From assembly GCA_026706455.1 (NCBI GenBank), contig JAPOYS010000148.1:55330-119329 (forward strand): a stretch of 64,000 nt of DNA, written 5' to 3'. Below the pieces are notes generated by a model. The model searched no databases. It was not told where the DNA came from and was given only the letters and a program-made list of their open reading frames with translations. The translations under genes were made by a program, and so were the position numbers. Below are positions 1 to 64,000 of the stretch, piece after piece. Numbering within the stretch: position 1 is the stretch's first letter; every line of letters begins with the position of its first letter. Origin of the DNA: Chloroflexota bacterium (GTDB lineage Bacteria; Chloroflexota; Anaerolineae; Aggregatilineales; Phototrophicaceae).

Positions 1-201
1 CTGAAAATCATGGCGGGGTTCGTCGGTCAAGGCGCCGCCGACGCCGGGCGGGTGGTTGAACGGGACGGCGCATTCGCAATTGGCGCCGGCGACGGATTGT
101 ACTTCCCCACCGAATTGCAGCTGGAAGGCAAGCGCAAGCTCAGCGCAGCGGCTTTCATCAACGGATACGGCGATTTCGTCGGCTCGACCCTCGGCTGCTG
201 A
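1..201 (+). CDS. fmt: C-terminal end of methionyl-tRNA formyltransferase (partial, 5' end outside window)
   Basis: Frame +1 is open from base 1: LKIMAGFVGQGAADAGRVVERDGAFAIGAGDGLYFPTELQLEGKRKLSAAAFINGYGDFVGSTLGC*. The GDG.L....LQLEGKR..SA..F.NG...G..LG pattern is typical of the Fmt C-terminal domain. The stop TGA overlaps the next ATG (TGATG at 199-203). Confidence 0.7.
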   Translation: MKIMAGFVGQGAADAGRVVERDGAFAIGAGDGLYFPTELQLEGKRKLSAAAFINGYGDFVGSTLGC

Positions 202-1592
202 TGCGCGCCACTGGCGAGAAGACACAGCTGGCGCAAAGCCATCCCTATTTGCTGCGCCCAAACCGCACCATACTTACGCTTTCGCTGCCGATTCTTCTTT
301 CGCTCATTGCCGAGCCAGTGACCGCGCTGGTCGATACCGCTTTTGTTGCGCGCCTGGGGGCGATACCGCTGGCGGCGCTCGGCGTCGGCGCTGGCGCGCT
401 GTCATCGGTGCTCTGGATCTTCAACTTTCTGGGCATCGCAACGCAGACGGAGGTGGCGCAGACCTTCGGCCGTGACGATGATGAAGGCGCCCGCAAGGCG
501 GTCAGCCTGGCATTTGCGATTGGCGCGGCGCTCAGCCTGCTGCTAACCGGTCTGATGATGGCGAGCGCTTCCGCCGTCGCCCGCGTCTTGGGGGCGGAAG
601 GCGCAGTGCTCGCAATGGCGACCGCCTATATTCGGGCGCGGTTGCTGGGCGCGCCAGCGGTGATGCTCGTCTTTGTAGGTTTCGGCGCGCTGCGCGGCAA
701 ACAGGATATGAAGACGCCGCTGTGGATCGCCTTGGGCATCAACTTTGCCAATGGTTTGCTGGACTACCTGTTCATCTTTGGCTGGGGCGCTTTGCCGGCG
801 CTGGGTGTGGCGGGCGCGGGCTTGGCCAGCTCGCTGGCGCAGTGGCTCGGAGCGCTTTGGATGCTGCGCGCAGTCGGGCGCCGCGTCGGTCTAAGCCGCC
901 ATATCAGCTTGCGTGATGGCTTCCGTCTGCTGCGCGTAGGGCGGGACCTCTTCATCCGCTCGGCTTCTCTGACCTTCTTTGTGCTTTTCGCCACGCGCGT
1001 GGCCACGCAAATGGGGGCGGAAGCGGGCGCCGCTCACCAGGTCATTCGACAAGTCTGGTTTTTCACCGCCTTGATATCCGAGTCGCTGGCGACGACGGCG
1101 CAAAGCCTGGTCGGTTACTTCTTTGGCGCGGGTCGCCGGGAATATGCCAAGCGCGTAGCCATATCGACGACGATCTTTAGCCTTGGGGCCGGCTTCGTCA
1201 TGCTGGGCGGCACGTTGGCCGCGACACCGATTGTACGCTCGGCGCTCGTGCCAAGCGACGCGCTGATCGCCTTTCAAGCCGCCTGGATCATCGCAGCCCT
1301 TTCGCAGCCCCTTAGCGCGCTTGCCTTCGTCACCGATGGCATTCATTGGGGCACAAGCGATTATCGGTTTCTGCGCAACGCGATGCTGACGGCGACGGCT
1401 GGCGGCCTCTTGGGGTTGCAAATTGTCGCCAGCGATGAGGCCGGCGCTTTGGCTGGCGTCTGGCTGATGACAGTTCTTTGGATCGCCATTCGCGCGATCT
1501 TCGGCTTTGCTCGTCTCTATCCTGGCATCGGCGCCAGCCCCTTTCGCAGCGGCGTCGCCAGCGCCGGCGCGCTGCCAAAGCCAGCTCCCTAA
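201..1592 (+). CDS. MATE family efflux transporter (DinF-like)
   Basis: 463 aa, 12-TM pattern; N-terminus LSLPILLSLIAEPVTALVDTAFVARLGAIPLAALGVG is typical of MATE/DinF. Confidence 0.9.
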   Translation: MRATGEKTQLAQSHPYLLRPNRTILTLSLPILLSLIAEPVTALVDTAFVARLGAIPLAALGVGAGALSSVLWIFNFLGIATQTEVAQTFGRDDDEGARKAVSLAFAIGAALSLLLTGLMMASASAVARVLGAEGAVLAMATAYIRARLLGAPAVMLVFVGFGALRGKQDMKTPLWIALGINFANGLLDYLFIFGWGALPALGVAGAGLASSLAQWLGALWMLRAVGRRVGLSRHISLRDGFRLLRVGRDLFIRSASLTFFVLFATRVATQMGAEAGAAHQVIRQVWFFTALISESLATTAQSLVGYFFGAGRREYAKRVAISTTIFSLGAGFVMLGGTLAATPIVRSALVPSDALIAFQAAWIIAALSQPLSALAFVTDGIHWGTSDYRFLRNAMLTATAGGLLGLQIVASDEAGALAGVWLMTVLWIAIRAIFGFARLYPGIGASPFRSGVASAGALPKPAP

Positions 1593-1714
1593 CGCAACTA
1601 TCGGCGCGCCCGCGCGTATACTATGGTGCGAGGATGTTGCGGTCGGCAATGCCCCGCATGCTGTCAAAGCGACAAATGCACTGGCTCAGTGAGTCAAAGG
1701 GGAAGCGCGACTCG

Positions 1715-1960
1715 ATGAACTTCAAGGCTAGCAAACGGCTATATCGTTCACGCAAGGATCGACAGATTGCCGGCGTCTGCGGCGGGGTCGGCGATTATCT
1801 CGGGATTGATGCCACGATCGTGCGCTTGCTCTGGGTGATCCTCTCTATAGCCGGGGGACCCGGCCTATTGCTCTACCTGATAATGGCCGTGGTCGTGCCG
1901 GAAGAGCCGGAGCACATTCAGGCTACAGCCGAGAAAAGCAAGCGCGAGACCACGATGTAA
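1715..1960 (+). CDS. PspC domain protein
   Basis: MNFKASKRLYRSRKDRQIAGVCGGVGDYLGIDATIVRLLWVILSIAGGPGLLLYLIMAVVVPEEP matches the PspC signature; the upstream part of the ORF is probably not translated. Confidence 0.85.
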   Translation: MNFKASKRLYRSRKDRQIAGVCGGVGDYLGIDATIVRLLWVILSIAGGPGLLLYLIMAVVVPEEPEHIQATAEKSKRETTM

Positions 1961-2049
1961 TTGGCCCCCTGTTTGAATTGCGCCCGGCTGGCTGTCGTTG
2001 GCTGGGGCAGGGGGAGCATCCCCGCTCGCGCGGATGCAATCGTTCCGGC

Positions 2050-3036
2050 TTACAGCAAATCCTTGATGGCTTCGCGCTCCGCCAGCAACTCGGCTTCGGT
2101 GGCTTTGATCTTCGCGCGCGCGTAGGCGCTCAACTCGAGATCTTCGACAACTGCAATCTCCCCGTTCTTCTCAGTCCGAAGCGGGAAAGAAAAGACGAGA
2201 CCATCCGCTACGCCGTAGGGATTGCCGTCGCTGGCAACGGCGGCGCTGTACCAGTCGCGGCTCGGCGTCGGACTGATGAGGCTGCGGATCGTATCCAAGG
2301 CGGCGTTGGCGGCGCTGGCGGCCGAGCTCTTGCCGCGGGCGTCGATCACGGCCGCGCCACGCTCTTGCACCGTGCGCATGAATTCGCCTTCCAGCCAGTT
2401 GCGATCGTCAATGACATCTTCCGCAGATCTGTTGTTGATGAGCGTATGTTCAAAATTGGGGAATTGCGTGGAACTGTGATTGCCCCAGATGGCGACACGG
2501 CTGACTTCGCTGGTTTGCACGCCCGCCCTCAGAGCCAACTGGGCGCGCGCGCGATTCTCGTCCAGGCGCGTCATGGCGAAGAAGCGATCGCCCGGAATAT
2601 CAGGCGCATTGGCTTTGACCATCAGGCAGTTTGAGTTGCAGGGGTTGGCGACTGCGAGCACGCGAATATCGCCGGCGGCATGTTCGTTTATGGCGCGGCC
2701 CTGTTCGACGAAGATTGGTCCGTTGGCGGCGATCAGGTCGCTGCGCGCCATGCCCGGTCCGCGTGGCAAGCCGCCCACCAGAATCGCCCAATTGGCATTC
2801 TTGAAGGCGACATTTGGATCGTCGGAGATCGTAATCTCGCGCAGCAGCGCTTGGGCGCTGTCCTCTAATTCCATGACGACGCCGCGCAGCGCGTCCATAG
2901 CCGGCGGGATTTCCAGAATCTGCAAGGCGACCGGTTGATCCGCGCCGAAGACTTCGCCGTTGCCGATGCGAAAGAGCAGGCTGTAGGCGATCTGGCCAGC
3001 GCCGCCCGTGATGGCTACACGAATGGGTTCAAGCAT
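2050..3036 (-). CDS. mdh: Malate dehydrogenase
   Basis: 328 aa; VAITGGAGQIAYSLLFRIGNGEVFG...NPCNSNCLMV...MTRLDENRA...WGNHSSTQFP are MDH motifs. Confidence 0.95.
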   Translation of the reverse strand: MLEPIRVAITGGAGQIAYSLLFRIGNGEVFGADQPVALQILEIPPAMDALRGVVMELEDSAQALLREITISDDPNVAFKNANWAILVGGLPRGPGMARSDLIAANGPIFVEQGRAINEHAAGDIRVLAVANPCNSNCLMVKANAPDIPGDRFFAMTRLDENRARAQLALRAGVQTSEVSRVAIWGNHSSTQFPNFEHTLINNRSAEDVIDDRNWLEGEFMRTVQERGAAVIDARGKSSAASAANAALDTIRSLISPTPSRDWYSAAVASDGNPYGVADGLVFSFPLRTEKNGEIAVVEDLELSAYARAKIKATEAELLAEREAIKDLL

Positions 3037-3111
3037 GCGATCCGATCCTTTCGAGAATCATAGCTGAATTATCGGCGCGATTTTACTGGAATCGATAGCC
3101 TTTATCAGCGG

Positions 3112-3723
3112 CTATCCTGGCTGTTCCGCTTCCTGCGGCGTCTCGGCGAAGGCGCTGATCTCCCATATATCCTGGAAGCGGCGCAGCGTCGTAATCGAGC
3201 AGTTCTTCATTCGCTTGTCGGGCAGCTGCGCGAACATCGACGCCAGCAGAATCATCATGGCTGAGCTGTGCCCGACAACGGCGACCGCGTTGTAACTCTT
3301 GGCATTGACGATGTCGCCCCAAGCCGCCGCCATTCGCCGCTGCACATCGACGCGCGATTCGCCGCCCGGCACGCGGTAGGCTCGATAACCGGCTTCCCAT
3401 TTTCGATAGGCTTCGGGAAATCGTGTCTTGACCTCGGCAAAGGTATGCCCCTCAAAATCTCCGAAGGCGATTTCCGCAAGGCGTTCATCCTCGCGCACTT
3501 CTTGCTCCAGCGTCTCCCCGATAATCTGCGCCGTTTCTAAAGCGCGCGGACGCGGACTAGCATAAATCGCATCAATCGGGACCGACCTGAGGTAACGCGC
3601 GAGCGCCCGCGATTGCTGACGACCCTCATTGTCCAGCGGCACGGGCAGCGCCCCTTGCAGCCGGCGCTCTTGATTAAATTTTGTTCGGCCATGGCGTATG
3701 AACAGCACCGTGTGTACGCTCAT
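3112..3723 (-). CDS. Histidine phosphatase family protein (phosphoglycerate mutase-like)
   Basis: LFIRHGRTKFNQERRLQG (RHG motif), later VVGHSSAMM. Confidence 0.9.
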   Translation of the reverse strand: MSVHTVLFIRHGRTKFNQERRLQGALPVPLDNEGRQQSRALARYLRSVPIDAIYASPRPRALETAQIIGETLEQEVREDERLAEIAFGDFEGHTFAEVKTRFPEAYRKWEAGYRAYRVPGGESRVDVQRRMAAAWGDIVNAKSYNAVAVVGHSSAMMILLASMFAQLPDKRMKNCSITTLRRFQDIWEISAFAETPQEAEQPG

Positions 3724-3809
3724 TGCATCCTCTCAACCTTGACGGATTCGGTCGCTGCGTGCAAAATCAGGCGGGTGGACGAGTGTATCATATAAAAGGC
3801 AGCAACCTA

Positions 3810-4091
3810 GTGGCAGACGAACAGGGTGGTGGAGCGGCGCGGCCGAGCAAGTTGACGCGGTACTGTCTGGCGATGGTTGGCGGCGCCGGCATGACCTTGA
3901 TGATGCTTGGCGCGAGCCTTGGGGTAATCTACGGATCTGCGTTGGATGCGGCGACGACGCACTCACTGGGCCTGCTGCTCCTCGTCGGCTTTTTGCTGCT
4001 GGCGCTCGCGATTGGCTTCTGGCTGGGCTGGGCGCGCCCCTTCGAACGCTTTGACGATATCAACGTCCCGGCCGAACCAGAGCGCCATTAG
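3810..4091 (+). CDS. Small two-TM hypothetical membrane protein
   Basis: Two hydrophobic segments (LTRYCLAMVGGAGMTLMMLGASLGVIYG; LGLLLLVGFLLLALAIGFWLGW); GTG start at 3810 inferred. Confidence 0.5.
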   Translation: MADEQGGGAARPSKLTRYCLAMVGGAGMTLMMLGASLGVIYGSALDAATTHSLGLLLLVGFLLLALAIGFWLGWARPFERFDDINVPAEPERH

Positions 4092-4100
4092 TCTTCCGAA

Positions 4101-4604
4101 ATGAAGCGCAAATCCATGATTGATCGTCAACCGATTTCTGATCAGGTTGAGGGTTTCGTTACCGCGATTGGCGGGCGCGCTCTGCTATCCGCCGTTGCGT
4201 TGGATGAAGGCGAACTGACAGCGCGGGGCGCGCTAACGCTTCGCTATGGCATCACCTTTTTGGGCAAGCCGCATCTATCCATCGTGCCCAGTCTTGTGGT
4301 CGCTGATTATGGTGAATTGCTCAAGGGCGAAGAAGCTTGGGAATTCTTGATGACGAGCGCTCACCTCTATCCGCGCGCTGATGTCTGCGGCTTCCGCAGT
4401 GATGGCGCCGACGAGATGACAGCCGTCAAACAGTTGGATTTCGACGCTCCCTACGATGTCTTCGTATATCGAGACAGTCAAGGTCATCAGCCGCTGGCGA
4501 AGCTGGCTGGCTTGATAGCCGCTGAGGGCGCTTCGTATCCAGAACGTCTGCTGAGGCATCTTCCGCGCTACGAAAGCTTGAACGCCTGGCGGCGGATTGC
4601 ATGA
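4101..4604 (+). CDS. Hypothetical protein immediately upstream of era
   Basis: 167 aa ORF, same strand as era and overlapping its start by 4 bp; no family recognised. Confidence 0.6.
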   Translation: MKRKSMIDRQPISDQVEGFVTAIGGRALLSAVALDEGELTARGALTLRYGITFLGKPHLSIVPSLVVADYGELLKGEEAWEFLMTSAHLYPRADVCGFRSDGADEMTAVKQLDFDAPYDVFVYRDSQGHQPLAKLAGLIAAEGASYPERLLRHLPRYESLNAWRRIA

Positions 4605-5539
4605 GCGAGTTGGATTCAATATTCAACGATGATTGGGGCGCCGATCATCGCTCGGGTTTGGTCGCCGTGGTCGGGAAGCCCAATGTTGGCAAGTCGACGC
4701 TGATCAACGCGATCATTGGCCAGAAGATCGCCATCGTCAGCGCCAAGCCGCAAACGACGCGGCAGCGCCAGTTGGGCATCTACACCAGCCCCGAGGCGCA
4801 GATGCTGTTTATCGACACGCCGGGGATTCACCAGCCCAAGACCCGTCTGGGACATTACATGATCGGCGTGGCGCACGACGCCTTGAAAGATGCCGATGTC
4901 ATACTGTGGATACTGGACGCCTCCGAGCCGCCGACGGAGGACGATCGCAATATCGCGCGGCTGCTGGCTCAGATTACGCCGAAGACGCCGAGGGTCCTGG
5001 CTCTGAACAAGATTGACCTGGTTGCCTCTCAGCCCGGGTTGGACGCATTTCTGTCGCTGTGCGGGCGCCAGCGCGCGCTGCTCACCAGCGCCAAAGAAGG
5101 GCGCGGCCTGTCGGACTTGCTGAACTGCCTGATCTCGCTTATGCCGCTGGGGCCGCGCTACTATCCGGCCGATCAACTGAGCGAGACCAATCTTCGCTTC
5201 ATGGCGGCCGAGATCATTCGCGAGCAGATCATTGAGTTGACGAGCGACGAGATACCGCATTCCGTCGCTGTGCTCATCAATCGATTTCGCGAAAGACCGG
5301 ATATCACTCATATCGAGGCGTTCATATATGTCGAGCGCGGCTCGCAAAAGGGCATTATCATCGGCAAGCGCGGGAGCATGATCAAGCAGATAGGCGTAGC
5401 GGCGCGCGCCCAACTGCAGGAATTGCTGGACACGCAGGTGCATTTGGAGACGCGCGTGAAAGTGCAGAAGAACTGGCGCAGCAATGAAGAATTCATGCGG
5501 CGAGCGGGTTACCGAAGCCCGAAACGAGGCCGCAGCTAG
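4601..5539 (+). CDS. era: GTPase Era
   Basis: GKPNVGKSTLINAIIGQKIAIVSAKPQTTR, DTPGIHQ, NKID, C-terminal KH domain IIIGKRGSMIKQIG. Confidence 0.97.
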   Translation: MSELDSIFNDDWGADHRSGLVAVVGKPNVGKSTLINAIIGQKIAIVSAKPQTTRQRQLGIYTSPEAQMLFIDTPGIHQPKTRLGHYMIGVAHDALKDADVILWILDASEPPTEDDRNIARLLAQITPKTPRVLALNKIDLVASQPGLDAFLSLCGRQRALLTSAKEGRGLSDLLNCLISLMPLGPRYYPADQLSETNLRFMAAEIIREQIIELTSDEIPHSVAVLINRFRERPDITHIEAFIYVERGSQKGIIIGKRGSMIKQIGVAARAQLQELLDTQVHLETRVKVQKNWRSNEEFMRRAGYRSPKRGRS

Positions 5540-6474
5540 CCGGCGCCTTCTGGTTGCAGACTGCGCCGCGTCGCCTCGATATCGGTTTGAATCTGCTCCC
5601 TTAGTTCTGCCAGTCCGCTGAATTTTCGCTCCGCGCGCAGGCGTTTCTCGAATCGCAGCTCCATTCTTTCCCCATAGATTTCACGATCAAAGTCCAGCAA
5701 ATGCGCCTCGATCGTGAGCTGGTCGCCGGCGAAAGTAGGGCGCCTGCCGATATTGGTCGCCGCCCGAAAGGACTCGCTGCCGAGACGCGCCCAAGTCGCG
5801 TAGACGCCATGCGCCGGGATGATCTGCTCGCGCCAGACCTTGAGATTTGCCGTCGGCGCGCCGATGGTCCGCCCGCGCTGTTCGCCGCGAACCACCTGGC
5901 CTTCCATGGCGAATGCCCGCCCCAGCATCGCCTTTGCCGCTTGCATATTGCCCTTGCGGATGTGGTCCCGAATGCGCGAGCTACGGATCAACTGCCCGCT
6001 GGATTCAGCCGCGATTAGCTCCATCGCAGTCACGCGGAAGCCGCGCTTTTCGCCTTGCGCCCGCAAGTATTTGATATCGCCTTCACGCTCGAAGCCCAGC
6101 GCGAAATCTTCGCCGACCCACAACTCTCTTATCCGCAGACGGTCAACGAGTTCATCAATGAAGGCCGCGGCCCGCTGCTTGCGCGTCTCATCCGTAAACG
6201 GATGGGTAATCACGGTGTCCAGGCCATGACGAAGCAGCAATTCGGCGCGCCGCTCGGGCGTCGTCAGATAATAGCGCTTCGTGACTTGCTCAAGAACCGT
6301 GTCGGGATGCGGATAAAATGTGAGCGCGACTGACCGCCGGTTCGAGGCGCGCGCCTGTGTGACCAGACGCTGAATCAACTGCTGGTGGCCCAGATGCACG
6401 CCGTCGAAAACGCCGATGGTCAGAATCGATTCGGCATCGAGATTGGCCTCGCTCAAATTGCGCAAGTGGGTCAT
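5536..6474 (-). CDS. ribF: Bifunctional riboflavin kinase/FAD synthetase RibF
   Basis: TIGVFDGVHLGHQQLI, FTDETR, and kinase part GRTIGAPTANL...GVYATWARL. Confidence 0.95.
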   Translation of the reverse strand: MTHLRNLSEANLDAESILTIGVFDGVHLGHQQLIQRLVTQARASNRRSVALTFYPHPDTVLEQVTKRYYLTTPERRAELLLRHGLDTVITHPFTDETRKQRAAAFIDELVDRLRIRELWVGEDFALGFEREGDIKYLRAQGEKRGFRVTAMELIAAESSGQLIRSSRIRDHIRKGNMQAAKAMLGRAFAMEGQVVRGEQRGRTIGAPTANLKVWREQIIPAHGVYATWARLGSESFRAATNIGRRPTFAGDQLTIEAHLLDFDREIYGERMELRFEKRLRAERKFSGLAELREQIQTDIEATRRSLQPEGAG

Positions 6475-6510
6475 CGTCAGCGCTCGCAGAATCGCCTCGC
6501 AGCCATTTTA

Positions 6511-7413
6511 TCAGGACTGGCGGGAGAATACCTTGCGCGGTTTCCAGCGTTGACCGTGCGCTTCCAGAATCGCGACCAGCTGTCGATCCGCGTCAAAGGC
6601 GAAGACGAGGCGCTCGTCGGTATCCGTCTTTCGTTCGATGAAGCGGCCCTGGCGCAAGCGCGCCGCATCGTCAGCCTCCAGTATTGTGCGGGGAAATTGG
6701 CTGAGCGCGTCATAAGGCGGCACGATGCCTCCCAGCCAATCGTCGCCGCCCGCAGTGATTGCATCCAGGGCGAGGCTGTCCTCAAGCTTGAACAGGCCGC
6801 TGGCTGTGCGTGTCAGGCTCTTCAAATAGCCGCCAACGCCAAGAGCCGCGCCCATGTCATTGGCGATGCTGCGGATGTAGGTCCCAGCGCCGCATTCAAT
6901 TTCCAAATCGGCCACCGGCTGGCGCCAAGCCAGAAGCTTGATCGCGTGTATTGTGACCCGGCGCGGCTCTCGCTCGATCGTCCGCCCTTGCCGCGCCAGC
7001 TCGTAGAGCTTGCGGCCGCCGACTTTGATCGCGCTGTGCATTGGCGGGACCTGCTCAATCTCGCCAATGAAGTCCTGCATAACGCGCTGCGCATCGGCGC
7101 GTTGAATATGATCGGCGCTCTTGCGTTCGAGGAATTCGCCGGCTGCGTCGTAGGTTGTGGTGGCGGCGCCGAATTCAATCGTGGCGCGGTAGACCTTTCG
7201 CCCGCGCATGACGTATTCGCTGAGGCGTGTCGCGGCGCCAAGACAGATGACCAGCACGCCATCAGCCAGCGGATCGAGTGTGCCGGCGTGCCCAACTTTT
7301 GTTGATCCAGCGAGCGATCGGCAGCGGCGCCGCACCTGAGCCACAACGTCATGACTGGTCAGATTCAAAGGCTTGTTGACGTTCAGGAAGCCGACGGGCT
7401 GGGTTTCAGGCAA
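6511..7413 (-). CDS. truB: tRNA pseudouridine(55) synthase TruB
   Basis: GFLNVNKPLNLTSHDVVAQVRR...KVGHAGTLDPLADGVL. Confidence 0.96.
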   Translation of the reverse strand: MPETQPVGFLNVNKPLNLTSHDVVAQVRRRCRSLAGSTKVGHAGTLDPLADGVLVICLGAATRLSEYVMRGRKVYRATIEFGAATTTYDAAGEFLERKSADHIQRADAQRVMQDFIGEIEQVPPMHSAIKVGGRKLYELARQGRTIEREPRRVTIHAIKLLAWRQPVADLEIECGAGTYIRSIANDMGAALGVGGYLKSLTRTASGLFKLEDSLALDAITAGGDDWLGGIVPPYDALSQFPRTILEADDAARLRQGRFIERKTDTDERLVFAFDADRQLVAILEAHGQRWKPRKVFSRQS

Positions 7414-8416
7414 GCGAGGCAGCCCCTTCCGCGATTGCCCGATGCGCTAGCGGCAGCACGGCCGTCTGCGCTTGCTGCAAGCTGCCGTCCAGCGTGCAGC
7501 CGGAGGCCAAGGTGTGACCGCCGCCGCCGAGTTGATAAGCCAGGCTGGCGACATCGTAGCCAGGCTTCGCCCGAAAGCCGATCTCAACCTTATTGTCCGG
7601 CAGCTCTTTAAATACCACCGAAACTTTAGCCTGGTCCACAGTTATCAGGTAACTGACTAAGCCGCCGTCGCCGGTTGTTGCCAAGCCGGCTTGGCGCAGA
7701 TCTCGCTGCCGAATCGTCGCGTAAATCAGGCCGCGTTTCAGCCGTACGGACGGGAGCGCCAGTTTCCAGAGCGCCACTTCGGCGAACGAGCGTCGATTGA
7801 GCGTTTGCGCCATGATGACCGGCAGCGGCGCGCCTTTGCTCATTAGCGTTTGCGCAATCTCAAGCGTGCGGCTGTTGGTGGCGCTGATGCGGAACCCTTG
7901 CGTATCGGTAACCAAGCCGGTAAGCAAGGCGAAGGCGGGGTCCGGCGACAGATCGGCTCCAATATAGTCGATGAAGTCGTAGACGATTTCGACCGCGGCG
8001 ACCGCTTCGGGGACAATCAGATGAATGTCGCCGAAGCGCGTATTCGTCGGGTGGTGATCCAGATTGATGACCGTTGAGGAATTCGCCATGCCATAGGCGC
8101 CGACCTGGCCGATTCGCTCAAGATCGCTGGAATCCAAGCTGATCATAAGATCGTAATGACCCGAGTCCAGTTGGGGCAGGACAGTGTCGCTTTGAGGAAT
8201 GAAGCGCAGATCAGGCGGGACGCCATCATCGATCGCTAGGGTGACGGCTTTCCCGGCTTCGCGCAACGGTCCGGCCAAGCCTAAGAGGGATCCAACCGCG
8301 TCGCCATCGGGCGCGATGTGAGAAACTAGCAGCACCGTCTCGGCGGCTTCGACGGCTTCGCGCGCCGTTTGCCACGCAGGCTCAGCTTGCCGCGTTGTCT
8401 TCACTGCGCTCATCAT
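7406..8416 (-). CDS. nrnA: DHH-family phosphoesterase (NrnA/nanoRNase-like)
   Basis: VLLVSHIAPDGDAVGSLLGL, NLDHHPTN, C-terminal GGGGHTLASG. Start placed at MMSAVKTTR (8416 or 8413), slightly overlapping rbfA. Confidence 0.88.
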   Translation of the reverse strand: MMSAVKTTRQAEPAWQTAREAVEAAETVLLVSHIAPDGDAVGSLLGLAGPLREAGKAVTLAIDDGVPPDLRFIPQSDTVLPQLDSGHYDLMISLDSSDLERIGQVGAYGMANSSTVINLDHHPTNTRFGDIHLIVPEAVAAVEIVYDFIDYIGADLSPDPAFALLTGLVTDTQGFRISATNSRTLEIAQTLMSKGAPLPVIMAQTLNRRSFAEVALWKLALPSVRLKRGLIYATIRQRDLRQAGLATTGDGGLVSYLITVDQAKVSVVFKELPDNKVEIGFRAKPGYDVASLAYQLGGGGHTLASGCTLDGSLQQAQTAVLPLAHRAIAEGAASLA

Positions 8417-8768
8417 TTCCAGCTTCGGCCGGGATATCGAGCTTGGAAAGGATACCGTGTATGTGATCGGCCTGCGCCAGAGCGCTGTCCCAATAGAAGT
8501 GAAGCTCCGGCGTGTTGCGCAGGCGTACGCGTTTGCCAACCTCGCGGCGCAAGAAACCGCCGGCGCGTCTCAAGCCCTGCATCACTTCCGGCTGGCGGCC
8601 CTCGTCGCCCAGCGCGCTGACGTAGACTTTGGCGACCATTAGCTCGGGATCGAGGCTGACTTCCGTCACGGTGATATCTTGCAAGCGCGGGTCCGCGATT
8701 TCCGTCAGCAGCAGTTGGCTGAGAATCAAGTGAACCCGCTCGCTCATGCGTTCGCGCTTGATCGACAT
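8382..8768 (-). CDS. rbfA: Ribosome-binding factor A
   Basis: MSIKRERMSERVHLILSQLLLTEIADPRLQDITVTEVSLDPELMVAKVYVS. Confidence 0.93.
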   Translation of the reverse strand: MSIKRERMSERVHLILSQLLLTEIADPRLQDITVTEVSLDPELMVAKVYVSALGDEGRQPEVMQGLRRAGGFLRREVGKRVRLRNTPELHFYWDSALAQADHIHGILSKLDIPAEAGNDERSEDNAAS

Positions 8769-8777
8769 GCGGCCGGC

Positions 8778-10589
8778 TCAGGTAACCCGCTCGCGCACGT
8801 AGAAAACGATGACGTCGCCTTCTTCAAAGTCGCTGACGCCGTCAAGCCCGATGCCGCATTCGAATCCGGTGCGCACTTCGCGCACATCGGTCTGGAAGCG
8901 CTTGAGCGAAGCGACGCTGACATTGTCGTGGATGATTGCGTCGCCGCGTTTCACCCGCGCTTTGGCGTTGCGCCGCGCTTCGCCCTTGCGGATGATGCTG
9001 CCGGCGACGACGCCGCTGCGCGGGATTCGGAATGTCTGCAGCACTTCGGACTCGCCGATAACCCGATTGACGAATTTGGGCTCCAGCATGCCATGCAAAG
9101 CCAACTCGATGTCTTCAAACAGCTTGTAGATGATATTGTAGCGCCGTATCTCCACGCCCTGCGCGTCAGCCGATGTCTGGGCGGCGTTGTCCACATCGAC
9201 GTTGAAGCCGAAGATGATGGCTTTGGACGCGCTGGCCAGCATCACGTCCGATTCGGTAATTCGCCCGACTTCCTGCCGCAGCACGCGTACGGCGATTCCC
9301 TCTTCATTGCGCTCAGATATATTGACCAATTCATCGGTGATGGGTTGGATGGAACCCTGCACATCCGCCTTCAGAATCATCGAGAGTTCTTTCGCATCGC
9401 CGGCTTGGAACTGCTGCAGAAAGTCTTCCAGCGTCAGCGCCGGCGTGATCTGCCCGCCAAAGGCGCGCGCGCGCTCGGCATCGCGGCGCTCTTCCGCTAG
9501 CCGGCGGGCGGCTTTTTCATTTGGCGCCACTTCAAACATGACCCCGGGCGCCGGCGGGGAATCGAGACCCAGTACGGCCACCGGCGTGGATGGGGTAGCG
9601 CGTTTGACTTCTTGCCCGGCGTGATCGAACATGGCTTTAATGCGGCCGCAGGATGTGCCGGCGACGATCGCGTCGCCGCGCTTCATCGTGCCATTCATCA
9701 CCAAGAGCGTCGCCATTGTGCCCCGGCTTCTGTCGACCTCGGCTTCAATCACCGACCCGCGCAATGTGCCGCGGGGGTTCGCCACAATCTGGTTTTCCTC
9801 GGCGACCAGCACAAGCGCTTCGAGCAGATCCTCGACGCCGGCGCCCGATAAGGAATCGACTGACGCCATGATTGTCGAGCCATCCCAGTCATCGGGAACC
9901 AAATCAAGTTCCGCCAATTGTTGTTTAACCAGGTCAGGATTCGCGTTGGCGCGGTCGACCTTGGTAATCGCGACGACCAGCGGGACATTGGCGGCGCGCG
10001 CGTGGTCCAGCGCTTCTCGCGTGGTTGGCATCACGCCGTCGTCGGCGGCGACGACGAGAATTGCGATATCGGCGCCCTGCGCGCCCCGCGCTCGCATAGC
10101 CGTGAAAGCTTCATGACCCGGCGTGTCCAGAAAGGTTAGCGCTTGGCCCCCATGCCGAGCTTGATAAGCGCCGATGTGCTGAGTGATCCCGCCAGCTTCG
10201 CCTTCGGCCACGGCGGTCTTGCGAATCGTATCGAGCAGCGTGGTCTTTCCATGATCAACGTGACCGAGAATCGTAATGATGGGCGGCCGCCGCGTCAAGC
10301 CGTCGGCCGACTCGCCCTCATACATCGCGCTCCATTTTTCTTCACGCTTCTCGGCGCGTTTTTCTTCTTCGTGGGCTGCGGCAACCGCGCTGGCGGACTC
10401 AGCGCTAAAGCCCAGTTCCTCTACTACAATCGCCGCTGTATCAAAATCTATCTGCTGGTTAATTGACGCCATGATGCCGTTGGAGATCAGCGTCTTCATG
10501 ACATCGATGGGGCTGGTTTCTATCAGTTCGGCCAATTCGCGAACTGTGAGATAATCCGGTACGAGGACTATTTTGCTTGCTTCTGCCAT
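8778..10589 (-). CDS. infB: Translation initiation factor IF-2 (short N-terminal region)
   Basis: ITILGHVDHGKTTLLD, GGITQHIGAYQ, DTPGHEAFTAMRARGAQ. Confidence 0.97.
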   Translation of the reverse strand: MAEASKIVLVPDYLTVRELAELIETSPIDVMKTLISNGIMASINQQIDFDTAAIVVEELGFSAESASAVAAAHEEEKRAEKREEKWSAMYEGESADGLTRRPPIITILGHVDHGKTTLLDTIRKTAVAEGEAGGITQHIGAYQARHGGQALTFLDTPGHEAFTAMRARGAQGADIAILVVAADDGVMPTTREALDHARAANVPLVVAITKVDRANANPDLVKQQLAELDLVPDDWDGSTIMASVDSLSGAGVEDLLEALVLVAEENQIVANPRGTLRGSVIEAEVDRSRGTMATLLVMNGTMKRGDAIVAGTSCGRIKAMFDHAGQEVKRATPSTPVAVLGLDSPPAPGVMFEVAPNEKAARRLAEERRDAERARAFGGQITPALTLEDFLQQFQAGDAKELSMILKADVQGSIQPITDELVNISERNEEGIAVRVLRQEVGRITESDVMLASASKAIIFGFNVDVDNAAQTSADAQGVEIRRYNIIYKLFEDIELALHGMLEPKFVNRVIGESEVLQTFRIPRSGVVAGSIIRKGEARRNAKARVKRGDAIIHDNVSVASLKRFQTDVREVRTGFECGIGLDGVSDFEEGDVIVFYVRERVT

Positions 10590-10660
10590 CCCTGCCTCCT
10601 TCAGTTTTGACGACCGTTCGAGGCAGGTTGGACCATCCCGCCTCCCTTAGCTCTGTCGCA

Positions 10661-10921
10661 TCATGATGGCGTCATCTGCCGCAGGTAATCACGGTCATCT
10701 TCGCTTAACTTGCGCCGAAGCGCTTTGCTCACTATTGGCAACGCAATCGCCTTATTCCAGCAGTCGGACCGGCCGCATAGATAAGCGCCGCGCCCGTTTA
10801 ACTTGCCCGATTCGTCGATCCGCAGTCGCTCCTGGCTGAATACCAAGCGCGTCAAGGCTTGTTTGTCCCGCTTGGCGCGGCAAACGACGCAACTACGCTG
10901 CGGCCGACGCTTGCTTGCCAT
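10661..10921 (-). CDS. ylxR: YlxR family (DUF448) RNA-binding protein
   Basis: RRPQRSCVVCRAKRDKQALTRLVF...GRGAYLCGRSDCW; located between nusA and infB. Confidence 0.9.
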   Translation of the reverse strand: MASKRRPQRSCVVCRAKRDKQALTRLVFSQERLRIDESGKLNGRGAYLCGRSDCWNKAIALPIVSKALRRKLSEDDRDYLRQMTPS

Positions 10922-10941
10922 GGGCTGCCCTCACGATCCAG

Positions 10942-12957
10942 CTAGTAGTCGTAGTCTTCCCAAACCTCTTCATCCCAACTGCCGCGTCCGCCCTTGCGCC
11001 GCCGCTTGGCGATTACCTCGCCGCTCTCCTCGTCCAGCACCAACTGCCGCCGCCGCTGGCGATCTTTGCGCCGCTGCTGTTTGCCCTTTTGACGATCGAG
11101 CTCGAATTCACGCTCGCCGTCGTCCTCTTGGAAATAACCGTCCGGGGCTGGCGCCTCTCGCGGAGCTTTCTTCTCAACGTCGGGCGCGTCCAAAGCCGGG
11201 ACCGGCGCGGCGACTGCTTCCTTGATTGCGCCGGCCTCCGCCAGAGCGTGTTCTGGCTGAGCCTCTTCAACGGGCTGGCCAAAAGCGTCCAGCAAAACGG
11301 GCGGCTGGTCTGTCTGCGCCTCCGCCTCCTCGCTTCGGATCGTTTCCGTCTCGTCGTCTACAGGCGCCTCTGCCGCGGTCGCCGTCTCGCTCTCATCAGC
11401 GGGGGCGATATCATCATCGTCTTCCTCAATGGAAAAGGCCTCCGCGAGCAGCTGATCAAGGTCGGCCGCCCGGATGATATCCAGCGCCGCGCGCAACTCG
11501 TCCATCGGCTCGCCTTCCAAATCGACGAACTTGCGGCTCACCATGGTTTCATCAACGGCGCAGATCAGCATCACCTCGCCGATGTTGCCAAAGGGCTCCA
11601 GGATATCAAGCACTTCTTGGGAAACGGCCAAAACATCCAGCGGCAATTCGAATAGCTGCGGCGCGAGATTCTCGCGGGCTTCCTTGCGCTGCTGCAAGAA
11701 GATTTCATGCGCCTGGTCGCGCTGTTCCTGCGAGAGCTGCTCGACAATGTCGGCAAAGCGCGCGAGCGACTTGTATTCCTCCGGCATAACCGCCAGTTCA
11801 AGGCGCTTCTTTTCCATGATGCGCAGGGATTCAGCGATCAGATCGGCATGACGCTCGGTCAAGCTATCCAGCGGCGGATTCTCAAGATTCTCCAAAGCGC
11901 CTTGCACCGTTTCAGCGACGCTCTTGATATCGATGCGCCAGCCCGTGAGCTTGGCGGCCAAGCGCGCGTTTTGCCCTTCGCGCCCGATCGCCAGGGACAA
12001 CTGGTCATCGGGCACCAGCACAACCGCCGTCTTGCCTTCAATGGGGTCATCATCAAGATAAACGCCGGTGACGCGCGCCGGACTCAGCCCCTTCGAGATG
12101 AAAGCCACGGCGTCGTTGTTCCATTCGATGACATCAATCTTCTCGTTGTGCAGCTCCTTGACGATATTCTGGATGCGAATGCCACGCATGCCGACGCAGG
12201 CGCCGACCGGGTCAATCCCATCTTGCAGCGCCGCGACGGCCACTTTCGACCGGTGCCCCGCTTCGCGCGCGATATTCTTGATTTCGACCTGCCCATTGTA
12301 AATCTCGGGGACCTCGTATTCCAGCAAGCGGCGAAGCATACTGCGGTGGGCGCGGCTGACGAGAATCTGCGGGCCCCGGTTGCTCTTGGACACTTCCACG
12401 ACGAAGACGCGGATCTTCTCGTGCGTTCGGTAGCGCTCTCCCGGGATTTGATGTTGCCGCGGCAGATCCGCTTCCGCCCGGCCCAAGCTGAGCGTGACCT
12501 TTCTCGCGTTGACGCTTTGCACCGTGCCGGTGATCAGATCGCCTTCCCGGTTGATAAACTCGTCGTAGAGCGAGTTGCGCTCGGCTTCGCGGATTTTCTG
12601 GAGGATGACTTGCTTGGCGGTTTGCGCGGCAATGCGCCCAAAGCTCTTGGTCGTGTGCTCGACTTGCACCATGACGACATCGTTCAATTGCGCTTCCGGC
12701 TCAAAGAATCGCGCGCGCTCCAAGGTGACTTCAGTCGCGTCGTTCAATACGGCATCGACGACTTCTTTCTCAACAAAGACCATTTGCCGCCCCGTTTTGA
12801 GGTCGATCTTCGCTTCAATCTCCTGGGCGGCGCTGGCGCCGGTATCTTTGCGATAAGCCGAGACCAAGGCGCTCTGAAGCGCATCCAAAATGATGTCTTC
12901 CGGCAAGGCGCGAATATCCTCAATTTCCTTGAATGCGCTTCCCAATTCGTTCGACAT
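10942..12957 (-). CDS. nusA: Transcription termination/antitermination factor NusA with acidic then basic C-terminal extension
   Basis: S1/KH region: [57 protein letters not shown]; followed by an Asp/Glu-rich and Lys/Arg-rich tail. Confidence 0.95.
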
Positions 12958-13174
12958 GCTGCCTCACTCCGAATGCCGCGCTTCGTTTCATGGCAGAGTT
13001 CGCGCCATGCCCAGATAAAACGAAAAGTGGGGGGCTCCCACTTCTTGCGAAAACTTGCCTATGCGCGAAATATAACACGCATTCCAGCGGGCGTCAAGGA
13101 TTGTCGCGGCTCTGGTCCCGCATCTGCCAAGCTGATCCGCCGGGCGCCCCGTCGCCAGCGCGTTGATGCCCGGC

Positions 13175-16100
13175 TCAGCCTAGCGGAAAGGGCGGAAACT
13201 TGGAGACTTTTCCAGCGCTTGAATCGCTGACGTATACGAAGCCCGCCTCATCGACGGCGATTCCGCCGATATCCGCGAATTGCCCGTCGGCGCTTATCTC
13301 GCCCGCTTCCGCGAATGCGCCCAGGCATTCGCCAGCCGTGGTGTACACCAGGATCCGTTTGCCGTCCGGGTCGGTGACGTAGAGAAAATCTCGCGTTTCA
13401 TCCAGGGCGAGATACGGTCGATTGAAGGTCGTATCGTACCAGCCGCGCACGCGGAAATCCGTCAGATGGGCGCCGCCCACATCAAAGACGGAGATGCGGC
13501 GGTTCCAGGTATCGGCGATGAAGAGCCGGCCGTCGCTGTGAATGGCGATGCCGCTGGGCTCGTCCAACTCGCCGGGCCCGCTGCCGCCGCTGCCGATATC
13601 ATATAGATGCGTCGCCTGTGCTTCCTCGAGCCTGTATACGCGGATACGCTTGTTGCCGGTGTCGGATACGAAGACGCGATCGGCATCATAAACCGCCACG
13701 TCTCGCGGACCCCAAAAGCCATCCTTCGGTTCGAGCGGCGCGTCGAAGCCAAACTCGCCGGCGACGCCCCATTGCATTACTGCCGCGTCAGTCGCGTCAA
13801 GGCGCTGAACGCGATAATGCCAAGTGTCAACCACCAGCAGATCGCCGCTGTCTAGCGCGGCGACGCTGTTCGGTCGATTGAAGACGACCGCGTCAGCAGC
13901 GCCGATCGTGCGGACATACTCGCCCTCGTCGGTGTAGACATGCACGCGATTGGCCTGTTCATCGGCCACGTAGACGAAACCATTGGATGCAGACATGCCC
14001 AGTGGATTTTGCATCCTATTGCTGTCTGCATCAAACTCAAGCAGCGGGCTGACAGGCTGCCAATTGGCGACGCACTGATTGATTTCAAGCGGGATATTGC
14101 TCGGCACATCGCCATCGCCCAGGCCGTATTCCCAGATCTTGGCGGCGAAATCCTTGCGAATATAGACATGCATGAGGTCGGAGACGGGCCAGTTGGTCAA
14201 GGAAAAGTCCTTGCCGGTCGCCTCGCCATATTGATCATAATCGCGCGACCACCATATATCGAAAATGCCGCGGCGCAGCGCGGTCGCGTCATTGTTGCCG
14301 GGCGAGAAATCCAAGACCTTGAGTATCCGCTGCGGGGTCAAGTTGAAGTATTCTTGCATCGGCCACCACATGCGCATGTGATCGCGCCGCAAGTAATGAT
14401 CTTCCAGAATCGGTTCCACATCGCTGCGATGAACGCCGCCGACCACGACAAATATGGCGTCTTGCAAGTTCTGTACCGTTGGATTGCCGCCTACAAAGAC
14501 GGCCTCGGTGTAATCCCGGAAGTACCAGCTGTAGGGCCAGGACACTTCATCGTCGTACGCGAGTCTCAAGTCCTTGCCATCGGTCAGGCGCAGGCTCATC
14601 TCGTTGATATCGTCCAGGACCCACTTGACGGCTGGTCCAGCGTGCGCGTACACCAGCAGCTCGGTTGGCAGGTCGTAATTGATGAACGAGGCCATCCAGG
14701 CGGCGCGAAGAGTAACGAGGCTGAGCAGGCCGAAGATTGTCGCGGCGCCAAGGCGGCGGATGTGCATCCAGCTAGTTTGTCGCGCGAGCCGCAGGAGCGG
14801 GTAAGCCAAACCGAGCGCCACGAAAAGCGAAGCCAGCCATGAATAGCTGCGCTCAAGTTGCGCCTTCTCGAGACCGGCCAGGGGCGGGTGACCGGTGACG
14901 AAGGCGCCGACAACTTGCGCCAGGCAAACGAAAAAAGCAGGCAGGAGCAGCAGCGCCAGCCAACCGCGCGACAAGAATCTGGCGCCGTCAATGCGGGAAA
15001 ATACGCCGCCGAAGTACCAAGCCGTGATGAAGATCATGGGCGTCGTCAAGTGCGTGCCGAGCCAGGGCATCTTCTCGCCGGCGAGGGAATAACCGACAAG
15101 ATTCAAGACCGCCCACCAAGCCAGCAGAAGCAGGAAGGGGAGCCGCTTGAGCCGGTCGTCGTCAAGGTCTGGCGCGCTGAGCGCAATCTGCGAATCGATC
15201 GGGCCGGGCGCGTCATTAGCGCCCGCAGGTTCTGGCCTCTGCTCGTCGCTGGCTGCTGCCATCGATTCATGGCGCGATTCGTTTTTATCCGAGTCCCGCG
15301 CTTCGGTCGATTCCGCAGCGTCGAGGACCGTTTCCGCCACGGTGTCAACCTGGCCGACGCGCAGGCTTTCGCCCGCGATGATTCGCTCGCGGCGGCTCTT
15401 CCAAAAGCAAGTCAGGCCGGCGAACATCGCGCAAACGCTGCCGACAATGGGCAGAAACTCGTAAGTCGGCATGATTATCAGGAGATAGTAGTATTGCGGT
15501 TGACTGCCGCGCCGGACGCCCTGCTGCTCCAGCCAGTAGCCCAGGCTGTAGATCATGCCCGTGCCCAAGCCGGCGATATTGGTGAATACGCTGGTGAAGA
15601 AGAAGGCGAATATGATGTGGAATAGCGCGGCGGCGATCAGCCAACGCTTCCAGTTCCAAGTCAAACCGATGACGAGGGAAAGCAGAGCCAGCGGCGCGAA
15701 GACGAAGGCGCCGGCCAGAAACTGCCCAACCTGCGCCGCGGACCCCATATTGGGCAGGCTGGCAAAGAGACCATAAGCGCCGCTTGGCAGAGACTCGGCC
15801 AGGCTGGCGTACTCGGCGCTTGAGCCGCCCATCAACCGTACGAAGAGCGCTGTCGTCCAGGGCAATATCAGCGTGACAATCAGGACGATGATGTCTACTT
15901 CGGGAAACTGATGAAGAAAAGCCCAGAAGCCGCCCGATTCCGGCCTGTCTTCGGCTTGCATGTCGTCACTCAGGGCGCGTCGGCGAGCATCGCGCAAAAG
16001 GTAAACGGCGACCAAAATCGCGATTATCCAGAGCGCAAAGCCCGGCGTCCAGCGAATCGGCGGACCCGGCTCAGCCGCTTCAGCTTCCGCGCTGTCGGCA

Positions 16101-17140
16101 TCGGGGATCGCCGGCTCGGCGGTTTCAGTCGCCTGCGGAAAGTGAGACAGCTCTTCTATGTAGAGTAGACTGCCGGCAGTGGCCAGCGCTATTAACAGAA
16201 TGGCGGCGACTTCGCGCCAAGGCAGCTGACGCCAGCGATCGCGAAAGGCGTAGAGCGCCGTCGACGCCAATACAAAGACGGCGCTGAGAATCGAGAGCGC
16301 CATCCAGTTGATCCAGCTGGATCGCTCAAGATCGGAGAGCTCAGCCCAACTCGTGCCACGCCCGGGCAGGATCTCGGCTGGGACAACGTCGACCACAATA
16401 TACATGCCGAGCGTCGTCACCCCGCCGAGCAGGATGCCGAGCATGATGGAATGGAATATCGGCTTGCCGCGCAGCTTGTAACGATGCTGCGCCAGGCGCG
16501 TGAAAAAGTAGATAACGAGGAAGCTGCCGAAAATGGCGATGTAAATGAAAGCCGTCTCTTTCGATCCCAGATTTAGAATCATGGCGGCCGCGAAGAGATA
16601 TAGCCAAATGGCGCGCCGGCGGAAGCGGGGCGAGCCGTCGAGATACATCAGGATGCAGTAAGCCATGATCAAGCCGAAAAGGATGGATGGCGTGTCGTGC
16701 CGGATGTAGCGATTGTAGTAGAGCAATAATGGCGAAATCAGCAGCAGGAATGACGCGAGCATGGCGCCCCAGCGGCCAAGCCATTTGCGCAGCAGCAAGG
16801 GAAACATCACCATCAGCACGCCGAGGACGGCGGTGTAGAGGCGTCCGGAGAAATCGCTGTCGCCAAAGAGATAGAAGGACAGAGCGGTCGCGTGAAAGAG
16901 TACGGGACCGTGCATCAGCGGCGTGTGCTGAAAGTTGCCTTCGTTGTACAGGTTGTACGAAAAGCGGGTGTGCAAACTTTCATCGTGGCTCATCACGCGC
17001 TCGCCCAAAAAATGAAAGCGCGTGAAGACCGCCAGCAGCAGGATGACGATATAAAAGCCGGCTTCCCATTTAATTGGAATATGCAAAGGGAGAGCGCGAC
17101 CCAATGCGTTATCTTCCTGTTGATTAGGCGTTGTTATCAT
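13175..17140 (-). CDS. TIGR03663-like (Agl23-type) PMT-like membrane protein with C-terminal NHL-repeat beta-propeller
   Basis: 1321 aa. N-terminal GT-C-like domain FLGERVMSHDESLHTRFSYNLYNEGNFQHTPLMHGPVLFHATA. C-terminal NHL-type repeats NPLGMSASNGFVYVADEQANRVHVYT, GPRDVAVYDADRVFVSDTGNKRIRVYR, PSGIAIHSDGRLFIADTWNRRISVFD, GGIAVDEAGFVYVSDSSAGKVSKF. Confidence 0.85.
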   Translation of the reverse strand: MITTPNQQEDNALGRALPLHIPIKWEAGFYIVILLLAVFTRFHFLGERVMSHDESLHTRFSYNLYNEGNFQHTPLMHGPVLFHATALSFYLFGDSDFSGRLYTAVLGVLMVMFPLLLRKWLGRWGAMLASFLLLISPLLLYYNRYIRHDTPSILFGLIMAYCILMYLDGSPRFRRRAIWLYLFAAAMILNLGSKETAFIYIAIFGSFLVIYFFTRLAQHRYKLRGKPIFHSIMLGILLGGVTTLGMYIVVDVVPAEILPGRGTSWAELSDLERSSWINWMALSILSAVFVLASTALYAFRDRWRQLPWREVAAILLIALATAGSLLYIEELSHFPQATETAEPAIPDADSAEAEAAEPGPPIRWTPGFALWIIAILVAVYLLRDARRRALSDDMQAEDRPESGGFWAFLHQFPEVDIIVLIVTLILPWTTALFVRLMGGSSAEYASLAESLPSGAYGLFASLPNMGSAAQVGQFLAGAFVFAPLALLSLVIGLTWNWKRWLIAAALFHIIFAFFFTSVFTNIAGLGTGMIYSLGYWLEQQGVRRGSQPQYYYLLIIMPTYEFLPIVGSVCAMFAGLTCFWKSRRERIIAGESLRVGQVDTVAETVLDAAESTEARDSDKNESRHESMAAASDEQRPEPAGANDAPGPIDSQIALSAPDLDDDRLKRLPFLLLLAWWAVLNLVGYSLAGEKMPWLGTHLTTPMIFITAWYFGGVFSRIDGARFLSRGWLALLLLPAFFVCLAQVVGAFVTGHPPLAGLEKAQLERSYSWLASLFVALGLAYPLLRLARQTSWMHIRRLGAATIFGLLSLVTLRAAWMASFINYDLPTELLVYAHAGPAVKWVLDDINEMSLRLTDGKDLRLAYDDEVSWPYSWYFRDYTEAVFVGGNPTVQNLQDAIFVVVGGVHRSDVEPILEDHYLRRDHMRMWWPMQEYFNLTPQRILKVLDFSPGNNDATALRRGIFDIWWSRDYDQYGEATGKDFSLTNWPVSDLMHVYIRKDFAAKIWEYGLGDGDVPSNIPLEINQCVANWQPVSPLLEFDADSNRMQNPLGMSASNGFVYVADEQANRVHVYTDEGEYVRTIGAADAVVFNRPNSVAALDSGDLLVVDTWHYRVQRLDATDAAVMQWGVAGEFGFDAPLEPKDGFWGPRDVAVYDADRVFVSDTGNKRIRVYRLEEAQATHLYDIGSGGSGPGELDEPSGIAIHSDGRLFIADTWNRRISVFDVGGAHLTDFRVRGWYDTTFNRPYLALDETRDFLYVTDPDGKRILVYTTAGECLGAFAEAGEISADGQFADIGGIAVDEAGFVYVSDSSAGKVSKFPPFPLG

Positions 17141-17187
17141 GCCCTGGCGACCTGGCGAGTAGATATTTCCATATTGGAGCCTGAACC

Positions 17188-17718
17188 TTAGAGATCCGGC
17201 GCCGGCGTGTTTTGCAGGTTGGGCAAGCGAAGGCGCGCGTTTGGCTGCGCCGTCGCCGGGCTGTACGGTCTGGCGGCAAGAGGCGTGTCCGGCGTATGAG
17301 CGATGCTGAAAGCGTTTGGCAGGCGCGGCAAATCGACGGGCAATAACGAAGAATGAAAGCCGATTATCATCGGCAGCAGCAATGCGATGGTTATCGCCAA
17401 TAATGCCAAACCATAGCTGAGCTGCGCAGTGGATTGCGAAGCGAAATCGCTAAGCGCGGGCGGACGCGTCCCCGGCGCATGCAGGTCAAGTTGCAGCGCC
17501 GTCCAAAGCTGGTCCAGCCGCTGCGGATCCGGGCGGCCGAGGGTTGGCAGGTTGCGCTCCAATTTCAGCGCAAACTCCCGGTGGCGCCGAAATTCAGCGT
17601 GACAATCTTCGCATTCGTTGATGTAACGCCCGACGCGCCGGCGTACAGAGTCGGAAAGATCGCCGCTTACGAAGCGCGCCATGTGTACCTTGCAGTAGCG
17701 CAGCTTGAATCTAATCAC
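17188..17718 (-). CDS. Putative zinc-finger (zf-HC2) anti-sigma factor, single TM
   Basis: N-terminal C..HMARFVSGDLSDSVRRRVGRYINECEDCHAEF, then one TM (YGLALLAITIALLLPMIIG); adjacent to an ECF sigma gene. Confidence 0.75.
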   Translation of the reverse strand: MIRFKLRYCKVHMARFVSGDLSDSVRRRVGRYINECEDCHAEFRRHREFALKLERNLPTLGRPDPQRLDQLWTALQLDLHAPGTRPPALSDFASQSTAQLSYGLALLAITIALLLPMIIGFHSSLLPVDLPRLPNAFSIAHTPDTPLAARPYSPATAQPNARLRLPNLQNTPAPDL

Positions 17719-17745
17719 GGTCTTGCTTGCGCCTCGCGCCCTGGC

Positions 17746-18393
17746 TTAAAGGACATTTTGCAGTTCTTCCAGCAAGCCCAATCCCACCGGCTGCAAGGAT
17801 TGCTTCAGCCGCTGATGCCCCAGTCGAACGCGGCTCTCGGCGGTCTTTTGCGGGCAGCCCATTACGTCGGAGATTTCACGATAGGTCATGCCTTGCCCAT
17901 AGCGCAGCACGATCGCTTCGCGCAGGCGGGGCGAGAGATCGAGCAAAGCCTTCGCGATCGAGTCACTGGCGTCGCGGCGAATGAGCGCCGCCTCGGGCGC
18001 TTCCGACGGCGGCGCCTTCAGCTCCAAGCCCAGCCACTGCGTAATATCCACCGTGATGAAACGTTTGCGGCGGTAGGTATTGCGGCAACGGCTTACGGCA
18101 ATCGTGTAGAGCCAGGTCTTCAATGAGGCTTTGCCGGAATCAAAGCGATGCAGATTTTTGAATGCGTACAGGAAGGACTCTTGCAAGATATCTTCGGCGT
18201 CCTGCTCGTTCATCAGCAGGCTGTAACACAGTCGGTACAGGCTGGCGGCGAAACGCTCGTACAGCTCCGCGTAACCGACTTGATCGCCTTTCAGAGCGCG
18301 TTCAATGATCGCATCCACTTCCGCGTGGCTTTGCTTTCGGCTTAGGGTCATATTCAGGCACTCGCTGCGGTTGTCATTTGGACACTCCCTCAT
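17746..18393 (-). CDS. ECF-type RNA polymerase sigma factor
   Basis: YAELYERFAASLYRLCYSLLMNEQDAEDILQESFLYAFKNLHRFD...WLYTIAVSRCRNTYRRK (region 2) and REAIVLRYGQGMTYREISDVMGCPQKTAESRVRLGHQRLK (region 4). Confidence 0.93.
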   Translation of the reverse strand: MRECPNDNRSECLNMTLSRKQSHAEVDAIIERALKGDQVGYAELYERFAASLYRLCYSLLMNEQDAEDILQESFLYAFKNLHRFDSGKASLKTWLYTIAVSRCRNTYRRKRFITVDITQWLGLELKAPPSEAPEAALIRRDASDSIAKALLDLSPRLREAIVLRYGQGMTYREISDVMGCPQKTAESRVRLGHQRLKQSLQPVGLGLLEELQNVL

Positions 18394-18417
18394 CTACACA
18401 TTGGCGCGCGAACATCC

Positions 18418-20418
18418 TCAGATATTCGGGCTTGAGCTCGCCGGAACGCCGTCGTAGACATCTTGCCGCAGCCAGAGGATGAGGCCCTCCTCCCGCGCTA
18501 TGCCGCCGCGCAAGCGACCTTGCGACCACCAGGCGGGCAGATCCCACAATCCCAAATCGGTCAGCGACCAGCTTCGACGCACAGCGAAACGCTGACCGAC
18601 ATAATCGCCGTCAAGCGAGGTGGGCGGGGCCTCATCGTGCGCCATTAGTACGATTCGCGCGCCAGCCGCCTCTTCAGCCGTGTTTACAAAGCGGACGTTG
18701 GGAAAGTCGCGCAAGAGCCAGGCGACGACGCCGTCCTTCTGAATGACGCCATTTTCATCCGGCACGATATGGATCTCGAGCGTAGGAAAGCCTGAAGCCT
18801 CGCGATCGGCCAATTCAAAAAGCGTCTCGCGCAGCAGATATGCGTCCTCGGTGATGCCGCGTTGGCGCCATAGGTTTCCTGGTTTCGCCGCTTCAAAGAC
18901 GGCCCCCCGCCAGGCGCCGCCGATGCCCGAGAGCAGCGTCAGCCAAAGGAAGCCGAGACCGATGCCCTGCAGGCACGTGCCTACTCCCCAAAAATTGGCG
19001 GTAAGCAGAAATAGTATGAGCGCGCTGATCGCTGTCATCGCCAGGAGCCCCAATCCGTGAAGAAGCTGCGTTTGCGTCGGCTCGAACAGCGCGGCGACGA
19101 AGTCGCGGAAACCCAAGCCGGCTGGCAGCGCGAGCATGAGCCGCGCGATCTGCATGAACTGCACGGACAGGACAATCAGAAACGCAAATACACCGGCGGA
19201 AATCGCCCACTTTACCCAACGGTAGCGCGTAGAATACAGCGCGCCTTCCTCAACATCGGTGTCGTTCTGGCTCCAGAGAATGACCACCCGTCGATCGACC
19301 ATGAGCTGCGTGATGCCGTAACTCGCCAGCATCGTCAGTGGAAAGACGACCCACATCGCATCGGTCGGTCGAGCGCCGGGAAGCAGCAGCAGCGCGAGCG
19401 CGCCAATCGCGGCCCAGGCTGCGGCAAAGCGGTCGATGTAGGTGACATCGCCTTTTTTCCAGAGCAGCCAGGCGCCGCCGAGCGCGTAGATTATCAGCAG
19501 GGGCTCATAGGTCAGCAGGGCGACGAAACCCAGTCGCGCGCCGTCAAGCGCGTCGCTCTGGGTCAAACCGCTGATCGCCTGCTCAAGCAACTGGCTCACT
19601 GTGCGCAAGCCGGCTGGATTCAACATCATCATGGTGGCGGTAATGGCGATTATCAGAAGGGGCGCCAATGCGGCGCCGGCGTAGGGAAAGTCGCGCAGGC
19701 GTTTGACCGCTAGCTGCAAGATGTCATCGCCGGGCAATTCCAACCGTTGCGGGGCGCTTAGCGCGGTGCGCCATACCGCCAGCCAGCCAGCCGCCAGCAA
19801 GATCAGCAGCAGCGGGATGCCGGATGGGCTCGACAGCAGGAGCATAAAGGTGACGCAGGCAATCGCCCAGCAGGCGTCGCCCGTTCGCCGAGAATACCAG
19901 TAGCGCCGAATCAGCCAGATGGCCAAGACGGCGAATAGAATCATGAATGCGCCGCCATCAGCCGCGCGCGCGGCGACGATTGGCGTGGTCAGGCATGAGA
20001 GCAGCGCGGTCCAGATGAGAGTCCTCGTCCGGCTCTGCCGCTCGCGGAATAGGAGCGGCGTAAAAGCCAGCGCCGCGCCGGCCAAAGCCGCGCCAATGCG
20101 CGCCGTGAATTCACTCGCGCCAAGCAGCGAAAACGCGGCTACCTGCGCACCATAGGTCAGCGGGCTGCTCGACACCCGGTATTCGCCCGGCACAGAGTCA
20201 TCAATCGTATGCAAGGCGTGCAGCGCTGATCTCGCTTCAAAGTCCGATATCGGGACCGTGTCCAGTTCGCTCACGCGCAGCAGCGAAGCGATCAAGAAGA
20301 GCGCGATGTAAGCCAGCGCCTCGATTGAAACGGAAGGCTGAGATGCCGCTGCGCCCACGCTTTCTGACGCCGCGGCCGGGTTCGGGTTGGTTCGCGTCCA
20401 GCGTATGTTTGCTGCCAA
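18418..20418 (-). CDS. PMT/GT39-like polytopic membrane protein (putative GT-C glycosyltransferase)
   Basis: 666 aa, many TMs, DxE motif in first loop (VPISDFEARSALHALHTID). Confidence 0.7.
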   Translation of the reverse strand: MAANIRWTRTNPNPAAASESVGAAASQPSVSIEALAYIALFLIASLLRVSELDTVPISDFEARSALHALHTIDDSVPGEYRVSSSPLTYGAQVAAFSLLGASEFTARIGAALAGAALAFTPLLFRERQSRTRTLIWTALLSCLTTPIVAARAADGGAFMILFAVLAIWLIRRYWYSRRTGDACWAIACVTFMLLLSSPSGIPLLLILLAAGWLAVWRTALSAPQRLELPGDDILQLAVKRLRDFPYAGAALAPLLIIAITATMMMLNPAGLRTVSQLLEQAISGLTQSDALDGARLGFVALLTYEPLLIIYALGGAWLLWKKGDVTYIDRFAAAWAAIGALALLLLPGARPTDAMWVVFPLTMLASYGITQLMVDRRVVILWSQNDTDVEEGALYSTRYRWVKWAISAGVFAFLIVLSVQFMQIARLMLALPAGLGFRDFVAALFEPTQTQLLHGLGLLAMTAISALILFLLTANFWGVGTCLQGIGLGFLWLTLLSGIGGAWRGAVFEAAKPGNLWRQRGITEDAYLLRETLFELADREASGFPTLEIHIVPDENGVIQKDGVVAWLLRDFPNVRFVNTAEEAAGARIVLMAHDEAPPTSLDGDYVGQRFAVRRSWSLTDLGLWDLPAWWSQGRLRGGIAREEGLILWLRQDVYDGVPASSSPNI

Positions 20419-20473
20419 GGTAATTATGGTTACCTGCTCTCAATAAATTGCGCGATTTGACGGCAGCAATGCC

Positions 20474-23188
20474 TCAGTCGCGAGCGGTGCTATAGATGCG
20501 GGAACGCCCGGCTTGGCACACGACGGGCAATTGATCAGCGAATTTCTCTTCGCCAAATTCGCCGTATTTCTGCCGTTCCGATGCTCCGTAGAGAATATAG
20601 TCGATTTCGTAGCGTTCGATGAGTTCGTCGATGTCGCGCATTTCAGCGGCTGTATAAAGCCGCTTCAAGTCCTGGCTGCGCGTTCCCGCGATGGCGGCAT
20701 AGGTATCGCCGCGCCATTGTCTTTCGTGATTTTCCCAACCCAGCACAATGGGTATCCCGGCGAGGGTTCCAACCCGGCCGTATTCAATGCGATAGGGCTC
20801 GCCGACGGCTTCAGCCACCACGGTCTTGGCGCGCCCTACCAAGTCGCTCAAGCAGCCTATGACACGTTGATCGTCGGCCTGCAGCAGGTCCTGCGCGCCA
20901 TCAAGCGTCAAGGGCTCCATGATGGTCACAGCTTCCGCCTCAAACTGTACAATGCCAGCATGTCTAGCTCGGATCAAGTCCTCTTCCGCGGCGTCTCTCA
21001 AGTCGCCTTTAGAGTACAGTATACTGCCTGGCTCCACTTTTTCGCCTTCGGCAACGCGGCGAATGGCGTTCTCCCATTCGGCGGGCGGCGCCTGGCGGCG
21101 AGCCGAGGCGGCTTGCAGACGCCCCGTTTCGATGGTGGCGCGGTGATACACAGCTTCGATGCTGTAAAGCAGCCCGGCGCCGGCGCTTAGGAACAGTATG
21201 ATGGCGAATCCCAGACGGAGCAAAGGATGCGGCCGGGGCTGGCTGCGATCGGCCATGATGCTGTACGTGGCGTAAGCGGCCGCGATGCTCCAAAGCACCC
21301 ATGCCTGGAAATAGAACTTAAAGACGGTATTGATGCGCACGCCGAAATTGTCCTTCAAATAAAGGAACTCGGGGAATAATGCCAATACCAGACCCATGCC
21401 AATCAGGAGCAAGGCGAAGCCGGTCTTCAGCGGGAACGTTATCCAGGTGACAGCCACTTCGCCATCGGCGTAATTCCGGCCCGCGCCCGGGAAGAGCCGC
21501 GCCAGCGCAATTGCTATGCCCAGCAGCAGAAGGACAGAAGTCAAACCAAAGTCGATACGCCGCTGCAATAGCGAAGCAAGCAGGTCACCGCCAAGCGCTG
21601 TCATGTTCGGATCGCGAATGGCGATCGCGCCGCCAAGCAAAGTCATCAAGCCAGCCAGAGCCAGCAAAAGCGCCAATGCCGCCAGCAGCGCAAAGCGCCA
21701 GTTCAGCCGGCGTGACGATCGGCCGCGCCAAGCTTCCACAATTAGAAAAGCGCCAATTATGGCTGGCAGCGGACCGAACATAATGAAGAATTGCCGAAAG
21801 GGCGTCGGATGCAAAATATTGGGCAGCAGGCCGCCCGCCTGCGAACGGAAGCCGACGAAATAGGGCAGGTAAGCGACGAGCGCGACCAGGGCGAGCGACG
21901 TGCCAAAACGGGCGAGCGCCAGCCAGTCGGACAGCGCCAGTTTGCCGCGGCCGCCCATCGCAAGCCGGCGAAGCGCTTCCGCGCCGACCAGACCGCAGAG
22001 ATAGATGGGACCGTCCCAGGCATTAAGAAACATCAGTCCGCCAACAGCCAGGCTATAGAGGACGACTTCGCTACCTGCCGGCGCTCGCCGCAGCAGCGCA
22101 AGATTTAGCATCAAGCCGATGACCATCACGGCAAAGGGAAACGCGAGCACGTGCGGGTGATTATCGCCAAGGATGAAGCTGAAAGCCGGGAACTCGCCGA
22201 TTGGCTGCGTGCCGATTGGATTGCCGCTCAAATCATAATCTGTGATGACGCGGCTGGCGCGGAACCACCACCAGTAATCCCAATTGGCTGAATGCAGCGA
22301 CAGGCTGCCGCGCGGGTCTTGAACATACGCGCCGTCGCTGAATCGCGAGCGCTCCTGCGTGCCCCAATAGTCCAGATAGGCTGCGCTCGCCGTGCGCGAC
22401 TGAAATGGCGCTTCGACCAGGATGTATTGGAAATTGCCGACCAGAACAGTCAGCGTCATCGCCAGCAAGCCCGTGGCGATGCCCGCTCGGCATGAGTCTC
22501 TTTGGGCGCCCGGCGCAAGCGAATCACGGTTCCGCGAGCGAACCAAATTGCAGGCGACGCCAAAGGCGGTCAAACCGGTCAACGCGAAAAGCGAGGCGAC
22601 CGTCAGGTTGAAGCCGACTGTGCTCGCTAAGCCGCTCAGTGTAGCCAGCGCGGACCACATGATGTAGCCCATGTAGTAATAGCTGATGGCGTAACCGGAC
22701 ATCCAGGGGTCGTCAGGCGGGAAGGCGCTGCTGCGCTGCGCTGCGCTGAAGAAAGCCAGCTCCATGGGTTTCTCGGTGCCGACAATGTCATTCTGATGGG
22801 CGCGGAATAACACCCAGCCGATGAAGAGCGTGAGGAAAAGCAGTTCAGAGGCGATAACTATCAAGCGGTTCTCGCGCCACCAGCTGGCGAGTTCATCGCC
22901 CTCCCCGTAGCGTTGATGAATCAGGAGCGCCACGATGAAGAGCAAGAGCCACGATAGTATGATGCTCCCGGCCGAATTGTCGAGAAACCCGAAACTGGCC
23001 AACAGCCAAAAGATGAAGGTGACTAGCAGCAAACCCAAGGCGCGCGCCATGGTGTAGCCCCGGTCTGGCAGACCGCGCAGCAACCGGAGGCAGAGGGGGA
23101 AAGCGGCCGCCCCGGCCAGCGTGATCCAAAGCCACCAGGCGATGACAAATAGTCCCTCGCGCCCGAGCCAGTCCAGCAGCAAGGTCAT
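20474..23188 (-). CDS. DUF2298/TIGR03662 (Chlor_Arch_YYY) membrane protein
   Basis: 904 aa; GTEKPMELAFFSAAQRSSAFPPDDPWMSGYAISYYYMGYIMWSALA and GDNHPHVLAFPF; C-terminal DIDELIERYEIDYILYGASERQKYG. Confidence 0.85.
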   Translation of the reverse strand: MTLLLDWLGREGLFVIAWWLWITLAGAAAFPLCLRLLRGLPDRGYTMARALGLLLVTFIFWLLASFGFLDNSAGSIILSWLLLFIVALLIHQRYGEGDELASWWRENRLIVIASELLFLTLFIGWVLFRAHQNDIVGTEKPMELAFFSAAQRSSAFPPDDPWMSGYAISYYYMGYIMWSALATLSGLASTVGFNLTVASLFALTGLTAFGVACNLVRSRNRDSLAPGAQRDSCRAGIATGLLAMTLTVLVGNFQYILVEAPFQSRTASAAYLDYWGTQERSRFSDGAYVQDPRGSLSLHSANWDYWWWFRASRVITDYDLSGNPIGTQPIGEFPAFSFILGDNHPHVLAFPFAVMVIGLMLNLALLRRAPAGSEVVLYSLAVGGLMFLNAWDGPIYLCGLVGAEALRRLAMGGRGKLALSDWLALARFGTSLALVALVAYLPYFVGFRSQAGGLLPNILHPTPFRQFFIMFGPLPAIIGAFLIVEAWRGRSSRRLNWRFALLAALALLLALAGLMTLLGGAIAIRDPNMTALGGDLLASLLQRRIDFGLTSVLLLLGIAIALARLFPGAGRNYADGEVAVTWITFPLKTGFALLLIGMGLVLALFPEFLYLKDNFGVRINTVFKFYFQAWVLWSIAAAYATYSIMADRSQPRPHPLLRLGFAIILFLSAGAGLLYSIEAVYHRATIETGRLQAASARRQAPPAEWENAIRRVAEGEKVEPGSILYSKGDLRDAAEEDLIRARHAGIVQFEAEAVTIMEPLTLDGAQDLLQADDQRVIGCLSDLVGRAKTVVAEAVGEPYRIEYGRVGTLAGIPIVLGWENHERQWRGDTYAAIAGTRSQDLKRLYTAAEMRDIDELIERYEIDYILYGASERQKYGEFGEEKFADQLPVVCQAGRSRIYSTARD

Positions 23189-26100
23189 CGGAAGCGCTCC
23201 ACCAGATGCGCGAAGACGGCGGCTTCATTGACCTGGTAGATTGTCCCGCCATCAATTGCGTAGGCGATTTCGAGCAAATCGTCTTCTACCATAAGGTCAA
23301 ACTTCGCCAGCCCCTCAGCCGTCGACTGCGCTTCTTCCAGCCCGCTTCTGATTATGTACTTGATATCGAAGTGATGGATGATGTCGACAGCGATATCGAT
23401 ATTCGCTGTATTGTAGAACTGCAGGATATTCTTTTCACGCTGATCGACCCAACTGGGCAGGGGATGAAATGTCCGCTGCTGCCGCTGATGGAAATTCCAG
23501 CCGAGCACCGACGGCAGACCCGTGTTGATCGCGATGCGACCATTCCACTGATATTCGCTCGGCCGCCGCCGCCCCTCAATTATCACAGGCGAACCGCTGA
23601 TATTTTCTTGCAACCAGCGAATCAGCCGATGATCCACGGAGAGATCAAGCGCCGCCCCCAAGCCATTATGCGGCGAGCTTTCAAAATAGGTCGCCTGTTT
23701 CATATAATCGAGGCCGTTCAAGGTCAAGGGGGTGTCAGGCGCCATGCGATCGAAAGAGCGCCCCCTGGTTCCGGCCAAGGGAAATAAGCCGGCGACAAAC
23801 AGCAAGAGAAGACAGGGGGCATACCATAGGATGCGCCAGGTCTTATTGAAGCCTGCGGACGCGCGCAGCAGGCAAGCGAAGGCGACGCCGCCGGCCACGC
23901 TTAGCAGCAGCCACACCTGCATATAAAACTTGAAGACCGTATTTTGCCGGCCGATATCGCCGCCGATAACAATGATTTCGACGCCGAGCGTCAGCGCCAG
24001 CGCCAAGCCCGCCAGCGCCAGGATATAACGCATGGCGAGCGACTGCCCGGTTCGGAAAAACAAGAGTGCGATCCAGAGCGCCAAGGGTATGACGATTACA
24101 GCGACCTGGTTGCCCGCCAGCGCCAGGACAACCGACAGCAGACAGAATACGAGGTAGAGGCCCGCTATCGCTCTTAGCTTCATGCGGCTGTCAAGCAGCG
24201 CTTTCACAGGCATCGTGCGCAGCCACAGCGCCGTATCCCATAGCAGCAGCGAAAGGATCAAAAACAGAAAGAGGCCGTGAATGTCAAAGTAGGCCCAGAG
24301 CGGCGTCTGGCCGCCGTCCCATAGTCTCACGCTATTGTATGTCGCTGCGTACCAGGACGTGTAGGGCAGCGCAAAGGCAAGATTGAGCAGCATAAATCCG
24401 CCCAACTGAGCGACAAGCTCCAGCGCGGAGGCCCGCGAGAGCCAGCATCGCATTGCGATGACATGAACGATGAACGCGGCAGCGGCGATGAGCAGCAGGG
24501 GAATGGCAGCCAAGACGCCGCCCAAGCTGGCTGCTGGGCTGGCATAGCTTCCACCGACTGCGGGAATCAAGACCGATAGGAGGGCGCTCCCGGCGAGCAG
24601 CGCGCCAATCATCCCGGCGTAAACCTTCGGCTGCGGAAGCGGGCGGAAGGTTTTATGCCAGCGAATCCACCAGCGGTAGGCGAGCCCGAACATGACCAGC
24701 AGAGTCATCGTGGGCCAATCCCAGGTATTGGTCGCTTGCAGCAGGCCGACAGTCAAGGCGCCCAGCGCCAGCGCCAGCAGTTTTTCGAGCGGGCGGCTTT
24801 GATCGCGCTCCGCTTGCGCCAGGGCGTTAAACAGAAAAACTACGGTTAGTAAAATCAGGGGCATGCTGATCATGTGGGCGTGCAGATCGCCATAGAGAAA
24901 GGTGAAGAACGGCATTTCGGTGATTGCGCCGCCAGCGACGCCCGGCGTCTCCGCCAGGACGCGCGAGGGACCCCAATACCAGCGTTCGCTGCCGATTGGC
25001 AATTGCTCGCCCTGCATGGCGCGCCCAATTCCTCCCAGCAATCCGCCGACGAGCGACAGAGAATTGTCAATCTCGTAACGGAGGTTGTCCAGCGGATGCC
25101 AGGCTTTGGCTCTCTCAGCCAATTGGGCGCGGACCTCTGGCGGCGCTTCCATGCCGTTCTCGGTCATGTATTCGTCAACCAAGAATTGCTCCAAGCCCTG
25201 CGGTCTTTGGTAGCCGCCCAAGGCGGCGACTCCGTGGCCCAGCACGCGCGGCGTATCGAGGTTTCCAAGGGCGATGCAAAGCACGAGCGCCATGATTCCC
25301 GCGACCCAAGGATCGCCGAGCTTATGTCGGCCAGCCAGTTGGGACTCCGGTCCCCGATCGCGCGTCTTGCGCCAATGGGACATGATGTTGTAGGCGGCTG
25401 AGAATGCACCCAAACCAGTCAGACTGAAGATCGTCGGAATCATTAGATTATAGGCGAAAGCCGGGACGACTCCGAGCAAGAGAACCGGCGCCCCCAGCAG
25501 CACGTAGCCGAAGTAATAATAGTTGATGAAACCGCCGGCGAACCAGGGATCGATTGGCGGGAAGGTGGTGCTGCGCAAAACGCCATTCAGATAGGCGAAG
25601 TCCATCGGCTTCTCGCCGCCTTTGTAAGGATGCCATAGGTCCGGGTTGGTCAGGCGTATGCAAATCATAAGCAGAAACGCGGCGATGCCTATCAACTCAA
25701 TCCAGGCGAGGCGCTTCCAGTTGCCGCGCAGGAAAGCTGCGAGGCCTTGCCGATTTCGATAGCCCAAAGCCGCGCTCAGTAAGGCAAGCAGCGCCAGCGC
25801 TAACAGGACCCCGCCCTGCGACCACAGCGGAATCTTCAAGCTGGAGAGAGACCAAGCCAACCATGCCACCAGCAGCATTGCGATCAGTTTGCAGACCGCG
25901 TAGCCGCCATCAGCCAATGCCGGGAACAGCGAGAAAACGAGTGGAAAAGCCAGGGCGCCGAATACAAATAATGTTGCATACCAAACGACTACGCCGACAG
26001 CTTGATTCGTATTGATAAGGCTGTCGCTGAAGAAGCGCTCCGACCAGGTCCCGCCCGCCGCTTGCCGCTCGTATTCTTCTGGCGTAAAGGTCAGCGCGGT

Positions 26101-29034
26101 GGGAACCGGATCGGCCTCGACTGAACTCCAGTAAAAGACGCCGAGCAACTGCGCTTCTTCGTCCGAGGCGGGCAATTCGTGAAACTGCTTGCGCGAAACT
26201 TTGGAGAGCGCCGCTTCCACTGCTGCGCGCGAATAGTCAGTTGATTTTCGAAAGATGAATACGGCCGGATGATCATAGACATGAAAGGCTTCGTCGGCTT
26301 CCAATTCGTTTAACCAGGCGGGCGAATTGTAGATCGGCAGATGCTGGTCGGACACGCGCCAAGGACCCAATTCGAATGTTTCATCGAAGACCGCAATCAG
26401 GTCGTATCCCAACTCGCCGGCAAACAGCGTTTCATAGTAGAGGGTCGTCAGAGGCCAGCGCATGAGATTGCGCGTTTCAGAATCGTAAAAGCGATTGCTG
26501 GCGATCGTCAGGTAATCGCCTATATCAAGCGTGCGCAGGATATCTTCGTGCTTCACCTGATTGTCGACGGGATAGGACATGATCTGGTCTTGCGCGTTAA
26601 CCAGCCGGAAATCAGCCTGCGTGCGTTTGCAGTCCCGCGAATTGACCAGGCCGGAAGGCGGATCGTCCGCCAGCGTCAGGTCGTCCGGCAACTCGCAAGT
26701 TCGGATGCCGGTGGCGCGATTGTCCCAAGCCCCTTCCGTTAGCACGACGGATCCGGAGCCGAATACATCGCCGCTTCCCGCCGCGACGAGCGCTTCAAAC
26801 TCGTACGTTTGACCCTTCTCTAGCTGCAGCGGCGCGCGAAAGGGAATCGTATAGGCGGAGCCGAGCGGATGGTCGTCGCGAGTGAGATTGGCGCGCAGCG
26901 TCGCCTGCGCCATCGGCTCTTGCGCGCCGTCCGCATACACGCTGATGACGACTTCCTCCGGCGCCTCGTCGCCCAAGGGATCGCCAAGGTGTGGCGCGAA
27001 TACGCTCAGAACCGGCCCGCTCGCCGGCGCCTTGAATTTGACGCGCGTCGGCTCGCCTTCATAATATCGCGTCGCGCGATCATAGGGCGCGCCCTGTAGC
27101 TCGGGCGACTCAAGTCCCGTATCGACCATTGCGATATTGATCAGCGGCACCGTGTCGGCGGCGCCATCGATCTTCATGGCGAAATCGCCCGGCACGCGTT
27201 CAAAGATGTAACGCGAAGCCTGCACCAGCGTCGTCTGATGGCGGTAGATATTCGAGTGCATCAGCCCCCAGATCAGCGCGAAGCCAACTGAGAAGGCGAT
27301 CAAAATTGCCGGGCGGCGCCGATTCAAGGGCGGCAGCAAAGCGCTGCCGACGAGCGCCAGTCCGATCAAAAGAGCGCTCAAGGCCGTGGCGTCGGATCTG
27401 CCGTTGGCAATCTGGTAGATGCCGACGCCGGCGAAAACCGCGCCGAGAGCCGCCAAGAGCCATGCTGTGATCGGCCGACTTGAACCGTGACATCGGGCGT
27501 AACGAAAGAGTTCACAAAGACACCAGCCCGCTAGAACCGCCAAAGCGCCATAGAGCGGCAGGTAGTAGCGCATGGTCATCGTCCAGAGCCGGCTCATCCA
27601 AAGCAAGTAGCCGCCTATCCAGACAACGAGGGCGAGGAGTTCGGTCGCTCCGGCTCGGTTTCGCGCGAGGCGAACAGTCGACCACATCCAACCGAACCAA
27701 CCGAGCAGGCCAAAGCTCAATCCCATGCCCCAGAACAGAAAGTCCTTTGTGAGATAGACAAGCGGCGACCGAGCCAGCCATTGCCAGTTTGGCGGCGAAT
27801 CTTGCAAGCCGCCGACGCCGCGGCTAACTTCCGCCAGATTGGCGAACCAGCGTTCGTTCGGCAAGAGCCCGAAGAATCCGGGTCCCATAAAGGCATAGGG
27901 ATTGAAGATGCGAAAAGCCAGAAACGCGCCCAGACCGGCCAATAGCAGACCGGCCAGTTGGCGGGTGATGATGGCGGCGCGTTCGCTCTGGCTGAGGCGG
28001 GAGTCAAGCGCGGGCATCGCTTGCGCGGCTGCGGATAAGATGATGATGCCGGCTAGCGGCGCCAGGTTGATGCGGCTGGCGACCGCTGTGCCGCAGGCGA
28101 CGCCGAACAGCAGATAGGCTGGCAAAGGTCCGCGCTGCTGCGCCCGAACGGCGAAATACAGCGCCAGGACGACGAAGAAGGCCGCCATCGCATTGACCGT
28201 GCCGAAGTGCGCCTTTTGAATTGCGAGAGGCGCCGCGGCGTAAAAGGCAGCCGCGAGCAATCCGCTCCAGCGTCCGTTGATCCGAGCGCCAAGCGCGAAG
28301 ACCATGAGTATGCTAAGGATATCAAATGTCATCGATAGCCCGCGCCAGACCAGATGGCCGCCCTGGAAATCAAAGACTGGCAGCCCCGCTTCGGTCGCCG
28401 CGCGGACAATCTCGCTGGCGTAATGCGCAAGCAGCAAGGGAAAGGTGCCGTAGACGTAGAATCCGTGCCCGGCATTGTGTGGATTGAGGGGAGAGCAGCG
28501 CGCGTCAAAATATCCGCCCTTACCGCCCGAGGCTGGGTAAAGATAGTGACAGCGCAAGGACTGAAGGTCGACAGACGAAAGCGAGTCCGTCCGCTGAACG
28601 CTTTCATCATGCGCAGGAACGATGTAAGCGTCAACAAGCAGCGCGTCAACATGGCGCTCAAGCAGGGCTGCTTCGGCAATGCTGTAGCCGTCAAAGACGC
28701 GCGCCTTTTCGCGACCCACGACCCAGTCGGCCGCCTCCGCGGCAAAGGAATCGCGTACGACGCCCAGTCGAGCGGCTGGCTGAATGCGGAGCTCGCCGCC
28801 GCTGCGTAACGTATTCGAATCGCTCAATGCAAGGATCTGCTGTTCTGGAAAGTGAGCGTCATCGGCTGTAAATGAATTGCCGCCGCCGATGTTTGGCAAG
28901 ACGAGCAGCGTAAGAAACAGTTCATCCGGGTGCGTATGGGAGAAGTCATCCCAGTTCTGACCGACGAAACGCAGAGCGCTGCCGTAGATTAAGATGCCAG
29001 CCAGCAGTAAAGTTGAGAGTAGGTTCTTCCGCAT
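23185..29034 (-). CDS. Giant fusion: N-terminal PMT-like GT-C domain plus C-terminal DUF2298/YYY domain
   Basis: 1949 aa. N-half has THPDELFLTLLVLPNI and a PMT-like TM region. C-half has GGEKPMDFAYLNGVLRSTTFPPIDPWFAGGFINYYYFGYVLLG and YGDLHAHMISMPLILL, paralogous to the 20474-23188 protein. Stop overlaps the next start by 4 bp. Confidence 0.85.
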   Translation of the reverse strand: MRKNLLSTLLLAGILIYGSALRFVGQNWDDFSHTHPDELFLTLLVLPNIGGGNSFTADDAHFPEQQILALSDSNTLRSGGELRIQPAARLGVVRDSFAAEAADWVVGREKARVFDGYSIAEAALLERHVDALLVDAYIVPAHDESVQRTDSLSSVDLQSLRCHYLYPASGGKGGYFDARCSPLNPHNAGHGFYVYGTFPLLLAHYASEIVRAATEAGLPVFDFQGGHLVWRGLSMTFDILSILMVFALGARINGRWSGLLAAAFYAAAPLAIQKAHFGTVNAMAAFFVVLALYFAVRAQQRGPLPAYLLFGVACGTAVASRINLAPLAGIIILSAAAQAMPALDSRLSQSERAAIITRQLAGLLLAGLGAFLAFRIFNPYAFMGPGFFGLLPNERWFANLAEVSRGVGGLQDSPPNWQWLARSPLVYLTKDFLFWGMGLSFGLLGWFGWMWSTVRLARNRAGATELLALVVWIGGYLLWMSRLWTMTMRYYLPLYGALAVLAGWCLCELFRYARCHGSSRPITAWLLAALGAVFAGVGIYQIANGRSDATALSALLIGLALVGSALLPPLNRRRPAILIAFSVGFALIWGLMHSNIYRHQTTLVQASRYIFERVPGDFAMKIDGAADTVPLINIAMVDTGLESPELQGAPYDRATRYYEGEPTRVKFKAPASGPVLSVFAPHLGDPLGDEAPEEVVISVYADGAQEPMAQATLRANLTRDDHPLGSAYTIPFRAPLQLEKGQTYEFEALVAAGSGDVFGSGSVVLTEGAWDNRATGIRTCELPDDLTLADDPPSGLVNSRDCKRTQADFRLVNAQDQIMSYPVDNQVKHEDILRTLDIGDYLTIASNRFYDSETRNLMRWPLTTLYYETLFAGELGYDLIAVFDETFELGPWRVSDQHLPIYNSPAWLNELEADEAFHVYDHPAVFIFRKSTDYSRAAVEAALSKVSRKQFHELPASDEEAQLLGVFYWSSVEADPVPTALTFTPEEYERQAAGGTWSERFFSDSLINTNQAVGVVVWYATLFVFGALAFPLVFSLFPALADGGYAVCKLIAMLLVAWLAWSLSSLKIPLWSQGGVLLALALLALLSAALGYRNRQGLAAFLRGNWKRLAWIELIGIAAFLLMICIRLTNPDLWHPYKGGEKPMDFAYLNGVLRSTTFPPIDPWFAGGFINYYYFGYVLLGAPVLLLGVVPAFAYNLMIPTIFSLTGLGAFSAAYNIMSHWRKTRDRGPESQLAGRHKLGDPWVAGIMALVLCIALGNLDTPRVLGHGVAALGGYQRPQGLEQFLVDEYMTENGMEAPPEVRAQLAERAKAWHPLDNLRYEIDNSLSLVGGLLGGIGRAMQGEQLPIGSERWYWGPSRVLAETPGVAGGAITEMPFFTFLYGDLHAHMISMPLILLTVVFLFNALAQAERDQSRPLEKLLALALGALTVGLLQATNTWDWPTMTLLVMFGLAYRWWIRWHKTFRPLPQPKVYAGMIGALLAGSALLSVLIPAVGGSYASPAASLGGVLAAIPLLLIAAAAFIVHVIAMRCWLSRASALELVAQLGGFMLLNLAFALPYTSWYAATYNSVRLWDGGQTPLWAYFDIHGLFLFLILSLLLWDTALWLRTMPVKALLDSRMKLRAIAGLYLVFCLLSVVLALAGNQVAVIVIPLALWIALLFFRTGQSLAMRYILALAGLALALTLGVEIIVIGGDIGRQNTVFKFYMQVWLLLSVAGGVAFACLLRASAGFNKTWRILWYAPCLLLLFVAGLFPLAGTRGRSFDRMAPDTPLTLNGLDYMKQATYFESSPHNGLGAALDLSVDHRLIRWLQENISGSPVIIEGRRRPSEYQWNGRIAINTGLPSVLGWNFHQRQQRTFHPLPSWVDQREKNILQFYNTANIDIAVDIIHHFDIKYIIRSGLEEAQSTAEGLAKFDLMVEDDLLEIAYAIDGGTIYQVNEAAVFAHLVERFR

Positions 29035-29108
29035 ACCTTGGCGTCTTACTCGCTTAGTCCGCGCCGGTTCAACAATGGCTATGCCCGATGCAATCGCGCG
29101 CGGCCAGT

Positions 29109-31850
29109 TTACAGATTCGCATCCAGGAAGCGCCGCAAGCCGTCGGCGCCCAAAGCCGGCGCGCGATAGATGTAAAAGGACTTGTAGATTGGCTCAACCG
29201 GAATCTCCACTTGCCGTCCATTGGGAAACCACTCGGCTAGCAGAGCGGGCGCATAATCGTTCTGGCGCGCATAAAAGAAAAGCAGATCGCGCTCTGGTTG
29301 CAGTCTAAACTTTGCCTCCCGCCACAAGCCGCGGTCTAGCAGTTGCGGCGCCGACGAAGCCTCGCCGCCACTATCCCAAAACATTTGGCCCGCTTCGATG
29401 CCCACCGCGCGTATATCCCACCAATGCGGGGATGTGAGCACAAACGCGTTGCCGTAGGCGCCATCGCTGTCGGCGAAGCCGCGCAATATTGCGCCCGCCT
29501 GCGCGTGCGGGTGCGATGCGTGAACGTAGTTGTCCATGAACTCTCCAAAGTACAGGCGAGTATTGTAGTGATTGGCTGACAACACCAAGCCAATGACGAC
29601 CGCCGCGCCAAGGACGAAGCCTGTTCGGCCGCCAATTGCAGTACACAGTCGGCGGCAAAAAACCGCGACGGGCAGCGCCGCGATCAGGTAGCTCGGGGGA
29701 ATGGCGCCGCTCGCTCTGATGAAGCTGGGCACCTCGATAGGAAAGGAAAGCGCCAGCGCGGTAGGCAATAGCGTGGCAACCAGATAAAAAGGTACGAATA
29801 CAATTACAGGATCGCGCGTCTTTAGCGCCAGGGACAGCCAGGCGGCCACGCCGAGCAGCAGGCAAGCGGCGGTTAGCGGGTCCATCGCCGGTTCCTGAGG
29901 CATGCCACTGACCCAGGTGCTGTCGCCGTAATAGAAATACATCAGCGCAGTTTTTCGTACGTGGCTCATGAAGATGGGAATGCTTCCCTGAAGGAAGGCG
30001 GCTCGCTCTTCACCGGTAGTCGGCGAGTCTCCAAATATGCGCGTGCTCGCTCGGCGCATGTAATCTTCCGGTTCTTCCAGCCAATAGTGAAACAGGGGAA
30101 GAAACACCATCAGCGCAACGAAAGCCAATACGCCCAAATGGACAAGATAACTGAGGCGCTGGCGCCAAGATTGCCTGCCCACAATGAGCGCAACCGCGAC
30201 GCCGGCGACCACGGCGAGAGGCAGCATACGCACGGCTTGATAACCCAGCAAGCCGAAGCCCAAAGCCAGGCCCGCTTTCACGAAGTCCGAGCGCCGGTTG
30301 GTTCGCAAAGCGCGCACGAGGTAAACGGCTGTGAGCGCCGAGAAGAGCGGGGCGAGACTGATGCGCATGCCTTGGCGGCCGAGCATCGCATGCCAGAAGC
30401 TGGCCGCCACCAAGGCGGCGGCAAACAGTCCGACCAAGCGTCCGAGGGACCGGCGGCGTCCTCCGATCACTTCGACGCCAAGCCAAAAGATGATCGGCAA
30501 GGTAATGAAGCTCTCCAGCGCCGACATCAGCTTCAGCGCATAGTGATTAAATTCCAGGCCGGGCTGGCTCGCCAGTATTGAGAGCAGATAGAAGTGCAGC
30601 GGCTCGCGGCCGCCGATATTGTCAAAGAATATTCGATAATCGTGTAAGTGGCGGATCTTGTAGGCGTCTTGGATTTTCTCGACCAGGTCGCTGAACATTT
30701 GCGGTGGGTAGGCGTCCAACTCGTAGAAGCGAAAGCCGGCGCCAAGCAGCAGAATCAAAAGCAGCGCGGCGATCGTCCAAAGATGATGGCGCGGGCGAAA
30801 ACGTCTGAGGGCGTCAATCCGCTCGCTCGCCCAATCGAACAGATTCCAGCGAAGCGGCGCGAAGACAAAAGCCCATAGTATCGTGCTGAGCAACCAGAGG
30901 GTGATGATCGGCGGCTCAATGCGATTTCCGCTTGTATTCGCCCACAGGATGAGGCTGCAGAGGATTGCGAGGCCGATCAGCAATTTGCGCAGCCGGCTGA
31001 TGTCCGCCAGCAGCGAGCGCCGCCGGGGCTGTCGCTCTTGAATCAAAAGCGTTTCGGCCTCCATCGTTGCGGCTCGCCGCCGCGCCTGCCAATAGGCGAC
31101 TTCGATCAGCGCCCAAAGAAGCCCGCCAGCCAGGAGCCGAGAGAGGGCTGTGACAGCCAAATCGGTAGCTTCGGCGGGCGGCGCGGTCATGGACGCGGTC
31201 AAATTGAAGAGCGCGAGCATCCAGAGCAAGCTGGGGACAATCCGCGCGTACCAGCGCATCCTCGCCTGTTGATCCAGCCTCCGCCATGAATCCGTCAGCC
31301 CCTTCCAACTGCCAGCCATCTCAGCAGCCAGCCAAAGCAGAAAACCCAGCCACAAAAAGGGAGCGCCGACATTGATGGAGTAGGCGGCGGCGCGCGGCGC
31401 GTCGTCGCCTCCGCGAAAAAGAATGCTGCCGGTCACGGCGCTGATGAAGGCGATTGCGTAAAGCAACAGTTGAATCGTTTTGGCCTGGCGCAATCTCGGC
31501 GCAAATGCCCCGACCGATGCCAACGCGTTGCGAGCCGGCGCTGAAGTCACGCTCGGGACAGTCATCAGCGGCGATGGCGCCCCGGCGCTTGCGGCGGACA
31601 GCGCCACCCGAAACGCGCGCGCCGTCTGCTTCGGCGCTCGAATCCAGCGCTCAATGAGTTCGCTGAGCATGAGATCTTCGATCGGACGGCTTGCGCCGGC
31701 GGCCGCGTCGTCGCCGCTGGCGCTGCCTGGCTCAGACGCGCAGGCGCAGGATTCCGCTGGAGGAGGTTCAACTGGCGCCGCCTCGCTCGGTCTGGCCGAG
31801 CTGTCATTGATGTCCGTGTTTGAAAGCGCCTTTCCCTTATCGTCAGGCAT
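29109..31850 (-). CDS. GT39/PMT-like glycosyltransferase, polytopic membrane protein
   Basis: 913 aa; FRFYELDAYPPQMFSDLVEKIQDAYKIRHLHDYRIFFDNIGGREPLHFYLLSILA (GT-C first loop). Confidence 0.8.
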   Translation of the reverse strand: MPDDKGKALSNTDINDSSARPSEAAPVEPPPAESCACASEPGSASGDDAAAGASRPIEDLMLSELIERWIRAPKQTARAFRVALSAASAGAPSPLMTVPSVTSAPARNALASVGAFAPRLRQAKTIQLLLYAIAFISAVTGSILFRGGDDAPRAAAYSINVGAPFLWLGFLLWLAAEMAGSWKGLTDSWRRLDQQARMRWYARIVPSLLWMLALFNLTASMTAPPAEATDLAVTALSRLLAGGLLWALIEVAYWQARRRAATMEAETLLIQERQPRRRSLLADISRLRKLLIGLAILCSLILWANTSGNRIEPPIITLWLLSTILWAFVFAPLRWNLFDWASERIDALRRFRPRHHLWTIAALLLILLLGAGFRFYELDAYPPQMFSDLVEKIQDAYKIRHLHDYRIFFDNIGGREPLHFYLLSILASQPGLEFNHYALKLMSALESFITLPIIFWLGVEVIGGRRRSLGRLVGLFAAALVAASFWHAMLGRQGMRISLAPLFSALTAVYLVRALRTNRRSDFVKAGLALGFGLLGYQAVRMLPLAVVAGVAVALIVGRQSWRQRLSYLVHLGVLAFVALMVFLPLFHYWLEEPEDYMRRASTRIFGDSPTTGEERAAFLQGSIPIFMSHVRKTALMYFYYGDSTWVSGMPQEPAMDPLTAACLLLGVAAWLSLALKTRDPVIVFVPFYLVATLLPTALALSFPIEVPSFIRASGAIPPSYLIAALPVAVFCRRLCTAIGGRTGFVLGAAVVIGLVLSANHYNTRLYFGEFMDNYVHASHPHAQAGAILRGFADSDGAYGNAFVLTSPHWWDIRAVGIEAGQMFWDSGGEASSAPQLLDRGLWREAKFRLQPERDLLFFYARQNDYAPALLAEWFPNGRQVEIPVEPIYKSFYIYRAPALGADGLRRFLDANL

Positions 31851-32814
31851 AAGGCTTGCGACCCTTTAGCGCGAGGTTGACTGTCGCTCGTTCCCAACCC
31901 TCATCATCCGAATTCTTATCGTCAAAAACCTTGAACAACGCGACGCCGAGCCGGACCGGATTCAAGCGCCCGCTGCTCGCTTCAAAATTATGCCTGTCCG
32001 CGACAGACTGCATGGAATGAGGCAGGAGCCGCGATTCCAAGAGAGGTTTCCCAAAGCCGTAAATCAGATTGTGGATAAATGGGAAACAGTGATGCGTCAA
32101 GGATCGTTCCTCTTCTATCTGAAATCCGGCCTCAACAACTGCGTCCCGAAGTTGGTTCGGCGTGTAGAGGCGCACATGATTTGCCCAGATGCCGGCCAAG
32201 GGACCGCGCCTGATTCGCCGATTGAAGCAAGTCTCCAAAAGCTTGTTGATCGGATCCCAAAGCAAGGGGTAGTTGGCGTTTGGCACGGTGACCGCCAGGA
32301 CGCCTCCTGGTTTCAACACGCGATAGGCTTCGCGCAGCGCCCCGACGTCATCATCAATATGCTCAAGCACTTCAGACAGGATGAGGGCGTCGAAGCAGTC
32401 GCGCGGATAGGGCATCGATATGACGCTGGCGCGCTGCACAAAAATGCGGTCCAGATGCCTCAAAGCCCGCTTTGCCGCCTTGACGACCGCCCAGTCCAGA
32501 TCGGCGCCGACCAATTCACAGGCGCAGACATAGCGAATCATATTGAGATAGAAGCCGCGTCCGCAAGGAAAATCGAGGATGCGCATTTGGTCATTCGGTT
32601 CAATGAATTCGAATACGGTTTGTACGCGGCGCTTGAAGGCCATGTCGGCTTCATTGCGCGTCATATAATCGATCGTGTCCCTATCGACCACCTCGCCTCC
32701 AGTAAAGCCGCGAGGCGGCAATGCCCAGAAAAGCTCTATCGCGAGGCAAAGGAATCCTTCCGGTTCGCTGGCCGATGTACCGCGCCTCGCCGGCAGAAGC
32801 CTCCAGTTCGACAA
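31843..32814 (-). CDS. Class I SAM-dependent methyltransferase
   Basis: MRILDFPCGRGFYLNMIRYVCACELVGADLDW...FDALILSEVLEHIDDDVGALREAYRVLKPGGVLAVTVPNANYP; true start may be internal. Confidence 0.88.
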   Translation of the reverse strand: MSNWRLLPARRGTSASEPEGFLCLAIELFWALPPRGFTGGEVVDRDTIDYMTRNEADMAFKRRVQTVFEFIEPNDQMRILDFPCGRGFYLNMIRYVCACELVGADLDWAVVKAAKRALRHLDRIFVQRASVISMPYPRDCFDALILSEVLEHIDDDVGALREAYRVLKPGGVLAVTVPNANYPLLWDPINKLLETCFNRRIRRGPLAGIWANHVRLYTPNQLRDAVVEAGFQIEEERSLTHHCFPFIHNLIYGFGKPLLESRLLPHSMQSVADRHNFEASSGRLNPVRLGVALFKVFDDKNSDDEGWERATVNLALKGRKPYA

Positions 32815-32845
32815 ACGATGCGCGCGTCACGAGCCGATGCTCTCG

Positions 32846-34093
32846 CTAATTCTGGGCATATTCGTATAGAATCGACTCATATTCGTTGACACACTCCTTC
32901 AAAGAAAATATGCTTCGAATGTATTCCCGCGGTCTGGCATACCGATCGGGATCCGCAAGAACTTCGAGCGTCTTTTCCCCAATTGACCGCGAGTCGCCCC
33001 TTTTGGCAAGCGCGCCCATGCCGGTTGTCGTAACGGCGACGCGACCGCCCGGAATGTCGGTCATCACCACCGGCGTCCCGCAGAGCATCGCTTCGCCCTG
33101 GACGAGCCCAAAGCAGTCGCTGTCGCTCGACATTACGACCACGTCGCAGGCCGCGTAAAAGTTGGCCAGCTTCTGCTTGTCTCGGATGAGACCGAGAAAT
33201 AGAAGTTGGGACTTGTACTGCGCGACGAGGTCCTGGTGCCGCTGCCAGGTGCCTTCATAGCTGATATCGTATTCACCGGCGAATACGATCCGCGCGTTCG
33301 GATGCCTCTTGTTAATCACATCAAGCGAGCGGATGAGCAAGTCAGGTCTTTTCTCCTGAACAAAGCGGCCCGCGTAACCAATTACGGGACCGCCGTCGTA
33401 CTGCCACTCCGCTCGCAGCTTGCGCGCGCCAGCCGGATCTGGCTCTGGAATGCTAATTGGCGGATAGATGGCGCGCACCTTCTCACGAAATGGCAGCAGG
33501 TAATAGGAATTGTCGGCATAGTCGTCGCTGGGTCCAATGATGATCTGCACACGCGTCGCCATGATTTTGTACAAGCCGAACATAATTTTTGTGATCATGT
33601 CGTTTATGCGATTTCTCGGCAGAATCAGGTCGCCATGGTGTGTCGGAATGACGCGGACACCGGCGATTGCCGCCAGTATTGCCACCAGCGCCGTTTCCAG
33701 CAGCGGAATATGAATATTGACGATATCGTGTTGGCGCAAGAGTCGATAGATCGTCCAGGGATAGAACGGCATGATACGGCCGCGGCTTATCGCGATGGGC
33801 GCCCATAGACGGACGATACGCACGCCGTTAAGCGTAGACTCGCCCAAGGGCAGATCCCGGCTGTGGCAAGACGCGGCTACGGTCACCTGGTGGCCTCGCC
33901 GCGCCAACTCCTCCGCCAACATGCGGACGTATTGGGTCAGCCCAGTGGAATGCGGATGGTAATAGAGCAGGATGATCAGGACCTTTAGCCTGCGCCGCGA
34001 CTCAAGGACGGAGTTGCCCATTGTCTGCTTCTGTTCTCCTCTATGATAGCGATCGCGGCGCTGGGACTGGCTGCTAGAGTCGCATTTCATCAA
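32846..34093 (-). CDS. Glycosyltransferase family 4 protein
   Basis: YYHPHSTGLTQYVRMLAEELARRGHQVTVAAS...GYAGRFVQEKRPDLLIRSL...DVVVMSSDSDCFGLVQGEAMLCGTPVVMTDIPG. Confidence 0.93.
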   Translation of the reverse strand: MMKCDSSSQSQRRDRYHRGEQKQTMGNSVLESRRRLKVLIILLYYHPHSTGLTQYVRMLAEELARRGHQVTVAASCHSRDLPLGESTLNGVRIVRLWAPIAISRGRIMPFYPWTIYRLLRQHDIVNIHIPLLETALVAILAAIAGVRVIPTHHGDLILPRNRINDMITKIMFGLYKIMATRVQIIIGPSDDYADNSYYLLPFREKVRAIYPPISIPEPDPAGARKLRAEWQYDGGPVIGYAGRFVQEKRPDLLIRSLDVINKRHPNARIVFAGEYDISYEGTWQRHQDLVAQYKSQLLFLGLIRDKQKLANFYAACDVVVMSSDSDCFGLVQGEAMLCGTPVVMTDIPGGRVAVTTTGMGALAKRGDSRSIGEKTLEVLADPDRYARPREYIRSIFSLKECVNEYESILYEYAQN

Positions 34094-34392
34094 ACTGGAC
34101 GCATGCGCGCTGGCGTCGCGCCTCGAAATTCTATTACACGGTTCAGTTGCATGTTTACTCAGCAGCAGCGCTTACATCATCTGATTGCTGGCGAATGAGT
34201 CTATATCATATCATGTTCGTTGGCAATCCGTAGCGGCCCCGACCTCTCCAGTCGCTCAGGTCAACCGGTTCATGCATAGACTCCAGATTGTTAAGGGCGG
34301 GCGCCCGGTTTGTGCGTGGCCCTTTGCATACGCCGGCGCCGCGCTGGCGGGAGTGGCTAACTAGGTGGATATGTCTCTGCGTCGAGTAAGAC

Positions 34393-34412
34393 GGGCGAGC
34401 CAAGGCTCGCCC
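34393..34412. repeat. Perfect palindrome GGGCGAGCC-AA-GGCTCGCCC followed by CTACA; possible dispersed palindromic repeat
   Basis: 9-bp perfect inverted arms with 2-nt loop, in an intergenic region between the GT4 gene and the tRNA. Confidence 0.5.
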
Positions 34413-34558
34413 CTACAGAACTCCAAAATAGGGAGAACACAGAAGACGCAGAGATTTTTTGACAAGATCGCAGGCAGCATATATCCTCAACAATAGACAC
34501 TCCCCGCTGGTGGAAAACTTGACGCTTGCGCCGGGGCGTTCTACAATGGCGCCAGCGC

Positions 34559-34631
34559 GCGGGTATAGCTCAGTTGGTAGAGCGCCTGCTTCCCAAGCAG
34601 TAGGTCACGGGTTCGAGTCCCGTTACCCGCT
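34559..34631 (+). tRNA. tRNA-Gly (anticodon CCC)
   Basis: Cloverleaf GCGGGTA TA GCTC AGTTGGTA GAGC G CCTGC TTCCCAA GCAGT AGGTC ACGGG TTCGAGT CCCGT TACCCGC T. Acceptor, D and T stems pair fully; the anticodon stem has one terminal C-U mismatch. No encoded CCA. Confidence 0.95.
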
Positions 34632-34767
34632 TTTAGCAGTCCGTCCGCCCCAAGCTATGCTTTCACTTTTCTAAACTATTGACGGCTTGCCGATGCGCGG
34701 CTACGATTAGCTGACATTGTCGTAAAAGTAAATCGCTCGCCGAGCGAAATTCGAGGAGCGCCAAGGC

Positions 34768-35418
34768 ATGGCCGAGTTTCAACTCGCCGCGGAATTGCGG
34801 CGGACGCAGGGCAAGAAGAATCGCAGACTGCGGAAGCGGGGATACGTCCCCGGAATCGTATACGGACCGTCAATCGACTCGATCAGCGTGCAGTTTCCCT
34901 ATCGCGCGGTTGAGGTGACGCTGATGAATGCCGGCGGAACGAATCTGATCGACATCGAGGTGAATGGCGCCAGCTACCCGTCGTTGGCGCGCGAAGTCCA
35001 GCGCGATGTCGTACGCGGCGATATCCTCCATGTGGACTTTCTGGCAGTGGATCAGACGCAGCGAATCAGCGTGGAAGTGCCGATCGTGATGCAGGGCGAA
35101 AGTCCGGTTGTCGCAGCGCGCGAAGGCATCTTAATCACTGGCCGCAGCTCGCTAACGCTGGAAGTCTTCCCCAGCGACATTCGCGACCGAATTCTCATTG
35201 ATCTTTCGCAGCTCACAGAAATGGGTTCCGAAGTCTTGGTTGGCGATCTCACCTTTGGCGAGAGCGTGACCGTGCACAACGATCCCAATGAGATGCTGGC
35301 CAAAATCGTCCAGCCGGCGGCGGCGCGCGCCGAAGAGGAATTGGACGAGCTCGAGGCTGAGGGCGAGTTGGACGAGATCGACGGGGAAGAAACTGAAGGC
35401 CTCAGCGAAGACGAGTAA
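34768..35418 (+). CDS. rplY: 50S ribosomal protein L25/general stress protein Ctc
   Basis: MAEFQLAAELRRTQGKKNRRLRKRGYVPGIVYGP...REVQRDVVRGDILHVDFLAVD; acidic C-terminal tail typical of the CTC form. Confidence 0.93.
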   Translation: MAEFQLAAELRRTQGKKNRRLRKRGYVPGIVYGPSIDSISVQFPYRAVEVTLMNAGGTNLIDIEVNGASYPSLAREVQRDVVRGDILHVDFLAVDQTQRISVEVPIVMQGESPVVAAREGILITGRSSLTLEVFPSDIRDRILIDLSQLTEMGSEVLVGDLTFGESVTVHNDPNEMLAKIVQPAAARAEEELDELEAEGELDEIDGEETEGLSEDE

Positions 35419-35492
35419 TGCGCTGCGCCTTCATCGCCGCATGACCAGAACGCCAGAGCCCGCGCTTGCGGCTTGACGAATTGACGCGCTAA

Positions 35493-38054
35493 TCACCCGT
35501 CTCCGTTCTCAGCGGGGAGCTTGGCGTTTCCATTCGCGTCAAGGTCAAGTACGCCTTCATCGGCGGCATTCATGATGGCGATGCCGGCGACGGTATCGCC
35601 ATCGTCGAGATTCATCAGTTTCACGCCCTGAGTGTTGCGCCCGGTTTCGCGAATCTCGGAAAACTGCGTTCGCAGCACGATACCGTTTTTGGAGATGAGC
35701 ATGATGCCATTGCGCGAGATGAACATGATGTCGTCATCATCGCCAATGCAGCGCACAGCAATGACAGGTCCTGTACGCGAATTTCGTTTCAGAGTGCGCA
35801 CTCCGGAGCCGAATCGCCCTTGTTGACGGTATTCGGCCAACGGCGTCCGTTTGCCGTAGCCCTTTCTGGTGACGACCAATACATGCGTATGGTCGTCGCC
35901 GACGGCATCCATTCCGACAACTTCATCGCCGCGCGCAAGGCGCATGCCCATCACGCCAGCCGCCTGCCGGCCCATCGTGCGGACTTCCTCTTCGTGAAAC
36001 AGAATGCTCTGGCCATTGGCGGAAGTCATTACAATCTTCTGATCGCCGTTCGTCCATTTGACCCAGCGCAGCGAATCACCCTCCTTCACGGTCATGGCGA
36101 TAAGCCCGCTATAGCGGACATCGGTAAACTCGCTTTGCTCAACGCGCTTGACCTTGCCACGGCTCGTCGCCATTACAAAGTACCCCTGATCCTGGTCGCT
36201 CTGCTCCTCGGGCAAAGCCAAGATCGCCGTGATCTTTTCGGCGCCTTCCAGTGGCAGCACGCTCTGAATCAAAGTCCCTTTCTTGTCTCTATCTGTGTCG
36301 GCAATCTCATAGGCGAGGCAGGAATAGACCTTGCCACGGTCGCTGAAGAAGTAGATCGTATCGTGGCTGTAAGCGAAGAAGACATCCATCAGCGCGTCGT
36401 CGGGATTCAGCTTGAACCCCCGCATGCCTTTGCCGCCGCGCCTCTGCGCCCGATAATGGCGCGCAGCCACACGCTTGATGTATCCGTTCTCGGTGAGCGA
36501 AATAACCACATTCTCGCGCCGGTACAGGTCGCCTTCATCAAGATCGATATTGCCGTAGGTGATGGCGGTTTTGCGCTCGTCGCCGTATTTCTCCGCGATA
36601 TCCTGCACATCTTCTCGAATCAGATTCAGTATCTTCTGCGGCGAGCCGAGCAGGTCTTCCAGGTATTCAATGCGCGCCAAAACCGCCTCGTACTCTTCTT
36701 GGAGTTTCTGCTGCTCAAGGGCGGAAAGACGCCGCAGCTGCATATCGAGGATGGCCTTGGCTTGGATTTCGTCGAGCGCTAAACCCGCGATTAGGCGCGT
36801 TCGGGCGATCTCGACATTTTCTGAGCCGCGTATGATTCGAATCACTTCATCGATATTCGCGACCGCCTTTAGCAGACCGCCCAAGACATGGGCGCGCGCG
36901 CGCTGCCGCTCCAGATCGTGCTCCGATCGCCTGACGATCACATCGTATCGATGCTCGACATAAATCTGCAGGCAACGCTTTAGACTTAGCGTTCTCGGCT
37001 CGCCATTCACCAGCGCCAGCATCTGAATGCTGAATACGCTTTGCAACTGCGTGTACTTGTACAGCTGGTTGAGGACGCGCTGCGGCTGCGCGTGCCGCTT
37101 CAATTCGACGACCAGGCGCAAGCCCTGCCGGTCGGATTCATCGCGCAGGTCACGAATCGCTTCAATGCGTCCTTCGCGCACCAAGGACACAATGCGCTCG
37201 ATGATAGCCGACTTACTGACCTGGTACGGTATGGATGTGAAGACAATGTTGTATCCGCTGTCGCCACGTTCTTCAAAGTCGGAACTGGAGCGAACGGCGA
37301 CGCGCCCCCTGCCGCTGGCATAGGCGTCTTTTAGTTCATCGCCGACGACGATCGTCGCGCCGGTCGGAAAGTCAGGTCCGCTTACGAATTGCATCAAGTC
37401 GTCGACCGAGACGCGGTCAATCCGGCTGTAGTTGTCTATCAGGTGGGTAATCGCCCCGGCGAGTTCGCGCAGATTATGCGGCGGGATGCTGGTCGCCATG
37501 CCGACGGCGATGCCGCTGGCGCCGTTCAACAGCAAGTTCGGCAAGCGGGCGGGCAGGACGGTCGGCTCTTCCTGGGTCTGATCGTAGTTTTCGGCGAAGT
37601 CCACCGTATTCATGTTGATGTCGGTCAACATCTCGCCGGCGATAGTCGCCATGCGCGCTTCGGTGTAGCGCATCGCCGCCGGCTTGTCGCCATCCTGGCT
37701 GCCGAAATTGCCTTGCCCGTCCACGAGCGGATAGCGCAGCGAAAAGTCCTGCGCCATGCGCGCCATCGCGTCGTACACCGCCTGATCGCCGTGGGGATGG
37801 TATTTGCCCAATACCTCGCCGACCAGGCGGGCGCTCTTCTTGTAGGACGTGCCGGGCCGCAAGCCCATATCGTGCATGGCGTACAGGATGCGGCGATGCA
37901 CCGGCTTCAAGCCATCGCGGGCATCGGGCAGCGCGCGCGCCACGATGACGCTCATCGCGTAATTGAGATAGCTGCCGCGCATCTCCTCGTTAATCGTGAT
38001 GGTGCGGATGGCGCCGGCGCCATCGTCAAGCATGTTCGGTTCGAGGCTATCCAT
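35493..38054 (-). CDS. gyrA: DNA gyrase subunit A
   Basis: [44 protein letters not shown]...[26 protein letters not shown]; GyrA-box-like [10 protein letters not shown]. Confidence 0.96.
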
Positions 38055-38595
38055 ACGGAGCGGTCGGCCGCGCTGGCGGTCGACGCCTTTCTCCTTTCAT
38101 TGGCGGCGATTCAATATCGTTTCGCAAGCCAGCAACGAAGAAATATCGCTGGCTTTACGCGCTTGCCAGCGAGCCCGCTGACACGAACTTTCTCCATAAG
38201 AACCGAGACTTCAGCGCCCCAGATTTGGTCCTAAGATTCACTGTTGCGCCCTCGCCATTATTTGACGCAATTGTACCATATATGCGCCGTAGACGCTACG
38301 TTCCAAGGCGGGAATCGGGCTGGATTAAACCCACCATTTTGGCGGTCAGCGCGCTCGCAGTCCGAGCGGATTGCGCGTTCAATTGAGATAGGCGAGCGGC
38401 GACTATATCGAATAAGAAAGTGGAAGATTTGAATGAGATTTGCAATTGAAAGCCCAAATTACTTGCTTGCTGAAGTTGACCTGTATATAATGTGGACAAT
38501 CGAAGCGGGTAGGTTCTCATGAACCTTGCCCAAAATATAGATGCGATTGCATCGCCGATCACTATCGAAATGCTTAGTTCTTAGGAGGAATCAAA

Positions 38596-39117
38596 ATGGA
38601 CAGCGACAAACTTAGGAGAGGGATCATACCTGGAATCATCGCCGGGTATATTTTTCTCGCCTTCATCGGAGCGTCAATGTCTCCGGGGGACCTTAGCGTC
38701 ACATCGGACGACGCGGGAATGGTGACGGCTGTTGAATTAAGCGCGCCATCAATGAACAGCGGCATGCTGGCGATGGTAGGCGGAATGATTGGGGCTGACG
38801 CTCTGATCGGCTTCATCCTGCATATCATCATCAGCGCTGTGATAGGCGCTCTGTACACTGGTTACGGCGTGGATGTCATGCGCAATATGTGGGGCGATGA
38901 GAACCGGCTGGCCGACATCGCAATAGGCGGCTTGATCTACGGCGTCATCTGGTGGATCGTCGGCGGCTTGATCATCATGCCCGCGATCGCAGGGGGCGAC
39001 CTGCTGCAGATTGATCTCAACAGCCCGAGTCTTTTCGGTCACATCATATTCGGTCACGTGCTCGCCTTTGTGGTCGTCCTGCGCGACGCAGCGCTGGGCA
39101 TGGGCGACGACGAGTAA
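38596..39117 (+). CDS. Small polytopic membrane protein of unknown function
   Basis: 173 aa with about four Gly-rich hydrophobic segments; Shine-Dalgarno-like AGGAGGA a few bases upstream; followed by a hairpin terminator. Confidence 0.75.
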   Translation: MDSDKLRRGIIPGIIAGYIFLAFIGASMSPGDLSVTSDDAGMVTAVELSAPSMNSGMLAMVGGMIGADALIGFILHIIISAVIGALYTGYGVDVMRNMWGDENRLADIAIGGLIYGVIWWIVGGLIIMPAIAGGDLLQIDLNSPSLFGHIIFGHVLAFVVVLRDAALGMGDDE

Positions 39118-39145
39118 GCCGCATTTAGACTTCAAGAATCGCGAG

Positions 39146-39184
39146 AGCCGGGTCCGCAATCATCAATTGCGAGCCCGGTTTTTC
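39146..39184 (+). terminator. Rho-independent terminator-like hairpin
   Basis: AGCCGGGTCCGCAAT-catca-ATTGCGAGCCCGGTT followed by a T run; long mostly paired GC-rich stem 3' of the 38596-39117 ORF. Confidence 0.75.
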
Positions 39185-39226
39185 GTGGCAGGCGCGTCGC
39201 TGCCCTAGAAATCACAGGCGCCGGGA

Positions 39227-40591
39227 TCAGTTCGCCCGCTTCCAGACCCCACCGACCAAATTGAACAGTACAATCTCGGCGCTTGCGTCTCCCGCTGCCT
39301 GCACTGAAGCGCGCAGGCGAGCCGAGCCGTCCGAGCCGATTGCGACACTCGCGTCGACAACCTGGACTTCAGTTGGCGGCGCGTTCAATCTATATCGTTC
39401 GTAGGCGGTCAGGCGCGCGCTTTCATCGGCGGTGTCGTAGAGACTCAGCCACTCGTCTTGACGGCGCGCTGTCATCAGTTGCGCCTCCAGGTTGAGGCGC
39501 CATAGAACAAAGTCCCGCCAATCCAGATCGGCTTCTCCAAGACTCAGGTTGATCCCTTGCTCAACTAGGGATAGGTCGCCGGAATCAGTCAGCGCCGACA
39601 AGAGCCGGGCGATTTTGTCAGCGCCGTAATTGGCGGCCAGCGAACGCATCAGGGTCGCGCCGCCGTCCAGTCGCGTGAAGGTCTCGCTGAGCCAGGCGAT
39701 GGCCGAAGCCCGCAGGAAATGGCTGTCATGGAAAGGCGAGAGCTTGAGGTAGCCGGTGTGCGCGTCGACGAGCCGCTCAGCCAGCAATTTGCTGACGAGC
39801 AGCTGCCGCCAGCCATCGAAGGGATAATCGGCGCGCGCGATATCAAGGTAGGGCGATCGTATCAGCAGGCGCATGTTCGCTTGATCCAGCCAAGCCGCCT
39901 CATGGGCCGCTTCGGCTGCTATGTCCACCGATAGCGGCGGCAATCCGGCGCATTCCAGGATCTCGCAGCCGTTCTCAAGCCAGGCTGAAAGCGCGTCGGT
40001 TACCTGCCGCGCGAACAGTTCATCCGCGTCGCGATAGCGGACGACAAGAGCGCTCGATTCAAGGCTGTGGCCCTCACCCCAAAATGATAGATCCTGCGCG
40101 ACATGGCGCCAGCCCTCGTCCGAACGGCGATAAAACCACAAGCGTACGTAGGGCAGGTCCTTGATGTTTTCCTGAACGAGCACACGCGCGCGGTCGCGGT
40201 CGATTGTCACATCCAGAATGTTGCCCGGCAGATCGATATCGCCGGCCGACTTCAAGACGCCGTATTGCTGGAATAAAGCCTGCTGTCCAGCGAGCCAGTT
40301 CGCGTCCTCAGTGTTCTGAATATTGAGGAAGCTATTGAGATCGCCAATGCGAAGCGCCGCCATCTCCGCTTTGACCGTGTCCTGCAGCAGCTGCGCAAAT
40401 TGCCTTTCGATTTCCAGCAATCGCTGGCGCAAGAAAAGCAATCCCAAGGCGATTGAGGCAGCCAGCAGAAGGACGAGCGCCAGCAAAGCCAAGGCTGCGC
40501 GCCGGCGTCTGCGCTTCTCGGCCGCGCTCTCGCGGCTGGACCCGTCGATGCGCTGCGATTCCACATCCCATTCCAAGCGTATCCGGCTCAC
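39227..40591 (-). CDS. Membrane-anchored hypothetical protein, possibly a degenerate peptidase-MA-like domain
   Basis: Single N-terminal TM (RAALALLALVLLLAASIALGLLFL). C-half ...QLLVSKLLAERLVDAHTGYLKLSPFHDSHFLRASAIAWLSETFTRL...LMRSLAANYGADKIARLLSAL resembles WLSEG/YG.....LL patterns of gluzincin MA proteins but has no HExxH. Confidence 0.6.
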   Translation of the reverse strand: MSRIRLEWDVESQRIDGSSRESAAEKRRRRRAALALLALVLLLAASIALGLLFLRQRLLEIERQFAQLLQDTVKAEMAALRIGDLNSFLNIQNTEDANWLAGQQALFQQYGVLKSAGDIDLPGNILDVTIDRDRARVLVQENIKDLPYVRLWFYRRSDEGWRHVAQDLSFWGEGHSLESSALVVRYRDADELFARQVTDALSAWLENGCEILECAGLPPLSVDIAAEAAHEAAWLDQANMRLLIRSPYLDIARADYPFDGWRQLLVSKLLAERLVDAHTGYLKLSPFHDSHFLRASAIAWLSETFTRLDGGATLMRSLAANYGADKIARLLSALTDSGDLSLVEQGINLSLGEADLDWRDFVLWRLNLEAQLMTARRQDEWLSLYDTADESARLTAYERYRLNAPPTEVQVVDASVAIGSDGSARLRASVQAAGDASAEIVLFNLVGGVWKRAN

Positions 40592-40594
40592 GAT

Positions 40595-41392
40595 TCAGGC
40601 TCCGTCAGCGGCGAGTAGCTGGAGCATTCCGCCATCTGTCCGATGAATTCGCCCACTTTCATCGCAAATGAGCAAGCTGCCGTCCGACAGGACATCAATG
40701 GCGACGCCGGAAATGTTGCCGATAGCGACGGCTTGATTCAGCGTGGTCAGTCTGCTTTTCCAGTTTGCGAATAGGCCGGGCGCCGCGATTTGCCTATACC
40801 AGCGCTCGATCTTGAATATCAGCGCCGCGATCAATTCGGCGCGATCCAGTCGGCGTCCGGCGCCGTCTTCCAGGCTGATGGCTCTTTCGCTCAAGGGAGT
40901 AAAATCGAAGTCAGCGCGCACGTTGACGCCGATGCCGAGTACCGCGCCTATCAAGCGGTCAGCTTGCCATAGAGCCTCCGGCAGCAGGCCGCAAACTTTC
41001 TTGCCCTCGATTTGTACATCATTTGGCCATTTGATGCCGACGCCTTCGCAGCCGACTTCTTCAGCCAGGTCATAGACGCTTAGGGCGGCGAGCATGTTCA
41101 AACGCGGAAGCTGCGCCGCCTCGGGCTTCAGTATTAGCGATAGCGCCAGCGCTTCATTTGGAGGCGTCTGCCAACTCCGACCATGGCGGCCTCGGCCGCG
41201 CGTCTGTTCATTGGCGATGACGACGGCGCCTGCCGGCGCGCCCGCCGCCAGCCAGGCTTTCGCCACATCATTGGTGCTCTCGACTCGCTCGAAGTACTTG
41301 AAGGGGCAAGCCAGCTTCTGCGCCAAGATCGAATGCGACAGCGTCATTTCAAAGCCACTCATTGATTCCTTGTTTCGCATTGTAGCAGACAT
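40595..41392 (-). CDS. birA: Biotin--[acetyl-CoA-carboxylase] ligase
   Basis: VESTNDVAKAWL, NEQTRGRGRHGRSWQTP, VGIKWPNDVQIEGKKVCGLLPE, GIGVNV. Confidence 0.93.
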   Translation of the reverse strand: MSATMRNKESMSGFEMTLSHSILAQKLACPFKYFERVESTNDVAKAWLAAGAPAGAVVIANEQTRGRGRHGRSWQTPPNEALALSLILKPEAAQLPRLNMLAALSVYDLAEEVGCEGVGIKWPNDVQIEGKKVCGLLPEALWQADRLIGAVLGIGVNVRADFDFTPLSERAISLEDGAGRRLDRAELIAALIFKIERWYRQIAAPGLFANWKSRLTTLNQAVAIGNISGVAIDVLSDGSLLICDESGRIHRTDGGMLQLLAADGA

Positions 41393-41510
41393 GGCAGGGC
41401 GACTAGAATAGAATCCGCCGCGATTGCGAAGCGAAGGCGGATCTTGCTGGAGCCAATCTGAAATTGGGCATGTCCATTACGCTCAGCGCGATTTTAGGAG
41501 AGGGGCTGGT

Positions 41511-42023
41511 ATGAATCAAATCTGGACGCCATGGCGGTTGGATTACATCAAAGGCAAGCGCGACGGCTTTGATTCATGCCTGTTTTGCCAGATCGCGGAG
41601 GCGCCCGAAGATGACGCTGAGCGCCAGGTCATCGCCCGCTCATCCTACACCTATGTCGTACTCAATCGCTATCCTTATACCTACGGCCATACAATGGTCA
41701 TTCCCTACGCGCATGAATCGTCGCTCGAGGACATGTCGACTGCGGCTTTAGCCGACTTGATGCTCATGACGAATCGCGCGATGGGCGCGCTGCGGGAAGT
41801 GGCGCAACCGCCGGCTTTCAATATCGGCGCGAATATCGGCGCGGCCGCTGGCGCTGGCATCGCGGCGGATTTTCACTTTCATATCGTGCCGCGCTGGAAT
41901 GGCGATCACAATTTTATGCAATGCATCGGCGGCGCGCGCGCCATACCCGACACGCTGTCCAACATAGCGGAGCAGATGCGCGAGGCTTGGCAAAGCCTGT
42001 ACCTTTCGACGCCAGACAGTTAA
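41511..42023 (+). CDS. HIT domain protein (Ap4A hydrolase/phosphorylase-like)
   Basis: MNQIWTPWRLDYIKGKRDGFDSCLFCQI...GHTMVIPYAH...ADFHFHIVPRWNGDHNFM. Start moved to 41511, preceded by an AGGAGAGG-like RBS. Confidence 0.93.
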   Translation: MNQIWTPWRLDYIKGKRDGFDSCLFCQIAEAPEDDAERQVIARSSYTYVVLNRYPYTYGHTMVIPYAHESSLEDMSTAALADLMLMTNRAMGALREVAQPPAFNIGANIGAAAGAGIAADFHFHIVPRWNGDHNFMQCIGGARAIPDTLSNIAEQMREAWQSLYLSTPDS

Positions 42024-42127
42024 ACGCAAGCGAATGCCCAGTGTTCGCTTTCAGCCGCACTCCGACTTGGCGCCGCGCATCTGATGAGAAGCCGCTGCTT
42101 AGGCAAGCATGAGGCAGCTGGCTTCGT

Positions 42128-44131
42128 TTGTCGGCTCGGCTCAACCAGGCGAGGATGCGATTGAGAATACGCGCAAGTCTAGGTAAGCGCCGGCGCGATT
42201 TGGCGAGTCTGCTTCTGGTCGTCTTGCTGGCGGCTGCTCTGCGCTTGGGGCGAAGCGATGTCGTCGAGTACTTTCATGATGACGCGATGCTGGCTACCCT
42301 GGCGCTGGAACTGGCTGATGGACAGCGCTTCCCGCTGACCGGCATTCTGTCCTCGACCGGCATCCCCAATTCGCCGGTAAGCGTATATTTCCTGGCGCTT
42401 CCTTTCGCCCTGTTTTCAGATCCGGCTGTCGTAATTCATTTTGTCATGATCTGGAATGCGCTCGGCGTCGCCCTCTTGTGGCTGCTGGCGCGCTGGCACT
42501 GCGGTTGGCGCATAGCGCTATTCGCGGGCCTCGCTTATGCCGTCAATCCCTGGGCTGTCTTATTCAGCCGCAAAATCTGGGCGCAGGAGCTGCATACGCC
42601 TATCATCATCCTGGGTCTGCTGCTATTGCTCAAGGGCTTCTGGGAGTTGCGTGACAGCGGGCGGCGAGCGCGGTCCGTTGCTGTGTCGCAAAGCCTGGGC
42701 CTCCCGATCCTGCTATTTGGCCTCCAATTTCATTTCGCTGCCTGGCCCCTCGCCTTGCTGATTCCGGTCTCGTTCTGGCTGGGTCGGCGCCGGCTGCACA
42801 TTGGCGCTGTCCTCGCGGCAGTCGCGCTGTCAACGGCGGTCTGCGCGCCCTACGCCCTGGGCTTGGCGCAAACGCTCGAAAGCGATCCCGCACGGATTTC
42901 CGATGCTATGGCGCGGTCTGTCGGCAGCCGTCCGCAGTTCAGCAGCGCCTCCCTTAGCGCAACTCTGCGCCTCGCCGCCGGCGCTGGATTAGAATACTGG
43001 CTCGCTCCCGACCAGGTCGCCGATATCACAGCCGGGTTCACGCCGCTGCTCCCGCTCGCCTTCGCCTTGATCCCCCTCATCGCGCTTGGCATAGGCGCGG
43101 CAATCGCGCAAATGCGCAGTTTTGCCTGGCTTATACTGATCTGGGCTTTTCTGCCGAGCCTGCTGCTGATAGTCGAATGGACGCCCGTCTACATTCACTA
43201 TTTCATCCCCTCAATCCCGGCGCTGGCGCTCTTGGTAGGCATCGGTCTCGATCGAGTTTTGCGGCTCGCTGCGCGCTCTTATGCCTTGCAGACCCTCGTA
43301 TGCCTGTCCTTCGCGCTTATCCTCGCCCTGCAGATCCAAGCATGGCATGCCGCTCTGGGCTATGTAGACAGGCGTCACGTGAATTATCCCGGCTTCACCA
43401 CGCCTTTGTCGAAGCTATTGCCCTTGCGCGACGCCCTGTCCGCCGTTGACGATGTGGTGGTGCTTGCGCCGGGCATGGCTTGGAACTTGCATCATGAGGT
43501 CGCGGTATGGGATACGCTATTGTGGGATTCAGCCAAATGCGCGCGCACGATAGTCCCGGCCGGCTACGCGGTATTTCCGAATCAGGCATTTGCCGCCCTC
43601 ATGGCCCCCGGCGCTCCACAGGGTCGTCTGACGGATCTGTATCGCAACGAGAGCGCAAAGTCTTTCCCAACAAGGGAAGGCGGCCGCGAATACACGCTAT
43701 ATCGGTGGAGCGCGGCGCCGGCTTGGCATGATTCATCCATTCACCCCATCGCGCCTCAGCGATTCGCCAATGGCATCCGCTTAACCGGCTATCGTTGGCA
43801 AGACGATCAGATCGCGCTCGAGTGGCTTCTGCCCGCGCGGCAGACCGGCGAAGATCTGCAGTACAGCGCGCAAGCGTACGCCGCCGATGGCACGCGCCTG
43901 GCGCAGCTTGACGCCCGCTTTTGGCACGGACGGCACTGGTGTGAAGGCGATCGCCTTCTGACCTTTGGTCCGTTGGTTCAGCAGGAATCCGCAAGATCCC
44001 TGACGATAGCGCTGTACAAGCTACGCAAGGGAAAAGAGGCGGAGGGCTACATCAATGTTGAGCTGTTGGATGAAATGGATAGGCCAACAAGGCAGAGCGT
44101 CGCGATTCGCATAGCGGCGGGAAACGGCTAA
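42128..44131 (+). CDS. GT-C/PMT-like polytopic membrane protein
   Basis: 667 aa; SDVVEYFHDDAMLATLALELADGQRFPLTGI...GIPNSPVSVYFLALPFALF; many TMs; start possibly 42155. Confidence 0.7.
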   Translation: MSARLNQARMRLRIRASLGKRRRDLASLLLVVLLAAALRLGRSDVVEYFHDDAMLATLALELADGQRFPLTGILSSTGIPNSPVSVYFLALPFALFSDPAVVIHFVMIWNALGVALLWLLARWHCGWRIALFAGLAYAVNPWAVLFSRKIWAQELHTPIIILGLLLLLKGFWELRDSGRRARSVAVSQSLGLPILLFGLQFHFAAWPLALLIPVSFWLGRRRLHIGAVLAAVALSTAVCAPYALGLAQTLESDPARISDAMARSVGSRPQFSSASLSATLRLAAGAGLEYWLAPDQVADITAGFTPLLPLAFALIPLIALGIGAAIAQMRSFAWLILIWAFLPSLLLIVEWTPVYIHYFIPSIPALALLVGIGLDRVLRLAARSYALQTLVCLSFALILALQIQAWHAALGYVDRRHVNYPGFTTPLSKLLPLRDALSAVDDVVVLAPGMAWNLHHEVAVWDTLLWDSAKCARTIVPAGYAVFPNQAFAALMAPGAPQGRLTDLYRNESAKSFPTREGGREYTLYRWSAAPAWHDSSIHPIAPQRFANGIRLTGYRWQDDQIALEWLLPARQTGEDLQYSAQAYAADGTRLAQLDARFWHGRHWCEGDRLLTFGPLVQQESARSLTIALYKLRKGKEAEGYINVELLDEMDRPTRQSVAIRIAAGNG

Positions 44132-46665
44132 GGCGCCGTCTCAGTCGCCTCAATTGCGTCGATTTCGTTCGCTTCCTGCGTACTCTGCGGAGCGGATGTT
44201 CCGTTCTCGATCCCTGCATCGTCCGGGGGAGTTGTCGCCGTTAATTCGAGCACTTCGTCCGCAATATCCCAGGGAACCACAAAGGTATCGTGGACCATCT
44301 CCGCATCGACGCCATCTTCCTCAAGGACTGTCACGTACCCCAGTCTCGGGTAGGCAAAGCCGTCGTGAATATAAAGCCCGACGGAGAGGCTGTAGTCAAG
44401 CATATTGACTTCATCGGAAAAGCGGTGAAATGTGGTGAAGGATTCGCCCCAGCGCCAATACTTGGTGGGCAAGCGCGGGGTCTGATCGTCTTGCGCGAAG
44501 ATGTCCCCATCCGCATCCAGCAGATGAGCGAAAACGGTGTAGTTGTCTTCGGGCGTTGATTCCGCCTTCCAGCTCAGCGAAACTTCGTTGAGGTCTAGGT
44601 CGAGCTTAAACGACTCGAGACGGATCGCGTCGGCGAAGACGGGCTGGGCGTCAACCGGAATCTCGGTGTAGCCGGCGGGGCTGGGCTGGGACCTAGCTGT
44701 GACAACGGCGCCAATTGGCAAGAGGACTGGATCAATATTCTGGCCCTCGACGTTGGTAGCGGCTATTGTTGTCGAGCGCATATCGCTTTTCCACTCGACC
44801 AGCAGATCAAATGGATAGCGCCCATAAGCGGCGCCGCTGATGTTGATCAAGTACTCGTCGGGATAAATCAGGTCGGCTTGCCAGCGCGACGTCCGCAAGC
44901 TGCCGGCGCCCGGAAAAGTGGCGTAGCGGCCAATTTCATGACCATGATCGTCGACCAAGGTGAGGAATATGCTATTGTCGCCCGTTGACTGCTTGAGCAC
45001 TTGCCAATAGAGCGTGACTCTTACGCGGTCGCCGGCCGCGTATCGCCGATCGCTGCGTTCGTACGCAACCAGCGCGACACCACCAAACTCAGCATATACG
45101 GGCCGCGCCATAGCGGGCACAGCCTCGACGGGCTGCGGCGCGCTGTACTGGCTGGCGATTACCGTAAAAGGCGCAAAGAGCGCGACTAGGCCCAGCAAGC
45201 GCAATTGCCAGACCATGGCGTCATGCAATAGCTCCTTGGGAACGGCATCGCCCGCCCGCACGAACTCCAAGTTTGGCGGGCGCAAGGAAAATGCTATCCA
45301 CCAGACGACTTCGACGAAGCCAACCGCGAGCAAGGGGCTGACGACGCCGATCAACGGGAAGAGCACTCGGCCCTCAGCCGCGCGCGTCAATGTGCTCCAG
45401 TAAAGGACGCCCAGCCACAAGAGCAGCAGGGCGAAGGCTAACGTAAGCAGATGCGCCAGCTCGTAGCGGGCGTAGGCGAAGTCGCTGATCGCCAGCAATT
45501 GCAGGCACAGGAATACGCAGCCGACCATACTTAGGAAGGTCATCAGGTCCAGCAATAGGTAAAAGATGCTCGCCACCTGAATATTGAGCGCGCCGAAGAG
45601 CCCCCAATATGACATGCGAAACTGTTGATATTCCGAAAACAAGTCGGCTAGGCTGAATGTAATCCCGCGGGGACCCGCGATATTTGCCATGGTGAATAGG
45701 CCGAAGGGCTCGCCGTAGAGTTGAACGTTGCGGAAATACCACCAGCCGGCAATCAACAGCCAGAACAGCGTTAGCGCGTACAGAAAGATCGCCAGACCGC
45801 GTCGATCCTGCGACTTGCGAAAAGCCAGCAACGCCACCAGCAGGATGACTGGGAGCAGCACCAAGCCCGTCAGCTTTGTGAGACTGGTCAACGCGAATAG
45901 CAGCGCGAGCGACAAGCTGCGACGAAGCGAAAAGCCGCCTCTGAGCGTACGCAGCATGACCAGGATCAGGGCGCTGTTCAAGGTCATCGCCAGGCTGTCG
46001 TTGTTGACGGAGGCGCTGACGAAAATGAACATGGGGTTGAGCCCGGTGATGGCGGCGGCAACGAAGGCGACGGTGGAACGCTGCGGCGACACGATCTCGC
46101 CGATCTTGTAGACGAGAACAATCGTTGCGGCGCCGAAAGCGAGACCAAGAAGCCGCATGGACGTGGCGGCCAGACCGGCGCCGGCAAATTGCGACAGCGA
46201 ATCGTCCGGCAGAACGAGGTTCTTGTTGCCGAAGGCGCCCGGCTGCCCCGCGCTCACATGCGGGTTGAGAAGGCGATAGAAGTCCGAATCGTCGATGTTA
46301 AAGGGCGCGGAGGCCAGCGCCATTACAGCGTAGTAGAGCGGCGGTTGGCTGCCATGCTGGCGGAAGATGGCGTCGGAGCCGTCAAACTCTTGCTTCGGCA
46401 AGCTGCCGGTCTTGCGCAAATGCTCCACATAGCCGAAATGCCAAAGCTCGTCATTGGCTTCAAATACTGGCGTCGCAACGACATACATCAGGCCGAAGAC
46501 GGCATAAAACAAAAGCGCCCATTGCAGCAGGCTCAGCGGAATGTCGACCGAATTCAACCATCGCCAGCCCTTGCGCAGCCTCTGGCCCAGCCAGTCTAGG
46601 TTGCGCGTCAAGCGATTAACCAGGCGTCGCACCTTCGGTTTCAGCCGGGCGAGTCTTGCTTGCAT
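44128..46665 (-). CDS. GT-C/PMT-like polytopic membrane protein with C-terminal extracytoplasmic beta-rich domains
   Basis: 845 aa; TPVFEANDELWHFGYVEHLRKTGSLPKQEF...GSQPPLYYAVMALA; C-terminal soluble region after the last TM. Confidence 0.7.
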   Translation of the reverse strand: MQARLARLKPKVRRLVNRLTRNLDWLGQRLRKGWRWLNSVDIPLSLLQWALLFYAVFGLMYVVATPVFEANDELWHFGYVEHLRKTGSLPKQEFDGSDAIFRQHGSQPPLYYAVMALASAPFNIDDSDFYRLLNPHVSAGQPGAFGNKNLVLPDDSLSQFAGAGLAATSMRLLGLAFGAATIVLVYKIGEIVSPQRSTVAFVAAAITGLNPMFIFVSASVNNDSLAMTLNSALILVMLRTLRGGFSLRRSLSLALLFALTSLTKLTGLVLLPVILLVALLAFRKSQDRRGLAIFLYALTLFWLLIAGWWYFRNVQLYGEPFGLFTMANIAGPRGITFSLADLFSEYQQFRMSYWGLFGALNIQVASIFYLLLDLMTFLSMVGCVFLCLQLLAISDFAYARYELAHLLTLAFALLLLWLGVLYWSTLTRAAEGRVLFPLIGVVSPLLAVGFVEVVWWIAFSLRPPNLEFVRAGDAVPKELLHDAMVWQLRLLGLVALFAPFTVIASQYSAPQPVEAVPAMARPVYAEFGGVALVAYERSDRRYAAGDRVRVTLYWQVLKQSTGDNSIFLTLVDDHGHEIGRYATFPGAGSLRTSRWQADLIYPDEYLINISGAAYGRYPFDLLVEWKSDMRSTTIAATNVEGQNIDPVLLPIGAVVTARSQPSPAGYTEIPVDAQPVFADAIRLESFKLDLDLNEVSLSWKAESTPEDNYTVFAHLLDADGDIFAQDDQTPRLPTKYWRWGESFTTFHRFSDEVNMLDYSLSVGLYIHDGFAYPRLGYVTVLEEDGVDAEMVHDTFVVPWDIADEVLELTATTPPDDAGIENGTSAPQSTQEANEIDAIEATETAP

Positions 46666-46798
46666 GTTCGCGCGTCACCGTCTTTGGAACTTTGCCAGGC
46701 GGAAGTGTGGTTCATAACAGACAGTATAATGCCAATCCATTGACCGCAACATAATTTGGGCATTGGTCGCGCTGGCGCAACTGGAATCCGGCATAGCG

Positions 46799-49198
46799 TC
46801 ATTCGACCGTTAGCGTGACGGGCAGAACCCCGATGTCGCCATCCCCAGCAACATCAGCGCCGCGTACCGGCAGTCTGGCAATTGTGCCGTTGTCGCTATC
46901 GTACAGGTACATAAGCACCCAAATCCGGTAATCGCCCGGCGCGATGTCCTCTGGCAAGCGAAGCGCGCGATTATCCCAGATTGGCCAGCGCGGCTTCCAG
47001 GACGAGCTCGGCGCGAAGCCGTCTTGCGGTCCCGAGTCCCGCCCTTGAATGGCCGGAAAGTCGCCGCGGCTTTGAACGATGAACCAGGCAATCGTATAAT
47101 CTTGCTCGAGTTCCCTGTCCGTTTGCCAGAGCAAGGACAGTTCGATTGCTTCGCCCGCGCTGTAGCGGGTTCCATTGGGCAAGACGAAACTTGACAGATA
47201 TATGTATTCGCCGTAGCGCAAACTAGTGGCAGCGTCGCCGGCATATTGACCGAGGGGACTGGGCGCCGGGCTGCGCGTGCTGTATTCCAAAAGCCGGACC
47301 GTCGGATCAGCTTCTGCCAGCTGGATCTCGCGCAGTGGATAGTAATGTTGCGCTAGATAGCGCTCCACGGGTCGGAAACTCCAGCGCATGAAGGGGCTGG
47401 TATTCACTAATACCCACAAGCGGTCGAGGCCGCTTGCGAGACGCTGCAGGGATCGGAAGCTCTGTACATCAAACCAGTCGTTAGGATTATTGGAAATGAT
47501 CGCGGCCCGCTGCTTGTCGCTGGCTGCTTGCGCCAGCGGTCGGTCCAGTATGATCGGGCGCGGTCTGCTGGCATCCATGTGGTTAAGCATAAAATCGCTG
47601 TAATCGCCGTCGGGTATCAGAAGCACGTCCTCAGGCTCGGCGTTCCGCGCGACAAAGTCGAGCGCTTGGTGCAGCGCTCGCTGACTCGAACGCGTAAGCG
47701 GATCCTTGTCGTACGCCGCCGACAAGTTTAGCAGAATGAGCGGAAGGCTGAGCGCGGCCAGCAAGGGCGAAAGATGGCGCCAGCGGGAGTCGGGATCGCG
47801 CAGATACAGGCGCAGAGCGGCCGCCGTTAGCGCGAGGTAGACGGCGAAACTCAGTGACCAAGTCGGCAGTTGGGCGCGCGCCCACAGAAATTCAAAGCCC
47901 AAATCGAGCCAGCGCTGCGGCAAAACCACCCAGCGGAAGTAACGCGGCTGGGTCAATGCTGCCGGCCACTCCGAGAGACCGTTGGCCTCCGGCGGCAAGG
48001 ACTCGCTGTATCGACTTAAGCTCAGAGAGGCGCCCGCAAATTGGATCCAGATGCCGTAAAAGACTAACGCGACCCAGACCAAGCGCAAGCGTCGCCGGCG
48101 TCGATGGAGCATCGCCTGCGCGACCGGCGCCGTCGCCAGCATGAGGATCGGTATGCAGGGAAGCAAGAAACGCGGGGGCCAGCTAAGCCCGCCAAACCAG
48201 TGCGCGCCGGTCAGCAAGGCGTGCCCCGCTGTATAACCAGCGATTAGCAGCGCGGCGGACAGGACAAGCCTCATGCGCCCGGCTCGCCAGAGCATGACCG
48301 CGCCGGGTATAGCCAGGAGCAGCAGCGGCGATGTCGCCCAAATGCTGGCGCCCGGGCTCAAAAGGTAGGCGCGTAGGGCGAGGCCGAGGGTTTCCGTCTC
48401 GAAGCCCAACCGAGCCGCCAGCTCCTCCAGCTCCGCTGAGAGTGGATCGAAGAGCATCGGAATTAGCAAAAGCAGCAGCAGCGCCAGCAATGCCAGGGCG
48501 GCGGCGCCTGTGGCGCGACGGTTGCCCGGGCGCGGGGGCGGCAGCGCGAAGACGAGGACTGCCGGCAAGGCGAAGGCAGCCGAGAATTTGGTCGCGTAAG
48601 CGAGCAGCATCGCCACTGCCGCCGCCGCCAGGCTTATGGCGCGAACCCTCGCGTGCTGGCCATGTCCCAGTTGCAGGGCAAAAAAAGCCGCAAGAATGAA
48701 CAGCGCCGTCAAGGGCTCGCGAAAAAAGGTCTGGCTGTAAGCCCAAAGATTCGTGCTTGCGCCCGCGCTGATCGCGACGCCGACCGCGACCGCATCCCGG
48801 TAGGACATGGAGCGCAGGGTCAGATAAACCAAGCCCGCTATCAGAGAGGTGATAATGATGTTGAAAAGCCAGACAGTGTGAATATTGCCCAGACGCGGCA
48901 GGGCTTGCGCCAATCGAAGCAAAGGATCAGCTAGCAAAATATGGAGGCGCTCGTCGACCTGGTATTCGCCCAGCGGCAGAGGGTTTGACTCGCGTATGAG
49001 GAAGGGGAGCTTGATCCAACTCGTTTCATCCATCAGCCAATCGCCGTAGCGGACCTGGCTGGTGACGGCGTCGAGCGCGCGCCGCGTATCGCCCGATTGG
49101 ATCGCGCCGCGGTACGTCAGCATGTAGACGCCAACGCAGAACGAGACGATGAGGAGAAAAACTCGGCAGCGATGAATGTGATCGGCGGAGCGGGTCAT
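46799..49198 (-). CDS. GT-C-like polytopic membrane protein
   Basis: 799 aa, about 10+ TMs in the N-terminal two thirds, C-terminal soluble domain; same general architecture as its neighbours. Confidence 0.65.
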   Translation of the reverse strand: MTRSADHIHRCRVFLLIVSFCVGVYMLTYRGAIQSGDTRRALDAVTSQVRYGDWLMDETSWIKLPFLIRESNPLPLGEYQVDERLHILLADPLLRLAQALPRLGNIHTVWLFNIIITSLIAGLVYLTLRSMSYRDAVAVGVAISAGASTNLWAYSQTFFREPLTALFILAAFFALQLGHGQHARVRAISLAAAAVAMLLAYATKFSAAFALPAVLVFALPPPRPGNRRATGAAALALLALLLLLLIPMLFDPLSAELEELAARLGFETETLGLALRAYLLSPGASIWATSPLLLLAIPGAVMLWRAGRMRLVLSAALLIAGYTAGHALLTGAHWFGGLSWPPRFLLPCIPILMLATAPVAQAMLHRRRRRLRLVWVALVFYGIWIQFAGASLSLSRYSESLPPEANGLSEWPAALTQPRYFRWVVLPQRWLDLGFEFLWARAQLPTWSLSFAVYLALTAAALRLYLRDPDSRWRHLSPLLAALSLPLILLNLSAAYDKDPLTRSSQRALHQALDFVARNAEPEDVLLIPDGDYSDFMLNHMDASRPRPIILDRPLAQAASDKQRAAIISNNPNDWFDVQSFRSLQRLASGLDRLWVLVNTSPFMRWSFRPVERYLAQHYYPLREIQLAEADPTVRLLEYSTRSPAPSPLGQYAGDAATSLRYGEYIYLSSFVLPNGTRYSAGEAIELSLLWQTDRELEQDYTIAWFIVQSRGDFPAIQGRDSGPQDGFAPSSSWKPRWPIWDNRALRLPEDIAPGDYRIWVLMYLYDSDNGTIARLPVRGADVAGDGDIGVLPVTLTVE

Positions 49199-49208
49199 GG
49201 CGGTCGCT

Positions 49209-50027
49209 TCACGAAGGGGAGCCCGACCAACCGGTGACTTCTCCTTTGGTTTTGATGATGGCGAGGAGCGCGTCAGCGATCCGATGCAGGTCGGCGCGCG
49301 CCATTTGTTGGAAAGCCATCGCCAAGCGAATGAAAGCCTGATTCTCGCGTTTCAATGTGAACTGGCGCCATTCCGCTTCCAATTCGCTGCCATCTTCCGC
49401 CAGGTTGGCGGGCGGCGCCTGTTCGAGCAGGAATTGAGGCTGCACAAGGAAAGCGCTTAGTTCCACGTCGATGGCCTGCGCCAGGGCATCCAGGCAGCTG
49501 ACCGGAATCGGCGCCTCGCCCAATTCAAATCGTTCGAGCAAGTCGTCTTCCAATCCTGCTGACGCGCCTACGTCTTGCTGGCTGTGGCCAGCCGATATCC
49601 GAGCCGCGCGCAACATGACGCCGATCAAAGGCCGCCGGATACGCAGATACTCCGTTTGCGCGCTTTGACGCCGAGCGGGCGCGCCATCCGCGTCGGCAGC
49701 GCCGCCGTTGAGAAAGACCGCGAGCAATTCCAGTTCGGGCAGCGACGGCGTTTCCTCACCGTGCTCCCAGGCTTCGATCAATTGCGGCTCGGCGCGCATA
49801 AAACCCGCGCATTCCGCCAGGCTGCGCTGCGCCTCCAAGCGATAAATCCGTATCAAAACACCGACGATCTTGCCGCGCAGGCGGCGCGCTTCCTCGTGTT
49901 GCGATGTCTTGTTCGTCTTTACGATCGGGGCTTGCAGCGTCTCAAGCGCCGCTTGTGTTAATTCAACGCGATCCATCAAATGTCTCAACTTTGTGTAGAG
50001 CGAATTATAGACCTGAGCATGATTCAA
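49209..50027 (-). CDS. Putative regulator with two divergent XRE-type helix-turn-helix domains
   Basis: RLRGKIVGVLIRIYRLEAQRSLAECAGFMRAEPQLIEAWEHGEETPSLPELELLAVFL and RRPLIGVMLRAARISAGHSQQDVGASAGLEDDLLERFELGEAPIPVSCLDALAQAIDV both look XRE/Cro-like. Confidence 0.75.
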   Translation of the reverse strand: MNHAQVYNSLYTKLRHLMDRVELTQAALETLQAPIVKTNKTSQHEEARRLRGKIVGVLIRIYRLEAQRSLAECAGFMRAEPQLIEAWEHGEETPSLPELELLAVFLNGGAADADGAPARRQSAQTEYLRIRRPLIGVMLRAARISAGHSQQDVGASAGLEDDLLERFELGEAPIPVSCLDALAQAIDVELSAFLVQPQFLLEQAPPANLAEDGSELEAEWRQFTLKRENQAFIRLAMAFQQMARADLHRIADALLAIIKTKGEVTGWSGSPS

Positions 50028-50156
50028 AGCAAGAAAATCAGGCGGCCAAATTGGTCATTCAGCATTTGACGAGGCGGCTTGCGAGGAGCAGGTGATTGTG
50101 GCAGGATGCAGACGACGCCATGCAAGAGTCGAAAGCGGATGTGACCGCGAGGTGAG

Positions 50157-51014
50157 ATGATGCCGTTAAGGGCGCATCACGAAATGAATCGGCGGTCGTG
50201 GAATGAAGCGACCAAGGCGCATAACAGCCACAAAGGCGACCAGGCGGCCTTTTTCCGCCGCGGCGGCTCGACGCTTTTTCCCGAGGAACGCGGGCTGCTC
50301 GGCGACCTGGCGGGCAAGACCTTGCTCCACCTGCAGTGCAATTGCGGCCAAGACAGTTTAAGCATCGCCAAGCATCTGGGCGCGGATGTGACCGGCCTGG
50401 ATATCAGCGACGAAGCGATTCGATTTGCTCGCAAGCTGTCGAACGACAGTGGCATCGACGCCCGCTTTATCCGCGCCGACATTTACGATTACTTTCTCGA
50501 TAAGCGCGAACAATTCAATCTTGTTTTCTCGTCTTATGGCGTCCTCTGCTGGCTTTCCGACCTGGCGGCTTGGGGGCGCGGAATCGCGTCTTGCCTGGCT
50601 TCTGGCGGGCGATTCGTGCTGGTGGACTTCCATCCGGCGCTTTCCATGTTCAATGAGACTTGGGAATTACGCTATGATTTCATGGGCGGTACAGCTTACG
50701 AGTTTGAATCGGGCGTGGGCGATTATGTGGCGCTGACCGGCGCCGCCGCCGAAATCGACAAATTGCTGCCGGGACTGCAGGATTTCCACAATCCGCATCC
50801 CGGGGTTGAGTACATCTGGGGCATCGCCGAAATCGTGACGGCGCTGCTCGAGGCCGGGCTGTCTCTGTCGCATCTGACGGAATACAACTATTGCAATGGC
50901 TTCAAGCCGATGTCCGATATGGTCGAATTGAGCGCGAGACGCTTTGCAATGCCGGCGCATTTGCCGCAGAATATTCCGCTGATGTTCAGCCTGATGGCGG
51001 AAAAGACCGTTTGA
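50157..51014 (+). CDS. Class I SAM-dependent methyltransferase
   Basis: NRRSWNEATKAHNSHKGD...LAGKTLLHLQCNCGQDSLSIAKHLGADVTGLDISDEAIRFARKLS. Confidence 0.92.
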   Translation: MMPLRAHHEMNRRSWNEATKAHNSHKGDQAAFFRRGGSTLFPEERGLLGDLAGKTLLHLQCNCGQDSLSIAKHLGADVTGLDISDEAIRFARKLSNDSGIDARFIRADIYDYFLDKREQFNLVFSSYGVLCWLSDLAAWGRGIASCLASGGRFVLVDFHPALSMFNETWELRYDFMGGTAYEFESGVGDYVALTGAAAEIDKLLPGLQDFHNPHPGVEYIWGIAEIVTALLEAGLSLSHLTEYNYCNGFKPMSDMVELSARRFAMPAHLPQNIPLMFSLMAEKTV

Positions 51015-51047
51015 CGCGCAACATGGGGCAAGACGCCATTGCCTCAT

Positions 51048-53534
51048 TCAGTCCGGCAGCTTGGTGTCTTCGTCGTATTTCGACATGAATTCAAGCGCCT
51101 CAGCCTTCATCGCGTCGGTCAATCTAAAGTTCTGACTGAAGTAGACCGATTCGGGAAAGCGATAATTCCAGGCGCGATAGAAATCGGCTCGTCGGATATC
51201 CCGGCTGAGATTGCAATCGAAGCGAACCAGGTAGCCGTTGGCGAGCGGTCCCTCATGACTGTGCTGAACATGCGCCAAGCCCCAGGTGATCCCGACGCCG
51301 TCTCCGCTGTCGCTGAAGGCGTCGGGCACATAAGGTCCGGCGGCTACCGGCGGCGCGGTGACCTTGCCGACGACTTCAAAGTTCAAGCCATCGGCGGCGA
51401 ACTGCACCGTGTTCTTTTCCGGTCCTTCATGGCTAGTGACAGCGACGATGCCTTCGCGATAAGGATAGAGGAAGGTCTCGTGCCCGCTATTGGTCAGCGG
51501 ATTCAGGGGCGACTTGACGAAGGGCCCGCGCGGATTGTCGGCGATGGCGACGCCCCAGCCGACGCCCAGATCGTGGCGGTAGGTACGTCCGAATCGCACA
51601 CCCTTGTAATATAAGCAAATCTGCCCCCGGTACATCAAGACGTAGGGATCGTGCAGCTTGTGCGAGTCCCAGTCGCCGAAGCTGTCCACCGCGTCGGCGT
51701 CATCGGCCTCGCCGACGAAGTTCCCCCGCCGCCCCGGTCGCAGTACCGGCTCGCCAAGTTTCGTCCACGGTCCCTCCGGCGAGTCGGCCCAAGCCAGGCC
51801 GATCTGGTGAATTGAGCGACGTTTCCATACCCCGCTGATTACTTGATAATAGAGATAATATTTGCCGTCATGAATCAAGATATCGGGCGTAAAAACTGAC
51901 CGATCGTCGAATGCTCCCCTATCTCCGCGCAGCACAGCTGGTCCGCGCTCTTCCCAGCTGAAGCCGTCCTGTGAGGCGGCGAACCATATATCAGCCATAT
52001 CCCAATCCCAGGCGGGCCGCCTTTCGCTGGCGCAAGCTATGCCCAGCCATCGTTGCGCTGTTTGCCGCCGCGTATACCACACGTAGTATGTGCCGCCGAC
52101 TTTGATGACTTTGGATGGATCGCGCCGCGTGACCTCCGGCTGCTTGCCGATCCCGCCGACGCGCGAATACTTGAATGCGCTGAAGAATTCGCTGCCCTGG
52201 TCCTTGTAGACGCCGAAATTTTCGTACACGCGCTCCATCGCCGCGCTGACGGGACCGCTGGGCCGGTCTTCGTCGGGTCTTTCCGGCTCATTGGCATAGA
52301 TCAGCGGCTGCATATTGCGCTCGTTCAGCGCCAGGTCGGGCGAAAAATAGACCGCTTCCGGATAGCGGATATTGGTTTCGCGATATCCGGGCCGCTCTAC
52401 ATTGCGCCGCAGGTTGCAGTCGAAGCGCACAATGTAAGAGTTTCCGCTTTTCATCTCTTCCGTGGCGATATGCGCCAAGCCCCAGCCTATGCCCGCGCCG
52501 TCTTTCGCATCGCAATAAGAATCGGGCGCGAAGGGTCCGGCGGCCAGCGGCGGAAGAGACACATGGGCGACCACATCAAAATTCAACCCGTCGCTCGCGT
52601 ATTGAATCGTATCTTTCTCCGGCCCGTCGTGCCCGCAAATAGCGAGCAGGCCCGCGCCATAGGGGAAGAGGCAAGTCTCGTGCCCGCTGTTGGTGATTGG
52701 ATTAAGCGGCGACTTGACAAAGGGACCCTCGGGCTTGTCAGCGATGGCCAGGCCCCAGCCGATGCCACGCGAATACTTGGTCGTCCAGCCCATCGGCTGC
52801 CCCTTGTAATAGAGCCAATACTTGCCGTCTCGGACGAGGATGAAAGGGTCGTGCGCTTTATGACTGTCCCAGTCGCCATAGCGCGCCACTTCGTCGGAGT
52901 CGTCATCGCCGAGCCATTCGCCGGGCGCCCCCGGGCGCAGCACCGGCGCTTCGGCCCGCCGCCAGGGACCATCGGGCGATGCGGCAAATGACAGGCCGAT
53001 GGAATTGCGCGTGCGGCTGCGATAGGGGTAATCGACCGCTTGATAGTACAGGTAGAATCCGTCCCGGGTGATCAAGACATCCGGCGTAAATACCGATCGC
53101 CCGTCGTAAGCCTCGCGCGGACCTCGTGTGACGGCGACGCCGCGCTCCCGCCAATGGAAACCGTCTTCAGAGGTCGCGTACCAGATTTCGGCCAAATCCC
53201 AATCGAAGACGGGCGTGCTCCATGTCTGTTCCCGCTGAGGCGGCTTGTTGCTATGGTCGCGGTCATGCAGCGTCTCACGCCGCGTGTACCACACATAGTA
53301 GAGGCCGTTAATCCGCAAGACTGTGGTCGGGTCGCGCCGCGTGACGCCCGCTTCCGCCCCAATTCCAGTGATCCGACTGTACTTGAATGTGGTGTAAAAC
53401 TCGTTGGTCGAATCCTGGTAGAGTCCCCATTTGTCGTAGAGACGCGCGTGGGCGGCGCTGAGCGGGCGATTCGTCGGCTTGCGCGCGCTCGGCTCGCCCG
53501 GCAGGCGCGCTGTATCGTTCGTCGCGCCTTTCAC
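51048..53534 (-). CDS. Tandem-duplicated GH117-like (five-bladed propeller) glycoside hydrolase
   Basis: 828 aa with two homologous halves. Each has an SxAxxR motif (LSAAHARLYD; VSAAMERVYE), RRDP[TS][TK]V followed by YYVWYTRR, a WDSHK.HDP motif and TNSGHET.L[FY]PY. Confidence 0.85.
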   Translation of the reverse strand: MKGATNDTARLPGEPSARKPTNRPLSAAHARLYDKWGLYQDSTNEFYTTFKYSRITGIGAEAGVTRRDPTTVLRINGLYYVWYTRRETLHDRDHSNKPPQREQTWSTPVFDWDLAEIWYATSEDGFHWRERGVAVTRGPREAYDGRSVFTPDVLITRDGFYLYYQAVDYPYRSRTRNSIGLSFAASPDGPWRRAEAPVLRPGAPGEWLGDDDSDEVARYGDWDSHKAHDPFILVRDGKYWLYYKGQPMGWTTKYSRGIGWGLAIADKPEGPFVKSPLNPITNSGHETCLFPYGAGLLAICGHDGPEKDTIQYASDGLNFDVVAHVSLPPLAAGPFAPDSYCDAKDGAGIGWGLAHIATEEMKSGNSYIVRFDCNLRRNVERPGYRETNIRYPEAVYFSPDLALNERNMQPLIYANEPERPDEDRPSGPVSAAMERVYENFGVYKDQGSEFFSAFKYSRVGGIGKQPEVTRRDPSKVIKVGGTYYVWYTRRQTAQRWLGIACASERRPAWDWDMADIWFAASQDGFSWEERGPAVLRGDRGAFDDRSVFTPDILIHDGKYYLYYQVISGVWKRRSIHQIGLAWADSPEGPWTKLGEPVLRPGRRGNFVGEADDADAVDSFGDWDSHKLHDPYVLMYRGQICLYYKGVRFGRTYRHDLGVGWGVAIADNPRGPFVKSPLNPLTNSGHETFLYPYREGIVAVTSHEGPEKNTVQFAADGLNFEVVGKVTAPPVAAGPYVPDAFSDSGDGVGITWGLAHVQHSHEGPLANGYLVRFDCNLSRDIRRADFYRAWNYRFPESVYFSQNFRLTDAMKAEALEFMSKYDEDTKLPD

Positions 53535-53537
53535 GAT

Positions 53538-55112
53538 TCACCTGTCTTCCGCGATCATTGCGGCCGCTTTCTCGCCGATCATGATGCAGGGGGCATTGGT
53601 ATTGGCGTTGATGATACGCGGCATGATCGAGGCGTCGGCGACGCGCAAGCCCTCGAGGCCGCGCACGCGCAGCCGCTCATCGACTACCGCCATCGCGTCG
53701 CGCCCCATTTTGCAGCTGCCGGCCGGATGATAAATCGTGGTTGCGAATTCACGGATGTAGTGGATCAGCTCGGCGTCGCTTTTGACTTCTTCGCCGGGCA
53801 GGAACTCGGGTCCGCGATAGGCTTCGAAGGGCGGCGCCAGCGCGATCTCCCGGCCGAGCTTCAACCCAGCGATCAGCACCTGCACATCAGCCTCTTCGTT
53901 CAGGCAGCCGAAGTCGATATGCGGCGGCTGGAGCGGGTCGCTCGACAGCAACTTCAGTTCGCCGACGCTTGTCGTGCCGACCAGGCCGACCAGTACGGTA
54001 AATCCGTGACCCGCGGGTGTCTCGAATCCATGCCGAATGAACCAATCCGGACCGAAGTGATATTGCAGTTCAGGCGCCGGCGAGTCGGGGTCAAGACGGA
54101 CGAAGCCGCCCGCTTCGCCGAGATTCGATGTCAGAGGGCCCATTCGTTCGTCGTGATAGCGCTTTACTTGCTCCGGCGCGTCCTTGTCGGCCAAGCTGAG
54201 TGGCTTGGCGCAGTGATAGGCGAGGGGGACTTGCATATGATCCATCAGGTTTTGGCCTACGCCGGGCAAGTCCAATATCGTGGGGATGCCGAATTCGGCA
54301 AGCTGATCGGCCGGACCCAAGCCTGAGAGCAAGAGCAGTTGCGGCGAGTTGATAGCGCCGCCGCAGACGATAACTTCCTCGGTCGCGCGCGCGGATTTGA
54401 GCGAGCCCTCATGCCAGTATTGGAGGCCACGGCAGCGCGTTCGCTCGAAATCCAGCCGGACAACCTGCGCAAAAGGAAGCGCAGTGAAGTTGCTCCGTCT
54501 TAGCGCCGGGTGGAGATACCCGACGGCCGCGCTGTGCCGCTGGCCGCGCTTCTGGGTGACTTGGTAGATGCCGAATCCTTCTTGTTGGCCATCGTTGAAA
54601 TCGGCTTTATGCGCATAGCCCAATGTCAGCGCCGCCTCGACGAAGGCCCGGCTGAGTGGATTCGGATCCTGCGGATCGGCGACATTGATGGGGCCGCCGA
54701 CGCCGTGATGCGCCGATTCGCCGCGCTCCTGGTGCTGCATCTTGCGGAAGAAAGGCAGCAGGTCTTCGTAAGCCCAGCCGTCGTTTCCGAGCGCCGCCCA
54801 GCCGTCATAATCCGATGGATGACCGCGCTGGTAAACCATGGCGTTCATGGAGCTGGTGCCGCCGAAGACTTTGCCGCGCGGCACATATTCGCGCCGATTG
54901 TTGAGCCCGGGCTGCGGCGCCGTTTGGTAATCCCAGTCTATTTCCGTGTGGAAAAGTTGGGAGAAGCGCGCCGGAATCTGGATGTCCTTGTCACTGTCGG
55001 GACCGCCGGCTTCCAGCAGCAGCACCGTACAGGTCTCGTCTTCGCTGAGTCGGCTCGCCAGCGCGCAGCCGGCTGAGCCCGCGCCAATGACAATGTAATC
55101 CGCAGCGATCAT
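53538..55112 (-). CDS. GMC family FAD-dependent oxidoreductase (choline dehydrogenase-like)
   Basis: DYIVIGAGSAGCALASRLSEDETCTVLLLEAGG; GGTSSMNAMVYQRGHPSDYDGW; GGAINSPQLLLLSGLGP; C-terminal YHPAGSCKMG. Confidence 0.95.
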   Translation of the reverse strand: MIAADYIVIGAGSAGCALASRLSEDETCTVLLLEAGGPDSDKDIQIPARFSQLFHTEIDWDYQTAPQPGLNNRREYVPRGKVFGGTSSMNAMVYQRGHPSDYDGWAALGNDGWAYEDLLPFFRKMQHQERGESAHHGVGGPINVADPQDPNPLSRAFVEAALTLGYAHKADFNDGQQEGFGIYQVTQKRGQRHSAAVGYLHPALRRSNFTALPFAQVVRLDFERTRCRGLQYWHEGSLKSARATEEVIVCGGAINSPQLLLLSGLGPADQLAEFGIPTILDLPGVGQNLMDHMQVPLAYHCAKPLSLADKDAPEQVKRYHDERMGPLTSNLGEAGGFVRLDPDSPAPELQYHFGPDWFIRHGFETPAGHGFTVLVGLVGTTSVGELKLLSSDPLQPPHIDFGCLNEEADVQVLIAGLKLGREIALAPPFEAYRGPEFLPGEEVKSDAELIHYIREFATTIYHPAGSCKMGRDAMAVVDERLRVRGLEGLRVADASIMPRIINANTNAPCIMIGEKAAAMIAEDR

Positions 55113-55176
55113 GAACCGCTCCCGCTATCGACGCCAATTCAAACTGCCGGAAGGCGGATTTGAAATGCGCATGTCA

Positions 55177-55188
55177 ATTGTCTACAAT
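55177..55188. promoter_or_regulatory. Palindrome ATTGTCTACAAT, candidate GntR-family operator (site 1)
   Basis: Perfect inverted arms (extends to AATTGT..ACAATT) in the 151-bp divergent gap between the GMC oxidoreductase and GH117-like genes; matches two sites at 61359 and 62650. Confidence 0.65.
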
Positions 55189-55263
55189 TCAGCCATTATA
55201 CCGACCAAATCCGCGCGTCACAATTTCTGCGCATCGGATTCCGCGAACTATTTAGGAGGAACC

Positions 55264-56499
55264 ATGAGCGAAGACAGACAGACATCCGGCGCATTTCCTG
55301 GGCGGCTGCCGCTGGAGAAGCCAACAGATCGGCCGCTGAGCGCCGCCATGCACCGGCTCTACGATATGTGGACGCCGCGGCAGGATGCGGGCAACCCCTT
55401 CTACACCGTCTTCAAGTATTCTCGCGTGACGGGCATCGGCCTGGATGAATCCGAATTGTCAGTCTCGCGGCGCGACCCATCCAAGGTGCTCAAAATCGGT
55501 GACACCTATTATGTCTGGTATACGCGCAGAGCGACAGAGCGGATGCCAGTCGGGCGCTTCAATATCGACCAGGGCGATGATGAGACGCCGGTAGTCGATT
55601 GGGATCTGGCCGATATCTTTTACGCGACTTCTAAAAATGGCTTCCATTGGGAAGAGCAGGGCCTTGCCGTTCCACGCGCGCCCAAAGGAAACTACGGCGA
55701 TCGCTCGCTGTCGACGCCCGATATTCTGGTCTACGGCGGGCGCTATTATCTCTACTATCAGTGCTTCACGACGATGTGGCGCCAGAACGACTGCGTCAAT
55801 GTCAGCATGGCGTATTCGGATTCGCCCGACGGTCCCTGGACCCGGCTTGAGCGCCCAGTGGTTCATCAGGGCGCCGACGGCGACTGGGACAGTTGCGCCA
55901 TTCACGATCCGTATCCGCTGGTGTACAAGGGAAAGATCTGGGTCTACTACAAAGCCTCGCCGGTGGACAAAGCGCCGGGCAATCTCCGGCTCGCGCAAGG
56001 CGTCGCCATCGCCGAGCATCCCGAAGGACCCTACATCAAGTCGGCGCTTAATCCGGTGACGAACTCGGGTCATGAGACCATGCTCTGGCCCTACGAGGAC
56101 GGCATTGCCGCGCTACTGATCCAGGACGGGCCCGAAAAGGACACGATTCAATTCGCGCCGGACGGACTCAATTTCGAGCCCAAGGCGCACGTACAGATGT
56201 CGCCGCACGCGCCGGGTCCGTTTTGCCCGGACGCCTTCGCCGACAATGGCGATGGGCGCGGCATCACCTGGGGACTCAGCCACATCATCCCGCAGACGCC
56301 AAATACGAACAAGGGCTTGTACATTGTTCGCTTCGACTGCGCCCTGTCGCGCGATGCCGAGCGCCCCGATTTCAAGGGCAGCAACCTGCACTGGCATGAG
56401 GCATCCTGGTTCCAGCCAATCGTCCGCCTGTCCGACGAGTGGCGGGCGCGCATCATCGCGGAGCAAGCCAATTTCGACCGCCCGACTATCGGCACCTAA
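55264..56499 (+). CDS. GH117-like glycoside hydrolase (single-domain copy)
   Basis: Start at ATG 55264 after a GGAGGA RBS. LSAAMHRLYDMW (SxAxxR), SRRDPSKVLKIGDTYYVWYTRR, WDSCAIHDPY, TNSGHETMLWPY; homologous to both halves of 51048-53534. Confidence 0.87.
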   Translation: MSEDRQTSGAFPGRLPLEKPTDRPLSAAMHRLYDMWTPRQDAGNPFYTVFKYSRVTGIGLDESELSVSRRDPSKVLKIGDTYYVWYTRRATERMPVGRFNIDQGDDETPVVDWDLADIFYATSKNGFHWEEQGLAVPRAPKGNYGDRSLSTPDILVYGGRYYLYYQCFTTMWRQNDCVNVSMAYSDSPDGPWTRLERPVVHQGADGDWDSCAIHDPYPLVYKGKIWVYYKASPVDKAPGNLRLAQGVAIAEHPEGPYIKSALNPVTNSGHETMLWPYEDGIAALLIQDGPEKDTIQFAPDGLNFEPKAHVQMSPHAPGPFCPDAFADNGDGRGITWGLSHIIPQTPNTNKGLYIVRFDCALSRDAERPDFKGSNLHWHEASWFQPIVRLSDEWRARIIAEQANFDRPTIGT

Positions 56500-56519
56500 A
56501 AGCGGGCGACAGATTCGGC

Positions 56520-57290
56520 TCAGCGTCCCATCCAGCCGCCGTCGACGACCAGGATTTCGCCGTTGACGAAGTCGGAGGCGGCCGAAGCCAGGAAGACCGC
56601 CGGTCCTTTGAAATCATCGGGGTGGCCCCAGCGCCCGGCTGGTATGCGCTCGAGGATGGAGCGGTAGCGCTGCGGGTCGTTCTGCAGCGCTTCGGTGACA
56701 TCCGTGCGCACGTAGCCCGGCGCGATGGCGTTGACTTGCACGCCGCGTCCCGCCCATTCATTGGCGAGCGCCTTGGTCAATTGACCCAAGCCGCCCTTGC
56801 TCGCCGCGTAACCGGGCACGGTGATGCCGCCTTGAAAAGTCAACAGCGAGGCGGTGAAGATGATTTTGCCGCGGCCGCGCGCGAGCATTGGCGCGCCCAG
56901 TTCGCGACTGAGGATGAACTGCGCGTTGAGATTGGTCTCGATGATCCGGTCCCAATATTCATCAGGATGGCTCTCGGCTGGTTCGCGCAGCACTGTGCCG
57001 GCGTTGTTGATCAGAATATCGATGACTGGATGACGCGCCTTCACCTCGCTGATGAATCGGTACAGGCCCGAACGATCGGAGAAGTCACAGCGATAGCCAG
57101 TGAAGGAGCGCCCGAGCGCCCTGACCTCAGTCTCGATGGCGCTGCCCGCAGCCTCCAGGTTGGCGCTCACGGCGATGATGTCGGCGCCGGCTTCAGCTAA
57201 GCCAAGCGCCATCGCCTTGCCGATGCCGCGGCGCGCGCCGGTGACGAGCGCCGTCTTGCCGTCCAGCCTGAATAATTCCGAAACTTTCAT
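56520..57290 (-). CDS. kduD: SDR family oxidoreductase, KduD-like (2-dehydro-3-deoxy-D-gluconate 5-dehydrogenase)
   Basis: LDGKTALVTGARRGIGKAMALGLAEAGADI...ASLLTFQGGITVPGYAASKGGLGQLTKALANEWAGRGVQVNAIAPGYVRTDVTEAL...RIPAGRWGHPDDFKGPAVFLASAASDFVNGEILVVDGGWMGR; the C-terminal half closely follows KduD as recalled. Confidence 0.85.
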   Translation of the reverse strand: MKVSELFRLDGKTALVTGARRGIGKAMALGLAEAGADIIAVSANLEAAGSAIETEVRALGRSFTGYRCDFSDRSGLYRFISEVKARHPVIDILINNAGTVLREPAESHPDEYWDRIIETNLNAQFILSRELGAPMLARGRGKIIFTASLLTFQGGITVPGYAASKGGLGQLTKALANEWAGRGVQVNAIAPGYVRTDVTEALQNDPQRYRSILERIPAGRWGHPDDFKGPAVFLASAASDFVNGEILVVDGGWMGR

Positions 57291-58307
57291 CTAGATCTCC
57301 AGCAGAATCTTCATCACTTTGCCGCCTTTTTCCATATCTTCAAAGCCGGAAGGCAGCGCGCTCAAGGGCCGAACATCGGTGATCAGCTCATCCAGGGGCA
57401 GATCGCCGGCGGCCGCCAAGTCGATGGCGTCGGCGAAATCCTGCGGCTCGTAGACGCGCACGCCCTGCAAGCGCAGCTCGCGCCAGAAAAACCGGAACAG
57501 GTCAACCTCCGGCTTGCGGGCGAAGATGGCAACGATCACCGCCAGCCCGCGCGTACGCAGCAATTCCGTCATGACGGCGGCGCCCGCCTGGGAACCCGAC
57601 ACTTCGAATACAATGTCGGCGCCCGCTCCCCGCGTCCGTTGCATGACCAGCTGGATCAGATCGGCCTCACTAGGATTTACCGCCTCGAAACCAAGATCTT
57701 GGGCTAGCTCGACGCGATAGGGGTTGATCTCGGAGACGATGACGTCGGCGCCGGCTTGCCGCGCCACCAAAGCCACCAGAATGCCAATCGGTCCGCCGCC
57801 CAATACAACCACCTTGTCGCCGGGCTGAACCTCAGCCAGTCGCACATCATGACAGGCGACAGCCAGGGGTTCAATCAAGGCGCCGTGCTTAAGCGACAGG
57901 TTTGCTGGCACACGATGCAAGGTATAGGCTGGCACGGTCCAATAGCTTTGAAACGCGCCGGGCGTATCAATGCCAAGGAAGTTCAGGTTGTGGCAGATAT
58001 GATTGTGCCCGGCGGCGCAGGCCGGGCATTCGTTGCAGGGCGCCAGCGGCAAGACAACAACATGATCGCCAATTTCAAAGTCCTCGACGCCGGCGCCAAG
58101 CTCGTGTATCGTGGCTGACATTTCATGCCCCATGACCAAAGGCATTTGCACGCGCGCGTCCATGGCGCCGTGGTAGATGTGCAGATCAGTGCCGCAGATG
58201 CCGCAATGCGACACCTTCAGCTGCGCCTCGCCAGGGGCGGGGTCGACCGCATCGCCGGCGCCCAATCGAATCCTTCGGTCGCCTTCGTAATAGGCTGCTT
58301 GTGCCAT
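57291..58307 (-). CDS. Zinc-dependent alcohol/sugar dehydrogenase (MDR superfamily)
   Basis: HCGICGTDLHIYHG...GHEMSATIHELG...CNECPACAAGHNHICHNLNFLGID; Rossmann VVVLGGGPIGILVALVARQAGA. Confidence 0.93.
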   Translation of the reverse strand: MAQAAYYEGDRRIRLGAGDAVDPAPGEAQLKVSHCGICGTDLHIYHGAMDARVQMPLVMGHEMSATIHELGAGVEDFEIGDHVVVLPLAPCNECPACAAGHNHICHNLNFLGIDTPGAFQSYWTVPAYTLHRVPANLSLKHGALIEPLAVACHDVRLAEVQPGDKVVVLGGGPIGILVALVARQAGADVIVSEINPYRVELAQDLGFEAVNPSEADLIQLVMQRTRGAGADIVFEVSGSQAGAAVMTELLRTRGLAVIVAIFARKPEVDLFRFFWRELRLQGVRVYEPQDFADAIDLAAAGDLPLDELITDVRPLSALPSGFEDMEKGGKVMKILLEI

Positions 58308-58414
58308 TGGTGGTTTCCTCGCCTTATTCGATTGCGCAGTCGATCGTCAACTGGTAGACAGTTCGCTCCCTAGCCTACCTGCTGAGCCTTTGCGCGCGGC
58401 GCCTGACATAGGCT

Positions 58415-59062
58415 TTACTGAATATTAGTCGACAGGGCTTCTATCGCCGCGCGTTTGTCATCAGCGCGGATCGCGTCCAGGATCCGTTTGTGCTCGCGGT
58501 AGCTCTCCATGATGTCGTCCAGGCGATTGTATTGCATCATCATGCGCATGGCTATTGGCTGCCACAAGGTGAATAGATCCTTGTCATCATGGCTTTGGAT
58601 GATCGCCTGATGGAAGCGCAGATCGTGGTCGGTCAGCGATTTCAGATCGTTCGCCACGCAGGCCGCCTTGATCTCGCGCAGGATCTCGTCCCAGACTTCG
58701 ATGTCATCGTCGGTGACGCGCTCGAAAATACTGTTGAGGACGAATACCTCGATCGTCCGCCTCAATTGCACGACGAGCGGACGCACCTCGTCGCTTGGGT
58801 TCTCGGCCACGCGGACGCCCTTATTCGGCTCCAGCACCAGCAAGCCTTGCTGCGTCAATTGACGAAAAGCCTCGCGAACGGGACCGCGACTGACGCCGAA
58901 ACGTTTCGAGAGGTCAACCTCGCGCAGCGGGTCGCCCGGCTTCAGTTGGCGGGCGAGGATGTCCTGCCGCAAACGGGCGGCGATCTGCTCCGGCAGCGTG
59001 CGAAAAATCTCAAATTCCGGCATCGTCACAAATCCGTCCCGCTTTTCGTCGCCCTCGCGCAA
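58415..59062 (-). CDS. GntR family transcriptional regulator (FCD/FadR-type)
   Basis: LPEQIAARLRQDILARQLKPGDPLREVDLSKRFGVSRGPVREAFRQLTQQGLLVLEPNKGVRV (wHTH) plus FCD-like all-helical C-terminus. Confidence 0.93.
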   Translation of the reverse strand: MREGDEKRDGFVTMPEFEIFRTLPEQIAARLRQDILARQLKPGDPLREVDLSKRFGVSRGPVREAFRQLTQQGLLVLEPNKGVRVAENPSDEVRPLVVQLRRTIEVFVLNSIFERVTDDDIEVWDEILREIKAACVANDLKSLTDHDLRFHQAIIQSHDDKDLFTLWQPIAMRMMMQYNRLDDIMESYREHKRILDAIRADDKRAAIEALSTNIQ

Positions 59063-59118
59063 TGAACAGACATAGGCCTGCGTTCGTTAATTCCCGCTGT
59101 GGATAAGCGCACGACGAC

Positions 59119-60264
59119 TTACTGCTTGTATGGATCGGCCGCGTCGCGCAAACCATCGCCCAAGAAGTTGAAGGCGAGCACCGTGACGATTACAAATAGA
59201 CCGGGAATGAGCAGCCAGGGGCTTTGACTGAGGCTGCGGATATTCTGGGCATCCTGGAGCAGCACGCCCCAGCTGACCGCCGGCGGGCGGATGCCAATTT
59301 GCAGGAAGCTCAAGGCCGTCTCCGCCAAGATCATGCCGGGCACCGACAGGCTGAGCACAACAATCAAAAAGCTGGCGAAGGATGGCAGCAGATGCTTGAC
59401 GATGATGTTCATATCGCCCATGTTGGAAATACGCGCCGCCATGACGAAGTCGGCCTCGCGCAATTCAAGCAGCTTGCCGCGAACGGCGCGCGCCAACTGC
59501 GGCCAATTCACAACCGCCAGGACGATCGTAAAGCCGAAGTAGACTTGGACGGAACTCCATTCCGGCGGGAAAGCAGCAGCCAGCGCCATCATCAAGGGAA
59601 TCTGCGGGATCGAAACCAGAAACTCGATGACGCGCTGCACAACGATGTCAACCGAGCCGCCGAAGTAACCAGAAATCCCGCCAAACAGGCAACCGAGACA
59701 GAAGCTGCTGACCATGCCCAGAAAGCCGATCGATAATGAAATGCGCGACGCGTGCATCGTGCGCGAGAACAAATCGCGCCCCAGTTCATCGCTGCCAAAC
59801 GGGAAGAAGACTGCCGGCTCATCCACGCCAACCAGGTGAATATCGGTCTCGATCAGTCCCAGCAGCTTATACGGCAAGCCGCGGACAAAGAAACGCAGCG
59901 GATAACGGCGCGACGTATCATCTGTATAGTTGCGTTTCAGCGTATCCATATCCAGCTCTTGCGTCATGTCGTAGATGAAGGGCTGCAAATGAAAATTGCC
60001 TTCGGCGTCAAGGAATCGAATCGTGTTCGGCGGCGCTTTCGCATATTTGACGTGACGCTTGTGATGATCGTTGACCGAGTAGAATTCAGGAAAGATCGCC
60101 ATCGAATAGAGAAAGATAATGACCAGCGCCGAGACCATCGCCAGCCGGTGACGGCGAAACTTGCGCCAAATCAACTGCCATTGCGACGCCAGGTAATAGC
60201 TCTCGTCATACTGGACGGCTTGTTTCACGGGGCTAAACCGGCGGCTAGCCAGGCGGCGCAGCAT
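59119..60264 (-). CDS. ABC transporter permease (OppC/DppC type)
   Basis: FGSDELGRDLFSRTMHASRISLSIGFLGMVSSFCLGCLFGGISGYFGG; EAA-like loop LREADFVMAARISNMGDMNIIVKHLLP. Confidence 0.94.
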   Translation of the reverse strand: MLRRLASRRFSPVKQAVQYDESYYLASQWQLIWRKFRRHRLAMVSALVIIFLYSMAIFPEFYSVNDHHKRHVKYAKAPPNTIRFLDAEGNFHLQPFIYDMTQELDMDTLKRNYTDDTSRRYPLRFFVRGLPYKLLGLIETDIHLVGVDEPAVFFPFGSDELGRDLFSRTMHASRISLSIGFLGMVSSFCLGCLFGGISGYFGGSVDIVVQRVIEFLVSIPQIPLMMALAAAFPPEWSSVQVYFGFTIVLAVVNWPQLARAVRGKLLELREADFVMAARISNMGDMNIIVKHLLPSFASFLIVVLSLSVPGMILAETALSFLQIGIRPPAVSWGVLLQDAQNIRSLSQSPWLLIPGLFVIVTVLAFNFLGDGLRDAADPYKQ

Positions 60265-60276
60265 ATCGCTTCCTCG

Positions 60277-61272
60277 TCAATTGGCTGTGCGTTCCATGCG
60301 AATGCGCGGATCGACCACCACCAGCAAGATGTCGGACACGGTCGTGCCGATGACGGTCAGTATCGTTACGAACATCAGCAGGGTAGCGCTAAGGAATGTG
60401 TCTTGGGTGATCAGCGCCCGCACCATCATCGGCCCCGCTGTTGGCAGCCCCAATACCCAAGCCGTGATGGTGCCGCTCGAAATCAGCGCCGGGAAGAGCC
60501 AAGCCAAGCCGCTGACGATAGGATTTAGCGCGACCCGCACCGGGTACTTGAAGAGCAGCTTCACTTCCCCCACGCCCTTGCTGCGCGCCGTTATCACATA
60601 TTGCTTGTTGAGTTCATCGAGCAGCGTGCCGCGCAGCACGCGAATCATCCCGGCAGTGCCGGCCGTGCCCACTACAATAATTGGTATCGGCAAATGGAGC
60701 ATCAGATCGCCGATCTTTGCCAAGTTCCAGGGCGCATCGAGATACTCGGGCGAAAACAGACCCGTGAGGTTGAGCCCGTATGATTTCCAGGCGATGTACA
60801 GCATGATGAGCGCCAGCATAAAATTAGGTATCGCCAAGCCGATGAAACCGACGAATGACACAATATAATCGACGAGCGAATACTGATGCGTCGCCGAATA
60901 GATGCCGATCGGAATGGCCACGGCGAAGGTGAAGACCGCGCTCAGGATCGCGATGGTGAATGTCAGCGCCAGCCGCTCGCCGATGATATCGCGCACGGGC
61001 TGCTGCCAGTCAAATGAAAAACCGAATTCCCCGCGCAATACTTGCCCGAACCATCTGAAATAGCGCAAGGTAGTCGGAAGGTCCAATCCGTATTGAGCGC
61101 GCAGCCTGTCGACTTCCTCGTCGCTCAGGTCTTGGCCCGCCTGCTCAAGCCGGCTGATGTAGGTGGAGAGATAATCGCCGGGCGGCAGCTCAATGATGAC
61201 AAATGTGACTATTGAGACCAGCCACAAAAGGAAGACCATATATACGAGACGCTGAAATACGTAACTCTTCAT
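60277..61272 (-). CDS. ABC transporter permease (OppB/DppB type)
   Basis: RLVYMVFLLWLVSIVTFVIIELPPGDYLSTYI...MIRVLRGTLLDELNKQYVITARSKGVGEVKLLFKYPVRVALNPIVS. Confidence 0.94.
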   Translation of the reverse strand: MKSYVFQRLVYMVFLLWLVSIVTFVIIELPPGDYLSTYISRLEQAGQDLSDEEVDRLRAQYGLDLPTTLRYFRWFGQVLRGEFGFSFDWQQPVRDIIGERLALTFTIAILSAVFTFAVAIPIGIYSATHQYSLVDYIVSFVGFIGLAIPNFMLALIMLYIAWKSYGLNLTGLFSPEYLDAPWNLAKIGDLMLHLPIPIIVVGTAGTAGMIRVLRGTLLDELNKQYVITARSKGVGEVKLLFKYPVRVALNPIVSGLAWLFPALISSGTITAWVLGLPTAGPMMVRALITQDTFLSATLLMFVTILTVIGTTVSDILLVVVDPRIRMERTAN

Positions 61273-61358
61273 TCACTAACGCTTCAGCAGCCTATTTTCA
61301 TAGGAAAATCCCGAATGAGGGCGGGGATGATTTCCCGATTCTAGCGCCGGTCGTTTTC

Positions 61359-61370
61359 ATTGTCAACAAT
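61359..61370. promoter_or_regulatory. Palindrome ATTGTCAACAAT, candidate GntR-family operator (site 2)
   Basis: Inverted arms ATTGT-N2-ACAAT in the divergent gap between the ABC permease genes (start 61272) and the enolase-superfamily gene (start 61523); identical to the 62650 site. Confidence 0.65.
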
Positions 61371-61522
61371 TTACACAATACAATCTTTTGTAATTCAAAG
61401 GCGCGTCGGTTATCATCTGCCAAGCTTGGCGAAGCTGCCCGGATGCTCGTCCGCACGCTCGCCCAGGCTGGATACTACCCGAGGACGCGGATTGTGACCA
61501 CAGGTACGGCGTCGATAGAACG

Positions 61523-62611
61523 GTGATAATCAAGGACCTTAGGACCCACCATTATCGCTTGCCTTTGACTCATCCCATGACGGATGCGTCTCATGGCGCC
61601 ATGACTCACTTTGAAGTGGTCCTGGTCCAGCTGCGCTCCGATTGCGGTTTGGCGGGAATTGGTTACACCTACACCATCGGCAGTGGCGGCGCGGCCATTC
61701 GTTCGCTCATTGCTTGTGATATGGCGTCGATGCTGCTGGGCGCCGATGCCAATCGCATTGAAGAGATTTGGGAGCGGATGTGGCGGCGCCTGCACTACAT
61801 TGGTCGGGGCGGATTGGTCGCCTTCGCCATGTCGGCGGTAGATATCGCTATGTGGGATCTGAAAGGGCAGCGCGAGAACCAGCCCTTGTGGAAATTGCTC
61901 GGCGGCCATTCGAGCCAGGCGCGCGCATACGCCGGCGGCATCGACTTGCAGCTGGGTCCCGACGAGTTGGTCGAGCAGACGCGCGACAACTTGCGGAAGG
62001 GCTTCCGCGCCATCAAGATCAAAGTTGGGCGCGACAAACTCTCGGAAGATGTCGCTCGCCTGCGCGCCGTGCGCGACTGTGTGGGACCCGATATGCCGCT
62101 GATGGTCGACGCCAATATGCGTTACACGGTCGAGCAAGCCATAAGGGCGGCGCGCAGTTTTCGCGACTACGACGTCTACTGGTTCGAAGAGCCAACGATT
62201 CCCGATGACTACAAAGGCATGGCGCGCATCGCGATCGAGGGAGGGCTGCCAATTGCGGCCGGCGAGAACCTGCATACGATCTATGAGTTTCGCCACACGA
62301 TCGAAGACGCCAAGATCGCCTTTCCCGAGCCTGACGTATCCAATATCGGCGGCATAACCAACTGGATGCGCGTGGCAAAACTGGCTTACGCGCACAATCT
62401 GCCAGTCACATCGCACGGCGTGCACGAACTGCATCTGCATTTGCTGGCTGCGGTTCCCAACGCCTCGCTGCTGGAGGTGCACAGCTTTGGCCTGGAACGC
62501 TTCATCACGAATCCGCCGAAGCTCAAGAATGGGATCATGCAAGCGCCGAACGCGCCCGGGCACGGCGTTCAATTCGATTGGGAGCGCCTGAGCGAGTTCG
62601 AGATAAAGTAG
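61523..62611 (+). CDS. Enolase-superfamily protein, mandelate racemase subgroup (sugar-acid dehydratase/cycloisomerase-like)
   Basis: AIKIKVG (KxK), LMVDANMRY, YWFEEP, IAAGENLH, PDVSNIGGITNW and TSHG are MR-subgroup catalytic motifs. Confidence 0.92.
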   Translation: MIIKDLRTHHYRLPLTHPMTDASHGAMTHFEVVLVQLRSDCGLAGIGYTYTIGSGGAAIRSLIACDMASMLLGADANRIEEIWERMWRRLHYIGRGGLVAFAMSAVDIAMWDLKGQRENQPLWKLLGGHSSQARAYAGGIDLQLGPDELVEQTRDNLRKGFRAIKIKVGRDKLSEDVARLRAVRDCVGPDMPLMVDANMRYTVEQAIRAARSFRDYDVYWFEEPTIPDDYKGMARIAIEGGLPIAAGENLHTIYEFRHTIEDAKIAFPEPDVSNIGGITNWMRVAKLAYAHNLPVTSHGVHELHLHLLAAVPNASLLEVHSFGLERFITNPPKLKNGIMQAPNAPGHGVQFDWERLSEFEIK

Positions 62612-62649
62612 GCAATTGATGCAGAAGCGTGCTACAATATGGCGGACTG

Positions 62650-62661
62650 ATTGTCAACAAT
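62650..62661. promoter_or_regulatory. Palindrome ATTGTCAACAAT, candidate GntR-family operator (site 3)
   Basis: Same 12-mer as at 61359, located between the enolase-superfamily gene and the substrate-binding protein gene. Confidence 0.65.
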
Positions 62662-62808
62662 GGACAATTTACAATAGATTGGGCGCCGTTTGATGTTGCT
62701 TCGGCAGCAAGGCGACGCGGATTTGTTGGCGCCGACCGTCCAATTGCCGGCGCAGGAAAGTGAAGGGAGGTGCATGGCCGAACGCCGAGGGTATAGGAAA
62801 ACACCGCG

Positions 62809-64000
62809 ATGAAAGTTCTAGAGAGGATTCTACCCATGAAACACAAATTGTTTATCTGCTGTCTGGCGCTTGCCCTGGTCCTGCTTTCGGGCTTGGCTCT
62901 GGCGCAAGACATGAGCGAAGGCGATCTCGTATATCCCTTCCAATACGCCGACCTGCATGCCTATGCCGCCGCCACCGGCAATAGCATTGACATGTGGGGC
63001 GAAGCGCCGATGCTGGCTGAGATGGCCGCCGCTGGCGAGCTGCCGCCGCTTGAAGAGCGCTTGCCGGCGCAGCCCGCCGTTGTGCAGCCGCTGGAAGCGG
63101 TCGGCGAGTATGGCGGCGAATTGGCTGGCCCCACCACCAACCCGACCTGCTGCGGCTGGGATGTGCTGGAGATGCGCTTGCAGAAGCTGCTGACGATCGA
63201 CACCGATCTCAGTTCCATCATCCCCAATATCGCCCGCGCATACGAAGTCTCGGACGATTGGACCACCTTCACATTCCATCTGCGCGAAGGCCATCGCTGG
63301 TCGGATGGCGAACCCTTCACCACCGAAGACTTCCGCTTCTACTTTGAAGATGTCCTGGGCAACGCGGAATTGACGCCGAATATCGGCGGGCCCTGGAGCT
63401 TGGACGGCGCGCTGCCGCAGGTGGATATCATCGACGAAACCACAGTGCGCATGACCTATCCCGCGGCGCGCCCGACCTTGCTCATCGCCGTCGGCAGCGA
63501 GGTGAATCATCGCGGTTTCCGCCCGGCGCATTACTTCAAGCAGTTCCATATTGACTACAACGAAGACGCCGACGCGCTGGCGGCTGAGAACGGCTTCGAA
63601 GGCTGGGTCCAGCAGTTCAACGCCAAGATGAACCCGTACACCTTCACCTGGAACCTCGGCTCGGAGACCGATCCCTACGCGCCCACGCTGAACACCTTCG
63701 TCTTCGTGCGCGAAGATTCCTTCGGCAACAAGTACTATGAGCGCAACGCCTACTTCTTCAAGGTGGACACCGCGGGCAATCAGTTGCCCTACACCGATTC
63801 GCTGCGCCGCATCCTGGTGGAAGATCTGCAAGTGCAAGATTTGAAAGCCATCTCCGGCGAGTATTCGCACTATGGCTGGGGCACGCTGCTGAGCTACCCG
63901 ACGTATCGAGAGAACGAAGAAGCGGGCGGTTACCGCACAGCCACAGCCGAATACAGCCGCGGCAACGAATACTCGATCATGTTCAACTTCACGACGCCGA
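62809..64000 (+). CDS. ABC transporter substrate-binding protein, SBP_bac_5 (oligopeptide/oligosaccharide) type, partial (3' end outside window)
   Basis: Open to the window end, so absent from the ORF track. Signal peptide MKHKLFICCLALALVLLSGLALAQ (start 62809 or 62836). IARAYEVSDDWTTFTFHLREGHRWSDGEPFTTEDFRFYFEDVLGN is the SBP_bac_5 signature. Confidence 0.94.
   Translation, partial: MKVLERILPMKHKLFICCLALALVLLSGLALAQDMSEGDLVYPFQYADLHAYAAATGNSIDMWGEAPMLAEMAAAGELPPLEERLPAQPAVVQPLEAVGEYGGELAGPTTNPTCCGWDVLEMRLQKLLTIDTDLSSIIPNIARAYEVSDDWTTFTFHLREGHRWSDGEPFTTEDFRFYFEDVLGNAELTPNIGGPWSLDGALPQVDIIDETTVRMTYPAARPTLLIAVGSEVNHRGFRPAHYFKQFHIDYNEDADALAAENGFEGWVQQFNAKMNPYTFTWNLGSETDPYAPTLNTFVFVREDSFGNKYYERNAYFFKVDTAGNQLPYTDSLRRILVEDLQVQDLKAISGEYSHYGWGTLLSYPTYRENEEAGGYRTATAEYSRGNEYSIMFNFTTP

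Follow-up and report, generated by a model that had tools for sequence, protein, structure and literature searches.

The window analysed here, a stretch of 64,000 nucleotides from a Chloroflexota bacterium, contains a long open reading frame that seems to hold a GH117-like hydrolase twice over, and the question is whether such a chain is a genuine GH117 enzyme and whether it carries its own dimer partner with it. Published GH117 structures indicate that the full active site needs an intact dimer. The anhydro-L-galactosidases PpGH117 (formerly BpGH117; 4ak5, 4ak6, 4ak7), BuGH117B (5ta7) and Zg4663/AhgA (3p2n), which show about 40-43% identity to the matched half, share with both halves the five-bladed propeller, the SxAxxR motif and the catalytic Asp, Asp, Lys and His-Glu residues, but they are single-domain homodimers, whereas here two domains lie in one chain. 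In a natural single-chain GH117 the halves can be mutated one by one, making the partner contacts and the unusual His/Asp dyad directly testable. Reading of the frame and comparison of its halves gave the following layout:

51048 to 53534, minus strand: tandem GH117 gene, 828 aa, GTG start
52278 to 53534, minus strand: N-half, residues 1-419, GH117 domain 1 and linker
51048 to 52277, minus strand: C-half, residues 420-828, GH117 domain 2, and the stop codon
53442 to 53459, minus strand: SxAxxR motif of the N-half (SAAHAR, residues 26-31), helix 27-36 in the AlphaFold2 model
52230 to 52247, minus strand: SxAxxR motif of the C-half (SAAMER, residues 430-435), helix 431-440 in the AlphaFold2 model

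The 828-residue frame runs through 51048-53534 on the minus strand without an internal stop, while the plus-strand frame over the same interval is interrupted by stops, and the GC content by codon position is coding-like and similar in both halves. The original prediction of a single polypeptide with two homologous halves is borne out, as the halves are 52% identical over 394 residues (E 9e-151). At the DNA level the identity is only about 66%, so the duplication must be old. The further paired motifs (N-half / C-half) are RRDPTTVLRINGLYYVWYTRR / RRDPSKVIKVGGTYYVWYTRR, WDSHKAHDP / WDSHKLHDP and TNSGHETCLFPY / TNSGHETFLYPY, and every motif quoted in the prediction is found in each half. The domains are joined by a linker of roughly 20 residues (near 404-426), no signal peptide is visible by eye, and the gene begins 3 bases 3' of the stop codon of a GMC oxidoreductase gene (see below) in an operon-like arrangement. 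Separate adjacent GH117 gene pairs are present in the same locus, which could point to an artefact where two neighbouring genes were joined by misassembly or by loss of a stop codon. However, about 30 genomes, each assembled on its own, have the same single open frame at 75-83% identity, which rules this explanation out for any practical purpose.

It is clear from the genome samples that the tandem is a stable feature of a Chloroflexota group. In genus g1, to which the window belongs, it is intact in 30 of 34 genomes and split over two contigs in G391; G415 lacks the tandem, and G262 and G396 gave no GH117 match at all. Across the family sample (98 genomes, 24 genera) just one further tandem was seen, that of genus g8 (G212, on the same contig as locus L036), and in the class sample of 396 genomes tandems are confined to g1 and g8. 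Other Chloroflexota with the tandem are UBA3499, UBA3001 and the fragment L046. A search of viral sequences returned no copies, and the plasmid matches (8 records, below 60% identity) cover stretches of about 1.0-1.2 kb, the size of a single domain. According to the record names many genomes of the tandem-bearing group come from sponge metagenomes. The UBA3499 tandem (L031, 156-2774) shows a Cys-rich, zinc-ribbon-like stretch (CRCGF...CGRCG) in its linker, and SxSxxR instead of SxAxxR in its first domain.

The assignment of each half to GH117 is supported by sequence matches in the PDB as well as by fold matches. For both halves all GH117 structures scored E <= 1e-79, compared with 4e-5 or weaker for GH43, and with an AlphaFold2 model of the tandem (pTM 0.89, pLDDT 86.8, built with 34 tandem sequences) the top 18 Foldseek matches in the PDB were all GH117, giving a five-bladed beta-propeller of the GH117 type with Zg3615 (4u6d) as the best match (TM 0.92 by target length). 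The Pfam search, where no GH117 model was among the matches of the tandem, named GH43 from a partial match (about 100 of 288 positions), and the Pfam and NCBIfam labels (GH43, arabinanase) generally rest on partial or sub-threshold matches. Since both the PDB and the Foldseek comparisons prefer GH117, a GH43 identity is ruled out, and the better fit to GH43 that would have spoken against the prediction did not occur. By every sequence and fold feature testable here, then, the tandem protein is to be classified as a GH117 member, and it departs from the one domain per chain of the known GH117 homodimers by having two domains in one open reading frame.

For PpGH117 it has been established that Asp90 is the base and the His302/Asp320 dyad the acid, that Glu303, Asp245 and Glu167 are also required, and that Lys260 assists (PMC11574756). 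Alignment to this enzyme placed the corresponding residues as follows:

53331 to 53333, minus strand: Asp68, N-half, predicted general base (PpGH117 Asp90)
52677 to 52682, minus strand: His285-Glu286, N-half (PpGH117 His302-Glu303)
52626 to 52628, minus strand: Asp303, N-half (PpGH117 Asp320 of the His/Asp acid dyad)
52119 to 52121, minus strand: Asp472, C-half, predicted general base
51477 to 51482, minus strand: His685-Glu686, C-half
51426 to 51428, minus strand: Glu703, C-half, at the Asp320 position of the dyad

In the alignment the base Asp, Asp245, Lys260 and His302-Glu303 are all present in both halves; the alignments end short of the PpGH117 C-terminus and of its partner-chain His (H392) of the +1 subsite. 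When the catalytic columns were mapped in the PpGH117 order 90, 167, 245, 260, 302, 303, 320, the N-halves gave D D D K H E D in all 30 complete genus rows, in two UBA rows and in one L036 row, and the C-halves D D D K H E E in 31 of 31 genus rows and 3 of 3 UBA rows. Position 320 of the Chloroflexota tandem is accordingly Asp in all N-halves read and Glu in 34 of 35 C-halves, and as judged from these alignments the two halves are systematically non-equivalent at the acid dyad. Position 320 also varies among single-domain GH117 homologues (Asn, His and Ala, with Cys in the PAIR genes described below), so Asp320 is not family-defining and its change alone does not end membership. Unlike PpGH117, BuGH117B and Zg4663, both tandem halves furthermore carry Asp for the Glu167 of the agar-active clade A, as do the single-domain Zobellia paralogues Zg3615 (4u6d) and Zg3597 (4u6b), and the specificity may differ from that of clade A. 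The lineage-wide Asp to Glu change at the dyad amounts to a natural experiment.

The remaining C-half belongs to L036 (Anaerolineaceae; tandem at L036 5977-8292, frame open) and shows D D D R R A A, with His302 changed to Arg, Glu303 to Ala, Asp320 to Ala and Lys260 to Arg. In this one genome the half nevertheless retains 47 of 60 near-invariant family columns, with a high GC3 of 0.83, and such retention is what would be expected of a half that is kept as a partner. Taken together with the Glu in 34 of 35 C-halves and their slightly lower conservation (mean identity 0.77 among C-halves, 0.81 among N-halves), it could mean that the C-half acts chiefly in regulation or as a scaffold, a pseudo-enzyme, with catalysis left to the N-half alone. 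We consider this improbable, as the C-halves of genus g1 and the UBA genomes retain the base, His, Glu, Asp245 and Lys. A related and somewhat more attractive, though still tentative, possibility is that of an obligate intramolecular heterodimer whose halves share out the work, in which a retuned C-half (His/Glu dyad, dead scaffold in one lineage) would complete the N-half site in cis.

In GH117 the N-terminus of one chain lies close to the C-terminus of its partner (PMC11574756), so a short linker is enough for a head-to-tail fusion, and the linker of about 20 residues fits the dimer geometry. Our preferred reading, to which we assign a probability of about 0.6, is that of a covalent GH117 pseudo-dimer that takes 3,6-anhydro-L-galactose, or a closely related sugar, off the end of imported and perhaps sulfated oligosaccharides; both the contacts and the substrate are deduced. 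The halves would pack like the two chains of a GH117 homodimer, the chain bringing its own partner, with each SxAxxR segment bracing the opposite half and each C-terminal tail placed at the opposite half's active site. Asp68 and Asp472 would serve as bases and His285 and His685 as acids, the N-half using a His/Asp dyad and the C-half a His/Glu one. Support for the intramolecular dimer is indirect and comes from the high confidence of the two-domain model (pTM 0.89), the termini lying close together in published work, the retained degenerate half and two independent fusions (see below); the pTM value alone is no proof of a pseudo-dimer arrangement. The domains might instead be independent of each other, each pairing with a domain of another chain in a larger assembly. 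Some single-domain GH117s have been reported as octamers (PMC8152962) and each half has retained its own SxAxxR motif, but the shortness of the linker, the pTM reached by the isolated chain and the dead half kept in L036 all make such an assembly rather unlikely.

The substrate part of the covalent pseudo-dimer proposal follows from the genes beside the tandem, which in the window are:

53538 to 55112, minus strand: GMC oxidoreductase (choline dehydrogenase/alcohol oxidase type), adjoining the tandem both across the genus and in L036
55111 to 56499, plus strand: single-domain GH117, closest in the PDB to Zg3615 (4u6d)
56520 to 57290, minus strand: short-chain dehydrogenase (SDR), retained in the locus
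57291 to 58307, minus strand: zinc-type alcohol dehydrogenase (MDR), retained in the locus
58415 to 59062, minus strand: GntR/FCD regulator
59119 to 61272, minus strand: two ABC permease genes (59119-60264 and 60277-61272)
61523 to 62611, plus strand: enolase-superfamily protein

The single GH117 is 46-49% identical to the tandem halves and is the tandem's neighbour in nearly every genome of the genus. The usual order in the genus is tandem, GMC, single GH117, SDR, MDR, GntR, two permeases and cycloisomerase, followed by one or two solute-binding proteins, PAIRa and/or PAIRb and a sulfatase, which brings up to three further GH117 domains beside the tandem and five in total. The contig of the window ends at the window's right edge. 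Another contig of this genome, C162, has genes for a solute-binding protein, PAIRa (interrupted by a single in-frame TAG), PAIRb, a sulfatase and a pair of ABC ATPases, so the locus is most likely split over two contigs and C162 holds its missing right end. On C162 (L083, 4383-6588) the two adjacent GH117 genes both have Cys at the Asp320 position. The permeases would belong to an oligopeptide-type importer, as judged by their own sequence and by the presence of SBP_bac_5 and OppD/OppF-like genes in the locus. Three large hydrophobic, membrane-protein-like frames at 42128-49198 of the window (one on the plus and two on the minus strand) look by eye like GT39-type glycosyltransferases, and most loci of the genus have relatives of the third frame close to the tandem.

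The best functionally named PDB match of the enolase-superfamily protein is a 3,6-anhydro-alpha-L-galactonate cycloisomerase (5xd7, E 2e-119), the next named family members being at 2e-59 or weaker. Its very top match is 2ovl, which we take to be Streptomyces SCO3480. The latter has been shown biochemically to be a 3,6-anhydro-L-galactonate cycloisomerase (PMC9706016). A GH117 together with a 5xd7-type cycloisomerase is also found in the 3,6-anhydro-L-galactose loci of Vibrio EJY3, Streptomyces (SCO3480/SCO3486) and Zobellia (ZGAL_4657-4669), but genus g1 differs from these by its GMC enzyme, its five GH117 domains, its oligopeptide-type ABC importer and the absence of an aldehyde dehydrogenase from the locus. 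UBA3499 has an aldehyde dehydrogenase near the tandem with 6j75, presumably the Vibrio anhydrogalactose dehydrogenase, as its best PDB match (4e-161); the genome of the window holds no close relative of it (best 37%, on another contig). The GMC gene occupies the place that the aldehyde dehydrogenase has in related loci (UBA3499, Colwellia), and may be a candidate replacement for the anhydrogalactose dehydrogenase.

From these pathway genes (cycloisomerase, SDR, alcohol dehydrogenase, importer and sulfatase, with an aldehyde dehydrogenase also in UBA3499), and with no signal peptide seen by eye, we propose that the enzyme would act in the cytoplasm on oligosaccharides delivered by the ABC importer and would remove alpha-1,3-linked 3,6-anhydro-L-galactose, or a close relative, from their non-reducing end; once freed, the sugar would undergo oxidation, possibly by the GMC enzyme, before the cycloisomerase opens its ring. 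The five-domain locus suggests that this Chloroflexota genus, which by record names is apparently largely sponge-living, has a pathway devoted to anhydro-sugars. Sulfated oligosaccharides are hinted at by the sulfatase of the locus and by 31 sulfatase matches elsewhere or here in the genome. A genome search for endo-agarases, which covered the GH16 family, gave no convincing member, and this speaks against the cell breaking down agar on its own. The same architecture could serve another substrate, a sulfated or unmodified L-galactoside from, for instance, sponge or other marine sulfated glycans. Such a substrate would agree with the sulfatases, the lack of a convincing GH16, the Asp in place of Glu167 and the view that sponge Anaerolineae and Caldilineae use sulfated host glycans (PMC6306507). 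Set against it are the closeness of the cycloisomerase to characterised 3,6-anhydro-L-galactonate cycloisomerases and the structure of Zg3615, another GH117 having Asp at 167, which contains bound 3,6-anhydro-L-galactose (4u6d title), and we regard it as possible but somewhat unlikely.

A second GH117 tandem was found in three Planctomycetota/Verrucomicrobiota genomes (L038, L040 and L041); in a sample of 298 genomes from the class to which L038 belongs, L038's own was the single genome to have one. Like the Chloroflexota tandem it has two GH117 domains in one frame, both with an SxAxxR-type start and the catalytic His-Glu, but it differs in its export-type N-terminal leaders (by eye), in having Asp320 in both halves and in its independent origin. 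Its AlphaFold2 model is weaker (pTM 0.69, 12 sequences). In the trees the Chloroflexota halves form their own lineage beside the clade of PpGH117, BuGH117B and Zg4663, whereas the Planctomycetota/Verrucomicrobiota halves group with Zg3615, Zg3597 and the single gene at 55111-56499, and the branch dividing the two sides has full support (100/100). Forcing the N-halves of both tandems together cost 168 log-likelihood units (AU p = 2.7e-7), a comparison that was picked after the first tree had hinted at two origins. As a single origin is rejected by the AU test, at least two GH117 fusions must have taken place, suggesting that the tandem form is of benefit. The Chloroflexota C-halves as one clade gave a p-AU of 0.33, and T1 and T2 as one group had weak support (79/31).

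GH117 genes often lie side by side without being fused (L042-L045, L049, L065, and PAIRa/PAIRb of genus g1), and such neighbours would be a ready source for fusion. Long open frames suggested a third fusion, of PAIRa with PAIRb, but it was rejected since a stop codon follows PAIRa in every two-gene locus. Directly 3' of the Akkermansiaceae tandem lies a third, separate GH117 gene (L041, 8473-9678) with Ala at the Asp320 position.

While the GH117 family itself is known, the tandem architecture and the asymmetric dyad are new. The characterised GH117s that have been tabulated nearly all have subunits of 40-46 kDa, forming dimers or octamers where this is known (PMC8152962), and none in that table has the size of the tandem. 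Text searches of the literature found no tandem or two-domain GH117, characterised or otherwise, and GH117 in sponge Chloroflexota is not reported in the open papers found. Of the concern that the architecture might be both common and characterised already, the first part holds within one lineage, while for the second no characterisation was found, and the catalytic non-equivalence of the halves and the surrounding anhydro-sugar locus are additions to the original prediction. If the heterodimer reading is true, a GH117 homodimer would have become a single-chain asymmetric enzyme in the Chloroflexota, with the Planctomycetota/Verrucomicrobiota tandem arising independently. GH117 was also seen in a different kind of fusion, a Phycisphaerae frame (L050, 4748-7192) where a GH117 domain is joined to an alpha-L-fucosidase domain (GH29-type, PF01120).
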